NCBI GenBank assembly: GCA_029254025.1
Contig: JAQWYK010000024.1
Coordinates: 62,001-126,000, forward strand
DNA length: 64,000 nucleotides
DNA from: Crocinitomicaceae bacterium
Lineage (GTDB): Bacteria > Bacteroidota > Bacteroidia > Flavobacteriales_D > Crocinitomicaceae
Direction: 5' to 3'
Below are positions 1 through 64,000 of this stretch, in pieces (the stretch's first letter is position 1; the number at the start of each line of letters is the position of its first letter). The position numbers and the translations under genes were made by a program. The notes beneath the pieces are model-generated. The model had not been told where the DNA came from and did not search any database. It saw only the letters and a program-made list of their open reading frames with translations.

Positions 1-1
1 T

Positions 2-448
2 GATTATCGTCCTCAGCACACCTTGAGAGTTGTTTTTTTCATGAACGAGGAGAACGGAAACATGGGTGGAAAAACCTATGCTAAACAAGCGAAGTTAAAT
101 GGGGAACAACATATTGCTGCTGTAGAAAGTGACCGTGGAGGATTTTCTCCTCGTGGCTTTAGTTGCGATGGGACAGCAGATCAATTAGATATGATAAAGG
201 GATTCAAAGATCTTCTTCTTCCCTATGAGCTACACAAATTTGAAAAAGGATATGGCGGAGTTGATATTGGACCTTTAAAGGATGAGTTCGAAGGAATCCC
301 GCTTTTTGGTTTCGTACCAGACAGTCAGCGTTATTTTGACTTTCACCACAATGAAAACGATGTTTTCGAAAATGTGAATAAGCGCGAATTAGAACTTGGC
401 GCTGCTAGTATGGCGGCCTTTATTTATTTATTGGACAAGAGCCTTTAG
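2..448 (+). CDS. M28-family metallopeptidase, C-terminal part (5' end outside window)
   Basis: The reading frame is open to the left edge, so only the last ~148 residues are present. Zn-aminopeptidase (M28) features are visible: an NEEN stretch near fragment residues 15-18 holding the catalytic/metal-ligand glutamate pair, an E-S-D segment at about 42-44 supplying a metal-binding aspartate, and an H-H-x-x-x-D motif at about 115-120 that gives the last metal-ligand histidine. Known members are exported or periplasmic zinc aminopeptidases or carboxypeptidases; the signal peptide would lie upstream and cannot be seen. The stop codon is immediately followed by the GTG of a receptor remnant. Exact substrate class is not decidable from this fragment. 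Confidence 0.85.
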   Translation, partial: DYRPQHTLRVVFFMNEENGNMGGKTYAKQAKLNGEQHIAAVESDRGGFSPRGFSCDGTADQLDMIKGFKDLLLPYELHKFEKGYGGVDIGPLKDEFEGIPLFGFVPDSQRYFDFHHNENDVFENVNKRELELGAASMAAFIYLLDKSL

Positions 449-769
449 GTGAAGCAACTACTTTTCATATTGATCCTTCTATTGCCACCTTTAATAAAGG
501 CACAAGTGGTGTTGAATGAGAGTCAATTGAATACGTCTATTGCCAACATTGCTGAAATTGCTGAAGATGCAGATAAAAAGATCGATGTCGATCAGCTTTT
601 GAACTCCGATGAATTAACGTTTCAAAAGCTTCAAAAACCTGTAGCGACTATCTCTTTTACCAGCTCACGTTGGTTTGTTCGTTTTTCAGTTAAAAATCCT
701 GGTGCCTCTGCAGAAATTCTGCTTGAAACCGCACGTCCTATTACGAACCGAGTAGATTTAAAAGTGTAA
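449..769 (+). pseudogene. Truncated 7TMR-DISM-type sensor receptor, N-terminal fragment
   Basis: An open frame of 106 codons starts with GTG directly after the preceding stop. It has a clear signal peptide (Lys, then a Leu/Ile-rich core, cleavage near KA-Q at about residue 18-19). Residues ~64-106, with RWFVRFSVKNP and ILLETARP followed by a V-D-L strand, resemble the start of the 7TMR-DISMED2 extracellular sensor domain found in Bacteroidota receptor kinases and cyclases. The protein then stops; the seven-helix region and output domain are absent, and I see no continuation in other frames before the next gene. I read it as a decaying receptor gene. Alternatively it is a small secreted protein. 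The family assignment is by eye. Confidence 0.5.
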
Positions 770-843
770 GGAAACTTCGCTGCGTGTAACTCATTACTTT
801 AAAGGGAGATAACTTTCTTTTCAATTTTTCGTATTTTAGAGTA

Positions 844-1410
844 ATGAATAAATGGGTTTTCATACTACTCTGTATGTTTACGGTTCTTCTCTCAGGTATT
901 TCATCCGAGAAAGTAACATCTAACTATCGCTTAGGTTTTGGCGTGAAAATCGGCATATTGCCGACTGGTGGAATTACTCAATATGCCATTATTCATTACC
1001 GCCAGGAAAAACTGACTCAAATTCAGCCGATTGATTTACCTACTTTGCTGAAAGTTGCCACTGGAAAATATCCAATTCCAAGAACCAATATCTTTAATGA
1101 CTTTTTTAAGTATCATGAAGTGAGTCATACTCGCCTACCAGATTCAACATTTATTCCAAGAGAAAATTATATGGTTGCATTTGATTCAATTTGGAAAATC
1201 CGTTTTGACATTCATCCGTTTGACGCTCGACAAGGAGAAGGTTGGAGTATCGGACGTCATCGCCCCTCCCTGAGGCAACAAGAATATCTCTTCCATACAT
1301 ATGGAGCACGTGCATACGACCAGGACTATATATGTGACACCAGTTTTTACAAGCTATTAAGAGACGTAGTCGACACAGCTTGGATTACGCAGTACAAGGC
1401 CTTACGTTAA
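844..1410 (+). CDS. Hypothetical secreted protein
   Basis: The product is 188 residues with a probable signal peptide (NKW followed by a ~15-residue hydrophobic core ending near LSGIS). The mature part is rich in aromatic residues, His and Arg, with no motif I can name. A serine/proline/arginine segment (RHRPSLRQQEYLF) lies at about 138-150. ATG start chosen because it gives the signal peptide. It is convergent with the next gene and the two stop codons share a TTAA, so the 3' ends overlap by 4 bp. Function unknown; envelope location is inferred from the leader only. Confidence 0.7.
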   Translation: MNKWVFILLCMFTVLLSGISSEKVTSNYRLGFGVKIGILPTGGITQYAIIHYRQEKLTQIQPIDLPTLLKVATGKYPIPRTNIFNDFFKYHEVSHTRLPDSTFIPRENYMVAFDSIWKIRFDIHPFDARQGEGWSIGRHRPSLRQQEYLFHTYGARAYDQDYICDTSFYKLLRDVVDTAWITQYKALR

Positions 1411-2051
1411 TCAAATTGATAGGGGTAATTAATTTCCTTAAGATCCTCTTCCAATTGCTCCCAATCAATTTCTACATCCACTAAATTGGAAATAATATCA
1501 TCTGTTAACGTTGCCCCACTAAAGATTTTGGAAACAGCTACATTAAACTCATCTCCAGTCTCCGCCACATCTGAAAAATAATCTGAAGCCCAAGAAATAT
1601 ATTCTTCAACAGAATTGTCAAAAATTCGCAATACTTCCTCTGAATGATCTGATTGTTGACCTAACGCACCAATATGCCATTTATGGCCTCCTGACGTCCA
1701 GAGGCAAAATGTTGTTCCAATTGAATTTACTGGTTCCCCGTAAATAAATTCTTGAAACATTTTTGGGAGGTTTTTGGTCAACGATGACTTCGAATGAGGA
1801 ACGCACCCGGGAACAAAGCCATTTATAGCGCATCCCCCTTCCAGAAATAGAACGTGCATTTCAGTACCCGAAGTATTTCTCATTTCAAAGCACTCCTCGC
1901 CTTCGCCCCACTTCGAATTATAGGAATAGTACCGTTCCTCCCAATCAGGGGCGAAAATTGCAGCTAATGCTTTCGCTTTTTTCTTGAGCGCCTCCTTGTT
2001 AGGCAGAGCACTTAGGTTTCGCGTAGAAATCATCTTGACCAATCTGTTCAA
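1407..2051 (-). CDS. Hypothetical cytoplasmic protein
   Basis: A 214-residue soluble protein with no leader and no membrane segment. The N-terminal half is rich in aromatic residues and acidic pairs (WEERYYSYNSKW at about 37-48, then MRNTSG), and the C-terminal third is strongly acidic. I do not recognise a domain. An internal ATG seven codons in gives MISTRNLS and may be the true start, since conserved-looking sequence begins there. It ends convergently with the upstream hypothetical gene and precedes, on the same strand, the NYN-domain gene's downstream end by about 45 bp. Confidence 0.7.
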   Translation of the reverse strand: MNRLVKMISTRNLSALPNKEALKKKAKALAAIFAPDWEERYYSYNSKWGEGEECFEMRNTSGTEMHVLFLEGGCAINGFVPGCVPHSKSSLTKNLPKMFQEFIYGEPVNSIGTTFCLWTSGGHKWHIGALGQQSDHSEEVLRIFDNSVEEYISWASDYFSDVAETGDEFNVAVSKIFSGATLTDDIISNLVDVEIDWEQLEEDLKEINYPYQFD

Positions 2052-2096
2052 TTAAATATTTAACCTCAAATTCAGAAGACAAAGCTACAAACAATA

Positions 2097-2858
2097 TTAT
2101 TTTTGACTACCCTTCTTACCTTCTACACGCACATAAATGTGCTTAAATCTTCCATTCGGAGTTTCACGTTCTTCTATTTCAAAAACTCCCAAAGAATCGA
2201 TAAATGGAGTTAATTTGTAATATCCAAAATTACGCGGATCAAAATTCGGCTGTTTTTTGTTAATGAGTCCTCCTACATCACCTAAAAATGCCCATCCATC
2301 TTCGTCAGCACAATCATATACGCTCGTTTTGATGAGTTTAATAATTTCAGGAGTCACCGGCTCCACGGCCTTTTTCTGTTGTTTAATAGAACGTTTTATT
2401 TTTGGTGACTCATCTTCTTCATCCTCATTCAGAATTTCTAAGTAGATAAACTTATCACACGCAACGATAAACGGTTTTGGAGTTTTCTGCTCACCAATTC
2501 CAATAACAAACTGACTACTTTCTCTCAAACGGGTTGCTAAACGTGTAAAGTCACTATCACTTGACACGATACAAAATCCATCTGTATTTCCCGAATATAA
2601 AATATCCATGGCATCAATAATCATGGCTGAATCAGTAGAGTTCTTACCCGTTGTGTAACCATATTGCTGTACTGGCTGAATAGCATGTTCTAACAACAAG
2701 CCTTTCCACCTGTTCAACTTAGGGTTTGTCCAATCACCATATATTCTTTTAATTGAAGGAACTCCATACTTAGCAATTTCCTCCATCATTTCCTTAATGT
2801 ATTTGGAAGGTATATTGTCTCCATCAATCAAGACGGCTAAATTCATATCTTTTTTCAT
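2097..2858 (-). CDS. NYN (PIN-like) nuclease domain protein with OST-HTH/LOTUS domain
   Basis: The first ~140 residues are a LabA/DUF88-type NYN domain: LIDGDN (Asp12 and Asp14), D76 within NSTDSAMIIDAMD, and the SSDSDF motif (Asp101, Asp103) supply the acidic cluster that binds the catalytic metal in PIN-like RNases. Residues ~165-245 (GWAFLGDVGGLINKKQP, then FGYYKLTPFID) match an OST-HTH/LOTUS winged helix, an RNA-binding module. An acidic/lysine linker separates the domains. Such fusions are widespread in bacteria and are thought to act on RNA; the substrate is unknown. All acidic residues are intact, so it is probably active. It sits 12 bp downstream of the MORN-like gene and may share its transcript. 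Confidence 0.88.
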   Translation of the reverse strand: MKKDMNLAVLIDGDNIPSKYIKEMMEEIAKYGVPSIKRIYGDWTNPKLNRWKGLLLEHAIQPVQQYGYTTGKNSTDSAMIIDAMDILYSGNTDGFCIVSSDSDFTRLATRLRESSQFVIGIGEQKTPKPFIVACDKFIYLEILNEDEEDESPKIKRSIKQQKKAVEPVTPEIIKLIKTSVYDCADEDGWAFLGDVGGLINKKQPNFDPRNFGYYKLTPFIDSLGVFEIEERETPNGRFKHIYVRVEGKKGSQK

Positions 2859-2870
2859 AAACTTATTAGG

Positions 2871-3986
2871 CTATTTCTTTTTCCAGAATTGCCACCATTT
2901 TTTAGTTTTCTTTGGTTCAGTAGGTACCTCATCGTCCTCATCACCCGTAGTAGGTTTCTCAACCCCCACTGTTCTGATTTCATTACCGTATTCGTCAAAT
3001 ACATGTTCTTCCACAAGGATGTCTTTCTTATAAATTGAGGTTCGTTTCACTTTATCATCTGGGAAACGCTCCTCGAAGTCACCGTGTCGCTGACCTTTTT
3101 TATTATAAGACTCTTTACTCTGCAGATGTCCTTGAATATAGAATGTTTTAAATTCTCCCGATTTAACTCCATTTGACCAATTCTCCACTTTTAGTAATGA
3201 GCCTTCTTCATAATAATATTGACAAACGCCGTCTTTCTTGCCCTCTGAATAATTCAAATCTTGGAGAACGATACCTTCCTTATTATAGATAATGAAGGGA
3301 CCGTGCAGTAATCCTTCTTTGTAGTTAACTTCTTTTTCTACTTTGGAACCGGGAAAGTACTCTATTCTTTTTCCGTCCAGCTTCCCCATTTTATAATATT
3401 CTATCCTCAAAGTATCGCTATCATAAAGTCCGTAAGTATGGGTTCGAGTAGTATTTCCTAATTTGATTTGAATTTTATCCGTACCAACCATGTCATGGCT
3501 ATAGTAGATTGACATTCCATGTTTCTCTCCATTGAAATAATTAATCGTCCAAGACTCTAACCCACTCGAATCATTGTAATAGGTCCATCTCCCGTTTTCA
3601 ACTCCGTCAATGTGCGTGCGCAGCACTTGAACACAACCAGATTCATAAATGGTGGTATCCGTACCGTTTACTTTTCCATTCGTAAACTGAACTACGCGCT
3701 CACGAATTCCATTCATGTGGCAGGTTTCGCAAGTTCCCGTAAATGGCTGACCCGACTTACTATGAATCACCATATTCGTACCGGGATCACTTTCCAGCTT
3801 CTCGTTACAATTAACAATCTGGTCGGATTTGCCACATTCCCAATCTACATAGCGTTGACCAATGCGCTCTACCGATTTATCAAAACATCGTACATTTCGT
3901 GCATTTAAGTTGGATGTAATTTGTCCAATTGCTATAGCTGATAGACTAAAAAAAACACAGATGACAAGTAATTTGATTAGATTCAT
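2871..3986 (-). CDS. Secreted MORN/YwqK-like repeat protein
   Basis: A 371-residue protein with a signal peptide (N-terminal Lys, hydrophobic core, cleavage near IAIGQ). From about residue 85 to 330 it carries a run of ~22-residue repeats with a Y-x-x-G-x-x-x-G pattern, for example YFNGEKHGMSIYY, YKEGLLHGPFIIY, YSEGKKDGVCQYY and WSNGVKSGEF, typical of MORN variants annotated as YwqK-family antitoxin repeats in Bacteroidota. A Cys pair (CETCHMNG) precedes the repeats. The tail is acidic then very basic and Trp-rich (KKWWQFWKKK). Despite the database name there is no toxin next to it; a structural or envelope role is more likely. It overlaps the thioesterase gene by 4 bp. Confidence 0.8.
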   Translation of the reverse strand: MNLIKLLVICVFFSLSAIAIGQITSNLNARNVRCFDKSVERIGQRYVDWECGKSDQIVNCNEKLESDPGTNMVIHSKSGQPFTGTCETCHMNGIRERVVQFTNGKVNGTDTTIYESGCVQVLRTHIDGVENGRWTYYNDSSGLESWTINYFNGEKHGMSIYYSHDMVGTDKIQIKLGNTTRTHTYGLYDSDTLRIEYYKMGKLDGKRIEYFPGSKVEKEVNYKEGLLHGPFIIYNKEGIVLQDLNYSEGKKDGVCQYYYEEGSLLKVENWSNGVKSGEFKTFYIQGHLQSKESYNKKGQRHGDFEERFPDDKVKRTSIYKKDILVEEHVFDEYGNEIRTVGVEKPTTGDEDDEVPTEPKKTKKWWQFWKKK

Positions 3987-4387
3987 TTCGTTTGTAATTT
4001 ACTAAATCCTTCTAATATTTCAGCATAAACCGGAACAGTTTCTTGTTTATTGAAATCAAAACAGACTAATTTCGAAACACCCGTTGCATACAACTTTCCA
4101 TTAACAGTTAACTCATAGGTCATTTCAACACTTGTTCGGCCAATTTTTCCCGCGAACACTTCAATCTCAGGTTCATCATGCAGTAATAACGGCTTTAAGT
4201 AAGTAACTTCATTCTTCACAAGAATAATTCCATTTTTCTTCCAGTCCCACTGTCCTCCTACCATATAATGAAAGTAATGCATACGTGCCATTTCAAAGTA
4301 GCTCAAATAAACGGCGTTGTTTACATGGCCCATTACGTCACAATCCGCAAAACGGACTTGAATCTTTGCTTTTGGAATACTATGCAT
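3983..4387 (-). CDS. Acyl-CoA thioesterase, 4HBT hotdog fold
   Basis: About 134 residues when started at the ATG that overlaps the stop of the upstream dehydratase gene (ATGCATAG). A longer frame exists upstream, but the hotdog fold begins right after this ATG (KAKIQVRFADCDVMGHV). The D-C-D-x-x-G-H-V-N-N-x-x-Y-x-x-Y-x-E signature is the YbgC/FadM-type 4-hydroxybenzoyl-CoA thioesterase motif, with the catalytic Asp in the first part. The enzyme would hydrolyse acyl-CoA in the cytoplasm; chain-length preference is unknown. It is translationally coupled at both ends (8-bp overlap upstream, 4-bp downstream), so capD-like, thioesterase and MORN genes form one operon. Confidence 0.88.
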   Translation of the reverse strand: MHSIPKAKIQVRFADCDVMGHVNNAVYLSYFEMARMHYFHYMVGGQWDWKKNGIILVKNEVTYLKPLLLHDEPEIEVFAGKIGRTSVEMTYELTVNGKLYATGVSKLVCFDFNKQETVPVYAEILEGFSKLQTK

Positions 4388-6281
4388 CGAGTGAAGAATA
4401 TGTACTGTTATTACTTTTGAATTCGGGTACAATGTGTTTCATTTGTTTTACCATCTCAACATTATCTTGACCATCAAACAAGGCTATCAAGCGATTAATC
4501 TCTTCAATCTTTTGCGGCGGCTCTTCCCTCAATTTAGCGCGAAGAATTTGTGGGTGATGAGTAGGCAAGGTATTTTCTTCATTCGCAAGTAACTCCTCGT
4601 ACAACTTCTCACCCGGTCTTAACCCAGTTACCTTAACCTCTATATCTTTCCCTAATTCCAGACCAGAAAGTTGAACCATTTTCTTAGCGAGATCAATGAT
4701 TTTAACGGACTCCCCCATGTCAAACACAAAAATCTCCCCTCCTTCTCCCATAGTTCCCGCTTCCAATACTAGTTGGCAAGCTTCTGGTATCGTCATAAAA
4801 AAACGAGTCACGTTTTCATCCGTTACAGTTATTGGCCCTCCATTGGCAATTTGTTTTTTAAACAATGGAATTACAGATCCATTTGAGCCAAGTACATTCC
4901 CAAATCGCGTAGTAATATATTGTGTAGTTGAATGATTGTTCTTCAGTTGAGCATACATTTCAGCTATTCGTTTTGAAGCACCCATAACATTTGTCGGGTT
5001 TACGGCCTTGTCCGTTGAAATCAATACAAATTTTTCTATTTGATATGCATCAGCCAAATCGATCAAGAGTTTTGACCCTTTCACATTGGTATGAATGGCT
5101 TCGGAAGGGTTCAATTCCATTAGCGGAACGTGTTTGTATGCTGCAGCATGGAAAACAATCTGTGGTTGAAAAGTCCTAAAAACGTTCTCTATTCGTTCCA
5201 ATGAACGAATATCGCCAATGACTACTTCGATATTCGAGGGATTACCATTCTGGACCAATTCAATGTGAAAATCATACAGCGCTGATTCAGCCTGATCAAG
5301 AAGTATAATTTTCTCAGGGTTGTACTTGATCAGTTGGCGCACTAACCCACTTCCAATAGAACCTGCCGCTCCCGTCACCAAAATTCTTTTCCTATTAATT
5401 TGAGCTTCCACTTTTTGTTGGTCCAACACAATTGGGTCTCTCCCCAATAGCTCTTCTATGTTTACTTTTTGAATTTGCTTCACTGAAAACTCACCATTGA
5501 TCCAACTTTTTAAATTGGGAACGGTTTGCACAGTAACATTATACTTTAAACATACATCCACCACTTTTGCCACTTTTGCCTTATCAGGGTGTTGAATTGC
5601 CACGATAAGCTCTTTGGGTTGATAATCTTGAATCAACTTTTCAAGATCATCCGTATGATACACTGTTGTGCCTTCCAACCGGTTTCCACTCAACTTTTTA
5701 TTATCGTCGATAAAAGCTAAAAGCTCATAACCAAGTCGAGTGTCACGCTCTAATGTTCGTTTCGTGATTAATCCAGAAACACCAGCGCCATATATAATAA
5801 TCGGTTTTTCTTCTCCTTTACCTTTTGTTGTTTCGTAATAAAACACCTTTACAGTAAATCGAAATCCTATTAATAACAAGATACTGGCTAAAAACTCCAC
5901 AAAAAGTACTGACATTGGAAGCAGGTAACGTTCATCATAGTAGTGATATCGCACAAGACCAATAACCAAAATAATACTAGTTGAAACAGTTACGGCGAAA
6001 AAGATACGACGGATATCTTCAAAAGAAGTATATCGAATGAGGCCTTTATGAATCTTAAAAAGGTAAAAAACACTCAGCTTTGTCAGTAAAATAAAGGGGA
6101 GAGATATACGCAAGACTTCCCATTCCGTAATAATCTCAGAAATATTGGAGTATACATCAAAGCGAATCAAATAAGCTGCGAACAATGCACTTAGAGAAAG
6201 TACTAAGTCAACAACAATAATTATCCAACGCGGAGTGCTCGTGGATGGAAGTGAAAATAACCGATTAAAATTAACTGCCAT
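4380..6281 (-). CDS. FlaA1/CapD-type nucleoside-diphosphate-sugar 4,6-dehydratase/epimerase, membrane-anchored
   Basis: A 633-residue protein of the WbpM/PglF/CapD family. Residues ~1-140 carry four hydrophobic segments, a CoA-binding-like Rossmann region follows (IIIYGAGVSG at about 160-170), and the catalytic extended SDR domain starts at GAAGSIGSGL (about 305). The NAAAYKHVPLMELNP-type region (here HAAAYKHVPL), STDKAVNPTNVMGASKR and FGNVLGSNGSVIP are diagnostic; the Lys of GASKR is the SDR active-site lysine. The usual substrate is UDP-GlcNAc, giving UDP-4-keto sugars for capsule, O-antigen or glycoprotein glycans. It stands apart from a visible polysaccharide cluster and heads a short operon. 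Confidence 0.93.
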   Translation of the reverse strand: MAVNFNRLFSLPSTSTPRWIIIVVDLVLSLSALFAAYLIRFDVYSNISEIITEWEVLRISLPFILLTKLSVFYLFKIHKGLIRYTSFEDIRRIFFAVTVSTSIILVIGLVRYHYYDERYLLPMSVLFVEFLASILLLIGFRFTVKVFYYETTKGKGEEKPIIIYGAGVSGLITKRTLERDTRLGYELLAFIDDNKKLSGNRLEGTTVYHTDDLEKLIQDYQPKELIVAIQHPDKAKVAKVVDVCLKYNVTVQTVPNLKSWINGEFSVKQIQKVNIEELLGRDPIVLDQQKVEAQINRKRILVTGAAGSIGSGLVRQLIKYNPEKIILLDQAESALYDFHIELVQNGNPSNIEVVIGDIRSLERIENVFRTFQPQIVFHAAAYKHVPLMELNPSEAIHTNVKGSKLLIDLADAYQIEKFVLISTDKAVNPTNVMGASKRIAEMYAQLKNNHSTTQYITTRFGNVLGSNGSVIPLFKKQIANGGPITVTDENVTRFFMTIPEACQLVLEAGTMGEGGEIFVFDMGESVKIIDLAKKMVQLSGLELGKDIEVKVTGLRPGEKLYEELLANEENTLPTHHPQILRAKLREEPPQKIEEINRLIALFDGQDNVEMVKQMKHIVPEFKSNNSTYSSLDA

Positions 6282-6322
6282 TAATGAAGGTGAGTTTTTA
6301 CAAATATAAGGTTAATTTCAGG

Positions 6323-7513
6323 TCAGAAATCCCAAATGTCGGTTGTTTTTTGATTGAAGAAAAGTTCTTGTTCCCGATTTACAAACTGCACTCCGTCGAA
6401 ATAATGACTCAGAATCTTTTTATAATCGAACCCCTTGTTGGCCATACTCATCGCTCCCTCCTGACACATTCCAACACCATGTCCAAATCCTCGACCTTTC
6501 AACACGACCATCTCTCCATCCGGATAGCATGAAAAATAAGTTGACTTCAACTTAAAATGCTGACGAATGTCACGCAATGGTATACCCAGATGTGGACTTA
6601 AATAAAACACCTTCCTGTCTAATTGCGCAAACGTGTATATGATACTGCGATAAACAGAATCTTCTATGGGGAAAAAGTAATTGTTCACTAAGAAATCTCG
6701 CCAAGCTTTCTTGGGTATTTCTTTTTCCCATGTGGCCTGTTTCGTATAGATGCAAAAAGTATCTTTAAAGGGCTGTAAGTATGGGATATTTTCTTTCCAA
6801 ATGTAGTCTGCACCGCTTGTTTGACCTCCGCAATTGGCATGAAAAAAGCCACTCACCATCTCCTCCGTGTCCTGATGAATCACATAAACTCCATGCGTTG
6901 CTTCAACAGCAGTTCGAATCAACGGTGTATAGCGCAATCCATTATGATATGCTTGGCAATGAACTTCATCACACATAGAAAACCCTTCTCTGCGATGGCG
7001 ACTTTGATGCTTCAATGCATAGGTACGGGACAAAACAGCCTGAGCTTTGTAATACTCCATGTGTTTTCCTCCTCCGCCCTCGGATTCTACAACTCCGGCC
7101 ACATACTGATCAAGATCTACTAGATTAACAATGGTTAGCCCTTTTGAAGCCGCTGTTACGGTAAACCCACCTTGATACCGACGTTCTTTGACTACTGGCG
7201 ACTTAGGGTGAAGACGTAAATGTGTACCGTGTTGCGTTGGAGACAGTCTTATGCGCTTAAACTCCCCTTTAAAAATAGTTCCATGGTAGACCTCTACTTT
7301 TTGATCGCTGTTCCAACGTAAGGAGACATAATCATTGGATATAATTGTACCAAGCAACGAGCTATCACCATAAATCTGATATCGACCATCATGGTGAGAA
7401 AAGTCAATTTTCGATATAGTGTACGCACGATAAACACCCACTTTTATCTCTTGAGCAATCACTGAGTTAACGAGCAAAACAATTATCGCTATGGTCCAAC
7501 GGAACAACTTCAC
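6323..7513 (-). CDS. SpoIID/LytB-domain protein, probable exported peptidoglycan lytic transglycosylase
   Basis: A 396-residue protein with a signal peptide (cleavage near VIAQE). The SpoIID domain occupies roughly residues 110-380: LDQYVAGVVESEGG contains the glutamate equivalent to the catalytic Glu of SpoIID, followed by KAQAVLSRTYAL, a C-D-E-V-H-C-Q-A-Y segment, an H-A-N-C-G-G motif and GRGFGHGVGMCQEGA near the C-terminus. SpoIID trims denuded glycan strands during engulfment in spore formers; in non-sporulating Bacteroidota the role is unknown but cell-wall remodelling is plausible. Convergent neighbours are absent; it is divergent from the BatA-like gene. Confidence 0.88.
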   Translation of the reverse strand: MKLFRWTIAIIVLLVNSVIAQEIKVGVYRAYTISKIDFSHHDGRYQIYGDSSLLGTIISNDYVSLRWNSDQKVEVYHGTIFKGEFKRIRLSPTQHGTHLRLHPKSPVVKERRYQGGFTVTAASKGLTIVNLVDLDQYVAGVVESEGGGGKHMEYYKAQAVLSRTYALKHQSRHRREGFSMCDEVHCQAYHNGLRYTPLIRTAVEATHGVYVIHQDTEEMVSGFFHANCGGQTSGADYIWKENIPYLQPFKDTFCIYTKQATWEKEIPKKAWRDFLVNNYFFPIEDSVYRSIIYTFAQLDRKVFYLSPHLGIPLRDIRQHFKLKSTYFSCYPDGEMVVLKGRGFGHGVGMCQEGAMSMANKGFDYKKILSHYFDGVQFVNREQELFFNQKTTDIWDF

Positions 7514-7622
7514 ACTTCAAAATTAATGGAGTTAAAAATTCAATACTTAGGTATTCAAAATACTTATTAACAACAAGCATGCAATTGTTACTAAATGTAT
7601 TTTCGTAACCGACAATAAAAGC

Positions 7623-7630
7623 TATATTTG
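7623..7630 (+). promoter_or_regulatory. -7 promoter element of the BatA-like gene
   Basis: TATATTTG fits the Bacteroidota -7 consensus TAnnTTTG. It ends four bases before the ATG, so transcription should start at or beside the start codon. A TTTTCG at 7600-7605 lies at a suitable -33 distance but is a poor match to TTTG. Confidence 0.55.
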
Positions 7631-7634
7631 AGAC

Positions 7635-9677
7635 ATGAAGTTTGCATACCCGGAATTTCTTTATGCATTGTTGGTACTGATGATACCAATTCTCATTCAT
7701 TTATTTAATTTCAGGAAATATAAAACACTTTACTTCTCAAGTTTGCAGTTTCTAAAGCAGGTGACTCAGCAAACTAAATCTACCCAAAAACTCAAACACT
7801 TTTTAGTCTTATTATCTCGAATTTCTGCATTCATTGCGTTAATCATTGCCTTTGCTCAACCTTATTGGCCGAATGCTTCAAGTAGCGCACCATTTATTGC
7901 TGCCGTGCAGGCAATCTACATTGATAATTCCTTCTCAATGGAAGCTCGCGGAAGCAGTGGCAACCTCCTTTCGGAGGCCAAAGAATCTGCGCGTCAAATC
8001 ATTCGCAATGCGCCTCTGGGATCTCGCTTCATGATTGTCACGAATGAATTGTCAGGCCTTGAGCAACAAATTATATCGCAAAAAGAAGCCTTAGACCGCA
8101 TAGACTACATTGATTTCTTTACCCAACCGAAGGCAATGAGTAAACCATTAAATGCGATTCAATCAACTTTGTCCAGAGAATTGCATTCGTTTTCAACTCA
8201 ATATATCTTGTTGAGTGACTTTCAAAAAAGTACTTTCGAGTTAGGCGAAGTTAACGTTGACTTTGCAGGAACATATTACCCTATCATTTTGGCGCCACAA
8301 GATGAAGAAAACATCTTTATCGACTCTATTTGGTTCGATCAACCGTTACGGAAACTTAACTCTCCCAATAATCTAAATGTTCGAATTCAGAATCAAAGCC
8401 CTTCTGACTTATCCAATCTTGAATTGAGACTTAAAGTAGACAGCTATGAACGTCAAACGTTAGTAGACGTTCCTGCGAATGGAACTATTACTGCGCAATT
8501 CAATTATACCGACAAGTCCCCCGGTTGGAAATCGTGCCAGGTCGAAGTCAGTGATAAACAACTTTATTTTGACGATGCTTTCTATTTCTCCTACCTCGTA
8601 AAAGGAGTGTCTAACGTACTGATTATTAATGAAGAAAACTCCAGCAACAACCCAGAAAAAGTATTTGAAACGGACGGTTTTTTCAATGTAAAAACAGTCC
8701 TGGTAACTCAATTACAACAATCAGATGTGGCAGAAGCAGACGTAATTCTAGTAAATGGAATCAACTCATTTCCTTCTGGCTTAATCACCTTATTAGAAGG
8801 TGCCGTTGACAATCAATCATCGCTGCTTATTATCCCAGGTGAGTCTGTCAACATCAATGAATATAATTACGCTTTGACAACTTTTGACTTACCTATCATT
8901 ACACAAAAAGCATCACAGAGCCTGCGACTCAGCACTATTAACTATGAAGATATTTTCTTTCAAGGAGTTTTTGATCGAAAACCAGACAAAATAAATCTCC
9001 CCGCTGTGCCTATTATTTATGGGAATTCTGCTACTTCTCGCTCAAATTACGTTCCATTGGTGCAATTTGAAAACAATAATCCCTTACTCGTTCGTCACGG
9101 CGGAAATAAGAATGTATATATGTTATATACTGGATTGCAAGAGCAGTTCGGAAAGTTGGCAGAGCACATTCTCTTTAGTACGGTTGTATTAAAGGCAGCA
9201 GAAATGTCGGGTAGTGGAAATGAACTTTTCCTTTCATTTGGAACGAATGCCTCTGCCTATGTAAAAAGACCTTTGGGCTACCAAGGAGCTTTTTCTGTAC
9301 GCAATTCCGAAACTGAATTTATTCCACCAGCTAATACCCGCAAAAATGTTGATCTGCTGAGTTTTGATCAACTTGATGTCGGGGTATCGATTTCGGCAGG
9401 TAACTGCAGCATTTATGCAGGAGATGAATTTGTTAGAAGTATCGCATTCAATTATGATCGAGATGAATCGAATTCAACCTATTTTGACGCATCAGAAATT
9501 ACTGCTGTACTTGATGACTTAGGAATTACTAATTATGCGATGAGTGAAGTTAACTCGATTGCAGACATTGAACAATTAACACTTGAAAAACCGAAAGAAT
9601 ACTGGAGAATTCTTTTATTTTTGGCCTTGGCTTTCTTAGCCCTGGAAATGTTGCTCACCACATTTTGGAAAGTTTAA
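7635..9677 (+). CDS. BatA-type membrane protein with degenerate vWA domain
   Basis: A 680-residue protein opening with the aerotolerance-regulator N-terminal (BatA) module: a first hydrophobic helix, IPILIHLFNFRKYKTLYFSSLQF and a second helix near residues 55-80. A vWA-like region follows with DNSFSM (the D-x-S-x-S MIDAS motif) at about residues 97-102. The central part is beta-rich and the C-terminus has one more membrane helix (LLFLALAFLALEMLL). Homologues are linked to envelope stress and oxygen tolerance in Bacteroides, but the mechanism is not known. The stop is 3 bp before the dihydroorotase-like gene, a pairing I recall as common in Flavobacteria. Confidence 0.88.
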   Translation: MKFAYPEFLYALLVLMIPILIHLFNFRKYKTLYFSSLQFLKQVTQQTKSTQKLKHFLVLLSRISAFIALIIAFAQPYWPNASSSAPFIAAVQAIYIDNSFSMEARGSSGNLLSEAKESARQIIRNAPLGSRFMIVTNELSGLEQQIISQKEALDRIDYIDFFTQPKAMSKPLNAIQSTLSRELHSFSTQYILLSDFQKSTFELGEVNVDFAGTYYPIILAPQDEENIFIDSIWFDQPLRKLNSPNNLNVRIQNQSPSDLSNLELRLKVDSYERQTLVDVPANGTITAQFNYTDKSPGWKSCQVEVSDKQLYFDDAFYFSYLVKGVSNVLIINEENSSNNPEKVFETDGFFNVKTVLVTQLQQSDVAEADVILVNGINSFPSGLITLLEGAVDNQSSLLIIPGESVNINEYNYALTTFDLPIITQKASQSLRLSTINYEDIFFQGVFDRKPDKINLPAVPIIYGNSATSRSNYVPLVQFENNNPLLVRHGGNKNVYMLYTGLQEQFGKLAEHILFSTVVLKAAEMSGSGNELFLSFGTNASAYVKRPLGYQGAFSVRNSETEFIPPANTRKNVDLLSFDQLDVGVSISAGNCSIYAGDEFVRSIAFNYDRDESNSTYFDASEITAVLDDLGITNYAMSEVNSIADIEQLTLEKPKEYWRILLFLALAFLALEMLLTTFWKV

Positions 9678-9680
9678 AAA

Positions 9681-10940
9681 ATGAAAATATTACTCAAAAA
9701 CGCGCACGTTGTCGATTCAAGTTCTTCTTTTAACAGAAAACATGTTGACGTATTGATCAATGACGGCATCATCGAGAAAATTGGAACTAATTTATCGGAT
9801 GCGGATGCTAAAGAAGTTATACATCCGAATTTACATATATCTCAAGGGTGGGTAGACTTGAAGGCTAATTTTTGTGACCCTGGAGATGAGCACAAAGAAG
9901 ATATACAGACAGGGTTGGACGCAGCAGCGGCAGGAGGCTATACGCACGTTGCAGTTTTAGGATCTACTTCTCCAGTAGTAGACAGTAAAGGACAAATAAG
10001 TTATCTCATTAATGGCGCTTCGAATCACCCTGTCAAACTGCATGTAATTGGAGCTGTAACGAAAGGAATGAAAGGAGAAAGTCTCGCTGAATTATACGAT
10101 ATGTATCAAAGCGATGTTCGTTTATTTAGTGATGATGAACACTCCTTGAGCTCAGGCATTCTATATCGTGCATTGTTATATTTACAAAATTTTGGTGGAA
10201 GAATTATATCATTCCCACAAGACCCCGGAATTGCTGGGAAAGGTCTGGTAAATGAAGGGGAAGCATCTACGCAAACAGGATTAAAAGCGTCTCCTAGCGT
10301 CGCTGAAATCGTTCAACTTGAACGAGATATTCGTTTACTAGAATACACTAATGGGCAACTCCATATAACTGGAGTTTCTTGCGGAGAAAGTGTTACTCTG
10401 ATAAGAAATGCTAAGAAAAAAGGGCTTTCAATAACAGCAGATGTGCATAGCAACCAACTTATATTTACCGAACGAGATGTCATTGATTTTGATACGAATC
10501 ACAAAGTAAACCCTCCATACCGCAGAGAAACTGATCGGATTGCGCTATGGGAAGGGCTGAAGGATGGTACATTGGATGCTATTGTATCAAACCACCGTCC
10601 TCATGATAAGGAAGAGAAGGATGTCGAGTTTGACCATGCTTCATTTGGTAATATTGCTTTACAGACCGTATTTGCTTCCCTTGCCACTGTCCCTGAATTT
10701 GATTTGGAGCTTGTCATTGAAAAGCTCACCAATGCCGGCCGAGTATTATTAGGAATTGAAAGCGGAAAGATAGAAGAGCAACAACCAGCTGACATAACCC
10801 TATTTGCCCCAAACGAAACATTTACTTTTACAAAAGAGCAGATTCTCTCAAAAACAACAAACACGCCGCACATAGCTAGAGAATTGAAAGGAATCATCTT
10901 AGGAATTATTCGAAACGGGCATTTTGTAGAAATCAACTAA
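9681..10940 (+). CDS. Dihydroorotase-like amidohydrolase lacking metal ligands
   Basis: The 419-residue sequence aligns by eye with type I dihydroorotase/allantoinase over its whole length: GWVDLKANFCDPG at 56-68, the central TIM barrel, and a C-terminal beta-domain region (LGIESGKIEEQQPADITLF). The metal site is degraded: the H-x-H after strand 1 is K61-A-N63, the His-x-Glu region at about 178 reads F-P-Q, the P-H-H-L block reads H-S-N-Q, and the final T-D-H-A-P-H reads S-N-H-R-P-H (Asp to Asn304). A His at 228 is kept. Family members of this type are labelled PyrC in Bacteroidota, yet the sequence argues for a non-catalytic or altered role like the PyrC' pseudoenzyme. Confidence 0.85.
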   Translation: MKILLKNAHVVDSSSSFNRKHVDVLINDGIIEKIGTNLSDADAKEVIHPNLHISQGWVDLKANFCDPGDEHKEDIQTGLDAAAAGGYTHVAVLGSTSPVVDSKGQISYLINGASNHPVKLHVIGAVTKGMKGESLAELYDMYQSDVRLFSDDEHSLSSGILYRALLYLQNFGGRIISFPQDPGIAGKGLVNEGEASTQTGLKASPSVAEIVQLERDIRLLEYTNGQLHITGVSCGESVTLIRNAKKKGLSITADVHSNQLIFTERDVIDFDTNHKVNPPYRRETDRIALWEGLKDGTLDAIVSNHRPHDKEEKDVEFDHASFGNIALQTVFASLATVPEFDLELVIEKLTNAGRVLLGIESGKIEEQQPADITLFAPNETFTFTKEQILSKTTNTPHIARELKGIILGIIRNGHFVEIN

Positions 10941-10951
10941 GACATTTAGCT

Positions 10952-11527
10952 TTGCAGAAGAAAAGATATTTCATAAAACAATTTTTCAAAGAGTCGAAAA
11001 TGGTTGGAGCGGTAAGTCCCAGCTCCAAGTACCTCATGCAAAAAATGTTGTCAAACATTAACTTTAAAACGGCAACAGTAATAGTAGAGTTTGGCCCTGG
11101 AACAGGCGTATTTACACGAGAAACTGTTCAGCGCATGCGCCCCGACTGTCTGCTTTTGGTATTTGAACTAAACGACTCATTTTATACCAAGTTGAGAGAA
11201 GAGTTCAAACATGACTCACGCATTATTATTCGTAACAAGAGTGCAGAACATATTTCTTCAGTTCTAAAAGAATTAAATAAATATCAAGCGGATGCTGTTA
11301 TTTCCTCTCTTCCATTGGCAAATTTCCAAAGTGATTTAATTCAAACAATTCTACAGCATTGCAAACAGGTATTATCTGAAAAAGGTAAGTTCATACAATT
11401 TCAATATTCTTTAACATCTAAGAAATATTTGCAGCAATACTTTAACTCGGTACAAATTAATTTTACCGCCAGAAATATTCCTCCTGCGTTTATTTATGCA
11501 TGTTCGAATGCTACAAAAATTTCCTAA
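10952..11527 (+). CDS. PmtA-like SAM-dependent (phospholipid N-)methyltransferase
   Basis: A 191-residue class I methyltransferase. VEFGPGTGVFTRE at about 46-58 is the SAM-binding motif I, and SSLPLANF at ~112-119 sits at motif IV, close to the N/S-L-P-(F/L) pattern of the KsgA/PmtA group. The N-terminal FIKQFFKESKMVGAVSPSS block is typical of short phospholipid N-methyltransferase relatives. A TTG start was chosen because that block extends upstream of the first ATG. Methylation of phosphatidylethanolamine or another amine is the family-based guess; an rRNA or small-molecule substrate is not excluded. It follows the dihydroorotase-like gene by 11 bp and is closed by a terminator. Confidence 0.75.
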   Translation: MQKKRYFIKQFFKESKMVGAVSPSSKYLMQKMLSNINFKTATVIVEFGPGTGVFTRETVQRMRPDCLLLVFELNDSFYTKLREEFKHDSRIIIRNKSAEHISSVLKELNKYQADAVISSLPLANFQSDLIQTILQHCKQVLSEKGKFIQFQYSLTSKKYLQQYFNSVQINFTARNIPPAFIYACSNATKIS

Positions 11528-11530
11528 AAA

Positions 11531-11560
11531 AAATAAGCCTGCACAAATACAGACTTATTT
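11531..11560 (+). terminator. Intrinsic terminator after the PmtA-like gene
   Basis: An 11-bp stem (AAATAAGCCTG / CAGACTTATTT, one mismatch) with an 8-base loop is followed by a T-rich run. It closes the BatA/dihydroorotase-like/methyltransferase transcript. Confidence 0.7.
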
Positions 11561-11754
11561 TTCAGAAATCATTAGTAGTAGTGTAAACTCTTTCTGAGCA
11601 ATTAGACGTGGGCAAGCTCAAAAAGGTTGTTCGATTTTTATTTTTTAAAAAAAAATCAAATTACATAATTAACAAGTCAAATTTGTTGGTACAAATTGGG
11701 CGAATCAATTTGCATATCTCATTTATTTTCATATATTTGATTAAATCAAATATT

Positions 11755-12558
11755 ATGTCAAACCTCTTTATTGTACCGCATGATTTTACAAGTGTAGGAG
11801 ATGCTGCACTCGAATATGCTTTATTACTTGCAAAACCAAAAGGAACACATATCGAGTTATTGCATATCGTTTCCAACAAGTCAAAAGGACAATCCGCATA
11901 TTACAAGTTGTTGGCTATAATTGAAAAAATTGATCTTTCGGGAACGGATATTAAAGTAACACCTTTAGTGAAGGTTGGAAATATTTTTGAAGATATCGGA
12001 AAGATAGCAGAAGACAAACAGGCTGGTTTCATAATTATGGGAACACATGGCGCAAAAGGAATGCAGAAAGTATTCGGGTCTTATGCGATTAAGGTGGTTA
12101 CATCGACAAGTGTACCTTTCCTGGTTGTACAAGAATCCATCCGACCAAATAAAATTGAAAAAATCGTTGTTCCCCTTGACGAAACCAAAGAAAGTTTACA
12201 GATTATCAATCACGCAGCGAGTATCGCACGAATATTCGATGCGGAGGTTCACATTGTAGCGGAGAAACAGAAGGACCAAAGACTAGCACAACAAGTAAAG
12301 ATTAGAATATCATTAGTAAACAAAGAATATCAAGAAAAAAGAGTGAAATCAGAAGTTCATTACCTGGAAGGTTCCAAAGCATATTCGAAAAAAATCATGA
12401 GTTTCTCAAAAAGTATTGATGCGGACATGGTAGCGCTAGCCTATTATTCATCGAGTCTATTTGCATTTGATAATCATGCTCAATTCTTGATTACAAATGA
12501 AGAAAATCTTCCTTGCTTGATTGTGAACTCTAAGTTACTTTCCAAGTTATATTATTAA
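11755..12558 (+). CDS. Tandem universal stress protein (UspA family)
   Basis: About 267 residues with two Usp domains. Domain 1 (residues 1-140) starts FIVPHDFTSVGDAALEYA and ends with GTHGAKGMQKVFGSYA, the G-2x-G-9x-G-S nucleotide-binding motif, so it probably binds ATP. Domain 2 (from KIVVPLDETKES) lacks a clear copy of that motif. The frame extends 49 codons upstream through a Lys/Ile-rich, AT-rich stretch that does not look like protein, so the ATG beside the conserved strand is preferred. Usp proteins are cytoplasmic and rise under starvation or stress; the specific role is unknown. Preceded by a terminator, so it is transcribed on its own. Confidence 0.88.
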   Translation: MSNLFIVPHDFTSVGDAALEYALLLAKPKGTHIELLHIVSNKSKGQSAYYKLLAIIEKIDLSGTDIKVTPLVKVGNIFEDIGKIAEDKQAGFIIMGTHGAKGMQKVFGSYAIKVVTSTSVPFLVVQESIRPNKIEKIVVPLDETKESLQIINHAASIARIFDAEVHIVAEKQKDQRLAQQVKIRISLVNKEYQEKRVKSEVHYLEGSKAYSKKIMSFSKSIDADMVALAYYSSSLFAFDNHAQFLITNEENLPCLIVNSKLLSKLYY

Positions 12559-12602
12559 GTCAACTGCTTATTTTTACCTTTCTTTGCACAAAAGATGGTA
12601 TA

Positions 12603-13433
12603 ATGAAAATAGGAGAACTCAATAAACTGCGCATAAATCGTTTTACAAGTGTTGGTGCATATTTGCTTGATGAGCAAGAAAACGATGTACTTTTACCTAA
12701 TAAATACCTGACACCAGATTTATCATTAGATGAAGAAATCGAGGTTTTTATCTACCGTGATTCAGAGGACCGCATTGTTGCAACAACCGAAGATCCTTTC
12801 ATTCAATTGAATTCGTTTGCTTATCTTACCGTTAAAACAGTAGATAATATCGGTGCCTTTATGGACTGGGGGTTAGAAAAAGACTTACTCGTTCCTTTCT
12901 CAGAACAAAAAAATAAACTACAAGAGCGCGGAGAATATCTCATTTATATGGGTCTAGACCCGAAAACGAATCGATTATTTGGCTCAGCCAAAATCAACAA
13001 ATACCTCAGCACTGAAGTTAATGACCTTGAAGCGAACCAAGAAGTAGATCTGCTTGTGTGCGAATTAACTGATCTTGGTCGTAAAGTAATCGTGAATAAT
13101 TTATATCAAGGGTTAATATTCAATAACTTCATTACGAAAAACATCATACAAGGGGACACTATTCGTGGGTACGTCAAAGAAATTAGGGAAGATGGAAAAA
13201 TGGACATTACCTTAGAAAAACTAACTCCAGAGCGATTTGACGAACATTCAGAGTATATTTTACAATGTTTACATGAGAAAGGAGGAGTACTGCAATTTTC
13301 AGATAAGAGCGACCCCAATGCTATCCGATCATTCTTTGGAATGAGTAAGAAATCATTCAAAAAAGCCATTGGAAATTTGTATAAAGAAAAAATGATTGTT
13401 ATCCGCGAAAAGGAGATCGAATTAATTAAATAG
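12603..13433 (+). CDS. cvfB: CvfB-family S1 RNA-binding protein
   Basis: The product (276 residues) follows the CvfB layout: an N-terminal S1-like domain (GELNKLRINRFTSVGAYL, then VLLPNKYL), a second S1 domain (LTVKTVDNIGAFMDWGLEKDLLVPF), a third divergent S1 region and a C-terminal winged helix (GVLQFSDKSDP, FFGMSKKSFKKAIGNLYK). CvfB proteins bind RNA and influence virulence-factor expression in Staphylococcus; the role in Bacteroidota is not established. The ATG sits 45 bp after the Usp gene, with a CTTTCTTTGCA element upstream that weakly resembles a promoter -7. Ends at a bidirectional terminator. Confidence 0.88.
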   Translation: MKIGELNKLRINRFTSVGAYLLDEQENDVLLPNKYLTPDLSLDEEIEVFIYRDSEDRIVATTEDPFIQLNSFAYLTVKTVDNIGAFMDWGLEKDLLVPFSEQKNKLQERGEYLIYMGLDPKTNRLFGSAKINKYLSTEVNDLEANQEVDLLVCELTDLGRKVIVNNLYQGLIFNNFITKNIIQGDTIRGYVKEIREDGKMDITLEKLTPERFDEHSEYILQCLHEKGGVLQFSDKSDPNAIRSFFGMSKKSFKKAIGNLYKEKMIVIREKEIELIK

Positions 13434-13440
13434 TCGATAA

Positions 13441-13467
13441 AAAAGTCCTGAACTAATCAGGACTTTT
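13441..13467. terminator. Bidirectional terminator between cvfB and the TPR gene
   Basis: A perfect 11-bp stem (AAAAGTCCTGA / TCAGGACTTTT) with a 5-base loop lies between two convergent genes. The arms carry A and T tracts at their outer ends, so it can serve both strands. Confidence 0.85.
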
Positions 13468-13493
13468 GCTTACTTAATATATAAAGTAATTAT

Positions 13494-14699
13494 TTACTCA
13501 CCCGCTTCTTCCGAACGTTTTTTGTATTCCAATGCTTTTTCAGTATTACCTGCATTGTAGTATACTTGGTAAAGTACTCTGAGAACAGCAGCATTATTTG
13601 GGTCTTGTTCCACATAAATCTCCAATGGAACAGCAGCTTGTGCGTACAACTCCTCACTCTTCTTCTCAAGTTCTTCTCTATTCGGATCCTCGTAATCTAA
13701 TTGACGTACACGCTCTTTCATCGTCTCACCTAATCCTAGGTAAAGTACTCCGAGGTCATACGCTGCATCTGCATATTTAGGATCAATTTCTAACGCCTTT
13801 TTCAAATTGGTTTCGGCTTTAGCGTAGAGTTCATCCACCTTACTCGTTTGAGTAGCATAATCAGGTGAATAGATATCCATTTCCATCAATGTTTTCTTTT
13901 GAGTATCAGCATTCGTTAAAAAAATTCGTCCAATCGAAGCAAAAAGCTGCTTATCGTCTGGATTTACTTTAACAACTGCTGCAATGAAGGATTCAGCCTT
14001 TTCGAATTCTCCTAACTCGAACGACAAGTTAATACCTTCAATGGCCAAATCAGGATTGTCTGGAAGTAATTCTTGAGTAGACTCAATAAACTCTAATGCC
14101 TCTTTTGTCTTCCCCTCATTCTTCATGGTAATTACAGCATTCTTCGCAGAAACCAGTGCATTATTTTTCATGTCTTCATCTTCGATGTCGATCATTTGGC
14201 GTAAAGCGTAAGCTCCACCAAAACCTGCAAATGCCATATCATACTCTTTCTTTTCAAACATCATTGAACCTTGCATAGACATCATGTTCACCCAACGATC
14301 AATGTAGCTTTCAACTTCTGCCTTGTACTTGCGGTCATCGTGCGCGAACTTTAAAGATTTCTCTACAATCTCTTTTGTTTCTTCCGATTGAAATTGCTTC
14401 AGCACTTCGTTTTCTGGTTGAGCACTTGAGACAATCATTAATCCAAAATGGATAATTCCATTGTAATAATGAGCTTTCGGGTCATCCTTAGTTGACTCAT
14501 CTGTCATTGCTGGATCAATGTACTCTTTACAATTTAACAGTACAGAAGTTGCCTCCTCCATATTTCCACCGTAAAAAGCCATATCAAACTTTTTATACTC
14601 TACAGCAGCCGAAACAACGTTACTTTTTTGCGCATTCGCAAGAGATACCACTAAAATACCGACCGCAAGCGCAGCTATCTTAATAAATCTGAATTTCAT
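13494..14699 (-). CDS. Secreted tetratricopeptide repeat protein
   Basis: A 401-residue protein with a signal peptide (KFRFIKIAALAVGILVV, cleavage near ANAQK). TPR-like helices fill the rest; the clearest pairs are AFAGFGGAYALRQ, AEGK-like ALEFIESTQELLPDNPDLA, the FEKAESFIAAVVKVNPDDK block, and AETNLKKALEIDPKYADAAYDLGVLYLGLG at about 290-320. The C-terminal unit (YNAGNTEKALEYKKRSEEAGE) is a last TPR. Likely periplasmic and used for protein contacts; partner unknown. Located 17 bp after gyrA on the same strand and probably co-transcribed, ending at the shared terminator. Confidence 0.85.
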   Translation of the reverse strand: MKFRFIKIAALAVGILVVSLANAQKSNVVSAAVEYKKFDMAFYGGNMEEATSVLLNCKEYIDPAMTDESTKDDPKAHYYNGIIHFGLMIVSSAQPENEVLKQFQSEETKEIVEKSLKFAHDDRKYKAEVESYIDRWVNMMSMQGSMMFEKKEYDMAFAGFGGAYALRQMIDIEDEDMKNNALVSAKNAVITMKNEGKTKEALEFIESTQELLPDNPDLAIEGINLSFELGEFEKAESFIAAVVKVNPDDKQLFASIGRIFLTNADTQKKTLMEMDIYSPDYATQTSKVDELYAKAETNLKKALEIDPKYADAAYDLGVLYLGLGETMKERVRQLDYEDPNREELEKKSEELYAQAAVPLEIYVEQDPNNAAVLRVLYQVYYNAGNTEKALEYKKRSEEAGE

Positions 14700-14716
14700 A
14701 CTAATTAATTTTATTT

Positions 14717-17278
14717 TTATTCTCCTGTGTCATCATTAACCGTGCCATTGTCGAAGTTTTCCTGAGCATCTCCTCCTTCAATACCATCCTGTAATTCACC
14801 ATCTTCCTCCTCATCAGAACGCGGGACTTTTGCAACAGCGGCAATCTCACCGCCTTTCTTCAAGTTAATAATCTTAACTCCCTGCGCAGCGCGGCCCATA
14901 ATACGAACTTGGTCTAAATGAATACGAATTGTAATACCACTTTTTGTAATGACCATTAAATCGTCTTCATCCGTTACATTTTTGATGGAAATCAAACTAC
15001 CAGTTTTCTCAGTAACAGAGATGGTTTTCACACCTTTACCTCCTCTGTTCGTGATACGGTACACCGGATCTCCTGTTTCAGGATCATCTACAAATGAACG
15101 CTTACCATATCCGTTCTCAGAGACAACCATCACAGTTGAATCACTTCCGTGCTCTAGACAAATCATACCGATCACTTCATCCGATGGCGTGCTCATTGTA
15201 ACACCTTTTACCCCGATAGAATTACGTCCAACTGTTCTTACAGTAGACTCATTAAATCGGATAGCATACCCTGATTTCTTAGCCAGAATAATTTCATTTG
15301 AACCATTCGTTAATTTAGCTTCGATCAATTCATCACCTTCATTGATATTAATCGCATTAATACCATTAGTTCGTGGACGAGAATACGCCTCTAGAGAAGT
15401 TTTCTTAATCACCCCTTTCTTCGTACACATTACGATAAAGTTACTATTCACGTACTCCTCGTCTTTCAAGTCTTTAACATTAATGTAAGCCTTAATTTTG
15501 TCGTCTTGCTCGATATTCATCAAGTTTTGAATCGCACGCCCCTTGGATGTTTTAGAGCCTTCAGGCACCTCATAGACGCGCATCCAGAAACATTTACCTT
15601 TTTCTGTGAAGATTAGTAAATAATCATGATTCGTAGCCACAAATATGGACTCTAAGAAGTCTTTATCACGCGTAGTTGAGCCCTTCGAGCCCATTCCTCC
15701 TCTATTTTGTACCTTATACTCTGTCAGATTAGTACGCTTTATATATCCTGCATGCGAAATGGTTACTACCACTTCTTCATCAGGAATTAAATCTTCAATA
15801 CGCATTTCTGAAGCAGAATATTCAATAATAGAGCGGCGTTCATCACCATATTTTTCACGCACATAGTCCAATTCATCCTTAATGATTTGCATTCTGCGAT
15901 CTTCATTGGCAAGGATATCCTTCAAATCAGCAATTGTCTTCATTAATTCCTCGTACTCGCTTCGCAACTTATCCTGCTCTAGGCCTGTCAACTGGCGCAG
16001 TCTCATCTCCACAATTGCACGCGACTGAAGGTCTGAAAGTTCAAAACGAGCGATCAACTTCTCTCGCGCTTCATCCGGACTCTTCGACGCACGAATAATG
16101 GCGATTACTTCGTCTATGTTATCCGAAGCAATAATTAACCCTTCCAATAAATGAGCGCGTTCTTCAGCTTTTCTCAACTCGTATTTAGTTCTGCGTACAA
16201 CAACTTCGTGACGGAACTCAACGAACTTTTCAATCATTTGCTTTAAATTGAGCATTTGCGGACGTCCATCCACCAATGCAATATTATTTACAGAAAATGA
16301 TGTTTGTAAAGAAGTATACTTGAAGAGCTTATTCAAAACAACATTCGGAATTGCATCGCGTTTCAACTCATACACGATTCGCATTCCCGTTCTATCAGAC
16401 TCGTCTCGTATATCACTTATACCATCCAGCTTACCGTCATTCACTAAATCAGCAGTCTTTTTAATCATATCTGCCTTGTTCACTAAGTACGGAATCTCAG
16501 TAACGATGATTTGTTCTCTGCCCGTTTTCGACTCTTCAATTTCGGCTTTAGCGCGCATTACAACACGTCCCCTACCTGTTTCAAATGCTTGTCTTACTCC
16601 TTCATACCCATAAATAATTCCCCCAGTTGGGAAATCAGGGGCTTTAATATGCTGAATTAATTCTTCAACCTCAATGTCCCGATTGTCAATGTATGCATTG
16701 ATACCATTCACCACTTCCGTAAGGTTGTGTGGAGGCATATTTGTAGCCATACCAACAGCAATACCACTTGCACCGTTCACTAATAAGTTGGGGATCTTTG
16801 TTGGCATTACAGTAGGTTCCTGCAAACTATCGTCAAAGTTATTTGCGAAATCAACAGTTTCTTTATCCAAATCCCCCAGCATCTCCTCGGCAATCTTCTT
16901 CAAACGAGCCTCAGTATAACGCATCGCTGCAGGACTATCACCATCTACTGAACCAAAGTTACCTTGTCCATCCACTAGCGGATAACGCAAGGACCATTCT
17001 TGAGCCATTCGCACCATGGTGTCATACACGGAGCTATCTCCGTGCGGGTGATATTTACCCAATACTTCCCCTACAATTCTTGCAGATTTCTTGTGTGGCC
17101 TATTCGAAACGATTCCCAAATCCTGCATCCCATAAAGAACACGGCGGTGAACTGGCTTAAAACCATCACGCACATCTGGAAGTGCGCGGGAAACAATTAC
17201 CGACATTGAATAATCAATGTAAGCTGACTTCATTTCATCTTCGATGTTGATCTGTATTATTCTTTCTCCTTCTGCCAT
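14717..17278 (-). CDS. gyrA: DNA gyrase subunit A
   Basis: The 853-residue length is normal for GyrA. The N-terminal breakage-reunion domain holds the catalytic tyrosine Y121 in [10 protein letters not shown], and the quinolone-resistance region [11 protein letters not shown] carries S82 and D86, equal to E. coli S83 and D87, i.e. the susceptible form. The coiled-coil tower ([15 protein letters not shown] onwards) and a six-bladed C-terminal beta-pinwheel follow, with the GyrA box as [10 protein letters not shown] near residue 560 (usual form QRRGGKG). The tail is acidic. It forms the A2B2 gyrase that introduces negative supercoils; gyrB is not in the window. Divergent from clpC across a 227-bp gap. 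Confidence 0.98.
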
Positions 17279-17413
17279 CTTGTCATTTAATTAATATCTC
17301 GTAAAGAATTTAGCGTAACTTTTGCAAGTTCCGAAAATATACATTAAAACCATATAGAAAACTCAAGAAAATCCCATTTTACTAACAAAATTCTGTGAAA
17401 AATTGTGAACAAC

Positions 17414-17448
17414 TTTGTCACTTTAATGAATAATTGGTTCTATATTTG
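17414..17448 (+). promoter_or_regulatory. Predicted clpC promoter
   Basis: TTTG at 17414-17417 and TATATTTG at 17441-17448 match the Bacteroidota -33 and -7 elements with a 23-bp spacer, slightly long. The start codon lies about 57 bases downstream, leaving a leader in which I see no clear CtsR- or HrcA-like operator. Confidence 0.6.
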
Positions 17449-17505
17449 AAAGGTCATGTGCATTGATTTGTACTTTTTAATTCAGTGCACGAAATTATTC
17501 AATAT

Positions 17506-20031
17506 ATGGAGGCAAAATTTTCACCACGTGTTAAAGATGTGATTAACTTCAGTAGAGAGGAAGCTCTGCGTTTGGGCAATGACTATATCGGAGTTGAGCA
17601 TCTCCTCCTCGGGCTAATTCGAGAAGGAGAAGGCTTGGCCATTCAAGTATTAAAGGAATTCAATTTAGACCTTGTACAGATACGCCAACAGTTAGAAAGT
17701 TATTTATCGCGTTCTTCAAAAATGAATGCAACCCTTACAAATATTCCCTTGGTTAAACAAGCAGAGAAAGTCCTCAAAATAACTTACTTAGAAGCAAAAC
17801 TTTTCAAGAGTCCACTTATCGGCACAGAGCACCTACTCTTATCAATCCTGAAAGACGAGAACAATGTGGCCTGTCGTACGCTAAATAAATACGGTATCAT
17901 TTACGAAAACATCAAAGACGAAATAGAAGCTATGCTGGAAGAACAAAATAATCCAAAAGCCGAATTCCCGGGCTCAGAAGATGAGGGAGGAGATGCTGGA
18001 TTCGCTGGAGGAAGCGGTCAACGTAAAAGTACTGACCCGAAATCAAAAACGCCTGTACTCGACAATTTCGGTAGAGACTTAACAAAAATGGCTGAAGCCG
18101 GCAAACTCGATCCAATTGTTGGCCGAGAAAAAGAAATCGAGCGCGTAAGTCAGATTCTTTCGCGAAGAAAGAAGAACAATCCAATATTAATTGGTGAACC
18201 AGGTGTTGGAAAAAGTGCAATAGCGGAAGGACTTGCCATTCTTATTGTCGAACGAAAAGTTTCAAGAGTTCTTTTCAACAAACGCATCGTCTCTTTGGAC
18301 TTAGCATCTTTGGTAGCAGGTACGAAATACCGTGGTCAATTTGAAGAGCGAATGAAAGCTGTAATGGCAGAAATAGAGAAGAATCCAGATATCATTTTAT
18401 TCATCGATGAAATCCATACCATAATTGGTGCAGGTGGGGCGAGTGGATCACTTGATGCTTCAAATATGTTTAAACCGGCTTTAGCACGTGGAGAACTGCA
18501 AGCAATTGGAGCAACAACTTTAGATGAGTATCGTCAATACATTGAAAAAGATGGTGCTTTAGAACGTCGTTTCCAGAAAGTACTCGTGGAACCAACATCA
18601 CATGCCGAAACAGTTCAAATCCTAAATAATATTAAAGAAAGATACGAGGAATACCATAGTGTAACATATACACCTGAGGCAATCACCGCTTGTGTATCGC
18701 TAACAGAACGTTATATTTCTGATCGCCACTTACCGGATAAAGCAATTGATGCATTAGACGAGGTTGGATCACGTGTGCACCTTACAAATATCAATGTACC
18801 TAAAGAAATTCTAGATATTGAGGCGAAGATAGAAACTGTTAAAGACGATAAGAACAACGTTATCAAATCGCAGCAATACGAAAAGGCAGCTGAATTAAGA
18901 GATACCGAACGGAAGCTTCAAGAAGAACTCGAAACGGCAAAAGCGAAATGGGAGGAAGATACGAAAAACCATCGCGTGACTGTAACAGAGGAACACGTAG
19001 CCGAAGTAGTTTCAATGATGACAGGAATCCCTGTTAATCGTGTAGCGGAAAAAGAAAGCGGGAAACTGGCTAAAATGGCCGAAGAAATTAAAGGTAAGGT
19101 AATCGGACAGGACGAGGCTGTAATGAAGGTCGTTAAGGCCATTCAGCGGAACAGAGCAGGATTGAAGGATCCGAATAAACCGATTGGTTCGTTCTTTTTC
19201 CTGGGGCCAACAGGCGTTGGTAAGACTCAACTCGCCAAAGTGCTTGCGCGCTATATGTTCGACTTAGAAGATTCATTGATTCGGATAGATATGTCGGAGT
19301 ACATGGAGAAGTTCTCAATTTCAAGATTAGTTGGTGCCCCTCCGGGATACGTTGGATATGAAGAAGGTGGACAGCTTACGGAAAAAGTAAGAAGAAAGCC
19401 CTACTCTATAATTTTGTTGGACGAAATTGAGAAAGCACACCCAGATGTCTTCAATCTATTATTACAAGCCCTAGATGACGGTCACATGACAGATGGTTTA
19501 GGAAGAAAAATCGATTTCAAAAACTGTATCCTAATTATGACGTCGAACATTGGTGCCCGTCAACTTCAAGATTTCGGGACTGGTGTTGGTTTTGGAACAG
19601 CTGCTCGTGCTGCTGCATCTGAAGACGATCAAAAAACAGTGATTCAAAATGCATTACGCAAGGCATTCTCTCCAGAATTTTTGAACCGTATCGACGATAT
19701 GATTCTGTTTAAACCTTTATCGCGTGAAAGCATTCATGTGATTATCGACTTAGAATTAGATCATCTTTACAAGCGTGTAAATGACTTAGGTTACAACATC
19801 ACCATGAATAAAGAAGCGAAAGACTTTATTGTGGAGAAAGGTTACGACGAGAAATTTGGTGCGCGTCCATTAAAAAGAGCGATTCAAAAGTACGTTGAAG
19901 ACCCCTTAGCGGAACAAATCATCAATGCAACCATTGAAGAAGGAGATAGTATCGAATTAAAACTGAACAAAGAAAAAGACGGTTTAGATACGGTCATTAA
20001 AAAGAATAAACCAAAAGCAGACAAAAAGTAA
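17506..20031 (+). CDS. clpC: ATP-dependent Clp protease ATP-binding subunit ClpC
   Basis: About 841 residues from the ATG that begins MEAKFSPRV, the usual ClpC start; a GTG seven codons upstream in frame is less likely. Order of parts: double Clp-N repeat (1-150), acidic/Gly linker, AAA+ module 1 with Walker A GEPGVGKS (230-237) and LFIDEIHT Walker B, a UVR motif ([18 protein letters not shown]), then AAA+ module 2 with Walker A GPTGVGKT and a Clp C-terminal D2-small domain ([18 protein letters not shown]). It unfolds substrates for ClpP; both ATPase sites look intact. The tail is lysine-rich. No mcsA/mcsB/ctsR operon as in Firmicutes; it is monocistronic, with a terminator just downstream. 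Confidence 0.97.
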
Positions 20032-20050
20032 ATTGTCAGTTGATAGCATT

Positions 20051-20076
20051 GGGGAGAATCATTCATGGCTCTCCCC
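20051..20076 (+). terminator. clpC terminator
   Basis: A 7-bp GC-rich stem (GGGGAGA / TCTCCCC), 12-base loop, directly followed by five T. Confidence 0.85.
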
Positions 20077-20102
20077 TTTTTATTTCAATATAATTTAAAA
20101 AA

Positions 20103-20963
20103 ATGAGGACACTATTGTTACTTTCCTTTCTTTTCTTCTTTTCTCTAGCTTGGTCTGAAAGCATAACACTCGTTGATATTCCCGCACATGTATTCGTAAA
20201 CGGGGGGGCTTCACAATTTGATAGTGTGCTGTTGCAAACAAACACCAAATCAAGTGTGAAAGAGATCTTCGATCAACAGATTTTATATCACGATTATACC
20301 TTAGAATTACATCCAAACTCAAATTTTGAGACTTATTGGTCCGTATTCGAACCACGATGGAGCAAAGTAGACCTAAATAATGATGGTACTTTCGAACTTA
20401 TCATGTGCGGAAAAAACACCGTAATTGATGAAAAAGAATATGTAGAAATATATAAAAAAACTGACGATTCTTGGGAGAAAATATATTCAGAAGTGGGACG
20501 ACTACTGGCCTATAAGATTCATCCCAACACAGGGGAAATCATCCTCTATCATCACCGCTACCCATGTTGCAACAGTGCAAGTCATAATATTTTTACTGTA
20601 CGTCTTTTAAATGGCAAAATCCATACGAGTTCTCGTTTCTTTGTAGGAAGAGATACGGACGATATGATAGGACCTTTCTTCCCTGATGAAGTTAATCATA
20701 CGTGCTCCTATGAAAAACTAGTAGAAAAGACAGCATTAAGATGGAGTCCATCAGAAATTACCAAGGATGCTTTTACTAATTATTCGGAAACAAACATTAT
20801 TGTTCATTATTCTAAGGGAGCGCTTTTCAAACGCTTATATTCAGAAGATGGTTGGTCATTCGTACTAATGTACTCTAACATCGTTATTGAACCCGCAATT
20901 GTAATTAATCCTGTGAATTTCGTAAACAAGCCGGTATATGGCTGGATTCAAGATAAAGGATAA
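20103..20963 (+). CDS. Hypothetical secreted protein
   Basis: A 286-residue protein with a strong signal peptide (RTLLLLSFLFFFSLAWS, cleavage near AWSES). The sequence KVDLNNDGTFELIMCGK at about 94-110 looks like a single FG-GAP/VCBS- or EF-hand-like D-x-N-x-D-G loop, which often binds calcium in secreted proteins, and a YPCCNSASHNIF segment follows at about 155-166. No catalytic motif recognised. It stands alone between the clpC terminator and the hydroxyacyl-CoA dehydrogenase gene. Function unknown. Confidence 0.75.
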   Translation: MRTLLLLSFLFFFSLAWSESITLVDIPAHVFVNGGASQFDSVLLQTNTKSSVKEIFDQQILYHDYTLELHPNSNFETYWSVFEPRWSKVDLNNDGTFELIMCGKNTVIDEKEYVEIYKKTDDSWEKIYSEVGRLLAYKIHPNTGEIILYHHRYPCCNSASHNIFTVRLLNGKIHTSSRFFVGRDTDDMIGPFFPDEVNHTCSYEKLVEKTALRWSPSEITKDAFTNYSETNIIVHYSKGALFKRLYSEDGWSFVLMYSNIVIEPAIVINPVNFVNKPVYGWIQDKG

Positions 20964-21061
20964 ACGATTTTAGTCTCATTTCTTATATCACATAGCGAAT
21001 TTCTCAAATTCAGTCGCCATATTCTAGTGAAAGCATTATTTTTGAAATAAAAACAGATCAT

Positions 21062-21958
21062 ATGATTAAAAATGTAGCAGTTATAGGTGCAGGTACGATG
21101 GGAAATGGAATTGCTCACGTATTTGCTCAATTTGGATATAATGTATCATTAATCGACTTATCAAAAGAATCTTTATCGCGGGCAATGACCACGGTAGAAA
21201 AGAATTTAGACCGTATGGTCAGTAAGGAAAAAATATCTGAAATTGAAAAAGCAGATACTTTAGGACGATTAAAAACTTTCACTTCTACGGAAGAAGGCGT
21301 AAAGGGTGTTCAACTTGTTGTAGAAGCTGCTACGGAAAATGTGGATCTTAAACTGAAAATCTTTCGTCAATTGTCTGAAATCACACCAGATGATGTTATT
21401 CTTGCAACGAACACTTCTTCCATTTCAATTACGAAAATCGCTGCGGCAACAAATCGCCCAGATAAAGTTATTGGGATGCACTTTATGAATCCTGTTCCTG
21501 TGATGAAGTTGGTCGAAATTATTCGCGGTTATTCAACATCAGATGAAGTGACTCAATTGATTATGTCGACTTCAAAGTCGCTTAAGAAAGTTCCAGTAGA
21601 AGTGAACGATTATCCTGGATTCGTGGCGAACAGAATCTTAATGCCTATGATTAACGAGGCTATTATCACCTTACATGAAGGTGTCGCGGGGGTAGAAGAA
21701 ATCGATACGGTAATGAAACTTGGAATGGCTCATCCGATGGGACCTTTACAACTGGCTGACTTCATTGGATTAGATGTATGTCTTGCCATCATGGAAGTAC
21801 TTCATGAAGGGTTTGGTAATCCTAAGTATGCGCCGTGTCCTTTATTAGTAAATATGGTAATGGCTGGAAAAAAAGGTGTTAAATCTGGTGAAGGCTTTTA
21901 TAACTGGTCACATGGCACCAAGGACCTTATTGTTTCTAGTAATTTCGCGAAGAAATAA
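21062..21958 (+). CDS. 3-hydroxyacyl-CoA (3-hydroxybutyryl-CoA) dehydrogenase
   Basis: At 298 residues this is the short stand-alone form. The N-terminal Rossmann motif is GAGTMGNGIAHVF (residues 9-21), followed by the ATNTSSISIT block, GMHFMNPVPVMKLVEI containing the catalytic His, and NDYPGFVANRILMPMINEA leading into the helical C-terminal dimer domain (GMAHPMGPLQLADFIGLD). It oxidises 3-hydroxyacyl-CoA with NAD, or works in reverse in butanoyl-CoA/PHB pathways; direction cannot be told here. A TATTTTTG -7 element lies at 21037-21044, 17 bases before the ATG. Monocistronic, ended by a hairpin terminator. Symbols hbd, fadB2 and paaH are all used for such proteins. Confidence 0.93.
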   Translation: MIKNVAVIGAGTMGNGIAHVFAQFGYNVSLIDLSKESLSRAMTTVEKNLDRMVSKEKISEIEKADTLGRLKTFTSTEEGVKGVQLVVEAATENVDLKLKIFRQLSEITPDDVILATNTSSISITKIAAATNRPDKVIGMHFMNPVPVMKLVEIIRGYSTSDEVTQLIMSTSKSLKKVPVEVNDYPGFVANRILMPMINEAIITLHEGVAGVEEIDTVMKLGMAHPMGPLQLADFIGLDVCLAIMEVLHEGFGNPKYAPCPLLVNMVMAGKKGVKSGEGFYNWSHGTKDLIVSSNFAKK

Positions 21959-21975
21959 AACATATTATAGTTTTT

Positions 21976-22003
21976 AAAGCAGTCATTTCGAAATGACCGC
22001 TTT
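21976..22003 (+). terminator. Terminator after the hydroxyacyl-CoA dehydrogenase gene
   Basis: A 13-bp imperfect stem (AAAGCAGTCATTT / AAATGACCGCTTT, one mismatch) with a TTCG-type tip is followed by T-rich sequence. Confidence 0.8.
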
Positions 22004-22061
22004 TTATATGCTCAAAATTTTATTCAAAGAATTAATGCTAAAATGGGAATCCAGAAAACAA

Positions 22062-22739
22062 TCAATTCCCTTCTCCGGCAAACAAAAATTTGTTGGGACT
22101 TACAAGATTCTTTTTAACTGCATACATTACAATTGCCGCCGTGTTTTTCACACCAAGCTTTGACATGATGTTTTTCCGATGCGTAGTAACCGTATGGGTA
22201 CTCAGGTGCAACATATCGGAAATCTGACCATTCGTATGTCCTTCAGCAATAAGCGTAATGATTTCTATTTCTCGTTCTGAAAGTGATACTGGTTCGCAAG
22301 AAAAGGACTCAAAATCAATATCATCTACATCAATAGACGCCTTTTGTATGGTTTCTAGAATTTGACCACAAAAGAATTTGTTTCCCGCAAAGGTCTCCTT
22401 CACAGAACTCATGATTTCCGCAATGTCACAGTCTTTTTTAACATAGCTCGCAACACCTGAACGAAGAGCGTCTAACACAGTAACGGCGCTTTGTTCTGGA
22501 GTAACAGCTACGAAACGAACATTTTTATTTTTAGTTAACACTTGAGGAATAATATCAATCGAAAATCCAGGTGCAGTGTAATCGATAATCACAATATCTG
22601 TCTCAAAACTCTTGAGCTGTTCTTTGAGATCATTATTCGAACGGGCTTCGCCTACAATATTAATGCGAGCGTCACTGGCTAAAACGGTTCTTAAACCAAT
22701 CCGCACGAGGTCATTACTGTCTGCGAGAATAACATTCAT
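22062..22739 (-). CDS. NarL/LuxR-family response regulator, orphan
   Basis: 225 residues: receiver domain (1-120) with the phospho-acceptor Asp53 in IIDYTAPG, a Thr in the VAVTPEQ strand and a Lys pair in SYVKKD; then a linker and a LuxR helix-turn-helix (LSEREIEIITLIAEGHTNGQISDMLHLSTHTVTTHRKNIMSKLGV, quoted in part: positions ~150-195). The usual acidic pair near the N-terminus reads A-D-S rather than D-D, which may alter Mg binding. NarL-type regulators normally answer to HisKA_3 kinases, but none is adjacent. Transcribed toward the 3-hydroxyacyl-CoA dehydrogenase gene. Confidence 0.9.
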   Translation of the reverse strand: MNVILADSNDLVRIGLRTVLASDARINIVGEARSNNDLKEQLKSFETDIVIIDYTAPGFSIDIIPQVLTKNKNVRFVAVTPEQSAVTVLDALRSGVASYVKKDCDIAEIMSSVKETFAGNKFFCGQILETIQKASIDVDDIDFESFSCEPVSLSEREIEIITLIAEGHTNGQISDMLHLSTHTVTTHRKNIMSKLGVKNTAAIVMYAVKKNLVSPNKFLFAGEGN

Positions 22740-22821
22740 ACCGCGAATATAATCAATAATCCTATGTTTAATTAGAATAATTATAAATAAGTAATAAAAA
22801 TGACTAGGTAAAGGTCAACTT

Positions 22822-24333
22822 CTATTCATCATTAAGGGTAGCACGAAGTTTTTGGCGTAACTGCCTGTTGTAGGTTTCCATCAAATACTTGAAATAGTTA
22901 TTCGTGCTTTTGGCGATACACTTTGTATATTGTTTCAAGCGATGCTGAATGTGCTCTTGAATATTCTCCAACGTTTCTAATGCATCATAGAAATCTGAAG
23001 CTTTATTAAAAATTGCCAGGTAATGATTTTCCAATGATAACTCCACAGCTTCCTTCCCTTTCAAACCTTGATCTATGCAATCATCATAAACCCGTTTCAT
23101 CGAAAATGCATCTAAAACGTCTGTATCCACTCGATCTCGAATAAAGCGTGGAAGCTCAAATTCTACTTCAAATTCTAAATCATCACGTTCAGTTAGGCGG
23201 GATTCCAAAAACCGGTCTGGAAAATTAAATGCATCCATCCAATTTATATAATCTTGCCACAAACCGAAGCGACGTACATTGTTCCCTAAATCTATTAATT
23301 TAAATTCATCCTTTTTTGGAAGTTTACGCGATCCGCGCCCAATCATTTGATGGTAAAGCGTTAATGAACGCGTGGCCCTATTCAATATAATTGTCTCCAC
23401 CGTTGGCTCATCGAACCCAGTTGTCAAAATCCCTACAGAAGTTAGAATGGCGTCAGGTGTTTCTTTGAACCAGGAAAGGGTTTCTTTTCGATCTTTTTCA
23501 GAAAAAGTACTGTCTAAATGCTTGATCTTATATCCTCTCTTAACAAATGTTTCGCACACGCGAATACTCGTTTCAATACCAGAATTAAAAATTAACGTCT
23601 TGGTACCCACCGCAACTTCTTCATAAGCAAATAAAAGTTTCTCCTGCATGAAGTAATTGCCATACACAAGTTCCGAACTACTTACTGTGAAATCACCGTT
23701 TGAACCAATTTTCAATCCGTGTAAATTAACATCATAGGTAAAGGTTTCAGCATTGGCTAAGTAACCCTTTTCAATTAAGGAGGAAATGCTCTCACCTACT
23801 TTTAGCTTGTCGTAATGATCGTTCAAGGGTAACGCTTTATTCGAACTTAATGGAGTAGCTGTTACCCCAAGAATATTTGCTTCCTGGTAGTATTGAAAGA
23901 TTTTTCGGAAACTATTGTAGTGTGCCTCGTCGACAATGACTAATCCGACATCTTTAATAAAGTTCTCGTTATCCTGAAGTCGGTTATTCAATGTTTCCAC
24001 CATTGCGATAAAACAATTGAAATCTACTTGGTCTTCGAGTGTTTTAACTTCGCTGTTGATGACTTTATTTGAAACACCAATGGCATTTAGCTGTTTCGAG
24101 GTTTGAATCGATAATTCAATTCTGTGGGTAAGTATTAAGACTTTTTTATTCCATTTTTCTATGTATTGCTTCGAAATCTCTGAAAAAATCACCGTTTTCC
24201 CTCCGCCTGTAGGCAATTGATAAAGCAAATTAAAATTAGCACCGTTCTCATCCAGTTCTTTAATGATCTGTTTAACAGTATTCTCTTGGAATGGATATAA
24301 CGTTTTCGGTTCAAACAATGCCTCATCAATCAT
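22822..24333 (-). CDS. SF2 DEAD/DEAH-box helicase (ResIII/RadD-like)
   Basis: A 503-residue superfamily 2 helicase. QLPTGGGKTV is motif I (about residues 40-49), LTHRIEL Ia, VDEAHYNSF motif II (DEAH), GVTATPL motif III, then LTSVGILTTGFDEP (motif V) and QMIGRGSRKLP (motif VI with arginine fingers). The C-terminal ~130 residues are helical and charged with no zinc finger or nuclease domain. Similar stand-alone proteins resemble E. coli RadD and restriction-type helicases; a DNA repair function is plausible but not shown. A TACTTTTG -7 element lies at 24359-24366 on the same strand, 25 bases upstream of the start. No restriction genes are near. Confidence 0.88.
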   Translation of the reverse strand: MIDEALFEPKTLYPFQENTVKQIIKELDENGANFNLLYQLPTGGGKTVIFSEISKQYIEKWNKKVLILTHRIELSIQTSKQLNAIGVSNKVINSEVKTLEDQVDFNCFIAMVETLNNRLQDNENFIKDVGLVIVDEAHYNSFRKIFQYYQEANILGVTATPLSSNKALPLNDHYDKLKVGESISSLIEKGYLANAETFTYDVNLHGLKIGSNGDFTVSSSELVYGNYFMQEKLLFAYEEVAVGTKTLIFNSGIETSIRVCETFVKRGYKIKHLDSTFSEKDRKETLSWFKETPDAILTSVGILTTGFDEPTVETIILNRATRSLTLYHQMIGRGSRKLPKKDEFKLIDLGNNVRRFGLWQDYINWMDAFNFPDRFLESRLTERDDLEFEVEFELPRFIRDRVDTDVLDAFSMKRVYDDCIDQGLKGKEAVELSLENHYLAIFNKASDFYDALETLENIQEHIQHRLKQYTKCIAKSTNNYFKYLMETYNRQLRQKLRATLNDE

Positions 24334-24502
24334 ACTTCTAGTCTCAAAAATTGGGCTACAAAAGTACGGTCTTTTTCGGGAACAAAAAAATAATACATAC
24401 TTTTTCCTCGTTATTTCACTGTATTATCAAGACAATAAAAACGGATTCCACATTTGTCTCCGAAAACACTAAACTGTATGCTACTGAGATTGTCTTAAAC
24501 AC

Positions 24503-25279
24503 GTGTTAAATTACGAAATTTTTAAGCACTCATCCAGTTCGGAATGGGTAACTTTTATCCACGGAGCTGGAGGAAGCAGTACGATATGGTACAAACAAAT
24601 TCGTGCGTTCTCTAAAGAGTACAATGTTTTGCTTTTAGATCTACGCGGCCATGGCAAATCAAAAAGCACGGAGTTCAAGCAATTGAAACGTTATTCTTTT
24701 GTTGTGGTGCGCGAAGATATTCTCAAGGTATTGAACCATTTGAAGATCGAAAAAAGTCATTTCGTTGGAATCTCCTTAGGAACTATTGTTATTAGAGATA
24801 TAGCTGAACATCATCCAGAACTAGTATCCTCCATGGTATTAGGTGGAGCTGTCATGAAAATTAATTTGCGTGGGCAAGTGCTCATCCGAATTGGAAATTT
24901 GTTCAAGTCATTTCTCCCCTACATCTTACTCTACAGGCTCTTTGCTTTTATTATCATGCCGAAAAAGAGCCATAGGAAGTCGAGAAACCTGTTTATTCGT
25001 GAAGCCAAAAAGTTATATCAAAAAGAGTTCATTCGTTGGTTTTCCCTAGTTTCAGAGGTCAATCCATTACTTACATTTTTCCGCATTCAGGAAACAAACA
25101 TTCCAGCCTTGTACATTATGGGAGAAGAAGATCATATGTTTCTTCCCTCAATTCGGAAGTTGACAAATTCACACAACAACACGGTGCTAGAGGTAATTCC
25201 TAAATGTGGACATGTAGTAAATGTGGATGCTCCAAGACACTTTAACCGAAGCGCATTGCTTTTTATGAGCAACCATTAA
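24503..25279 (+). CDS. Alpha/beta hydrolase
   Basis: 258 residues of the alpha/beta-hydrolase fold. HGAGGSSTIWYKQ is the oxyanion-hole loop (about 20-32), GISLG (about 90-94) is the nucleophile elbow with Ser, GEEDHMF supplies the acid and CGHVVNVDAP the catalytic His, so the triad is complete. GTG start immediately before LNYEIF; no better ATG upstream. The cap region is basic and hydrophobic (LLYRLFAFIIMPKKSHRK), which may touch membranes. Substrate unknown. Divergent from the helicase gene. Confidence 0.88.
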   Translation: MLNYEIFKHSSSSEWVTFIHGAGGSSTIWYKQIRAFSKEYNVLLLDLRGHGKSKSTEFKQLKRYSFVVVREDILKVLNHLKIEKSHFVGISLGTIVIRDIAEHHPELVSSMVLGGAVMKINLRGQVLIRIGNLFKSFLPYILLYRLFAFIIMPKKSHRKSRNLFIREAKKLYQKEFIRWFSLVSEVNPLLTFFRIQETNIPALYIMGEEDHMFLPSIRKLTNSHNNTVLEVIPKCGHVVNVDAPRHFNRSALLFMSNH

Positions 25280-25307
25280 TAATTTCGATTGAACAGAATT
25301 GAGTGTA

Positions 25308-25781
25308 TTACTCCTCGTTCCCTTTTTTCGACTTGCGGTAGGTATAAGAAGTGTAAATACTACGTTTAGCGAAACGTACTTGCTTGTCCGAATTCCACAA
25401 TTTATTGAACGTATTAGTATTTACGCCAAAATACTCATAGGTATTACCATCTGTAAACGTGATTTCGAGCAATAATCCTTTATGCTTCAGTCCTGCAATA
25501 CCACATTCATTAATTGTCTTTGTATACTCTTCTAAATTAGCCGCCCTCGTTTCAGGAGCAATGCTTACCAAGAAATGATATCCATCAACGACCTTTTGTC
25601 CCATTACTTCCGCTTCTTGCTTCATCGGATCTCCATCTTGAAACTTATCGGGATGCCATTGTTTTACTAATTTTCTGTAGGCTAACTTCAGTTCTGCCAA
25701 ATCAATTTCATTTTCAATTTGAAATAACTTCTTGTATTCTCCGATTCGTTTCATGAATTCTACTTTAAGCTTGGATTGCAA
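25308..25781 (-). CDS. J-domain / KTSC-domain protein
   Basis: 157 residues. The N-terminal ~70 residues form a short J domain with the HPD motif (KQWHPDKF) needed to stimulate DnaK ATPase. The C-terminal ~60 residues (LLEITFTDGNTYEYFGVNTNTFNKLWNS, then KQVRFAKRSIYTSYTYRK) match the KTSC domain, a small beta-rich fold often linked to nucleic-acid or lysyl-tRNA-synthetase-like proteins. An internal ATG at codon 10 (MKRIGEYKKLFQ) is an equally good start. No zinc-finger region of DnaJ is present, so it is a specialised co-chaperone at most. It lies just downstream of tRNA-Asp and its terminator. Confidence 0.85.
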   Translation of the reverse strand: MQSKLKVEFMKRIGEYKKLFQIENEIDLAELKLAYRKLVKQWHPDKFQDGDPMKQEAEVMGQKVVDGYHFLVSIAPETRAANLEEYTKTINECGIAGLKHKGLLLEITFTDGNTYEYFGVNTNTFNKLWNSDKQVRFAKRSIYTSYTYRKSKKGNEE

Positions 25782-25816
25782 TGGCCTTACTCTATAGAAT
25801 GAGCCATATAAAAAAC

Positions 25817-25852
25817 AAAAACCCTAAGACATTTGATACATCTTAGGGTTTT
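25817..25852 (-). terminator. Terminator downstream of tRNA-Asp
   Basis: AAAACCCTAAGA / TCTTAGGGTTTT form a 12-bp perfect stem; read on the minus strand it is followed by TGTTTTTT. It closes the tRNA-Asp transcript. Confidence 0.85.
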
Positions 25853-25877
25853 CTAATCCCACAGCCATATGGGCTTG

Positions 25878-25951
25878 CGGTCTGGACGGGACTCGAACCC
25901 GCGACCCCCTGCGTGACAGGCAGGTATTCTAACCAACTGAACTACCAGACC
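25878..25951 (-). tRNA. tRNA-Asp (GTC)
   Basis: A complete cloverleaf can be folded: acceptor GGTCTGG/CCAGACC, D arm, anticodon stem CCTGC/GCAGG with GTC anticodon, T arm with GTTCGAG loop, and G discriminator. CCA is not encoded. 74 nt. Confidence 0.97.
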
Positions 25952-26072
25952 AAAAATTATTTAATCTCTGACAACAGTCAAAGACAGTCGAAACTGCTAA
26001 ATTTTGTATTGTTCTCTCTGCAAATGCAAAGTTTATTTACATTTTTTTGGCAACACCGTCGTGAAGCGAGTG

Positions 26073-26080
26073 CAAATATA
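26073..26080 (-). promoter_or_regulatory. -7 element of the tRNA-Asp promoter
   Basis: On the minus strand this reads TATATTTG followed by CACTCGC, almost identical to the element upstream of tRNA-Lys (TATATTTGCACCCGC). It lies about 120 bases before the tRNA, so a long 5' leader must be removed. No good -33 partner seen. Confidence 0.55.
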
Positions 26081-26185
26081 GAGTCAATTTTCGAATTTAC
26101 ATCATTTTTCTTAAAAAATATTCGTTTTTTTTTTAGTCTTTCAGTATTGCTTTGAAAGTCTGCTTATTACAATTCAAGGTGTTTG

Positions 26186-26678
26186 AATTTCAAGGTGTAT
26201 GCGGTATTGGGAGTTGTTTCAAAAGTCATCTCCCCCCCTAGCTGGTCAGTTAACGATTCTATCAACTCTGTCCCAAACGATGATCGTTCTCCCGGTGACT
26301 TCCAATCGCCGTTGTCTGAGTAAACAAATGAATGATACCATGGTCAATACACGATTAATACTTTCCCTAAATTTGGATACTGCTATTCCACTAGGCCTAA
26401 TTATCAATGAAATCATTTCAAATTCACTCAAACAAGGAATCCCTCAAAATTCTCAGGGAAAAATTACTGTAGAACTTCAGGAAGTCAGGCCAACTTTTTA
26501 TCGACTTACAATTGGCGATAATGGCAAAGGGGCACCTGTAGGAACGAATATCGTAGAGTCGGATTCACTTGGTTTTATATTGATAACAACCATCATTGAA
26601 CAACTTGATGGGAAATACTACCTTAACTCATCCCCTATAGGCGCCTACTACGATATAACGTTTAACAAGCAGAAATAG
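26186..26678 (+). pseudogene. Histidine-kinase C-terminal remnant (HATPase domain)
   Basis: From about 26350 onward the frame encodes a nearly complete HATPase of the HisKA_2 group: LDTAIPLGLIINEIISNS (N box), IGDNGKGAP (G1), SLGFILITTIIEQLDG (G2-like) and a final YYDITF strand. The 50 codons before it (from ATG 26199) do not resemble a dimerisation domain, and the H box with the phospho-acceptor His is missing. No sensor region lies upstream, where tRNA-Asp is found within ~250 bp. A single protein of 159 residues could be made, but it could not autophosphorylate. I call it a decayed kinase gene; its own promoter is not apparent. Confidence 0.6.
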
Positions 26679-26720
26679 AATCACTTATTCAATTGCTTAC
26701 GAAAACTAGAGGAAACAAAA

Positions 26721-26742
26721 AAGTCCGTCAAAAGACGGACTT
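26721..26742 (-). terminator. tRNA-Lys terminator
   Basis: Perfect 9-bp stem (AAGTCCGTC / GACGGACTT) with a 4-base loop, followed on the minus strand by a T-rich tract. Begins 6 bases after the tRNA 3' end. Confidence 0.88.
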
Positions 26743-26747
26743 CAGAG

Positions 26748-26820
26748 TGATCCCGCTGGGATTCGAACCCAGGGCCCATACATTAAAAGTGTATTGCTCT
26801 ACCAGCTGAGCTACGGAATC
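26748..26820 (-). tRNA. tRNA-Lys (TTT)
   Basis: A cloverleaf with acceptor GATTCCG/CGGGATC (one G-U), anticodon stem flanking CTTTTAA (TTT anticodon), T arm with GGTTCGAATCC and A discriminator. CCA is not encoded. 73 nt. Confidence 0.97.
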
Positions 26821-26879
26821 ATTGCATTGGTGTTCTATTTTCAACCGATGTGAAAAATTAATAACGCCTTTTGCGGGTG

Positions 26880-26909
26880 CAAATATAGTTGCTTAATTTA
26901 GAATGACAA
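26880..26909 (-). promoter_or_regulatory. tRNA-Lys promoter
   Basis: On the minus strand TTG (26909-26907), a 19-bp spacer and TATATTTG (26887-26880) give a textbook Bacteroidota promoter. The tRNA starts about 50-60 bases downstream. Confidence 0.75.
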
Positions 26910-27014
26910 GAGAATCTAAAAAGTTTTTTTGGTTTTTTTAGCCTTTTGTTACGAATGAAGTGATCATTTTACATGAACCTACTGAAAATAGGTGGATTGT
27001 CTTAATTTTGAGGC

Positions 27015-27518
27015 GTGGAAAAAATCGTATTTCTTATAGGCTACATGGGTGTTGGAAAATCAACACTAGGAAAAAAACTTGCTCAGCGTCTCGAAGTTCC
27101 CTTTATTGATTCAGACATGATAATCGAAAGTATAGTGGGAATGTCCATTGCCGATTACTTCTCAACCTATGGTGAAGAAGAATTTAGAAGCTTAGAAAAA
27201 GATGTCCTAACTGGCATTACTGAGACATCAGCGATTATAGCTACTGGGGGTGGTCTGCCCTGCTTTTTCGATAATATGGATTATATGAATACAATGGGAG
27301 TTACAATTTATCTAGAGCGCCCAGCGAAAGAACTTTTCCAACGTTTGAAAAATACAAAAAAACAACGACCACTACTCGCGGGACTTTCATATAACGAGTT
27401 ATTAGAGTTTATTACTGAACAGCTGGCTAATAGAGAAGTTTATTACCTACAATCAAAATTCAAGGTCGGGCGGACTCATCAAACTGTCGAATTCTTGGAG
27501 AAACTTCTGAAGGATTGA
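27015..27518 (+). CDS. aroK: Shikimate kinase
   Basis: 167 residues, normal length. Walker A is GYMGVGKST (residues 8-16), the shikimate-binding D-S-D at about 32-34 and a GGG(L) loop (ATGGGLPCF) at about 77-85 are present, and the LID arginine lies in KKQRPLL. It phosphorylates shikimate with ATP in the pathway to chorismate and aromatic amino acids. The start is GTG, chosen because it places MEKIVFLIGYMG at the beginning. A TAATTTTG -7 element (27003-27010) ends four bases before it, so the mRNA may be leaderless. Stands alone. Confidence 0.95.
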   Translation: MEKIVFLIGYMGVGKSTLGKKLAQRLEVPFIDSDMIIESIVGMSIADYFSTYGEEEFRSLEKDVLTGITETSAIIATGGGLPCFFDNMDYMNTMGVTIYLERPAKELFQRLKNTKKQRPLLAGLSYNELLEFITEQLANREVYYLQSKFKVGRTHQTVEFLEKLLKD

Positions 27519-27535
27519 TGGTATGTCAATACGAA

Positions 27536-27769
27536 TTACTGAAGTCGTTCCTTTACTTTATTATACTCCTCTTCACTCGATAGAAGGTACTGTTGACCAT
27601 CATAATCAGTAATTTCTTGAAATCTGATAATTTCAAAATATTGGGTTGCCTCAGCACGGTGAATGAACACTTTCTTTCCAATTAACTGAACTTCTTCAAG
27701 AGTTCGTTCGTTTATTAATTTGTAAAAAGACTTATTGTCAAATCGTCGTCTATATTGTGGAAAGTCCAT
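27536..27769 (-). CDS. Small hypothetical protein
   Basis: 77 residues, charged and aromatic-rich (MDFPQYRRRFDNKSFYKL; ATQYFEIIRFQEITDYDGQQYLLSS). Codon use and the reasonable start support a real gene. Convergent with aroK and divergent from the TPR gene, whose -7 element overlaps its start codon. No domain recognised; small beta-strand-rich cytoplasmic protein. Confidence 0.65.
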   Translation of the reverse strand: MDFPQYRRRFDNKSFYKLINERTLEEVQLIGKKVFIHRAEATQYFEIIRFQEITDYDGQQYLLSSEEEYNKVKERLQ

Positions 27770-27798
27770 ATTTTTGAAGAATAATAATCGATACGTTC

Positions 27799-28437
27799 AT
27801 GTATATCAATCCGGAACATAAAAAGGCTCAAGATTATATTGATGCTCAAAAATACGATAAAGCATTGAGTGCATTTAATGAAGCCTTGAAAAAAGCACCG
27901 AATCATCCTGATATTTTGTCGCATCGGGGTGTCTGCTATCTTCACCTCAATCAAAAAAAGAATTGCTTAGACGACTTAAATTTATCTCTTCAGCTTCAGC
28001 CAGATTACTCGTACCGATACGCTTCACTGGCATATGCAAAGGATTATTTTGGGGACATCGATGGGGCGATTGCTGCTTATGAAAAGGCTATTGAATTAGA
28101 CCCTGAAGACGCTGTAGCTTATAATAATTTAGGATTACTTCAAGCGAAGAAAGGATATCAACAAAAGGCACAACGACAGTTCGAAAAAGCAGACAAATTA
28201 GCTAAGATTGAACGTAAATTCATGGACCGTTTAGATAAAGACGGAATTAGGGACGCTTCGCCTGCTCCGGGTAAAGGAGAAACTCTTCAGCCAAAAAAAT
28301 TAACTCCCGATAAAGTACTTTCGAGAAAAGAAGTTTATCGGTCTTTGTTTACAGATGGTAAAACGTTCAAAGAGTTCATAGTCTTTATCAAACAAGGGTT
28401 TAAATTAACGAAAGATGACCAAAAAAGAAAAGGCTAA
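27799..28437 (+). CDS. Tetratricopeptide repeat protein
   Basis: 212 residues, no signal peptide. Three or more TPR units fill residues ~5-130: AQDYIDAQKYDKALSAFNEAL, the HRGVCYLHL unit, DIDGAIAAYEKAIELDPEDAVAYNNLGLLQAK and YQQKAQRQFEKADKL. The C-terminal ~80 residues are basic and probably disordered. The 3' end overlaps the nth start by 23 bp, so the two genes are translationally coupled. TATTTTTG at 27769-27776 is the probable -7 element. Role unknown; cytoplasmic scaffold. Confidence 0.85.
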   Translation: MYINPEHKKAQDYIDAQKYDKALSAFNEALKKAPNHPDILSHRGVCYLHLNQKKNCLDDLNLSLQLQPDYSYRYASLAYAKDYFGDIDGAIAAYEKAIELDPEDAVAYNNLGLLQAKKGYQQKAQRQFEKADKLAKIERKFMDRLDKDGIRDASPAPGKGETLQPKKLTPDKVLSRKEVYRSLFTDGKTFKEFIVFIKQGFKLTKDDQKRKG

Positions 28438-29059
28438 TTACGTAGTACAAGAACTTGAAAAACTGTTTCCCGAAACACCTGTGCCTTTGGATCACAAAGA
28501 CGCTTATACTTTGCTGATCGCTGTTTTGCTCTCGGCGCAATGCACTGATGAACGTGTGAACAAAATAACTCCTCAACTCTTTCGTCGTGCAGACAACCCA
28601 TTTGATATGGTAAAACTTTCTGTGGAAGAAATCAAATCTATCATTAGACCTTGCGGATTATCCCCCAGAAAATCGCAAGCAATATTTACGCTCTCCGAAA
28701 TTCTCATCGACAAATACAATGGAGAGGTCCCTGCAAGTTTTGAAGCTCTTGAAGAATTACCTGGTGTTGGTCATAAAACGGCCAGTGTAGTAATGGCTCA
28801 AGCATTCGGAGTCCCAGCTTTTCCGGTAGACACGCACATTCACCGATTGATGGTCAGATGGGGGCTTACAAGTGGTAAAAATGTAGAGCAAACTGAAAAA
28901 GATGCGAAAAAGTTGTTTCCAAAAGAACTTTGGAACAAATTACACTTACAAATTATTTTCTACGGTAGAAGCCACTCCCCAGCTCGCAGTCCAAAGCTAA
29001 GCGTTGATTATATTACACGAACAATAGGAAGTAAGCAGGTATTAAAAGAATATAAGTAA
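28415..29059 (+). CDS. nth: Endonuclease III, Fe-S-cluster-free type
   Basis: 214 residues with the HhH-GPD fold. ELPGVGHKTASVV holds the helix-hairpin-helix and the catalytic Lys121, and FPVDTHIHRLMVRWGL holds Asp139; both active-site residues are present, so the bifunctional glycosylase/AP-lyase chemistry on oxidised pyrimidines should work. The C-terminal C-x6-C-x2-C-x5-C [4Fe-4S] loop of E. coli Nth is replaced by YGRSHSPARSPKLSVDYITR with no cysteine at all. Length is otherwise normal. Start is the ATG inside the end of the TPR gene (coupled). Confidence 0.93.
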   Translation: MTKKEKANYVVQELEKLFPETPVPLDHKDAYTLLIAVLLSAQCTDERVNKITPQLFRRADNPFDMVKLSVEEIKSIIRPCGLSPRKSQAIFTLSEILIDKYNGEVPASFEALEELPGVGHKTASVVMAQAFGVPAFPVDTHIHRLMVRWGLTSGKNVEQTEKDAKKLFPKELWNKLHLQIIFYGRSHSPARSPKLSVDYITRTIGSKQVLKEYK

Positions 29060-29141
29060 CATCGTAATGTACTAAGTATAGAGTCTAGTGGGCAAAGTTC
29101 CGATGTGAAAATTTATTAATTTCGTAAAAAAACATACAACC

Positions 29142-29726
29142 ATGAAATATTCAATCGCTTTAGTTGCAATGCTATTATCCATCCCATTGTTTGGACAAAA
29201 AGAATATGAAATCGGTGTAGAAATCACAGCGGCAAGCGGATCAAATTTAGGTGGTTCCGTGGGAGGGTCCTTGAAATTCGCGATTGTTGAAGAAGAAACT
29301 TTGGCGTACGGACCTAGTCTACGCTATCAATACTTATGGAGTAATAATACGTTTACAGGACTCAATGCGAATGCTTCACTTTTTGGTGGTGGAGGATTTT
29401 TACATTATCGCTTCTTGGAATGGTTCTTTGTAGGATCGGAAATTGAAGTTTTGTCCAATCCATTTCCAGTCATTAACCCTGATAAGCGCTGGAGTTTAAC
29501 AGCCTTCTTTGGCGGGGGTGTTCATCATAATTTTGATTGGGTAAAATTGAATGTAGGACTCCTATACGATATAGCCGATGCGCTGCGCGATCCACTAATA
29601 AACAATCCATCACCTTTAAGAACGAGTTATTTCATTCAACGGAAAAATCCGCAACCAGGATCTGGTCCCAATGGTGCATACCTTCCAATTATTTACCGAA
29701 TCGCTTTCTTTTTCCCTATTGGCTAA
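29142..29726 (+). CDS. Secreted/outer-membrane beta-barrel-like protein
   Basis: 194 residues with a signal peptide (KYSIALVAMLLSIPLFGQ). The mature part alternates Gly-rich and aromatic strands (GSNLGGSVGGSLKFAI, GPSLRYQYLW, LFGGGGFLHYRFLEWFFVGSEIEVL, LTAFFGGGVHHNF), and ends in IAFFFPIG, a final Phe-rich strand, as in small outer-membrane beta-barrels. The function is unknown. It is followed within 3 bp by the DUF5522-like mini gene. Confidence 0.75.
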   Translation: MKYSIALVAMLLSIPLFGQKEYEIGVEITAASGSNLGGSVGGSLKFAIVEEETLAYGPSLRYQYLWSNNTFTGLNANASLFGGGGFLHYRFLEWFFVGSEIEVLSNPFPVINPDKRWSLTAFFGGGVHHNFDWVKLNVGLLYDIADALRDPLINNPSPLRTSYFIQRKNPQPGSGPNGAYLPIIYRIAFFFPIG

Positions 29727-29903
<177 letters not shown>

Positions 29904-29919
29904 TTTAATTGCCTTTAGC

Positions 29920-30744
29920 TTAGCCACCTAGACCAACATCCAACATCATCATGATGGTAAACCCACCAATAAATCCAAGGGTAGCAACATCCGTGTATTT
30001 ATCGCGTTGCGTTTCTGGAATAACTTCTTCTACCACGACATAAATCATTGCTCCAGCTGCAAAAGCTAACGCATATGGTAAAATCGGATCAAAAAAGAGC
30101 ACTGCAAGAGCTCCAAGAACTCCAAATACTGGTTCTACAATTGCGGAAAGTTGACCATACCAAAAACTTTTAAAGCGAGATGCTCCATTTCTTCGAATGG
30201 GAAATGAAACCGCCATCCCCTCCGGAAAGTTCTGAATTCCTAATCCAATGGATAATGCTATTGCCCCTCCAATTGAAGCCTCTGGCATCCCTAAAGCGGC
30301 TCCTCCAAACATCACTCCTACCGCTAACCCCTCAGGGATGTTATGCAGCGTAATCGCTAGAATCAATAATGTAGATCTTCGCCAGTCTGTAGATACACCC
30401 TCACTCTCGGATTCCTTAAAATTGAGGTGTAAATGAGGAAGAATTTGATCTAAAACAAAGATAAATGTAGCTCCAAGTACGAAACCAACAGCAGATGGAA
30501 TGACCTTCATAAACCCTTCGCCTTCGCTCATGGAGATGGCTGGAGCTAATAAACTCCAAAAACTCGCAGCAATCATAACTCCTCCTGTAAAGCCAAGCAT
30601 ACCATCAAAAAAACCGCGGTTTAATTTTTTAAAAAAGAAAACCACACTTGCTCCTAATGCCGTGAGCAACCACGTAAAGGTCGTAGCTAATAACGCTGAC
30701 CAAACGGGTCCAATTTCTTCAAAAAAAACAATTAATTCTTCCAT
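29920..30744 (-). CDS. ZIP-family metal transporter
   Basis: A 274-residue membrane protein with eight or so hydrophobic helices. Transmembrane segment IV carries HNIPEG and segment V carries QNFPEG, the conserved metal-passing motifs of ZIP transporters, and a His-containing cytoplasmic loop (LPHLHLNFKESESEG) lies between helices III and IV. Members import Zn, Fe or Mn; the gufA/ZupT-like length fits. Helix I starts after an acidic N-terminus. A perfect palindromic operator and a matching promoter lie upstream, which suggests metal-dependent regulation. Convergent with the DUF5522-like gene. Confidence 0.93.
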   Translation of the reverse strand: MEELIVFFEEIGPVWSALLATTFTWLLTALGASVVFFFKKLNRGFFDGMLGFTGGVMIAASFWSLLAPAISMSEGEGFMKVIPSAVGFVLGATFIFVLDQILPHLHLNFKESESEGVSTDWRRSTLLILAITLHNIPEGLAVGVMFGGAALGMPEASIGGAIALSIGLGIQNFPEGMAVSFPIRRNGASRFKSFWYGQLSAIVEPVFGVLGALAVLFFDPILPYALAFAAGAMIYVVVEEVIPETQRDKYTDVATLGFIGGFTIMMMLDVGLGG

Positions 30745-30773
30745 TTGAGGATTTGTTCAATTTTATTCCACAG

Positions 30774-30804
30774 CAAATTTAGCATTTTACATCATCTAAA
30801 ACAA
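30774..30804 (-). promoter_or_regulatory. Promoter of the ZIP transporter gene
   Basis: Minus strand: TTG (30804-30802), a 20-bp spacer, then TAAATTTG (30781-30774). TSS expected near 30767, about 23 bases before the ATG. The palindromic operator adjoins the upstream edge of the -33 element. Confidence 0.75.
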
Positions 30805-30806
30805 TT

Positions 30807-30822
30807 TTTAGGTATACCTAAA
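30807..30822. promoter_or_regulatory. Perfect 16-bp palindrome, candidate metalloregulator operator
   Basis: TTTAGGTATACCTAAA is a complete palindrome adjoining the -33 element of the ZIP gene. The TTAGG-N4-CCTAA core resembles DtxR/MntR/SirR-family operators. A repressor bound here would block RNA polymerase. The regulator gene is not in the window. Confidence 0.6.
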
Positions 30823-30978
30823 TACTGTCATCCCCCAATTTAGCTCACTCATAATTGAGTGGCTTACTCCTGACACTTACTCCATCTATGCATCATTAAT
30901 TTGAAGCACTTATACAGATTTAACACCTTTTGAATAGATTGCGCGCATGACATCAATTATAGTTCTATTTTTGTTTCT

Positions 30979-32019
30979 ATGTGGTTTGCAAAAAAGCTTT
31001 ATTGGATCATACAATTACTGGGCTGGATGGCGTTTTGTCTTCTTATAGGCTTCACGAATTATACACAAGGTGAATTCGATAAGGACTCCCTTTTTCAATT
31101 GGTAGAGTTATTCTTTCTCCTTATCGGAATTACGCACACAAACCGCTTTGTTATGTTGAGATTTGACTGGCTCAACTTGAAACTAGCTCCACTAATACCT
31201 CGTCTAATCGCTCTCAATTTTGCTTCCAGTCTCTGTTTATTATTCTTGAGTTATGTTACCAATCGGTTGTTCTACGCATCAGAAGACATACAATTCTCTG
31301 CATCCGAATTCTTTGTAAATGCTGTGGTTTACATGTTGTTTTTTCTTTTGTGGTCAGCTATCTATCTTTCGTATCACCTCATTAACAAGTCCAGACAACA
31401 AGAAATTCGTAATTTACAACTCGAGGCTACAAACAATGAAATTGAGTTAAAAACACTTAGAAATCAGTTAAATCCACATTTTTTATTTAATTCATTGAAC
31501 AGTATCAGAGCTCTTATTGAAGAGAACCCTTCTATTGCCAAGTCTGCAATTACAACACTCTCGAATTTGTTACGTCGTTCATTAACCATGGGAAAGCAAT
31601 CAAAAGTTTCCTTGGAAGAAGAATTAAGATTAGTAAAAGAATACCTTGAACTCGAAAAAATACGTTTTGAAGAACGTCTGACGCTAACCATTCGCGTAAG
31701 TGCGAACCAGCAACTACAAATTCCTCCTTTCATTATCCAAACATTAGCAGAGAATGCAATTAAACATGGAATATCCAATCGAAATGAAGGGGGAGAACTA
31801 ACTATTTTTGTTGATGAAACTATGCGTTCCTTGATAATTCAAGTCAGTAATCCTGGAGTATTATCATTAGGGGATTCCGAAGGTATTGGACTTTCAAATA
31901 CCAAAAGAAGGCTCGATATCCAATTCGGACATTATGCCAAAGTTGACCTCCACCAAGAAGGTGAAATGGTGATTGCAACCATTGAAATTGAAAAAGAAGC
32001 ATTAATGAATAGCCTATGA
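30979..32019 (+). CDS. LytS-like sensor histidine kinase (HisK_5TM/His_kinase)
   Basis: 346 residues: four hydrophobic segments in residues 1-135 with short loops, a coiled linker, then the His_kinase signature LNPHFLFNSLNSIRALI with the phospho-His in PHFLFN (about residue 166) and a HATPase region with LAENAIKHGI (N box), and GIGLSNTKRRL (G box). It lacks a separate extracellular domain. Partner LytTR regulator follows with a 4-bp overlap. TATTTTTG (30966-30973) ends five bases before the ATG. Confidence 0.93.
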   Translation: MWFAKKLYWIIQLLGWMAFCLLIGFTNYTQGEFDKDSLFQLVELFFLLIGITHTNRFVMLRFDWLNLKLAPLIPRLIALNFASSLCLLFLSYVTNRLFYASEDIQFSASEFFVNAVVYMLFFLLWSAIYLSYHLINKSRQQEIRNLQLEATNNEIELKTLRNQLNPHFLFNSLNSIRALIEENPSIAKSAITTLSNLLRRSLTMGKQSKVSLEEELRLVKEYLELEKIRFEERLTLTIRVSANQQLQIPPFIIQTLAENAIKHGISNRNEGGELTIFVDETMRSLIIQVSNPGVLSLGDSEGIGLSNTKRRLDIQFGHYAKVDLHQEGEMVIATIEIEKEALMNSL

Positions 32020-32759
32020 AAGTAATAATAGTAGATGACGAACGTCTGGCAAGAAACGAATTGAGAAGTCTAATCTCTGAATTCCCAGAGATCGAAATCA
32101 TTGACGAAGCGACAAATGCACAGGAAGCGCTTACTAAAATTTCCGAGCAACAACCGGATGTTGTCTTTATGGACATTCACATGCCACATACGAATGGTAT
32201 AGAAGCTCTAAAACAGCTAAAAGAGCTCGATGAAATTCCAAAAGTAGTATTCGTCACGGCCTATGATGAGCATGCCATTGAAGCTTTTCGTTTAAACGCC
32301 TTGGATTACCTTTTAAAACCGGTAGATCCAACGCGACTTAACGAAACGATTTCCAAGTTACTTAAAGCAGAAGAAGAGGAACACTACGATGCACCCCACC
32401 AAAGTAACAGAAAAGATAGGCCGTTAGAAATCAGCGACCAGATCTTCATTAAAGATGGAGAGAAATGCTATTTCGTAGCGCTTCAGGACATTCGCTACTT
32501 TGAAAGTATGGGGAATTACGTCAAAGTGTTTTTCCACACTAATAAACCTATGATTCTTCGCAGCTTGAATAGTTTAGAAGAGCGACTTTCACCGGATCAT
32601 TTTTTTCGTGCAAATCGAAAGTACATCATCAACCTAAATCATATCTCTGCTATTGAAAATTGGTTCAATGGAGGACTTCAAGTCACATTAAGTGAAAACG
32701 AAAAAATTGAAATATCTCGGAGACAAACCATTCGATTTAAAGAAATGATGAGTATCTAA
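32016..32759 (+). CDS. LytTR-family response regulator
   Basis: 247 residues. The receiver domain has the acidic pair D7/D8, phospho-acceptor Asp53 in FMDIHMPH, Thr in VTAYDEHA and Lys in LLKPVD. A basic linker leads to the LytTR DNA-binding domain (IFIKDGEKCYFVALQDIRYFESMGNYVKVF, later FRANRKYIINLNHI and ISRRQTIRFKE; positions ~145-245). LytTR regulators bind pairs of direct repeats; no such site is evident at its own operon. Overlaps the kinase by 4 bp. Confidence 0.95.
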   Translation: MKVIIVDDERLARNELRSLISEFPEIEIIDEATNAQEALTKISEQQPDVVFMDIHMPHTNGIEALKQLKELDEIPKVVFVTAYDEHAIEAFRLNALDYLLKPVDPTRLNETISKLLKAEEEEHYDAPHQSNRKDRPLEISDQIFIKDGEKCYFVALQDIRYFESMGNYVKVFFHTNKPMILRSLNSLEERLSPDHFFRANRKYIINLNHISAIENWFNGGLQVTLSENEKIEISRRQTIRFKEMMSI

Positions 32760-32772
32760 GTTGATTCCATGC

Positions 32773-33693
32773 TTATTTCCAAGGTAATAGTTCAATTTTC
32801 TCAGCGCTTCCGCGGATGCCCTTATTTGCCTGTTGAATATCTTGGATCAAAGTGTTTACAATTGGGATTTTCGAACTCTTCTTGTGGTGTAGCGCAATAA
32901 TCTGACGGGCTGCGGTATGCCCTGCAAATTTCTTTACGCTCTTGTCAGGTAAAGATAGAAAGCGCTGGTAACAACTTGGCAAAAGTGTATATCCGTCATG
33001 CTGGTCTACCATCCGTATTAGGAGACTGAGATTCCCTCCTTCATAACTCCAGTCTTTTTTTGCATCTTCTTTTAAGTTACAAAAATTCATCATCTGAGTC
33101 CTCAAGCAATTTCCCTCACTGAGCAACCATGGCTTTAGTTCCAATAACTGCGATAAGTTGACAGAATCACCTAACAAACTTGGAGCATAAACTAAAATCT
33201 CCTCATTGAACAATATTTTCTCAGCCAAGAAACTTTCTTTGTAAGGTCCTGCCATAATTCCAATATCGATCTTCCTGTTTTCCAAGTGTTCTATGATCTG
33301 CTCTGATTTAAGTTCAATAATTTCTAGTTGAACTTCTCCAAGTTCTTCTTGCCACTTTCCATAAAATTCGGGCACCAAATAATCCGCGATGGTGGGAATG
33401 ATTCCCATCTTCACCTCCGCTTTATATATTCCTTTACTCTTCTGAACAGCTACCTCAAGTTCTTTAAAGCTATCTTCAATGGTTCGGAAATGGGGTAACG
33501 CTTTTTCTCCGAAGGGTGTCAATTGAAGTGGAGAGTAGTCTCGATCAAACAATAGCGTCCCAATCTCGTCTTCCGCTTTTTTAATTTGCATAGAAAGGGT
33601 TGGTTGTGTTACAAAGCAAGCTGCAGCAGCTCGCTGAAAATTCTTATGTTCTACTAATGCGAGTATATATTGAATTTGAGTATAAGTAATCAT
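32773..33693 (-). CDS. oxyR: OxyR-type LysR regulator of peroxide stress
   Basis: 306 residues. N-terminal winged helix (YILALVEHKNFQRAAAACFVTQPTLSMQIKKAE, residues 9-41) and LysR effector domain. Redox cysteines C196 and C205 lie in NCLRTQMMNFC with the same 9-residue spacing as E. coli OxyR C199/C208, so H2O2 sensing by disulfide formation is expected. The GYTLLPS strand after it also matches OxyR. Divergent from the dps/peroxiredoxin locus; ATG 95 bp from the dps start, with an ATAG-N7-CTAT palindrome immediately upstream. Confidence 0.93.
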   Translation of the reverse strand: MITYTQIQYILALVEHKNFQRAAAACFVTQPTLSMQIKKAEDEIGTLLFDRDYSPLQLTPFGEKALPHFRTIEDSFKELEVAVQKSKGIYKAEVKMGIIPTIADYLVPEFYGKWQEELGEVQLEIIELKSEQIIEHLENRKIDIGIMAGPYKESFLAEKILFNEEILVYAPSLLGDSVNLSQLLELKPWLLSEGNCLRTQMMNFCNLKEDAKKDWSYEGGNLSLLIRMVDQHDGYTLLPSCYQRFLSLPDKSVKKFAGHTAARQIIALHHKKSSKIPIVNTLIQDIQQANKGIRGSAEKIELLPWK

Positions 33694-33708
33694 ATAGTTT
33701 TTTTCTAT
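33694..33708. promoter_or_regulatory. ATAG-N7-CTAT palindrome, candidate OxyR half-site
   Basis: One full OxyR dimer half (consensus four ATAG elements spaced ~10 bp) immediately upstream of the oxyR ATG. It could serve autoregulation. A second, imperfect palindrome centred on CTATAG lies at 33729-33746. Confidence 0.45.
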
Positions 33709-33728
33709 AAATGTATAAACAATATTGA

Positions 33729-33746
33729 TTATAACTATAGCTGTAA
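33729..33746. promoter_or_regulatory. Imperfect 18-bp palindrome upstream of dps -7 element
   Basis: TTATAACTATAGCTGTAA has a CTATAG centre and mismatches that are all transitions. It overlaps the -33 area of the dps promoter, the position expected for an activator such as OxyR. Confidence 0.4.
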
Positions 33747-33752
33747 CATCCG

Positions 33753-33760
33753 TATCTTTG
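33753..33760 (+). promoter_or_regulatory. -7 element upstream of the dps pseudogene / prx operon
   Basis: TATCTTTG fits TAnnTTTG, 28 bases before the dps ATG. No comparable element lies just before the peroxiredoxin gene, so it probably drives prx too. Confidence 0.6.
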
Positions 33761-33788
33761 TATCAAATAATCAAGTAAGATTAAATAC

Positions 33789-34234
33789 ATGAAAACAACG
33801 AACGATTTAATTACAAAGTTAAACCACCTAATAGCCACGTATCAAATTCATTATCAAAACTTTCGAGGGGTACATTGGAACATAAAAGGAGAAAACTTCT
33901 TTGAACTGTACACGAAATATGAAGAATTATATATTCGAACACAAGCGTGATTGACTAAATTGCTGAACGATTTTTATCGCTTGAAGCACATCCATTACAT
34001 CGCTATGCTGATTATTTGGATGAATCAGCGGTCCAATAAAATGAAACAATATCTGATGGCAAAGGTGGTGTCGATTATTTAGTAAAATATCAAATAATTT
34101 TGATTCAATGAGAACGTGAATTACTAAATTTAGCGGATGAATTAAACGATGAAGGTACGAATGCACTAATGTCTGGCTTTATTCGTGAAAAAGAAAAAAT
34201 AACATGGATGTTTAACATATGGTTGAACAAATAG
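33789..34234 (+). pseudogene. dps: Dps ferritin-like protein, disrupted by a frameshift and three stops
   Basis: Translating in frame from the ATG gives a normal Dps N-terminus (LITKLNHLIATYQIHYQNFRGVHWNIKG, partly quoted; the first His of the ferroxidase site is H-W-N) up to a TGA at 33948-33950. Shifting to the next frame at about 33947 restores the family sequence: V-I-D-(stop)-I-A-E-R-F-L-S-L-E-A-H-P-L-H, and later DEGTNALMSGFIREKEKITWMFNIWLNK to the natural end. Three in-frame stops interrupt this part at 33956, 34037 and 34109. It is therefore a full-length dps broken by one indel (1-nt loss or 2-nt gain) and three nonsense changes. Dps normally stores iron and protects DNA; it lies between oxyR and peroxiredoxin, the usual peroxide locus. 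Confidence 0.9.
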
Positions 34235-34281
34235 ATGAGCAAATAAGTTTATATAAACATAACCAATAAAAAAGTAAAAAA

Positions 34282-34923
34282 ATGGCAGTATTTGTAGGGA
34301 AAAAATTTCCAAGCATCGATGTTGATGCAATGAATGAAATGGGTGATACATTCAAATTGAATGTAGTTGAAGAAGCAATTAAAAACAAAAAGAAAGTAGT
34401 GCTTTTCTGGTATCCAAAAGATTTCACTTTTGTATGTCCAACTGAGCTTCACGCGTTTCAGGCGGCCTTAGGTGAGTTCGAAAAAAGAAACACGTTGGTT
34501 GTTGGTGCATCATGTGATACGGCAGAGGTGCATTTCGCTTGGTTGAACACACCAAAAGACAATGGTGGTATTGAGGGAGTAACCTATCCTATCTTGGCGG
34601 ATACTAACCGTAACTTAGCGAACATGTTGCGTATCCTAGATATCAAAGGAGAATCATACAATGAAGATACGGATTCTTACATCTATGAGGGATCTAATGT
34701 AACCTTTCGCGCAACGTACCTTATCGATGAAGATGGTTTGGTATTTCATGAAAGTGTAAACCATATGCCAGTTGGAAGAAATGTAAATGAATACCTTCGA
34801 CTAATTGACGCATATACACATGTCCAAGAGAAAGGTGAAGTTTGTCCGGCGAACTGGGAAGAAGGCAAAGATGCAATGTCTGCTTCTAGAGACGGAGTTG
34901 CTGATTACTTAAAATCTCATTAA
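34282..34923 (+). CDS. Peroxiredoxin (2-Cys, AhpC/TSA family)
   Basis: 213 residues. The peroxidatic Cys52 lies in FTFVCPTEL and the resolving Cys188 in GEVCPANW, both family signatures, so the enzyme should reduce H2O2 and organic peroxides through an intersubunit disulfide. Downstream thioredoxin gene, 2 bp away, is the likely reductant. No promoter element of its own is visible, so expression probably comes from the dps promoter. Length typical for Bacteroidota AhpC-like peroxiredoxin. The extended C-terminus after C188 follows the standard helix. Confidence 0.96.
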   Translation: MAVFVGKKFPSIDVDAMNEMGDTFKLNVVEEAIKNKKKVVLFWYPKDFTFVCPTELHAFQAALGEFEKRNTLVVGASCDTAEVHFAWLNTPKDNGGIEGVTYPILADTNRNLANMLRILDIKGESYNEDTDSYIYEGSNVTFRATYLIDEDGLVFHESVNHMPVGRNVNEYLRLIDAYTHVQEKGEVCPANWEEGKDAMSASRDGVADYLKSH

Positions 34924-34925
34924 TC

Positions 34926-35240
34926 ATGACAGCAGAAGAACTCACTACAGATACACTTGGAGAAGTTATTCAGCAAAATGACTTAGTTTTCGTGCAGTAT
35001 TCAGCTGGATGGTGTGGCAATTGCCGCATTATGAAACCAAAGTTCAAGAAATTTTCTGAAGAATCTTCTGCAAAGTTCGTAATTATTGATGCAGAGAAAA
35101 ATCCAGAATCGAGAAAGTTAGCAAAAGTAGATAACCTTCCTACGTTTGCAGCCTTTAGAAATGGAACACTTGTTCAGCAAACACAAACAAATAAAATAGA
35201 CGTATTAAAAGTATTTATCGATGAAGTTACCAATCATTAG
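34926..35240 (+). CDS. Thioredoxin-family protein
   Basis: 104 residues, classic thioredoxin fold. The redox motif is WCGNC (W-C-G-N-C-R-I-M-K-P), where the canonical form is WCGPC; Pro to Asn is known in several Bacteroidota thioredoxins paired with peroxiredoxin. The cis-Pro is in DNLPTFAAF. It overlaps the next gene by 20 bp and follows the peroxiredoxin by 2 bp, supporting a role as its electron donor. Confidence 0.93.
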   Translation: MTAEELTTDTLGEVIQQNDLVFVQYSAGWCGNCRIMKPKFKKFSEESSAKFVIIDAEKNPESRKLAKVDNLPTFAAFRNGTLVQQTQTNKIDVLKVFIDEVTNH

Positions 35241-35481
35241 ACACCTATCGAACTTTATTGAAGAACGAGACGAAGATTTTGTAGTAGAAACAATTGAAAC
35301 CCTCGAACACCTTACTGAGTTAGAATCGCTCAAAGATGAAGAACTCGATGTGATTGGAGAACTTATCTCCAATATGTACGGATCTATTGAAGTACACAAA
35401 CTGATGAAGAACGAAGGACTGAGTCAAAAAGATGCCTTGAAAAAATTCATGGATCGTGTACTCGGATCTATTGATAAATAG
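35221..35481 (+). CDS. DUF6952-like small protein
   Basis: 86 residues, acidic and helical (LSNFIEERDEDFVVETIETLEHLTELESLKDEELDVIGELISN, quoted in part; positions 9-52), with no Cys. This short family co-occurs with the peroxiredoxin-thioredoxin pair in Flavobacteria in my recollection (DUF6952). The start overlaps the end of the thioredoxin gene. A role as a partner or chaperone of the peroxidase is an inference from context. Followed by a terminator. Confidence 0.78.
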   Translation: MKLPIIRHLSNFIEERDEDFVVETIETLEHLTELESLKDEELDVIGELISNMYGSIEVHKLMKNEGLSQKDALKKFMDRVLGSIDK

Positions 35482-35499
35482 CTATGTACTGAAAACAGA

Positions 35500-35528
35500 A
35501 AAGGCTGGTCATTGCGCGATCAGCCTTT
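35500..35528 (+). terminator. Terminator of the peroxiredoxin operon
   Basis: An 11-bp stem (AAAGGCTGGTC / GATCAGCCTTT with one G-U) and a 7-base loop, followed by T-rich sequence. Confidence 0.85.
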
Positions 35529-35594
35529 TTTTAATACCATCATTTTAAAGAATTGAGCATTCAATTACGTGCCCTCAACTTTCAGTATTCCTTC

Positions 35595-37382
35595 TTAACG
35601 AACAATATGCACAAATCCGTGTATCAATTGTAAATCTTTATCCTCGCGGTAATGAAACTTATCGCTTTGGGGAAGTACGGTATAGAGGTATACCCCTTCA
35701 GTAAGCGGATCTCCTTGGCTATCCACCCCATTCCAATCGTCCTTGTAACTATTGTCCTCATACACTAGTATCCCCCATCTGTTGAATACCCTTAACTGAA
35801 CCTGATCATATTGAACATTATTTTTAATAATAAAGAAGTCATTGGAGCCATCCTCATTCGGTGTAATAATATTCGGCGGCAACAGAGGACATTGGTTATA
35901 CACACCAATTAGCGGAGATTCAATTTCATATCCACATTGATCCACAATGGTCAATGAGTAAGGGTTATAATTATCGTTTAATAGCGAAGCATTTATAACA
36001 ATAGAATCATTATTGGGGTAAGTCATTATATAGTTATTCCATTGGAAGTAATATGGTCCTATTCCACCCGTGAAGGAAGTAGGAGCTAGTAAAAAGGACT
36101 CCCCATATTCCCCGCATAAATTCACGCTATCTATAATGCTTATTTCCATTGGAACGTAATCAATAACCGTAAATGATGTCCTTGCAGTATCTAAGTCTCC
36201 CGTACATGGATTTAAGTACAAAATGGCCACATCTCCTTCTAAGTCTCCTTCCAAAGGTGGTTGAAAAATAGTATTTACAAAAATGGTATCATTAGAAACA
36301 CCACCAGGAATATAAACTGTATCAGGTAAATTATCATAGTTATATCCCATTTGCGCATCACCGGAGGTGTTCACGATTAAGGGCAGGACTCCCGAAGTAT
36401 CGTTACGAGCAATCACAAAAGTAATCCCCCCGCAACCTTCTACAATATCTCCTCCACCAACAACAGAAATCTCAAATACTGGTTCTACATCACACACCAC
36501 AATACTATACCCGAATGTTCTTGAGTGGGTATTGATCAAAATACCGTCGCGCCATTCTTCTACGCAAATTCGTGCTACAAATTTCCCTAGCATACTAGGT
36601 GTTGTTGTAAATTCACCTGCCAGCGGATCAATGTTGGTAGGCGACGTTACATTAAATGGAAAATTAGCATTAAACCCTGGTTCCCATGGAATTGAATTAT
36701 AAGGAGGCGGAGTCTCCGGATCAGGATTTAAATCTACAATAGCCCCCTCGTAAGGATCACATAATTTAAAAACTAAGCTATCCCCGTCTTCTTCTTCAAT
36801 AACAGAAGGAATGGATAGTTCTTGATTCAAACAAAATACAATTTGAGGATACTCACTGAAGCGCACTGAATTATTAGCGACTGCACCAACTTTGTCTGTC
36901 CCTGGAATTGTAGATTCAATGGTCATTCCTATCTCGTCCGGGTTAGTAAAATTAACATAGTCGCCAGACCACCATCCTACTTGGTATGCCAACGTGTAAT
37001 CTCCATTAATCAGAGGGAGAGCTACGGTACCAGTATATAACGCACTTTCGATACAAATGTTATCCGGTGGTTCTACACATGGATCATCATACACCAAAGG
37101 CAGTTCACTTGATCCAATATAAGGCAATGTATACGTTCCAAAGATAGTTCCATTTGCATTAAAAACAGTAAAATGGAATTGAGCACCTGTTGGAGAACTT
37201 CCGGGAAATTGGGCTGCGGCAGAACATTCTCTAAATAATTCAAAAGTGACATTATACACCATGTTTCCATTTACATCTAACCCCACGGTATCGTAGTATA
37301 CTTCTCCCCCAACAACATGAGATGCTTGAGAGAATGAGGAAAAGAAACAGGTAAGTAAAAGAATTAACTTGATTTTTTTCAT
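35595..37382 (-). CDS. T9SS type B cargo protein (gliding-motility C-terminal domain)
   Basis: 595 residues with a signal peptide (KKIKLILLLTCFFSSFSQA, cleavage near SQAS). The body consists of beta-sandwich/PKD-like domains rich in Tyr, Pro and Gly (e.g. VNPD-type and GFNANFPFNVTSPTNIDP segments). The last ~90 residues are the CHU_C module: PNIITPNEDGSNDFF, VQLRVFNRWGILVYE, the WNGVDSQGDPLTEGVYLYTV strand (quoted in two parts) and a final V-H-I-V-R. This is the type B sorting signal for export by the type IX secretion system and surface attachment. Ligand or function of the passenger is unknown. Confidence 0.9.
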   Translation of the reverse strand: MKKIKLILLLTCFFSSFSQASHVVGGEVYYDTVGLDVNGNMVYNVTFELFRECSAAAQFPGSSPTGAQFHFTVFNANGTIFGTYTLPYIGSSELPLVYDDPCVEPPDNICIESALYTGTVALPLINGDYTLAYQVGWWSGDYVNFTNPDEIGMTIESTIPGTDKVGAVANNSVRFSEYPQIVFCLNQELSIPSVIEEEDGDSLVFKLCDPYEGAIVDLNPDPETPPPYNSIPWEPGFNANFPFNVTSPTNIDPLAGEFTTTPSMLGKFVARICVEEWRDGILINTHSRTFGYSIVVCDVEPVFEISVVGGGDIVEGCGGITFVIARNDTSGVLPLIVNTSGDAQMGYNYDNLPDTVYIPGGVSNDTIFVNTIFQPPLEGDLEGDVAILYLNPCTGDLDTARTSFTVIDYVPMEISIIDSVNLCGEYGESFLLAPTSFTGGIGPYYFQWNNYIMTYPNNDSIVINASLLNDNYNPYSLTIVDQCGYEIESPLIGVYNQCPLLPPNIITPNEDGSNDFFIIKNNVQYDQVQLRVFNRWGILVYEDNSYKDDWNGVDSQGDPLTEGVYLYTVLPQSDKFHYREDKDLQLIHGFVHIVR

Positions 37383-37418
37383 AAAACTTTATTAAGACTT
37401 AAAGACGGCATAAGTATT

Positions 37419-37446
37419 TGATGAGATGCATCGAATATACTCATCA
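37419..37446. repeat. Inverted repeat upstream of the T9SS cargo gene
   Basis: TGATGAG and CTCATCA, 7-bp arms with a 14-base loop, in the 5' region of the cargo gene; operator or mRNA leader hairpin possible. Confidence 0.35.
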
Positions 37447-37536
37447 TTGATGAAGTTTGAAAATAATCTTGCTCTCAAACGAATAGCACTTCATAACTCT
37501 CACAATTCTGTGCAAAAAATATCGAGAATCACAAAA

Positions 37537-37564
37537 AAAAGGTCGACTTAACAGACGACCTTTT
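37537..37564 (-). terminator. pckA terminator
   Basis: AAAAGGTCG / CGACCTTTT stem with a 10-base loop; on the minus strand the hairpin is followed by eight T. Confidence 0.85.
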
Positions 37565-37584
37565 ACATCTTGAAAGATTCGAAG

Positions 37585-39198
37585 TTATTTTATCAATACT
37601 TTTGGAGCGGCGCTCAGAATTACTTCTGAGGCAAACTCTTCATATTTTTTGAAATTATTCACAAATGAACTCGCTAAGTCATTCGCTTTTTTATCGTAGG
37701 CTTCCTTATCCGCCCATGTATTTTTCGGGCTTAAAATTGTATCCTCTACTCCGGGACAAGATACAGGCATCGCTAAACCAAACACCTCATGATGCACAAA
37801 TTCAACATTCGATAATTCACCTGTCAACGCAGCAGTAATCATAGCACGTGTCAAGCGCAACTTCATGCGACTACCTACTCCATAGGAACCACCGGACCAG
37901 CCTGTATTGATTAACCACACATTCACATTATTTTCATCCATCTTTTTACCAAGCATTTCGGCATATTTCGTAGGATGTAATGGTAAGAATGGCGCACCAA
38001 AGCACGCAGAGAATACAGTTGTTGGTTCCGTAATTCCTGCTTCAGTTCCAGCTACTTTAGCAGTATAACCAGAAATGAAGTGATACATTGCTTGCTCTTT
38101 CGTTAGCTTTGAAATCGGAGGTAATACTCCAAAGGCATCACACGTTAGAAAGAATATATTTTTAGGTGTTGAACCAACAGAAGGCTGCATGATATTATCG
38201 ATAAAATCAATTGGATAAGAAACACGTGTATTTTCTGTAATAGATTTATCAGAGTAATCGGGGGATGAAGAACCATTTTTAAATCCGATATTCTCCAAAA
38301 TTGCACCAAACTTGATGGCGTTATAGATTTGAGGTTCGTTTTCAGCAGACAAATCAATGGTTTTCGCATAACAACCTCCTTCAAAATTGAAGACCGAATC
38401 ATTTGACCAACCGTGCTCATCATCTCCAATCAAACGGCGATTTGGATCTGAAGAAAGCGTTGTCTTCCCAGTTCCAGACAGACCAAAAAACACTGCTGTG
38501 TCTCCATCCTCTCCTACATTGGCAGAGCAGTGCATCGATAAAACATCACGCTCATGAGGCAATACATAGTTCAACACTGAGAAAATCCCTTTCTTAATTT
38601 CACCCGTATACCCAGTTCCTCCAATGATAATCATCTTTTTCGTGAAATTAAGAATCGCAAAATTATGTTGACGTGTTCCATCAATTTCGGGATCAGCCAT
38701 AAATCCAGGAGCACATACGATATGCCATTCTGGATAAAAATCATTGATTTCATCATCCGTTGGACGCAAGAACATATTACTTGCAAACATATTTGACCAA
38801 GGGTATTCAGTACATACCCGAATATTCAAACGATGAGTTGGGTCTGCACATGCATAGGCATCCCGAACATAAATATCTCTATTCGTTAAATAAGCCTTCA
38901 TACGATTGTATAAAGCATCGAATTTCTCAGCACTAAATTTGATATTTACGTCTCCCCACCAAACTGTGTTTTCCGTATTTTCATCACACACCACGAAGCG
39001 ATCCTTTGGAGATCTCCCAGTGAACTCTCCTGTTTCGACGCACAACGCACCCGTATCACTCAACACACCTTGCCCCAAAAGAATGGTGTCTTCAACCAAT
39101 TCAGAGGGTGTTAAATTCCAATATACACTTCCCAGATTTTCCAGTCCAATAGACTCTTTTAGATTGGCATTTGAACCTTTTTTACCAAATTCACTCAT
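37585..39198 (-). CDS. pckA: Phosphoenolpyruvate carboxykinase (ATP)
   Basis: 537 residues, the normal length for ATP-dependent PEPCK. The kinase loop is GLSGTGKTTLS, followed by LIGDDEHGWSND, which holds the metal-binding Asp pair; TGRSPKDRFVV near the N-terminus is the oxaloacetate-binding R-S-P-K-D region, and the WLINTGWSGG motif is present. It converts oxaloacetate to PEP for gluconeogenesis, or, in Bacteroidota fermenters, works in the CO2-fixing direction. The -7 element TAAATTTG lies at 39240-39233, 34 bases before the ATG. Monocistronic, with a terminator. Confidence 0.97.
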   Translation of the reverse strand: MSEFGKKGSNANLKESIGLENLGSVYWNLTPSELVEDTILLGQGVLSDTGALCVETGEFTGRSPKDRFVVCDENTENTVWWGDVNIKFSAEKFDALYNRMKAYLTNRDIYVRDAYACADPTHRLNIRVCTEYPWSNMFASNMFLRPTDDEINDFYPEWHIVCAPGFMADPEIDGTRQHNFAILNFTKKMIIIGGTGYTGEIKKGIFSVLNYVLPHERDVLSMHCSANVGEDGDTAVFFGLSGTGKTTLSSDPNRRLIGDDEHGWSNDSVFNFEGGCYAKTIDLSAENEPQIYNAIKFGAILENIGFKNGSSSPDYSDKSITENTRVSYPIDFIDNIMQPSVGSTPKNIFFLTCDAFGVLPPISKLTKEQAMYHFISGYTAKVAGTEAGITEPTTVFSACFGAPFLPLHPTKYAEMLGKKMDENNVNVWLINTGWSGGSYGVGSRMKLRLTRAMITAALTGELSNVEFVHHEVFGLAMPVSCPGVEDTILSPKNTWADKEAYDKKANDLASSFVNNFKKYEEFASEVILSAAPKVLIK

Positions 39199-39412
39199 AA
39201 AGTTAATTTTTAGCTAATGCTGCATTAAGGTGCAAATTTACGGGATATCTACGGCATATCGGGAAAACCGCCGTTTAATTTTCAACAATATCGGTTAGTT
39301 AATGTTGAAATCTTCTGTAACACAAATGCAATTCTCTTGAAACCTTGAAAAAATCTATATCCCAGACCTGTAAAGGTATTTAGTACAATAAGTAAATAAA
39401 AATCGTCCTATT

Positions 39413-42046
39413 TTAAAACGGTAATCCAATACCAATTTGTAACATCGGTCGAAATAGCTTCGGCAATAAACGCTCATAGTTTTCTTCCCCAAAAGCAGCA
39501 ATGCCTTCATCAATATAGGCTTGTCGCTTATCAAAAATCCATCGAGCGCCTGCGGGAAGAGCTGGATTCCGTAATGGAACTCCCAAATCAAAACGCAAAA
39601 TCAAAAAGTCAAGGTCGACACGCAAACCAAATCCTGCCGCCAAGGCGAGCTGTTTATACCAATCCGAAGTAAACTTCCCTCCTATCCGATTCGGATCTTC
39701 ATTAATTGTCCACATATTCCCAGCATCCGCGAATAACGCACCTTTAAATATTCCAGAAATTCGAAATCGATATTCCATTGACGCTCCGATCCGGATATCT
39801 CCAATCTCTGTCGCTGTCCGATTGGTATCCAAATAATATTTGTACACCCCTGGTCCCAGAGAGCGCGCGCGATAACCGCGATTATCATTAGCTCCACCTG
39901 CAAAAAAGCTATAATCAAAAGGCATGTTCGGACCATTATTACCATACGGCGCACCTGCTCCAAGCTGCAGTCGATAATTCAACGACCGCTCACCCGTAAG
40001 CGCATGATTGAGTCTGAATTCATTATCCAACCGGAAAAACTGTGAATAACGGACACCTGCGAACTCTTTATACCCCGCGGCATTCAAAGGCTGACTTCGT
40101 TGAAGCAAGGCTAAAAATAACCCCGCTTGATCATAGTTAAATGTGTAAGTAAAGGTTATTTTTCCATTCTTCAGTGACGGATTAGTGAACTGATAGGTCA
40201 TCTTTAAATCCTTCCAGATCAATCGATCACTATAAGCATTCAATAAAAACAAATCATTCTGTTCCGCTAGCCGATCAGAAAAAGCTTGACTCGGTGCTAT
40301 ATTCACATATTGAACTCCCCCAATGAGAGGCACGCTCACACTAAATACTTGGGTACGCATAACATCGAAGAATTTCCATGTATAGTTGAGCTGAAATAGT
40401 TCTCGGTCAAAATCATCTCGATGCTGCTTGTTATAAGCAGCTGAAAAAACCGTTTTGGGCATTTGACGTTTGTTCAATTTCACCAATTTCAGTGGAAATA
40501 AACCGGGAATTTCATACTCAATCTGAGGTCCGTACTCGAATGTGTTAAAACTTCGTGCGGCATCATTATTCTGCTGATCATCCAGGTTTTCGTCGAATAC
40601 TGGGGGCTGGGACTCAAACCCACCAAGAAAAGAAAGCTTCAACTTCTGACCTCCCCCAAAAAGATTTTTATTCTGATAATTGAGCGATGTCGACACTCCG
40701 AGAAATACATTCGAATTCGTTGCTCTTGGCTCAAAACTAAAGACTTGCTTCTTTGTAGGAACCAAATAATAATGTACATCGACAGTATTGTCCTCATTCT
40801 CTACTAATTCAGGCTTCACAGACTTGAATAAGTCTAATTGGACCAAATGATTAAAGCTCTCATCAACCAATTCTCCTTTGTAATAATTGCCTTCTTCCAA
40901 CATATTTTGGTACTCCAATAAAACGGGGGAAATCCCCAATTTACCATTGTATAAAAAGTAAGCCTCCCTTCTCCCTTCCTTATCTCCTTTGTACCAATCA
41001 TACCTGAGCGTATCATGAGTTGGAAGATAGCCGTTGTTCAATCCTTTCCCATAACTTTTTGCAAAATTACCGGAGTAATAAATAGTATCCGCTATGTGAA
41101 AAAAGACCTTATTCACGCGGGTCACAGCAAATGGTTTACGAACCATTTCTCCTTCATTCTCCACATATCTGCTCGCAATTTGAATTGCAACGTCCATTGA
41201 GTTGTCTTTATTCAGCGTGTCCACTTCAAAAACAACGTATGACTCTCTGAATCCGTAGATACCTTCATTCCGCATAAAAGCAGCGAGTTCCTTCCGAAAG
41301 CGAGCCAATTCGTCGGAATCAAATCGAAATGGTGTTTGCCACTCTTCCTTGTGCTGCTGCTGGAATTTTTCATACTTCAACCCTACCGTTCGATTCGAGG
41401 TGACCAAATACATAGAATCCACAAAAGAAGGATCAAACAACTCGATGCGATAGGCCACGCTCACTTGCTTTTTCCGTTTGGAAATCAACTCAGTTTGAAC
41501 TTCTGCGCCAAAATATCCCTTACGATTTAAAAACAATTTCAGTTGGTCCACAGAAACATTCAATGAAACAGAATCAAATAGTTTAGGGGGCTCGCCAATC
41601 GTGTATTTCAACCATTCCCGGAAAAATCTTCGCGGATTAAGCGTGTCTTTTAATTTTACTCTTTTCTGAACGTAGCCACGTTCACCATGGTTTAAGGCTT
41701 TCTCAATTCTTCGTTCATTCATCAGCTCCTCTCGTTCTAATCTACGATTATTCCGTTTTCGAATCTTCGTGTTTTTCTTTCGCCTCTTTTTCGCTACACG
41801 ATCAGGGTTCACGAGATTAAAGGCGCGCAATTTAAGTTTCATACCTAATGTTTTGAAATTAGGTTGCTGTCGAATCACTGAAGCCACTTCATCCTCCTCC
41901 AAGTCTCCTACACCTCCAACATATATTAGCTCGTTTTCACGGAGTAATTGCTCTCCCTCTGGTACATATTTCGCAATACGACAACTCGTAAATACCAGAG
42001 CCACAGTAAAACTTAAAATGATATGAACATACAGACGTCTACTCAT
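39413..42046 (-). CDS. tamL: TamL-like outer-membrane lipoprotein of the BamA/TamA (Omp85) family
   Basis: 877 residues. The N-terminus is a lipoprotein signal (LSFTVALVFTSC, lipidated Cys22), as in Bacteroidota TamL, which replaces TamA. A short basic region follows, then POTRA-like domains and a C-terminal 16-stranded barrel with repeated aromatic strands (e.g. FAGVRYSQFFRLDNEF, FFAGGANDNRGYRARSLGPG; a barrel-plug-like G-x-N-x-x-R-G-Y motif is visible) and a final FRPMLQIGIGLPF strand. The partner TamB is not adjacent. TACATTTG at 42060-42053 is a likely -7 element. It would help insert or export outer-membrane proteins. Confidence 0.88.
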   Translation of the reverse strand: MSRRLYVHIILSFTVALVFTSCRIAKYVPEGEQLLRENELIYVGGVGDLEEDEVASVIRQQPNFKTLGMKLKLRAFNLVNPDRVAKKRRKKNTKIRKRNNRRLEREELMNERRIEKALNHGERGYVQKRVKLKDTLNPRRFFREWLKYTIGEPPKLFDSVSLNVSVDQLKLFLNRKGYFGAEVQTELISKRKKQVSVAYRIELFDPSFVDSMYLVTSNRTVGLKYEKFQQQHKEEWQTPFRFDSDELARFRKELAAFMRNEGIYGFRESYVVFEVDTLNKDNSMDVAIQIASRYVENEGEMVRKPFAVTRVNKVFFHIADTIYYSGNFAKSYGKGLNNGYLPTHDTLRYDWYKGDKEGRREAYFLYNGKLGISPVLLEYQNMLEEGNYYKGELVDESFNHLVQLDLFKSVKPELVENEDNTVDVHYYLVPTKKQVFSFEPRATNSNVFLGVSTSLNYQNKNLFGGGQKLKLSFLGGFESQPPVFDENLDDQQNNDAARSFNTFEYGPQIEYEIPGLFPLKLVKLNKRQMPKTVFSAAYNKQHRDDFDRELFQLNYTWKFFDVMRTQVFSVSVPLIGGVQYVNIAPSQAFSDRLAEQNDLFLLNAYSDRLIWKDLKMTYQFTNPSLKNGKITFTYTFNYDQAGLFLALLQRSQPLNAAGYKEFAGVRYSQFFRLDNEFRLNHALTGERSLNYRLQLGAGAPYGNNGPNMPFDYSFFAGGANDNRGYRARSLGPGVYKYYLDTNRTATEIGDIRIGASMEYRFRISGIFKGALFADAGNMWTINEDPNRIGGKFTSDWYKQLALAAGFGLRVDLDFLILRFDLGVPLRNPALPAGARWIFDKRQAYIDEGIAAFGEENYERLLPKLFRPMLQIGIGLPF

Positions 42047-42181
42047 GCTCTACAAATGTACTAAATGGAATGCTGAATTTATTCATTTTAAGCGCGATCC
42101 TTTTAACCAGTATTATTCTAATTGAGCGAATAGTCATAATCGCACTTCTCTACTGTTCATGAACTCACGAATAACCCACCT

Positions 42182-43063
42182 CTATTCTAGCTCATCTTTA
42201 CGACCAAATCGGTTCATGATATAGGCAATGATGAACGTAGTAAAGAAAGAAAAGCTACCATACAACACAGCGATTGTAGAAAGCCCATCCAAATACAGCA
42301 AATTTGTCGCTATAAAGATGGCCAATGCAGTATTTTGCAGTCCCATTTCTATGGCAATCGTAAATTTCCCGGTATGTTTAATTCCTACCCAACCTGAGGA
42401 GTAATACCCTATCAACATTACACCAACATTAATAAGTAAAGCTGGAATCAATAATTCCATATTGTAATTTATACTCTGGGTGCTTTCATTCTGATTCTCT
42501 GAATAAAGGACCAATGAAAACATAATCAACAATAAAAAGGGTAAGATATACCTTAAATAAGGCTTAATCGAAAGCGTTGTCTTACGAAAATACTGATGGA
42601 ATAACATACCCGTTAAAACAGGAATAATTACCGTAATCGCGATTTCATAAAAGGTCTGATACACGGATAAACTAACATCTTGGTTTTCCCCGAGAAAGAG
42701 ATAGGTGCCCAGCTCCAAAATGATTGGTATAGTGAAAATGATTAAAAAAGAATTGAAGGCTGTAATGGAAACAGAAAGGGCCACTCTACCCTGAAGTAAA
42801 TACGTAATCAAATTGGAAGAAGTTCCTCCTGGACAAGCTGTTATCAAAATAATCCCCAGTTTAAATACAGGATCAATTGGCGCCAAATAGGCTACTAAAA
42901 ATCCAAAAGCTGGCATAAGGACTAACTGACCAAATAAACCGAAAAGAATTCCTTTTGGACGCACAAAAACACGCTTGAAATCAGTTGGACTTAAATTAAG
43001 GCCTATTCCAAACATAATAATTCCAATGGTGAAAGGAATGAGATAAGTCAGCACGCTCTCCAT
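42182..43063 (-). CDS. Bile acid:sodium symporter (BASS) family transporter
   Basis: 293 residues, ~9-10 membrane segments. Features of the SBF/BASS fold are visible: a GIGLNLSPTDFK stretch after helix I, ACPGGTSSNLITYLLQG (the GG(T)xSN motif) near residues 95-111, and E-M-G-L-Q-N-T-A-L-A toward the C-terminus, equal to the E-x-G-x-Q-N/D motif of the second sodium site. Transported substrate unknown; homologues move organic anions including pantoate or pyruvate with sodium. Convergent neighbours absent; lies between hutU and tamL on the same strand. Confidence 0.92.
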   Translation of the reverse strand: MESVLTYLIPFTIGIIMFGIGLNLSPTDFKRVFVRPKGILFGLFGQLVLMPAFGFLVAYLAPIDPVFKLGIILITACPGGTSSNLITYLLQGRVALSVSITAFNSFLIIFTIPIILELGTYLFLGENQDVSLSVYQTFYEIAITVIIPVLTGMLFHQYFRKTTLSIKPYLRYILPFLLLIMFSLVLYSENQNESTQSINYNMELLIPALLINVGVMLIGYYSSGWVGIKHTGKFTIAIEMGLQNTALAIFIATNLLYLDGLSTIAVLYGSFSFFTTFIIAYIMNRFGRKDELE

Positions 43064-43192
43064 CCCACTAAATTAAAAAGGATTTTAGAATGGAGAGCTA
43101 AACAAGTGAAATTCCCTAAAGTTAATAGATGTGCGAATACAATCCAGAACTCTAAATTTTAGGCTCTTAGTTACGGATTAATCAATTAAGAT

Positions 43193-45190
43193 TTAATCCA
43201 GTAATTTATCGTCAACGATAGAAGGAACTGTCACTTTCAGTAATGGTTCCATGTCCATGGCGCGCTGAATAGCGAAGATAGAACCCTCATTTCGCGCCCA
43301 ATTGCGACGGGCAATACCATTATTCACGTCCCAATGCAACATCATTTTCAATCTTCTATCAGCGTCCTTAGATCCGTCCAGCAACATTCCGAAGCCTCCG
43401 TTAATGACTTCCCCCCAACCAACTCCACCACCATTGTGAATAGACACCCATGTTGCGCCGCGAAAACTATCCCCGATTACATTATGTATAGCCATATCAG
43501 CCGTGAATTTCGAGCCATCATATATGTTCGAGGTTTCTCTAAATGGTGAATCTGTACCAGAAACATCGTGATGATCACGGCCCAACACCACCTGACCAAT
43601 TTCTCCAGTGGCGATTGCATTGTTAAACGCTTCAGCAATTTTCATTCTTCCCAATGCATCTGCATACAAGATTCTAGCTTGAGATCCTACGACCAGTTTA
43701 TTTTCTTGCGCTCCACGAATCCAATGGATGTTGTCCGCCATTTGTTGTTGAATTTCGGCTGGACTTTCCTGCATCAATTCTTCGAGTACCTTACAAGCGA
43801 TTTCATCTGTTTTTACCAAATCTTTAGGGTCATTTGAAGCACACACCCAACGGAAAGGTCCAAATCCGTAATCGAAACACATCGGACCCATGATATCTTG
43901 AACATATGAAGGATATTTAAAGTCGATTCCATTTTCTGCCATTACATCGGCTCCAGCTCTTGAGGCTTCTAATAAAAATGCATTCCCATAATCAAAGAAA
44001 TACGTTCCTTTGGCGGTATGTTTATTTACTGCATTTGCATGACGCACTAGACTTTCTTGAACGCACGTTTTGAACCGTTCAGGATCATTGGCCATCATCT
44101 CGTTCGCTTCTTCAAAGATTAATCCAACAGGGTAGTAACCTCCTGCCCATGGATTATGAAGTGATGTTTGATCAGAACCTAAGTCGATATAAATTCCCTC
44201 TTCGTCAAATTTCTCCCAAATATCTACGATATTGCCCTGATAAGCGATTGAAACGACTTCTTGATTTGTCTTTGCTTCTTTAACACGCAGGCAGAGCTGA
44301 TCTAAATCATCAATCACCTCATCCACCCAACTTTGTGAATGACGTGTATGTGTTACTTTAGGATTCACCTCTGCCGTGATTGAGATACAACCAGCTATTG
44401 AAGCTGCCTTCGGTTGAGCTCCAGACATCCCTCCAAGTCCAGCTGTTACAAATATTTTACCTGCTAGTCCTTCTCCATTTTTGGAAATCATGCGTCCAGC
44501 ATTCAACACAGTGATGGTTGTTCCGTGAACAATTCCTTGAGGACCGATGTACATGTACGAACCAGCCGTCATTTGTCCGTACTGAGTCGCCCCAAGCGCA
44601 TTAAATTTCTCCCAATCATCTGGCTTCGAATAATTCGGGATCATCATTCCATTTGTTACTACCACACGTGGTGCGTCTTTATGCGATGGAAAAAGTCCCA
44701 TGGGATGACCTGAGTACATCACTAATGTTTGCTCCTCGGTCATTTCTGACAGGTACTTCATTGTTAAACGATACTGAATCCAATTCTGAAAAACGGCACC
44801 GTTTCCTCCATAAGTAATTAATTCATGTGGGTGCTGTGCGACGGCATAATCTAGATTATTCTGAATCATCATCATAATCGCTTTGGCCTGGTCACACTTC
44901 CCAGGATATTCCTTAATATCCCTGGCATATAGTGGATAATCCGGACGATAACGATACATATAAATTCGGCCATAAGTATCCAATTCTTCCGCAAAATCTT
45001 GAACCAACTCTTCATGTTGTTCTTTCGGAAAATAGCGTAACGCATTTCTCAATGCTAGTTTACGTTCCTCGTCACTCAATATTTTCTTACGCTTTGGTGC
45101 GTGATTCACTGAGGAATCAAATGTCTTTTTAGGTGGAATTGAGGATGGTATACCTTGCTGAATGTCGCGTTGAATATCGGTTAACGTCAT
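43193..45190 (-). CDS. hutU: Urocanate hydratase, long Bacteroidota form
   Basis: 665 residues, versus ~555 for the proteobacterial enzyme, through an N-terminal extension and inserts. NAD-binding and active-site stretches typical of urocanase are present: YSGHPMGLFPSH, YMYIGPQGIVHGTTITV, TAGLGGMSGAQPKAA, DQTSLHNPWAGGYYPVG, the Cys in FRWVCASN and the IHNGGGVGWGEVINGG block. It hydrates urocanate to imidazolone propionate in histidine degradation. hutH, hutI and hutG are not in the window. A TAAATTTG -7 element lies at 45217-45210, 20 bases before the ATG. Confidence 0.96.
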   Translation of the reverse strand: MTLTDIQRDIQQGIPSSIPPKKTFDSSVNHAPKRKKILSDEERKLALRNALRYFPKEQHEELVQDFAEELDTYGRIYMYRYRPDYPLYARDIKEYPGKCDQAKAIMMMIQNNLDYAVAQHPHELITYGGNGAVFQNWIQYRLTMKYLSEMTEEQTLVMYSGHPMGLFPSHKDAPRVVVTNGMMIPNYSKPDDWEKFNALGATQYGQMTAGSYMYIGPQGIVHGTTITVLNAGRMISKNGEGLAGKIFVTAGLGGMSGAQPKAASIAGCISITAEVNPKVTHTRHSQSWVDEVIDDLDQLCLRVKEAKTNQEVVSIAYQGNIVDIWEKFDEEGIYIDLGSDQTSLHNPWAGGYYPVGLIFEEANEMMANDPERFKTCVQESLVRHANAVNKHTAKGTYFFDYGNAFLLEASRAGADVMAENGIDFKYPSYVQDIMGPMCFDYGFGPFRWVCASNDPKDLVKTDEIACKVLEELMQESPAEIQQQMADNIHWIRGAQENKLVVGSQARILYADALGRMKIAEAFNNAIATGEIGQVVLGRDHHDVSGTDSPFRETSNIYDGSKFTADMAIHNVIGDSFRGATWVSIHNGGGVGWGEVINGGFGMLLDGSKDADRRLKMMLHWDVNNGIARRNWARNEGSIFAIQRAMDMEPLLKVTVPSIVDDKLLD

Positions 45191-45240
45191 ATTGTATCTA
45201 TTTATGGAGCAAATTTAATGAAAGTTATTTAGTCTGATTA

Positions 45241-45280
45241 GTCATAAGTCGAAAGTCTGAAAGTCGAAAGTCAAAAGTCA
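45241..45280. repeat. Short AAGTC-core tandem repeats
   Basis: Five degenerate copies of (GA)AAGTC over 40 bases in the hutU-smpB gap. Too short and irregular for CRISPR. Confidence 0.6.
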
Positions 45281-45335
45281 GCCTTCTTCGCTAAGCTTTG
45301 AGGTTGATGCGAGTTGAAAAGCTTGCCTTGAAATA

Positions 45336-45800
45336 CTAAAATTCTTTCTTCACGCGATCCATTGCACGTTTATCGTCTTTCTCTTTGAGGTCTTGCCGCT
45401 TGTCGTATAATTTCTTTCCTTGGGCAGTAGCAATCTCTAATTTAGCTAATCCCTTTTCATTTACGAATAAGCGCAACGGTACAATCGTAAATCCTTTGGT
45501 TTTGAGTTGTCGATCAATCTTATCGATTTCTTTACGGTTTAAAAGCAATTTACGATCTGCTTTCGGTTTATGTTGATAAAACGAGGCGTTCTCATATTCA
45601 GCGATGTGCATATTACGAATGTAGATCTCTCCATTTTCGACAACACAAAATGCCTCAAGTATACTTGCCTTAACGTTTCGGATGCTTTTGATCTCTGTCC
45701 CACCCAATTGAATACCTGCCACAAACGTATCGAGAATGTGATACTCGAAACGTGCACGTTTATTTTTGATATTAACGCTATTGGTGTTCGTTTTGGCCAT
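45336..45800 (-). CDS. smpB: SsrA-binding protein SmpB
   Basis: 154 residues. The OB-fold core has NKRARFEYHILDTFVAGIQLGGTEIKSIRN (quoted in part; positions 11-40) and NRKEIDKIDRQLKTKGFTIVPL, and the C-terminal tail DKRQDLKEKDDKRAMDRVKKEF is the basic helix that mimics mRNA in the ribosomal decoding site. It binds tmRNA for trans-translation. The tmRNA gene is not in this window. Located 10 bp downstream of a membrane protein gene on the same strand. Confidence 0.97.
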   Translation of the reverse strand: MAKTNTNSVNIKNKRARFEYHILDTFVAGIQLGGTEIKSIRNVKASILEAFCVVENGEIYIRNMHIAEYENASFYQHKPKADRKLLLNRKEIDKIDRQLKTKGFTIVPLRLFVNEKGLAKLEIATAQGKKLYDKRQDLKEKDDKRAMDRVKKEF

Positions 45801-45809
45801 GGGAAATCT

Positions 45810-46511
45810 CTAATTAAGAGGTGTGAATTCTTGAGATTCAAATTTAGTGAATTTGCGGACGCCGATATAGAAAAAGATAATTGTAAGGAACATTAAGACG
45901 TGACTTAGGTCATCTTTGTTGAACCACAAATGTGGATTGAGTTTCAATAAGAAAATAAAAATAGATGGAAATAAAATAATAATCGCATAAACAGTGTACT
46001 TAAACGAATCATATCCCTTCTTCCAATAATAGGCCCCAAAACCAAGACAAAAAATTAGGTATGACAAGATAGCATCTAACATGATAAAAATGAAGTTTCC
46101 CGTAACCATTGCCAAAAGAGACAACCCTATACCCTTAGCAACCAACATTTTCGTTAGCTTCCCCTGAAGATCCAAAGTAAGCATATTCACACTAATCATG
46201 GCTTTTCCAGCATTATAAGAAGCAATTATCCCAAAAATCCAACACGGGAACTTACCATACACATCAAAATAATTGAAAAACAAGTGCCCTATTCCACCAA
46301 AAAAAGTTGAAATAGCGAAATACAAATAAAATTTTCTCCAATGCCTTCTAAATTGAGAGTATGGCTTCTTAATTTGAAAAAACAAAAAACTAGAGGTCAC
46401 CGCAATCAACCAATTCGTCACCAGTGCCATAGGCTCTTGCAAGCACAGCCCCATCCAAGTAAAAGGTAATTTTTCAGGTGAAATTTCACACAGTGTATTC
46501 AACATAAACAT
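45810..46511 (-). CDS. Hypothetical multi-pass membrane protein
   Basis: 233 residues with about seven hydrophobic segments (ALVTNWLIAVTSSFLFF, LYFAISTFFGGIGHLFF and others). Conserved-looking Trp/His in the first third (HWRKFYLYF, GHLFFNYFDVYGKFPCW) but no known motif. Alternative ATG two codons in. A TACTTTTG -7 element (46523-46516) ends four bases before the ATG, suggesting a leaderless transcript that includes smpB. Divergent from recR. Confidence 0.75.
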   Translation of the reverse strand: MFMLNTLCEISPEKLPFTWMGLCLQEPMALVTNWLIAVTSSFLFFQIKKPYSQFRRHWRKFYLYFAISTFFGGIGHLFFNYFDVYGKFPCWIFGIIASYNAGKAMISVNMLTLDLQGKLTKMLVAKGIGLSLLAMVTGNFIFIMLDAILSYLIFCLGFGAYYWKKGYDSFKYTVYAIIILFPSIFIFLLKLNPHLWFNKDDLSHVLMFLTIIFFYIGVRKFTKFESQEFTPLN

Positions 46512-46610
46512 GCCGCAAAAGTAAGGTTATTTCATTAAACATTTCGTCTTTATACGTCATTTCGTTGAAAAAAAGAAGTAGCATTACACCCATATCGATA
46601 CACGTATGCT

Positions 46611-46618
46611 TACATTTG
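46611..46618 (+). promoter_or_regulatory. -7 element of recR
   Basis: TACATTTG ends four bases before the recR ATG; leaderless transcription likely. No -33 partner. Confidence 0.5.
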
Positions 46619-46622
46619 CTTT

Positions 46623-47240
46623 ATGGACTTGCCCTCAAAACACTTAGCCGAAGCGGTAGAACAATTGGCCTCTCTCCCCAGTGTGGGAAAACGAAGTGCT
46701 TTGCGTTTAGCATTAGAATTACTTAAGCGAAGTCCCGAAGAAATTGCACGATTTGCCCAGGCATTCGTTGCTATGAAAGAAAAAGTGAAACTCTGCAATT
46801 CCTGTGGAAACATTTCCGATCTCGATATTTGCAACATATGCAGTAACCCTGGACGCGATCACTCCATCATTTGTGTGGTGGAAGACGCACGTGACGTAAT
46901 GGCTATAGAGTCTACCCGTTCATACAAAGGAATTTATCATGTCTTGGGAGGTGTTATTTCTCCAATGGATGGCTTGGGACCAGAAGACTTGAATATACTT
47001 TCACTGATCAACAAAGTAGAAAAGACCCCTCCCTCAGAAATTATATTTGCGCTTGGAGCCACTATGGAAGGAGATACGACCAATTTTTACTTGTATAAAA
47101 AATTACAACACTTAGGACCTTCCATTACCACTTTGTCTCGCGGCGTTGCGGTTGGAACAGAATTACATTATGCCGACGAATTAACGCTTGGCAGATCGAT
47201 ACAGCAACGACTTCCATTTGAAACGACATTTAATAGATAG
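46623..47240 (+). CDS. recR: Recombination protein RecR
   Basis: 205 residues, normal size. N-terminal HhH (ASLPSVGKRSALRLALELL), C4 zinc finger LCNSCGNISDLDICNICSN with four Cys, and the Toprim domain (IICVVEDARDVMAIEST, GGVISPMDGLGPEDLNI). Forms the RecFOR loading complex for RecA at gaps. recO and recF are not nearby. maf follows 1 bp after the stop, so the two genes form a small operon. Confidence 0.97.
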   Translation: MDLPSKHLAEAVEQLASLPSVGKRSALRLALELLKRSPEEIARFAQAFVAMKEKVKLCNSCGNISDLDICNICSNPGRDHSIICVVEDARDVMAIESTRSYKGIYHVLGGVISPMDGLGPEDLNILSLINKVEKTPPSEIIFALGATMEGDTTNFYLYKKLQHLGPSITTLSRGVAVGTELHYADELTLGRSIQQRLPFETTFNR

Positions 47241-47241
47241 C

Positions 47242-47811
47242 ATGTTTCAACAAAACATTATACTTGGTTCAGGTTCTCCACGAAGAAAAGAGCTGCTTTC
47301 TTCATTAGGTTTTTCATTTACTGTAAAAACCAAACCAACGGACGAGTCGTTTCCTTCGAGCCTACCACCGAGCGAAGTTCCTGTTTTTCTTGCTAGGAAA
47401 AAAGCTGCTGCGCTCTTACCCGATTTAGCCACAAACGAAATGCTCTTAACAGCAGATACAATTGTGGTATTAAAAGGAGAGATTCTCGGTAAACCGTCTT
47501 CACTTGAAGAAGCAAAGAATATGTTGCAGGAGCTTTCTGGAAAAAAACACGAAGTAATCAGCGGAGTGTTTATAACATCTGCGAACAACGAACAAGAAAT
47601 TACCGTATCTACTGACGTGTATTTCAAAAAACTGTCTCTAGAAGAAATCGAATACTATGTCAATACCTATTCCCCCCTCGATAAAGCTGGAGCCTACGGT
47701 ATTCAAGAATGGATAGGTCAAATCGGGGTTGAAAAAATCCATGGTTCCTATTACAATGTAGTGGGACTTCCTACAGAAGCGGTGTGGGAAGTGTTGAAGA
47801 ATTGGAAGTGA
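47242..47811 (+). CDS. maf: Maf-like nucleotide pyrophosphatase
   Basis: 189 residues from the ATG one base after recR; an in-frame upstream extension inside recR is rejected. Family motifs: LGSGSPRRKELL (substrate loop), TADTIVVLKGEILGKP with the catalytic Asp and Lys, and DKAGAYGIQEWIG. Maf/YhdE-type enzymes hydrolyse modified or canonical NTPs such as dTTP/UTP; specificity is not decidable here. Confidence 0.95.
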   Translation: MFQQNIILGSGSPRRKELLSSLGFSFTVKTKPTDESFPSSLPPSEVPVFLARKKAAALLPDLATNEMLLTADTIVVLKGEILGKPSSLEEAKNMLQELSGKKHEVISGVFITSANNEQEITVSTDVYFKKLSLEEIEYYVNTYSPLDKAGAYGIQEWIGQIGVEKIHGSYYNVVGLPTEAVWEVLKNWK

Positions 47812-47864
47812 TATTTCGTAAAATTGAATTCCAATCTGACTGGATTATTAACTTTCTACTTTAA

Positions 47865-47895
47865 TTTGATTTACGCTACACAATGACTAAATTTG
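47865..47895 (+). promoter_or_regulatory. pruA promoter
   Basis: TTTG (47865-47868), 19-bp spacer and TAAATTTG (47888-47895): full match to the Bacteroidota sigma-A promoter. ATG follows 22 bases later. Confidence 0.8.
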
Positions 47896-47917
47896 TAAAA
47901 ATTCAAAATTTACAATT

Positions 47918-49546
47918 ATGTCAAACGCATTCTTTGCTGTTCCAAAAGCAATAAACGAACCTGTTAAATCCTATGCTCCTGGATCTCCTGAGAGAGAATC
48001 GCTTCTATCAAAATACAATGAACTGTACAATCAAGCGCCGATTGATGTACCGATGTATATTGGGAATCAACAAGTGAGAACAGACAACAAAAAAACATTG
48101 AATCCTCCACACGATCACAAAAAAGTGTTGGGTCACTTTTCATACGGAACAGAAAACCATGTGAAGCAAGCAATCGATGCTGCCCTAGCGGCAAAAAAAG
48201 ATTGGGCGAATTTGCCTTGGGAAGACCGCGCTAGTATTTTCTTAAAAGCAGCTGATTTGTTAGCGGGTCCATTCCGTGACAAAATGAATGCAGCTTCCAT
48301 GCTTGCACAGTCGAAAAATGTATTTCAAGCAGAAATAGATGCTGCATGTGAAATGATTGATTTTTTCCGCTTCAATGTGCAGTACATGACGCAAATCTAT
48401 AAGGAACAACCAGAATCATTACCAGGGTTGTGGAACAGACTTCAGTATCGACCATTGGAAGGATTTATTTTTGCCATTACTCCATTTAATTTCACGTCAA
48501 TCGCAGCAAACCTCTGTGCGGCTCCAGCTATGATGGGGAATGTTGTAGTTTGGAAACCTGCATATACACAAGTATATTCAGCGCAAGTGATCATGGAACT
48601 TTTTCAGGCGGCTGGACTTCCGGATGGAGTAATTAATATGATTACCGTGGATGGACCAACGGCAGGAGATGTAGTATTTAACCACCCTGACTTTGCAGGA
48701 TTGCATTTCACAGGTTCGACAGGAGTTTTCAGACACTTGTGGAAGGAAATTGGAATGAACATCGATAAGTATAAAACCTATCCACGTATTGTTGGAGAAA
48801 CAGGTGGAAAAGACTTCGTTATGATGCATCAATCTGCGGATCCAAAAGAAGTAGCAACTGCGATGGCGCGAGGTGCTTTTGAATTCCAAGGACAAAAATG
48901 TTCGGCTGCATCAAGAGCTTACATTCCTGCGTGTTGTGCACAAGAAGTGAAAGAAGAATTGGTGAAACAAGTGAGCTCTTTCAAAATGGGCTCAACGGCA
49001 GATCCATCGAGCTTTGTCAATGCAGTGATTGATGAAAAAGCATTTGATAAAATCGCTGGATACGTTGATTTCATAAAGGAACAAGACGATGCTGAAATAG
49101 TTGTCGGTGGAAATTATGACAAATCTGTTGGTTACTTTATCGAACCTACCGTTGTCTTCACATCCAACCCGAAGTTCAGAACCATGTGTGAGGAAATCTT
49201 TGGCCCAGTGCTGACAGTTTACACGTACGACGAGAACAAATATGAAGAAACACTAGAATTACTTGACTCAACTTCAGAATACGCGCTTACAGGTTGTGTC
49301 ATGGCGAAAGACCGTTATGCGATTAATACGGCCGTGAAGTTATTAGAGAACAGTGCGGGTAATTTCTACATCAATGATAAACCAACAGGAGCTGTTGTAG
49401 GTCAACAACCATTTGGAGGAGGACGTGCTTCTGGTACGAATGACAAAGCAGGTGCTGCAATGAACTTATTGCGTTGGGTTTCTGCCCGTACTATCAAAGA
49501 AACATTCGTTCCACCAACTGACTATCGTTACCCATTCTTAGGGTAA
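47918..49546 (+). CDS. pruA: L-glutamate gamma-semialdehyde (1-pyrroline-5-carboxylate) dehydrogenase
   Basis: 542 residues, the Bacteroidota PruA/ALDH4 length. FAITPFNFTSIAANL and VWKPAYTQV bind NAD, GETGGKD carries the general-base Glu, and GQKCSAASRAY carries the nucleophile Cys. It oxidises glutamate semialdehyde to glutamate in proline and ornithine/arginine catabolism. proline dehydrogenase is not in the window, but ctlX nearby would feed ornithine/citrulline-type substrates, an indirect link. Strong promoter upstream; the terminator-like hairpin downstream lies inside yqgE. Confidence 0.95.
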   Translation: MSNAFFAVPKAINEPVKSYAPGSPERESLLSKYNELYNQAPIDVPMYIGNQQVRTDNKKTLNPPHDHKKVLGHFSYGTENHVKQAIDAALAAKKDWANLPWEDRASIFLKAADLLAGPFRDKMNAASMLAQSKNVFQAEIDAACEMIDFFRFNVQYMTQIYKEQPESLPGLWNRLQYRPLEGFIFAITPFNFTSIAANLCAAPAMMGNVVVWKPAYTQVYSAQVIMELFQAAGLPDGVINMITVDGPTAGDVVFNHPDFAGLHFTGSTGVFRHLWKEIGMNIDKYKTYPRIVGETGGKDFVMMHQSADPKEVATAMARGAFEFQGQKCSAASRAYIPACCAQEVKEELVKQVSSFKMGSTADPSSFVNAVIDEKAFDKIAGYVDFIKEQDDAEIVVGGNYDKSVGYFIEPTVVFTSNPKFRTMCEEIFGPVLTVYTYDENKYEETLELLDSTSEYALTGCVMAKDRYAINTAVKLLENSAGNFYINDKPTGAVVGQQPFGGGRASGTNDKAGAAMNLLRWVSARTIKETFVPPTDYRYPFLG

Positions 49547-49579
49547 TCAACTCTAAGTTCTAAATTCCGAACTGAATAA

Positions 49580-50155
49580 GTGGATTTACGTTTCGAAAAT
49601 AAAAGAAAAGCAAAAAAGGGTCGTGTGTTAATCGCCGACCCTTTTTCTGACGACCAATACTTTGGGCGCTCGGTCGTTTTTCTTTGTGAACATAATGAAG
49701 AAGGTAGTTTTGGCTTTGTATTAACAAACTACATCGACTTAGACTTACAGGAGGTGGCGAAAAATTTCCCTAAGTTCAACACAAAAGTGAGTATTGGTGG
49801 CCCTGTGCATACGGAGAATATCTATTTCATCCATACCCTAGGAGAACTCATACCAGAGAGTCAGATCGTAGAAGACGGAATTTATTTAGGGGGAGATTAC
49901 GATACGCTTCTTCAACTCATCGATGACAATAAGGTCCAGCCAAATCAAGTGCGTTTCTTTTTGGGCTACTCTGGCTGGTCCAAAGGTCAATTGGAGACTG
50001 AAATCAAAGAACACGCCTGGATTGTGGGATCTGTTTTGAATAACGGCGAAATTATGGATGTGACCATCGAAGATTTATGGACGCACTATATGCGGCGTCA
50101 AGGGAAGAAATATGACATCCTGTCAAAATTCCCGAAAGATATTAATGCGAATTAA
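49580..50155 (+). CDS. YqgE/AlgH-family protein
   Basis: 191 residues. KKGRVLIADPFSDDQYFGRSVVFLCEHNEEGSFGFVLT (quoted in part; residues 12-48) is the conserved YqgE core, followed by GGPVHTENIYFIHT and FLGYSGWSKGQLETEI. The function of YqgE/AlgH is unknown (a regulatory link was claimed for AlgH in Pseudomonas). GTG start at the beginning of MDLRFENK. Codons 12-23 contain a perfect inverted repeat (49613-49646). Follows pruA by 33 bp. Confidence 0.9.
   Translation: MDLRFENKRKAKKGRVLIADPFSDDQYFGRSVVFLCEHNEEGSFGFVLTNYIDLDLQEVAKNFPKFNTKVSIGGPVHTENIYFIHTLGELIPESQIVEDGIYLGGDYDTLLQLIDDNKVQPNQVRFFLGYSGWSKGQLETEIKEHAWIVGSVLNNGEIMDVTIEDLWTHYMRRQGKKYDILSKFPKDINAN
49613..49646 (+). terminator. Terminator-like hairpin inside the yqgE coding region
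   Basis: AAAAAGGGTCG / CGACCCTTTTT form a perfect 11-bp stem around a 12-base loop, 3' arm ending in five T. It lies about 67 bases after the pruA stop and within codons 12-23 of yqgE. It could terminate the pruA transcript and attenuate yqgE. Confidence 0.55.
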
Positions 50156-50278
50156 TGGATAAGGGTTTCAGGGACTTCGACCATCAAAGGTTCCAGATTT
50201 TACCTGTCCTCAAATAACTTTCTAACTTTTTCATTATTCGAAGTGCTCACGGAGCAGTTCGACTTTCCGACTAAAAAA

Positions 50279-51043
50279 CTACTCAACAACTTCATACAAT
50301 TTTTTCGCGGTATCCCTTGAATGTGCATTGAAGTGCCACCATTCCGTTTGGATAACCCAAAATCCACCTTGGCGCATTGCTTTTCTGAGCAATTGTCGAT
50401 TCGCATATTGTTCGGAGGTTAATTCACCTGTTGATAGAAAATGACGCTCGAATTCAGGATACGCAATTTTGCGCATGTCATCATAACCTGCGCCCATGTC
50501 AACAGGACCACTCCGCTCTTTCCAAAGGGTTACATCAACCGCGCAGCCATAACTATGTAAACTTCCATTTTTTGGATTACTTACAAATTTTGACCGTTGA
50601 TGAACAGGTATAGAGTCGAGCAACTCCCACATGAATTGTTGAACCGAATTCGGACGAACAGCATCATAAATGAGCAGCGAATATCCAGGATGATTTTCGG
50701 AAAGATAGTCCTGCACTTTCCCCAAACGCTCAGCAACTTCAGGTTGCAAGTAAGCATTCTTAAAACCTCCGTAGACATTGGTATTCATAAAATTATCCGT
50801 TGTAGCATATTTCAACTCCACACGAATAGCAGGGTTTATGTTTTGTACGTTAACCAATCCTGCCGCAATTAACATAGGACTAATCTTATCCAAGCGCTCG
50901 GGGGGATTCATGGTTAAACTATCTTCAACCACGACATCTGGAGGTTTAGGCGTGTGGCTTTGATTCAATACAGCCATATCTTCCGTGCAACCGGATAGAA
51001 ATGCGATCAAGACAGGCATGAATATCCTATTTACGTTGAGCAT
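50279..51043 (-). CDS. VanX-like D-Ala-D-Ala dipeptidase lipoprotein (M15D)
   Basis: About 254 residues from the ATG that gives a lipobox (VLIAFLSGC, Cys19); an upstream ATG adds 11 residues. The metallopeptidase motif SLHSYGCAVDVTLW provides His and Asp zinc ligands, and TEWWHF near the C-terminus provides the E-x-W-H catalytic Glu and third His. Members cleave D-Ala-D-Ala; in Gram-negatives without van genes they are thought to recycle cell-wall dipeptide. No vanA/vanH is near, so vancomycin resistance is not implied. Divergent from ctlX. Confidence 0.9.
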   Translation of the reverse strand: MLNVNRIFMPVLIAFLSGCTEDMAVLNQSHTPKPPDVVVEDSLTMNPPERLDKISPMLIAAGLVNVQNINPAIRVELKYATTDNFMNTNVYGGFKNAYLQPEVAERLGKVQDYLSENHPGYSLLIYDAVRPNSVQQFMWELLDSIPVHQRSKFVSNPKNGSLHSYGCAVDVTLWKERSGPVDMGAGYDDMRKIAYPEFERHFLSTGELTSEQYANRQLLRKAMRQGGFWVIQTEWWHFNAHSRDTAKKLYEVVE

Positions 51044-51114
51044 AAAATGAGCTACTTTTAAAATGCTGAACAACATACCGTAAAATTAACGATATTCGCT
51101 CAAACAAAATCGTA

Positions 51115-52017
51115 ATGCAAAATCCAAACTCTATTTACATTCTTTCTCCCCTTCATTTTGGTTGCAATACAGAGACGGCGAAAAACAACCATTTTCAACA
51201 CACGCTTCCTAATAGCAAGCACCTTGAACAGATGGGTGCAAAAGAACACTACCTTTTCAGAGAACTGCTTCAAGCCTTCGATATACACACTTTTACGTTG
51301 CAAGACGACGAGGAAATTGTCAACTCCGACGCCGTTTTTCTCAATAATTGGTTCAGTGTAATGCCGGATAAAACACTCGTTATTTATCCCATGTGGGCTA
51401 GGAATAGACGAACTGAAGTTCGAGAAGAGACCATCAACTTCATTAAAGACCGCTCAGACATTCAAAAGGTGCGCGACTATCGCTCATTTTTGGACGCCAA
51501 CCAATTCGTAGAAGGGACTGGCTCTATTATCTTCGATTTCGAGCACAAAAAAGCCTATGCGTGTATTTCGGAACGTACCGATGTGCGATTGTTTGAAAAG
51601 ATTTGTACGGACCTCGGTTATACGCCGATTTCATTTATCGCAGAAGATGTGCGCGGCAATTCCATTTATCACACCAACGTAATGTTGTCAATTGGAGAAA
51701 ATATAATCGTCATCTGCTCGGAAGCTATTAGTGACACCATCGAACGACAAATTGCACTTAAAAACCTGACGCAAACCAATCGATGCTTAATGGATATCAG
51801 TTTTGAACAGATGAATCAATTTGCAGGTAACGTTTTTGAAGTCACCAATTCTAAAAATGAAGCGATTCTCTGCATGAGCTCAACTGCAAAAAAAGCATTT
51901 ACTGAGGCTCAACTTGAAACACTTCAACAACACTGCAGAATTATGGCCGCTCCCATTCCAACCATCGAGAAAGCAGGTGGTGGTAGCGTTCGCTGTATGA
52001 TTGCAGCCAATTATTAA
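51115..52017 (+). CDS. ctlX: CtlX-type arginine-deiminase-fold hydrolase (citrulline utilisation)
   Basis: 300 residues of the guanidino-group-modifying (amidinotransferase/ADI) fold. FLNNWF supplies the early Asp/Asn region, VEGTGSIIFD the E-G-T-G-S motif with Glu133, YHTNVML the His186, and GGGSVRCMIAANY the catalytic Cys294. CtlX, linked to citrulline use in Francisella, is one named member. The substrate here is not proven. The 51-bp gap to the GNAT-nitrilase gene and the pair's recurrence in Bacteroidota suggest a joint pathway. Confidence 0.88.
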   Translation: MQNPNSIYILSPLHFGCNTETAKNNHFQHTLPNSKHLEQMGAKEHYLFRELLQAFDIHTFTLQDDEEIVNSDAVFLNNWFSVMPDKTLVIYPMWARNRRTEVREETINFIKDRSDIQKVRDYRSFLDANQFVEGTGSIIFDFEHKKAYACISERTDVRLFEKICTDLGYTPISFIAEDVRGNSIYHTNVMLSIGENIIVICSEAISDTIERQIALKNLTQTNRCLMDISFEQMNQFAGNVFEVTNSKNEAILCMSSTAKKAFTEAQLETLQQHCRIMAAPIPTIEKAGGGSVRCMIAANY

Positions 52018-52067
52018 TTGTTGAACTCATTTTTTATAGTATTTTATTATGAAAGAACCCGCAAGAT

Positions 52068-53600
52068 ATGGAAGAACAAATAGAAGAAATCACGTTAAAA
52101 TTATTAACGCTAGATGATTACAAGGAATTAAAAGAGGTGATGATCAACTCTTACCAGTCCATGCCAGACTCCTATTGGAAAGAGGCCCAAATCAAAAAAT
52201 TATTGGAAGTTTTCCCGGATGGACAAGTGGTGATTTTGGTGAATGGAAATATTGCAGGTTGTGCGCTCAGCATAGTCATTGACTCCCATAAGCTTAGCGA
52301 GCAACATACATACAAGCAAATCACGGGGAATTACACGTTCAAAACCCACACCGACGAAGGCGATACACTGTATGGAATTGATGTTTTTGTAAAACCAGAT
52401 TTTCGTGGACTTCGACTTGGTCGGAGACTGTATGAATTCAGAAAGCAATTGTGTGAACGTTTGAACTTAAAAGGAATTTATTTTGGTGGGCGTATCCCTA
52501 ATTATCACGAGTACTCTGATACATTAACTCCTGCTCAGTACATCGAAAAAGTAAAATCAAGGGAAATTCATGATTCAGTTTTAAACTTTCACTTATCCAA
52601 TGACTTCATCCCAGTTAAAGTATTAAGAGGCTATTTGGAAGATGATACCGCGTCAAAAGAATATGCTGTCCTCTTAAAATGGCATAACATTTATTACGAG
52701 AAAGATGTCGTGAAAGCAAATTACATCAAGAAGATTGTACGCTTAGGTCTTGTTCAATGGCAAATGCGTCCCTATAATGACTTGGATAGTCTGATGCAAC
52801 AAGTGGAATATTTCGTGGACGCATTGAGTGCATACAAATCGGATTTCGCATTATTTCCTGAATTTTTCAATGCGCCATTAATGGCTCAATACAACCACCT
52901 CAGTGAGCCAGAAGCAATTCGTAAACTTGCTGAATACACTGAGCAAATTGTGCAACGATTTTCTGCGTTGTCTGTATCCTATAACATTAACATCATTACG
53001 GGAAGTATGCCTGAAGTCCTTGACAATAAAGTCTACAACGTAGGTTATCTTTGTCACCGTGGCGGAAATACAGAACGTTTCGAAAAATTACATGTCACTC
53101 CAGATGAGAAGAAATGTTGGGGAATGACAGGAGGAAACGAATTGAAGACATTTGATACCGACTGTGGAAAAATAGGGGTGTTGATTTGTTACGATGTGGA
53201 GTTCCCTGAATTGCCCCGTTTAATGGCCGAGGATGGAATGAATATATTATTTGTTCCCTTCTTAACCGATACACAAAATGGATATTCAAGAGTGCGCTAC
53301 TGTGCGCAAGCGAGAGCCATTGAAAACGAATGTTATGTGGCAATCGCCGGAAGTGTAGGTAACTTGCCAAATGTACACAACATGGATATTCAATACGCTG
53401 CTTCAATGGTGTTTACCCCATGTGACTTCTCCTTTCCAACCAATGGAATCAAATCAGAAGCAACTCCGAATACAGAAATGATTCTTATTGCAGATGTAGA
53501 CATTGACTTAATTAATGAGTTACACAATTACGGAGCTGTAAAAAATCTCAAAGACAGAAGAAAGGATCTATTTGAGTTGAAATTGAAACGGAAAAAATAG
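52068..53600 (+). CDS. Bifunctional GNAT N-acetyltransferase / carbon-nitrogen hydrolase
   Basis: 510 residues. Residues ~8-205 form a GNAT domain, with VKPDFRGLRLGRRLYEFRK as the acetyl-CoA pyrophosphate loop (R-x-x-x-L-G). Residues ~220-505 are a nitrilase-superfamily domain with the full E-K-C triad: Glu265 in LFPEFF, Lys340 in FEKLHVTP and Cys374 in VLICYDVEFPE. The fusion couples acetyl transfer and amide/nitrile hydrolysis, as in annotated bacterial GNAT-CN_hydrolase proteins. Substrates unknown; next to ctlX, a nitrogen-containing amino compound is a reasonable guess. Confidence 0.92.
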   Translation: MEEQIEEITLKLLTLDDYKELKEVMINSYQSMPDSYWKEAQIKKLLEVFPDGQVVILVNGNIAGCALSIVIDSHKLSEQHTYKQITGNYTFKTHTDEGDTLYGIDVFVKPDFRGLRLGRRLYEFRKQLCERLNLKGIYFGGRIPNYHEYSDTLTPAQYIEKVKSREIHDSVLNFHLSNDFIPVKVLRGYLEDDTASKEYAVLLKWHNIYYEKDVVKANYIKKIVRLGLVQWQMRPYNDLDSLMQQVEYFVDALSAYKSDFALFPEFFNAPLMAQYNHLSEPEAIRKLAEYTEQIVQRFSALSVSYNINIITGSMPEVLDNKVYNVGYLCHRGGNTERFEKLHVTPDEKKCWGMTGGNELKTFDTDCGKIGVLICYDVEFPELPRLMAEDGMNILFVPFLTDTQNGYSRVRYCAQARAIENECYVAIAGSVGNLPNVHNMDIQYAASMVFTPCDFSFPTNGIKSEATPNTEMILIADVDIDLINELHNYGAVKNLKDRRKDLFELKLKRKK

Positions 53601-53638
53601 TTTCAATATGCCAATCATACAATTTGTCAATTGGCACA

Positions 53639-54994
53639 TTAATTAGCTAGCTCCTCACCTAACTCATCGTAGTTGATTCCATCAAAATTTCCAGAACTCA
53701 TCATTAGCAGCACCTTGTTTTTCCAGTCAAAAGAATGAATGAATTTTAGCACATCTTCTGTCGAATTAGAAACTACAACTCCGCCTCCAAAACCCGCTAA
53801 AACTTCCTGCGTAGAGATGGGGGCTAACTTTTTATGCTGAACGACTTCTGGATGAAAATACACCAATGCATGATCCGCAGCGACCATCGCATTTTTATAT
53901 TGAGGTAAGAATTCCTTTTTTAAAGACGAAAACGTATGCAACTCCATGCACGCCACCACTTCCCTATCTGGATATTGCTCTTTTACGGCCGAAGTTGTTG
54001 CTTTTAATTTGGAAGGTGAATGTGCAAAATCTTTGTACATGACAAAATCGTCTGATTCTACCACTTTTTCCAAACGCTTTCCTGCGCCTGTAAAAGTAGA
54101 TGAGGCCGTTAAAAAATCGTGGTGACTAATTCCTATCGCTTCGCAGACATACATCGCGCCCATCAAATTTTGCAGGTTGTGGTGTCCAAAAATTTTAAGC
54201 GAATACGAATTGCCATTATGCGTTAGCAGCGTCCCTTCGTTTTTTACTTCGTATTTGGGCGTTTGATAGGATTGACAATTCACGGAAGAACTCGCCAATT
54301 GAGCTACTTTCTTTACTTCTGGATCTTCCTCATTGTAAACGAGCTTCCCATCTTCTTCAATGAACGAAACAAATATCGAGAATTGTTCCACATAATTATC
54401 AAACGTAGGAAAGACATTAATATGATCCCAAGCAATTCCGCTGATTAATGCTACATTCGGTTTGTACAAATGGAATTTAGGTCGACGATCAATGGGTGAA
54501 CTTAAATACTCATCCCCTTCCAAAATCATGACGTCATTCTCTTCCGTAATTTTTACCATACAATCATACCCCTCCAATTGCGCGCCAACCATGTAATCGA
54601 CTGATTTGCCCAATACATTACATGCATGCAAAATCATGGAAGTAATGGTTGTTTTGCCATGTGAACCGCCAATGACAACACGCGTTTTATTTTTAGATTG
54701 CTCGTACAAATATTCTGGATAGGAAAAAATCGAAATGTTTAGTGCTTTTGCTTTCAACAATTCAGGATTATCTTCACGCGCATGCATTCCTAGAATCACC
54801 GCATCTAATCCATTGTGAATTCTATGATCATCCCAACCAATTGAAGAAGGTAATATCCCTTCACGCTTTAACCGACCTTTAGAAGGCTCAAATATTTCGT
54901 CATCTGAACCGGTAACATTGTATCCTTTCCGCGAGAGTGCTATGGCTAAATTATGCATTGCACTTCCTCCAATCGCTATAAAATGTACATTCAT
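53639..54994 (-). CDS. mpl: UDP-N-acetylmuramate:L-alanyl-gamma-D-glutamyl-meso-diaminopimelate ligase
   Basis: 451 residues of the Mur ligase family. N-terminal Rossmann (GIGGSAMHNLAIALSRKGYNVTGSD; quoted in parts), P-loop GGSHGKTTITSM at about 109-120, middle ATPase region with EGDEYLSSPIDRRPKF, and C-terminal domain with YKDFAHSPSKLKATT, where the Mpl-type D-F-A-H-x-P replaces MurC's sequence. Recycles murein tripeptide onto UDP-MurNAc. Monocistronic; divergent from the S46 peptidase across 410 bp. Confidence 0.93.
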   Translation of the reverse strand: MNVHFIAIGGSAMHNLAIALSRKGYNVTGSDDEIFEPSKGRLKREGILPSSIGWDDHRIHNGLDAVILGMHAREDNPELLKAKALNISIFSYPEYLYEQSKNKTRVVIGGSHGKTTITSMILHACNVLGKSVDYMVGAQLEGYDCMVKITEENDVMILEGDEYLSSPIDRRPKFHLYKPNVALISGIAWDHINVFPTFDNYVEQFSIFVSFIEEDGKLVYNEEDPEVKKVAQLASSSVNCQSYQTPKYEVKNEGTLLTHNGNSYSLKIFGHHNLQNLMGAMYVCEAIGISHHDFLTASSTFTGAGKRLEKVVESDDFVMYKDFAHSPSKLKATTSAVKEQYPDREVVACMELHTFSSLKKEFLPQYKNAMVAADHALVYFHPEVVQHKKLAPISTQEVLAGFGGGVVVSNSTEDVLKFIHSFDWKNKVLLMMSSGNFDGINYDELGEELAN

Positions 54995-55404
54995 GAGTAA
55001 TTCCTTTAGAACTCAAAAATAATCAAAGCAATAGTTTCTGATTTTGGATGACAACAAAACATTTCACAGCGGAGTATGGATAACGCAGAGTTTGGGTGTG
55101 GCTATTACCGTAACTTAGAATTTAAAACTCTGTGGCCAACCCCAATTCATCCTAGCAAATTCATCATTTATCGAAATCTGTTCAATAAGGCTACATAAAT
55201 TCAATAATTCATTAACATTAATCCAATGAAAATGATAAATTTGTGCGTCGCGAAAAAAAGAACGTCTAAAACCTAATTAAGCCTGTCGTGATTCGCAGGT
55301 TAGATAAATTAAACAAGCATGAAATGAGCTAATAGGAAAATCAATAAAAACGACTGAACGTAATTTGACGATTCCTTATGACCATTAAAAACCAATAAAT
55401 ACAT
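54995..55404. other. 410-bp intergenic region between mpl and the S46 peptidase
   Basis: Holds a TATTTTTG -7 element for mpl near its start and TAAATTTG at 55236-55243 for the peptidase. The latter implies a leader of about 150 bases. Only weak hairpins (CCTG/CAGG near 55290-55308) are visible. No ORF or repeat. Confidence 0.5.
55236..55243 (+). promoter_or_regulatory. -7 element upstream of the S46 peptidase gene
   Basis: TAAATTTG (TAnnTTTG), 161 bases before the ATG; no clear -33 partner. Confidence 0.5.
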
Positions 55405-57540
55405 ATGAAAAAACAAGTACTTGCAATCGCTTTCATAGCGACATTTTTAACGCCCTCATTACTTAGGGCCGATGAAGGGATGTGGTTACCATTTTTGTTA
55501 GCAAGAAATTATGAGGATATGAAAAAAATGGGCCTCAACTTAACCGCAAAAGAGATTTACAGCATTAACAATTCTTCGATTAAAGATGCCATTGTTTCAT
55601 TTGGTGGGTTTTGTACTGCTGAGGTAATCTCTAAAAAAGGACTTTTATTAACCAATCATCACTGTGGATACGATGCAATTGCAAGTTCATCGACGACGGA
55701 GAACAATTACTTAGAAGATGGTTTCTGGGCGCTGAATCATAAGATGGAAATTCCTATTCCAGGTTTAACTGCTACATTTGTGATTTCTATCGATGATGTC
55801 ACTGAACAAATTGTAAAAAACTTAACCGATGAAATGTCCGAAGAAGAGCGCAATGCTAAAATTCGTGAAATTTCTAAGACGTTGACAGATGAAGCTACAG
55901 AAGGAACTGGTTATAAAGCGTATGTGCGTGACTTTTTCGAAGGAAATGAATTCTACATTTTCGTTACGAATACGTACGAAGATGTTCGTTTAGCAGGAAC
56001 TCCTCCTGAATCGATTGGTAAATTTGGTCATGATACAGATAACTGGATGTACCCACGTCACACAGGAGATTTCTCCATGTTTAGAATCTATGCAGGTGCT
56101 GATAATAACCCTGCAGCCTACTCTCCAGAAAACAAACCATATTCTCCAAAACATGCATTGCCAGTTTCTATTAAAGGCATTCAAGAAGGTGATTTTACAA
56201 TGGTATTTGGTTTCCCTGGAAGCACGGATAGATACCTTTCTTCTTTCGGAATCGAACAAGCCATTTCTAAAGAACAGCCAAAACGAGTTGAAATTCGTAG
56301 AAAGAAATTAGACATCATGAAAAAGTACATGGATGCTGACAAAGAAGTACGTTTGAAATATGCTTCTAAACATGCACAAGTAGCTAACTATTGGAAATAC
56401 TTTATAGGTCAAACGGAGCAATTAAAAAACAACAATGTAGCTGAAAAGAAACGCGAAATCGAACGTCACCTCAACGATTTTGCAACTAATAATCCGCGTT
56501 ATGCATCTGTTTTTGGGAACATCGAAGCAGCCTATAAAGTGAAAGACGAATATGTATACACTAACGTTTACCAATCTGAATTCATTTACACCGTAGATTT
56601 AAACGTTAACATTTTCCGTTTTTCATTTATGGAGCAAGCATTTGAGCGCAATGGTGAAGAAGGAATGAATGGTGTTTTGAACATCCTAAAAGGGTTAATG
56701 GAAGAGTTTTATACGAACGCGAACCTAGACATTGAGTTTGAAACGTTAACCGAAGTGTTGAAAATGTACGCTCATGACGTACCTCAGCATCTACAACCAG
56801 AACTTGTTAAACAACTTGCTGCGAAAAATGGAATCGACAAATACGTCGCAAAAGCCCGTAAAAAATCGATTTTTGCATCCGCTGAAAAACTCAATGCATT
56901 TGCTGCGAAACCGTCGCTTAAAAAATTGAAAAAAGATCCATTGTATGCATTGATTAAGTCGATTAGCGACAAGCATACTGAAGCAAATAATGTTCCTGCA
57001 CATAAAGAGGCAAAAGAAAAGCTAACTGTTGCAAATCGTTTGTTCGTTGAAGGTTACCGTTTAATGGAACCAACAAAACAATTCTACCCAAATGCGAACA
57101 GCACATTGAGATTGACTTACGGACGTGTGCTACCTTACTCACCAAGTTCCACCAAGAAGTTTGAATACTACACGTCTCTCGAAGGAGTATTTGAAAAAGA
57201 AGATCCAAACAATCCTGAATTTCACGTTTCAGAAAAGTTGCGTGAACTCTATAAGGCTAAAAACTTTGGAAAGTATGCCAATGAAAAAGGAGAAATGCCT
57301 GTAAACTTTATTTCAAACAATGACATTACAGGTGGGAACTCAGGTTCACCCGTATTGAATGCAGATGGTCACTTGATTGGCACTGCTTTCGATGGGAACT
57401 GGGAAGCGATGTCTGGAGATATTTTCTTCGAACGTGATATCCAGCGCACGATTTCCTGTGACATTCGATATGTCCTCTTCATCATCGAAAAACTGGGAGG
57501 CGCTAAAAACCTTATTGATGAGATGGAACTTGTGAAGTAA
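55405..57540 (+). CDS. S46-family dipeptidyl-peptidase (DPP7-like)
   Basis: 711 residues with a signal peptide (KKQVLAIAFIATFLTPSLLRA). Triad residues: His86 in TNHHCGYDAI, Asp in PRHTGDFSMFR (about 225), Ser646 in GGNSGSPV. The residue 18 after the serine is Gly664 (AFDGNWE), the position that is Gly in DPP7 (hydrophobic P1) and Arg in DPP11 (acidic P1), so DPP7-like specificity is expected. Exported, periplasmic or surface peptide degradation. A long leader precedes it and a strong terminator follows. Confidence 0.94.
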   Translation: MKKQVLAIAFIATFLTPSLLRADEGMWLPFLLARNYEDMKKMGLNLTAKEIYSINNSSIKDAIVSFGGFCTAEVISKKGLLLTNHHCGYDAIASSSTTENNYLEDGFWALNHKMEIPIPGLTATFVISIDDVTEQIVKNLTDEMSEEERNAKIREISKTLTDEATEGTGYKAYVRDFFEGNEFYIFVTNTYEDVRLAGTPPESIGKFGHDTDNWMYPRHTGDFSMFRIYAGADNNPAAYSPENKPYSPKHALPVSIKGIQEGDFTMVFGFPGSTDRYLSSFGIEQAISKEQPKRVEIRRKKLDIMKKYMDADKEVRLKYASKHAQVANYWKYFIGQTEQLKNNNVAEKKREIERHLNDFATNNPRYASVFGNIEAAYKVKDEYVYTNVYQSEFIYTVDLNVNIFRFSFMEQAFERNGEEGMNGVLNILKGLMEEFYTNANLDIEFETLTEVLKMYAHDVPQHLQPELVKQLAAKNGIDKYVAKARKKSIFASAEKLNAFAAKPSLKKLKKDPLYALIKSISDKHTEANNVPAHKEAKEKLTVANRLFVEGYRLMEPTKQFYPNANSTLRLTYGRVLPYSPSSTKKFEYYTSLEGVFEKEDPNNPEFHVSEKLRELYKAKNFGKYANEKGEMPVNFISNNDITGGNSGSPVLNADGHLIGTAFDGNWEAMSGDIFFERDIQRTISCDIRYVLFIIEKLGGAKNLIDEMELVK

Positions 57541-57562
57541 TCAAGCATAACTCTATTTAATA

Positions 57563-57592
57563 AATCCTCAGCATCAAGTGACGCTGGGGATT
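57563..57592 (+). terminator. Terminator of the S46 peptidase gene
   Basis: Stem AATCCTCAGC / GCTGGGGATT (one G-U) with a 10-base loop, followed by eight T. Confidence 0.88.
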
Positions 57593-57737
57593 TTTTTTGA
57601 CCCTATCGCGACAATATGTCACTTGATTTTTTTAGGAACAATTTATGTCTACAATATGTATCTGAAAGAATTGACATTTTGGGGCATTTTGGTTGAATTT
57701 ATTAAACACAAGAGGTTCTTACTTCGCGGATTTCCGT

Positions 57738-57745
57738 TATTTTTG
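57738..57745 (+). promoter_or_regulatory. -7 element of secA
   Basis: TATTTTTG, 22 bases before the ATG; no clear -33 partner. Confidence 0.5.
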
Positions 57746-57767
57746 AATCTCAAAATTATACACACCC

Positions 57768-60700
57768 ATGATTGGAGGAATTTTAAAAAAGATATTAGGT
57801 GATAAGTCCAATAAGGACCGAAAAGAATACCAACCCATAATAGATAACGTAAACGAGTATTTCTCTGCTTATGCTTCTCTCTCAGATGATGAACTACGCC
57901 AGAAAACAGCAAGTTTTCGTTTGAAAATCAAAGATGAAACTGCTTCAATTGAGAAAGAAATTCAAGAGCTAGAAGCTACTTCCAATGACCCTTCTACTCC
58001 AGTAGACTCAAAAGAAGCCCTTTTTGAAAAAATCGACAAGCTGAAATTGAAATTGGATGAGAAAATTGAAGAAATACTAGCAGAGATTCTTCCGGAAGCA
58101 TTCGCAGTGGTAAAAGAAACTGCTAGAAGATGGGCTGAAAATGGTGAGTTAAAAGTTACCGCTACTGATTTTGATAAAGAACTCGCTGCGAAAAAAGACG
58201 GAATTGAAATAAATGGTGATAAAGCCATTTGGAAAAATAAATGGACAGCGGCCGGCACTGAGGTAGAATGGGTGATGGTTCACTACGATGTGCAAATCAT
58301 GGGAGGTGCAGTATTGCACCGTGGAAATATTGCAGAAATGCAAACAGGAGAAGGGAAAACGTTAGTTGCTACCCTCCCTGTTTATCTAAATGCCTTATCG
58401 GGAAAAGGTGTGCATGTGGTTACCGTGAATGACTACCTTGCTCGACGTGACAGCGAGTGGATGGGACCGTTATATCAATTTCATGGACTTAGCGTAGATT
58501 GTATTGACAACCACCGTCCGAACTCAGAAGGAAGAAAAAAGGCATATCGCTCAGACATTACGTTTGGTACGAACAATGAATTTGGTTTTGATTACCTGCG
58601 TGACAATATGTCTAGTGATGTAGAAAGTCTTGTTCAACTGAAACATCATTATGCCATCATCGATGAGGTCGATTCGGTGTTAATTGACGACGCGCGTACT
58701 CCGTTAATCATTTCTGGACCTACACCACGCGGTAACGAGCAGGAGTATGTGGGACTTAAACCAAAAGTGGAACGTGTTGTAGAAGCGCAGCGCAAGCTAA
58801 TCAACCAAGTTCTTGCTGAAGCAAAGAAAGATCTCACCGTTCTCAATGAACCTATTGATGATAAAAAGGAACAAAAACGACGTCTGGAAGAAGGTGGGAT
58901 AAAATTATTGCGTGCCTATAGAGGTTTACCGAAAAATAAGGCATTGATAAAATTCTTATCAGAGCCGGGGGTAAAAGCACATCTTCAAAAAACGGAGAAC
59001 TTTTATATGGCAGAGCAAAATAAGCAAATGCCAATAATTGATAAAGAATTATTCTTTGTCATCGACGAAAAAAATAATACGATCGACCTCACCGACCAGG
59101 GAATCGACTTGATGTCTGGAAATGAAGATCCCACGTTCTACATTTTACCGGACATTGGTACTGTATTAGCTACTTTAGAAAAAGATACTTCTAACAAAGA
59201 AGAATTGGCTCAAAAGAAAAGCGAATTGATTCGTGAGTATTCTATCAAATCAGAGCGAATTCATAGCGTTAATCAACTTTTAAAGGCATATACCCTATTC
59301 GAGAAAGAAGTAGAATATGTATTGGTGGATGGAAAAGTAAAAATTGTAGATGAATCCACTGGTCGTATAATGGAGGGTCGTCGTTACTCTGATGGTCTTC
59401 ACCAAGCAATTGAGGCAAAAGAGAATGTCAAAGTAGAAGATGCTACGCAAACTTATGCTACAGTTTCTTTGCAAAACTACTTCCGCATGTATCATAAGTT
59501 GTCTGGTATGACCGGTACAGCAGAAACTGAAGCTAAAGAATTCTGGGACATCTATGAACTAGATGTCGTTGTCATCCCTACAAATAAGCCAATTTCACGG
59601 AAAGATTTGGACGATTTAGTCTACAAAACGGCACGTGAAAAATACAATGCAGTAATTGTTGAAATTGAACGATTGGTAAAAGAAGGCCGACCTGTACTTG
59701 TCGGTACTACAACGGTAGAAATTTCTGAATTATTGAGTAGAATGCTTCAGATTAAAGGCATTAAACACAATGTATTGAATGCCAAGCACCATCAGCGTGA
59801 ATCTGAAATTGTTGCCGAAGCTGGTCAAGCTGGAGCTGTAACGATTGCGACAAACATGGCAGGACGTGGAACGGATATTAAATTACGCGCCGGAGTAAAG
59901 GAATCAGGAGGTTTAGCCATTGTTGGTACTGAGCGCCACGACTCACGACGCGTTGATCGTCAGTTAAGAGGTCGAGCTGGACGTCAAGGAGATCCCGGTT
60001 CTTCTCAGTTCTTTGTTTCTCTAGAGGATGATTTAATGCGTAAATTCGGTTCCGAGCGCATAGCTAAGTTAATGGACCGAATGGGATTGAAAGAGGGAGA
60101 GGTGATTCAACATGGAATGATTTCTAAGTCTATCGAACGTGCACAGAAAAAAGTAGAAGAAAACAACTTCGGAAATCGTAAACATTTGTTGGAATACGAT
60201 GACGTAATGAATGCACAACGTAAAGCAGTGTATAGAAAACGTAAAAACGCGTTATACGGAGACCGATTAGACTTGGATGTTGCAAATATGTTTTATGATA
60301 CAGCGGAGGTAGTTTGTAATCAATTTAGTGGTAAAGATGACTTCGAAGATTTCGAATTGGAACTCATTAAAATTCTTGGAATACAATCTCCAATATCGAA
60401 GGAAGACTATTCATCTACTTCTCCGGCTCAGCTCGTAGATCAGGTATACAACAAAGCGATGGAACGTTATGAAGCCAAGAATGAAGCTATTGCAGCAATG
60501 ATTTTCAAGGACGTTACGCGTCATTACGCAAATCCTGAAAACAGAACACGACACATACGCGCTCCTTTCACTGATGGAATAAGAGGGTTAGAAGTTTCAA
60601 CGACCATTCAAGACGCCTATGATACTGAAGGAAAGTCAATGATTAAAGCGTTTGAGAAAGCGATTGTTCTTGGATTAATTGACAACGAATGGAAGGAGCA

Positions 60701-61127
60701 CTTGCGTGAAATGGACGACTTGAAGCAATCCGTTCAACAAGCACGACATGAGCAAAAAGACCCTTTATTGGTTTACAAATTGGAATCGTACAACTTGTTC
60801 CGCGACATGTTGGATCGTTTGAATAAAGAAACAGTTGAATTCCTGGTAAAAGGAGTTGTTCCTGTGCAAGAAGCGCCTCAATCCGTTGCGAATCAAGCCG
60901 CGAAACAACAAGATAGTTATGCGCAAGCGCGAGTGAATCAGACAGCATCAACAAGTAGCACTCCTCCCTCTCAATTTAGAGGGAGTCAAGGATACGACCA
61001 AGCGATGGCTAATTCAGAACAGCAAAGTATGCCTAAACCACAACCGGTTGTTGCTGACAAGAAAATCAATCGAAATGATCCTTGTCCGTGTGGAAGTGGT
61101 AAAAAGTACAAGCAATGTCACGGCTAA
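57768..61127 (+). CDS. secA: Preprotein translocase ATPase SecA
   Basis: 1119 residues, the long Bacteroidota form, with inserts in the N-terminal region and around residues 330-470. Walker A is QTGEGKTL, DEVDSVLIDDARTPLIISG is the Walker B region, TNMAGRGTDIKL and RQLRGRAGRQGDPG are motifs V/VI. The C-terminus has an unstructured Gln/Ser linker and the SecB/zinc-binding motif CPCGSGKKYKQCHG with C-x-C-x8-C-H ligands. Drives Sec export. A short GC-rich inverted repeat (60964-60985) lies in the linker. The 15-bp gap to the desaturase gene suggests co-transcription. Confidence 0.98.
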   Translation: MIGGILKKILGDKSNKDRKEYQPIIDNVNEYFSAYASLSDDELRQKTASFRLKIKDETASIEKEIQELEATSNDPSTPVDSKEALFEKIDKLKLKLDEKIEEILAEILPEAFAVVKETARRWAENGELKVTATDFDKELAAKKDGIEINGDKAIWKNKWTAAGTEVEWVMVHYDVQIMGGAVLHRGNIAEMQTGEGKTLVATLPVYLNALSGKGVHVVTVNDYLARRDSEWMGPLYQFHGLSVDCIDNHRPNSEGRKKAYRSDITFGTNNEFGFDYLRDNMSSDVESLVQLKHHYAIIDEVDSVLIDDARTPLIISGPTPRGNEQEYVGLKPKVERVVEAQRKLINQVLAEAKKDLTVLNEPIDDKKEQKRRLEEGGIKLLRAYRGLPKNKALIKFLSEPGVKAHLQKTENFYMAEQNKQMPIIDKELFFVIDEKNNTIDLTDQGIDLMSGNEDPTFYILPDIGTVLATLEKDTSNKEELAQKKSELIREYSIKSERIHSVNQLLKAYTLFEKEVEYVLVDGKVKIVDESTGRIMEGRRYSDGLHQAIEAKENVKVEDATQTYATVSLQNYFRMYHKLSGMTGTAETEAKEFWDIYELDVVVIPTNKPISRKDLDDLVYKTAREKYNAVIVEIERLVKEGRPVLVGTTTVEISELLSRMLQIKGIKHNVLNAKHHQRESEIVAEAGQAGAVTIATNMAGRGTDIKLRAGVKESGGLAIVGTERHDSRRVDRQLRGRAGRQGDPGSSQFFVSLEDDLMRKFGSERIAKLMDRMGLKEGEVIQHGMISKSIERAQKKVEENNFGNRKHLLEYDDVMNAQRKAVYRKRKNALYGDRLDLDVANMFYDTAEVVCNQFSGKDDFEDFELELIKILGIQSPISKEDYSSTSPAQLVDQVYNKAMERYEAKNEAIAAMIFKDVTRHYANPENRTRHIRAPFTDGIRGLEVSTTIQDAYDTEGKSMIKAFEKAIVLGLIDNEWKEHLREMDDLKQSVQQARHEQKDPLLVYKLESYNLFRDMLDRLNKETVEFLVKGVVPVQEAPQSVANQAAKQQDSYAQARVNQTASTSSTPPSQFRGSQGYDQAMANSEQQSMPKPQPVVADKKINRNDPCPCGSGKKYKQCHG

Positions 61128-61141
61128 GCTAAACGAAAGGT

Positions 61142-62608
61142 ATGAAAGCCATTGTTATTGGTGCCGGTATTGGAGGACTCGGGGCTGCCATTCGACTTGC
61201 GAAAGAAGGCTATGCAGTTACAGTTTTCGAAGCCAACAATCACGTTGGTGGAAAAATGAACAACCTTCAACTAGGTGAATGGCGTTTTGATATGGGGCCT
61301 TCCGTATTTACGGGACCTGAATATATTCGTGAACTATTTGAATTATGCGGAGAAGATTTTTCAACTTTCCAGTATAAGAAACTTGATGAATCATTCACCT
61401 ATTTTTTTCCAGATGGTCAACATTTTAGTCTTCCAGCAAATGAAAAAGACTTAATAGCAACGTTCGAACGAGAGCTTGGTGAGGACCCTAAAGTTGTTCG
61501 GAAATACCTCAAGAAATCTGGAGATAATTATAAGGCCATTGCCCCTCTTTTCATTGAAACATCGTTACACCGTTGGAAAGGATTATTGAATAAGAGATTG
61601 CTCAAAGCACTTTTTAGACTTCCGAAGTACAAGCTCAATAGCACCATGAATGAGGAAAATATCCATACATTCTCCAACCCGAAAACCATACAGATTTTCA
61701 ATAGATACGCAACGTATAATGGAAGTGACCCATTCAAAACTCCCGCTATGCTCAACATGATTCAGCATTTGGAAATGAATGAGGGCGTATATCTACCAAA
61801 AAAAGGGATGGTAAATATTGCGAACACATTGAAAGAACTTGCAGAACGTCAAAGTGTAACTTTTCGATTTCAAGAAAAAGTTGAAAAAATTCATCTAGAT
61901 AAAAATGTAGTCGTTGGTGTTCAAACCGCACAGGGACGTTATGATGCAGAAGTCGTCCTGAGTAACATGGACGTTGCCTTTACCTATGAAAGGCTCATGC
62001 CAGAAGCTGATCGGCCAATGAAAATATTAAATCAGGAAAAGTCAAGTTCTGCGATGGTATTTTATTGGGGAATCCGAAAGCAATTTTCAGAGTTGGGTGT
62101 CCATAACATGATCTTCTCATCAGATTATAACAAGGAATTCAAAGCGCTTTTTGATGATTTCACACTCCAGGAGGATCCTTCTATATACATCAACATTACT
62201 TCAAAAGAGATACCGTCTGATGCCCCAATTGATGGTGAAAATTGGTTTGTTATGATTAATGTAACCATCAACAAAGGACAAGATTGGGACGCCTATCAGT
62301 CTTCAGTACGAAAAAAAGTGATTGAAGTCATAAATAAAACTCTGAACACATCCATTGAAGCTTATATCGAGGAAGAATTTGTAATGGACCCTATTTTTAT
62401 TGAAAATAAGTACTCAGGGAAATTGGGTTCAATCTATGGGAATTCATCGAATAACACCTATGCCGCTTTTTACAGACACCCCAATTTTAGTAAAAAAATA
62501 AAAGGACTATACTTTGCCGGAGTTACTGTTCACCCAGGTGGAGGTATTCCATTAGCCTTGAACAGCGCAAAAATTGCGATAGAGTGTTTGCGACAAGACA
62601 AGCGCTAA
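61142..62608 (+). CDS. CrtI/CrtD-type carotenoid (phytoene) desaturase family FAD enzyme
   Basis: 488 residues. FAD-binding VIGAGIGGLGAAIRLAKEGYAVTVFEA (quoted in parts) opens the protein, followed by GGKMNN and MGPSVFTGP. The C-terminal motif YFAGVTVHPGGGIPLALNSAK is typical of CrtI-family desaturases. It could be CrtI (phytoene) or CrtD (1-hydroxycarotenoid 3,4-desaturase); Bacteroidota keep crtD apart from the crtB/crtI/crtZ cluster, and this gene is isolated behind secA, which favours CrtD. FAD motif intact. Confidence 0.85.
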   Translation: MKAIVIGAGIGGLGAAIRLAKEGYAVTVFEANNHVGGKMNNLQLGEWRFDMGPSVFTGPEYIRELFELCGEDFSTFQYKKLDESFTYFFPDGQHFSLPANEKDLIATFERELGEDPKVVRKYLKKSGDNYKAIAPLFIETSLHRWKGLLNKRLLKALFRLPKYKLNSTMNEENIHTFSNPKTIQIFNRYATYNGSDPFKTPAMLNMIQHLEMNEGVYLPKKGMVNIANTLKELAERQSVTFRFQEKVEKIHLDKNVVVGVQTAQGRYDAEVVLSNMDVAFTYERLMPEADRPMKILNQEKSSSAMVFYWGIRKQFSELGVHNMIFSSDYNKEFKALFDDFTLQEDPSIYINITSKEIPSDAPIDGENWFVMINVTINKGQDWDAYQSSVRKKVIEVINKTLNTSIEAYIEEEFVMDPIFIENKYSGKLGSIYGNSSNNTYAAFYRHPNFSKKIKGLYFAGVTVHPGGGIPLALNSAKIAIECLRQDKR

Positions 62609-62610
62609 GA

Positions 62611-63402
62611 TCAGTTACTCGATTCTGACTTACTTTGGAAATCATACAAGTGATTCCCCGGATAGGTCAACAACTTCAGTTCACCTTCCTCAAGAACCGC
62701 ATACGTGCGGTATTTAATCCAATCTCCAAGGTTAATATAACGTGAATTTTCACCCACGCTTAGATCAATGGGTAGATGACGGTGACCAAAAACAAAATAA
62801 TCGAAATGCTCTTTTTGAAGTTGTTCTTTGGAATAGGCTACTAACCACTCTTTATCCTCGCCAAGAAATACTTCGTCAACATCACCCGTTGCAGCGCGAC
62901 TTTTTCTAGAAAAATAATTCGCGATACCGATTCCAAAATTGGGATGAAGTCGCGCAAAGCACCATTGAAAAAAACGGTTAGAGAAAATCTTCTTAATGAA
63001 TTTATAACCTTTATCACCAGGTCCAAGTCCATCACCGTGACCAATCAATAGTTTCTTACCTCCTACTTCAACTTGGATGGGTTCTCGATGCAGGAAAACG
63101 CCAAGTTCTTTGGGAAAATAATCAAACATCCACATATCATGGTTTCCGATGAAAAAATGGATTTCAATACCTTTATCTGATAACTCTGCAATTTTACCTT
63201 GAAAGCGCACAAAACCCTTAGGAACAGCATGCTTATACTCATACCAGAAATCAAAAATATCCCCTACAATGTATATGGCATCCGCATCTTTACTCACATC
63301 CTCTAACCATTGCACCACCAATTTCTCCCGCTCCACGCTTTTCTCATACGTTGGAACACCGAGGTGAAAGTCAGAAGCAAAATAGAATTTAGGTGTACTC
63401 AT
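62611..63402 (-). CDS. lpxH: LpxH-like UDP-2,3-diacylglucosamine diphosphatase
   Basis: 263 residues of the calcineurin-like phosphoesterase fold. Metal motifs appear in order: ASDFHLG, GDIFDFWYEYK, GNHDMW, GHGDGLGPGDKG and GHRHLP. The F-W-Y-E-Y after GDIFD and the size fit LpxH, which cleaves UDP-2,3-diacylglucosamine in lipid A synthesis. A relationship to other Mn phosphoesterases is not excluded. Convergent with the desaturase (2-bp gap), and 5 bp downstream of the TlpA-like gene. Confidence 0.9.
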   Translation of the reverse strand: MSTPKFYFASDFHLGVPTYEKSVEREKLVVQWLEDVSKDADAIYIVGDIFDFWYEYKHAVPKGFVRFQGKIAELSDKGIEIHFFIGNHDMWMFDYFPKELGVFLHREPIQVEVGGKKLLIGHGDGLGPGDKGYKFIKKIFSNRFFQWCFARLHPNFGIGIANYFSRKSRAATGDVDEVFLGEDKEWLVAYSKEQLQKEHFDYFVFGHRHLPIDLSVGENSRYINLGDWIKYRTYAVLEEGELKLLTYPGNHLYDFQSKSESSN

Positions 63403-63407
63403 TGCGC

Positions 63408-64000
63408 TTAATGTCCAAAAATGCTTTTTAACGTTTGCTCGAGTTGATATCCGCGAAGCTTCGTAGCGATAATATTCCCTTCTCGATCAATCAGCACCGT
63501 ATGAGGAATACTGCTCACTTGATACAACTTAGCGGCTGCACTTTGCCAGAACATCAAGTCTGAAACGTGCCCATTCCATTCCAAGTTATCCTTAGCAATG
63601 GCACCTATCCATTTCTCACGGTCTTTATCCAAGGACACAGAAAACACTTCAAATCCATCTTCGTGATACGTTTCATACAAATGCACAACATGCGGATTTT
63701 CTTTGCGACAAGGACCACACCAAGACGCCCAAAAATCCAACAACACCACTTTACCTTTGTAATCTGACAATTTCATCATTTCTCCTGCTGGATTTGGCAA
63801 CTCAAAATCAGGAGCCGCTGAACCAGGCTGAAATGGTTTATTCTTTTCTGCGAGTAACTTATTCTGCTCGTATTCCTTGTAGACACGTTGTGCTGTAGGA
63901 CTTTCACCAAAGCCACTATACAATTGCTTCACGACCGTCTCGTACGACAGAAATTCTTTTTCTAAACTAAACGTGTAAACTGTTGCCAACAAAGCAGGAG
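63408..64000 (-). CDS. TlpA-like thiol-disulfide oxidoreductase, C-terminal part (5' end outside window)
   Basis: The frame remains open at the right edge, so the N-terminus is missing. The thioredoxin-like domain starts at PGSAAPDFELPNPAGE, the redox motif is WCGPC in DFWASWCGPCRKEN, and the cis-Pro is in SSIPHTVLID. Residues before it (KEFLSYETVVKQLYSGFGESP) look like the helical tail of a DUF4369-type domain found in Bacteroidota TlpA proteins. Likely periplasmic thiol reductant. Upstream of and close to lpxH. Confidence 0.88.
   Translation of the reverse strand, partial: PALLATVYTFSLEKEFLSYETVVKQLYSGFGESPTAQRVYKEYEQNKLLAEKNKPFQPGSAAPDFELPNPAGEMMKLSDYKGKVVLLDFWASWCGPCRKENPHVVHLYETYHEDGFEVFSVSLDKDREKWIGAIAKDNLEWNGHVSDLMFWQSAAAKLYQVSSIPHTVLIDREGNIIATKLRGYQLEQTLKSIFGH

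Follow-up and report, generated by a model that had tools for sequence, protein, structure and literature searches.

Probable recent loss of dps within an otherwise open oxyR–peroxiredoxin locus of a Crocinitomicaceae bacterium

Introduction

In Escherichia coli, OxyR induces dps, and under peroxide stress the Dps protein reduces the pool of loose iron (available part of PMC8115020). A corresponding response has been described in Prevotella intermedia, where, according to the accessible portion of the report, the induction of dps, ahpC, and ahpF requires OxyR (PMC7999485). The locus analysed here lies in a stretch of 64,000 nucleotides from a Crocinitomicaceae bacterium, referred to as the window. 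It resembles that of P. intermedia, as far as that account extends, in placing OxyR and Dps within one peroxide response. It differs in that its dps is dead and in that the accompanying row encodes a Prx/AhpC-type protein together with a thioredoxin and a DUF6952 protein. The locus raises the question of whether dps has truly been lost beside intact partners, and what becomes of the promoter that it leaves behind. The features discussed are as follows.

32773–33693, minus strand: oxyR, LysR-type peroxide sensor; open, 306 aa; Pfam HTH_1 and LysR_substrate, OxyR matches in the PDB
33694–33752, no strand: spacer from the oxyR start to the promoter motif, 59 bp, probable OxyR operator region (role predicted)
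33753–33760, plus strand: TATCTTTG, Bacteroidetes -7 promoter-like element directed toward dps–prx, fitting TANNTTTG
33789–34234, plus strand: dps pseudogene; phase change near 33946 followed by a stop at 33948, further nonsense codons in the original phase at 33956, 34037, and 34109, natural end at 34232–34234
34095–34102, plus strand: TAATTTTG, promoter-like motif within the dps remnant, missing at the same place in the congener
34282–34923, plus strand: prx, AhpC/TSA peroxiredoxin; open, 213 aa; assigned by ORF, Pfam, and NCBIfam
34926–35240, plus strand: trx, thioredoxin-like; open, 104 aa; assigned by ORF and Pfam
35221–35481, plus strand: DUF6952 protein; open, 86 aa; PF22264, E 1e-22

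A disabled dps among open neighbours

The dps frame starts with the ATG at 33789 and changes phase at about 33946, where the window is one base shorter than the congener, so that translation from this ATG would stop at the TGA in 33948–33950, after 53 residues. The original phase is interrupted by TAA at 33956, TAA at 34037, and TGA at 34109 before the natural stop, TAG at 34232–34234, is reached. An earlier note on this DNA had described a Dps frame with one frameshift and three extra stops at these positions, and both translation and the comparison with the congener confirm it. There are no Ns in the window. Its copy lacks the open reading frame that a functional Dps needs. An alternative genetic code was ruled out, because one of the lesions is a frameshift, the stops are of two kinds, and translation of the other genes is normal.

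The ancestry of the remnant is that of a Dps rather than of a ferritin proper. With X substituted at each lesion, its read-through translation matches Pfam Ferritin PF00210 over residues 9–149 (E 3.1e-16, 60 bits, cut-off 24.5); the Dps of the congener matches the same profile with E 3e-20, and Dps proteins of the family also match the read-through product. Three NCBIfam models match this product, all of them Dps/DpsA models and each below its own cut-off. The congener Dps finds its best PDB match in the DPS family protein 3iq1 (residues 5–146, E 7.7e-44), whereas the window copy cannot be translated past residue 53.

The earlier note had also listed oxyR, prx, trx, and the DUF6952 gene as intact, and all four frames are indeed open and encode the expected Pfam families. 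The oxyR product carries PF00126 and PF03466, both above cut-off; its best NCBIfam model is OxyR PRK11151 (135.7 bits, below the cut-off of 329), and its best PDB matches are the OxyR structures 4x6g and 3ho7. The two redox cysteines claimed for it are present as a candidate pair, Cys196 and Cys205, both opposite Cys in 3ho7; against 4x6g, Cys205 is opposite Cys and Cys196 opposite Asp. As is known for the family, they would correspond to C199/C208, the OxyR redox pair (PMC2225504, beginning of the abstract). The prx product differs from that of the congener at 2 amino acids, and the nearest named prx comes from a Crocinitomicaceae bin (L038, 92%).

Comparison with the congener

Two genomes of the genus were found, the bacterium's own and G001. 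An entire 10.6-kb contig of G001 is collinear with the window locus at 93.7% identity. The two loci share gene order, strands, and promoter motif (congener locus L007); the difference lies in dps, which in the congener occupies the same place as an open frame of 148 codons and in the window carries the frameshift and three nonsense codons. The open congener gene supports the proposal of the earlier note that dps was recently lost within an otherwise open oxyR/prx–trx–DUF6952 locus.

Nucleotide differences between the two genomes amount to 50/441 in dps (11.3%) and 444/8124 in nine neighbours (3.1–7.2% each; p 4e-6), a twofold excess for dps. Codons with amino-acid changes are similarly enriched, with 20 of the 144 non-stop codons of dps against 106 of 2708 in the neighbours (p 3e-6), and the dN of dps without stops is 0.064 as compared with 0.004–0.0275. 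Its dS of 0.38 and its nucleotide divergence are each the highest of the ten genes compared. The dN/dS ratio of dps, summed over both lineages, is 0.17, which indicates that the gene was under constraint during much of the time compared.

A wider sample comprised 31 ORF rows from five congener pieces, covering part of the window; the fifth piece, L161, contributed none. The dN of dps is high in this sample without being unique, as 2 of the 27 other measurable gene pairs exceed it (0.088 and 0.151). Over roughly 36 kb of congener contigs, all 28 real gene pairs other than dps are unbroken. Stops were seen in three of the 31 rows in addition to dps. One is a gene at 9681–10940 (419 codons), presumably dihydroorotase-like by our own assignment, which is two codons shorter at its 3' end than its counterpart in the congener. 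The other two were rejected as genes: relative to a 300-codon ORF at 51115–52017, one is out of frame and the other antisense. Separately, two adjacent genes at 46623–47805 show a dS to the congener of 1.17 and 1.61, far above most others, and the dS of a gene at 14729–16924 is also high (0.88). Recombination is one possible cause of such values.

The direction of the changes in dps was assigned with 32 aligned Dps rows, of which 31 are distinct (L014 and L038 have the same sequence) and 3 are the damaged copies from other genera described below. Among the 24 sites that differ between window and congener, 12 are derived in the window, 2 in the congener, and 10 are unclear. The 12 window-derived changes consist of the 3 stops and 9 missense changes, and three of the latter fall at sites that are otherwise constant in the aligned rows (15, 41, and 130; 32/32, 32/32, and 31/31, respectively). 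The asymmetry of 12 to 2 has a binomial p of 0.013; with the stops excluded, 9 to 2 is marginal (p 0.065). For oxyR, which served as a control with 55 rows, 4 changes were derived in the window, 4 in the congener, and 10 were unclear; the contrast with dps (12:2 against 4:4) falls short of significance (Fisher p 0.14). The case for a pseudogene under relaxed selection is made by lesions that the close relative lacks together with the excess of amino-acid change. When random substitutions were simulated on the congener dps, the probability of at least three stops was 0.02 with 10 substitutions, 0.21 with 30, and 0.45 with 50, which suits lesions accumulated across a fair part of the branch.

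The promoter at the locus

The element TATCTTTG agrees with the Bacteroidetes -7 consensus, given as TANNTTTG in the part of PMC6847099 that was available. It begins 59 bp from the oxyR start and has the same letters in the congener, as expected from the earlier statement that the promoter is kept; around it, 7 of 59 bases before the motif and 7 of 28 after it differ between the two genomes. The further suggestion, that prx depends on this promoter for want of another and thereby preserves it, has evidence on both sides. The 47-bp gap between dps and prx in the window contains no TAnnTTTG, which agrees with it; the motif TAATTTTG at 34095, inside the remnant, speaks against it or is neutral. 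The latter may be a chance occurrence or a new start for prx. The window has 80 occurrences of TAnnTTTG where shuffling predicts 72, and the motif count alone is therefore uninformative.

Relatives offer a broader view of such motifs. Thirty-two dps-bearing loci were considered for the scan and one was skipped for lack of prx, leaving 31, of which 30 are distinct. A motif lies within 150 bp before dps in 24 of these 31 (in four of them more than 110 bp away) and between dps and prx in 13; the nearest relatives (L008, L011, and L014 = L038) have no second motif between dps and prx. From the 109 dps-less genomes 37 loci were fetched. In 24 of them oxyR is divergent beside prx, and every one of the 24 has TAnnTTTG within 150 bp before prx. 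Half of these (12/24) have two or more motifs, one of them nearer prx; the 12 with a single motif have it at about 58–60 bp from oxyR (6 loci), at 69 bp (3 loci), or only near prx (3 loci). Since 12 of the 13 dps-less loci that lack oxyR have the motif as well, finding it at a locus carries little information. Among loci with a clean oxyR start (eight unclean loci excluded), the motif starts 54–62 bp from oxyR in 14 of the 25 that carry dps (13 of 24 when distinct ones are counted) and in 16 of the 22 with no dps in the stretch, including the named L117; the corresponding distance in the window is 59 bp. These counts are not independent, because the loci are related.

Two side observations concern this spacing. 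In three dps-less loci of one genus (L123, L152, and L153) the motif stands 69 bp from oxyR, ten above the usual 59, or about one helix turn. The stretch before prx in L131 resembles these three by eye and has no oxyR within 1.8 kb upstream; oxyR may have been lost there and the promoter kept.

These data bear on a reading that concerns the promoter only, namely that TATCTTTG and the 59 bp upstream of it persist through oxyR autoregulation or for want of time, and that prx has or gains a start of its own, for example TAATTTTG at 34095. We regard it as a serious possibility, somewhat short of an even chance. The 59 bp beside oxyR sit between divergent genes and could be kept by oxyR autoregulation; the motif at 34095 is not shared by the congener, and both the dps–prx motifs of the 13 dps-bearing loci and the multiple motifs in half of the dps-less loci with oxyR are compatible with an own start for prx. 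However, some 180 bp separate the motif at 34095 from prx, and the motif belongs to a class that is common by chance. Moreover, 6 of the 24 loci that have oxyR and lack dps possess a sole motif within 150 bp, at about 58–60 bp from oxyR, which indicates that such a promoter can serve prx.

Artefact or residual use

Could dps be open in the cell, with lesions produced by poor base calls or a chimeric contig? Four disabling changes fall within about 165 bp of a single draft genome of 50 contigs, and the earlier note was concerned about error-prone sequence or assembly on such grounds. However, three of the lesions are substitutions, none is located at a long homopolymer, and the genome is 99.91% complete and 0.24% contaminated, with the locus on a contig of 179,845 bp. 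An assembly fault is unlikely because missense changes at family-constant sites accompany the lesions, because the divergence of dps is twice that of its neighbours, and because the other 28 gene pairs are unbroken. The concern is thereby largely answered; we give an artefact only a slim chance and take the pseudogene as real.

Still less credible is a locus that retains a use, whether by encoding a 53-residue peptide, by yielding full-length Dps through recoding, or by acting as an RNA leader for prx. In its favour, the frame has kept its 5' end, the promoter motif persists, and the remnant is close to full length. Against it, 53 of 148 residues do not make up the whole ferritin-like domain, any recoding must cross the frameshift and three stops of two kinds, and the divergence and dS of dps, the highest among the ten genes, show no sign of constraint on its DNA.

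What remains in the genome

A second dps had been named as a point to check, and neither the PF00210 profile nor a search with family Dps proteins found one in the bacterium's own genome. The PF00210 matches in this genome are a ferritin on contig C22, both halves of the pseudogene, and a weak match on C6; the C6 protein was ruled out as a second Dps, being MiaE-like (below the cut-off of that model). The ferritin is unbroken (PF00210 E 2.5e-39; its best model is a non-heme ferritin, below its cut-off), and C6 encodes a KatG-type peroxidase with two peroxidase domains in one open frame. No match to a KatE-type catalase was obtained in the genome. The loss of an iron-storage arm proposed in the earlier note was thus overstated, given the ferritin and the KatG-type peroxidase: the cell has lost the oxyR-linked mini-ferritin and not iron storage as a whole.

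dps across the family

Many members of the family lack dps, and those with small genomes lack it more often. Of 200 family genomes, 91 gave a Dps match (E up to 1e-5), which in 14 of them was a remote match only, and the other 109 gave none. By comparison, prx (E up to 1e-60) is present in 177 of the 200 and ferritin (E up to 1e-15) in 163, and 78 of the 109 dps-less genomes keep a ferritin. Damaged dps copies occur in three other genera: a frameshift in G004, a TAA opposite codon 78 in G147, and a TAG opposite Trp30 in G023 (loci L155, L156, and L157); these could be errors.

The comparison of genome sizes took in genomes with a completeness of 90% or more. Each size was rounded to 0.1 Mb and then divided by completeness; genomes with only remote Dps matches were set apart, and three genomes were not listed. 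The median is 3.71 Mb with a close Dps (n=63) and 2.67 Mb without (n=73), and genomes below 3 Mb make up 6 of the former and 53 of the latter. In each of the eight genera in which both states occur, the difference between the medians has the same sign; four of these genera are represented by just one dps-less genome, and one by just one dps-bearing genome. None of 10000 permutations made within genera, without a tree, reached the observed size difference. The bacterium's own genome measures 2.70 Mb.

Discussion

We conclude, with a probability of roughly 90%, that the window holds a real and fairly recent dps pseudogene, lost after the split from the congener, with transcription from TATCTTTG probably reading through to prx, ferritin and KatG presumably covering part of the role of Dps, and deletion as the likely eventual outcome. 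By comparison with the congener, which retains this order, the ancestor had oxyR divergent from a dps–prx–trx–DUF6952 row. After the split, the lineage of the window lost dps through a frameshift and nonsense changes, in one order or another, followed by drift. Transcription from TATCTTTG probably continues over the dead gene into prx–trx–DUF6952, and the second promoter-like motif within the remnant may assist that of prx. Peroxide scavenging by Prx would stay, and the ferritin and the KatG-type peroxidase, to judge from their assigned families, may cover part of the function of Dps. The likely end state is a locus from which the remnant has been deleted and in which prx adjoins oxyR, the arrangement seen at 24 of the 37 dps-less loci that were retrieved.

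A more far-reaching and rather doubtful extension would give this family a permanent promoter hub on the oxyR side, with dps as a dispensable first gene of the row, lost repeatedly as genomes shrink, and with prx taking over the peroxide-controlled start. The window would then be an intermediate, in which the untranslated remnant may damp prx by polarity and the new promoter TAATTTTG at 34095 may be arising to relieve it.

In the literature searched, the phrase 'dps pseudogene' did not occur, and none of the papers listed dealt with this locus, to judge by titles and the beginnings of abstracts. The loss of dps belongs to a familiar class of events and the locus to a familiar type; such losses are ordinary, well documented, and common in the family. 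The two genomes form a natural pair, one with an open and one with a dead dps in loci that are 93.7% alike, and such a pair asks what Dps adds to an OxyR/peroxiredoxin defence. That many of the smaller genomes in the family have no dps points to Dps as one of the stress proteins dropped during streamlining.
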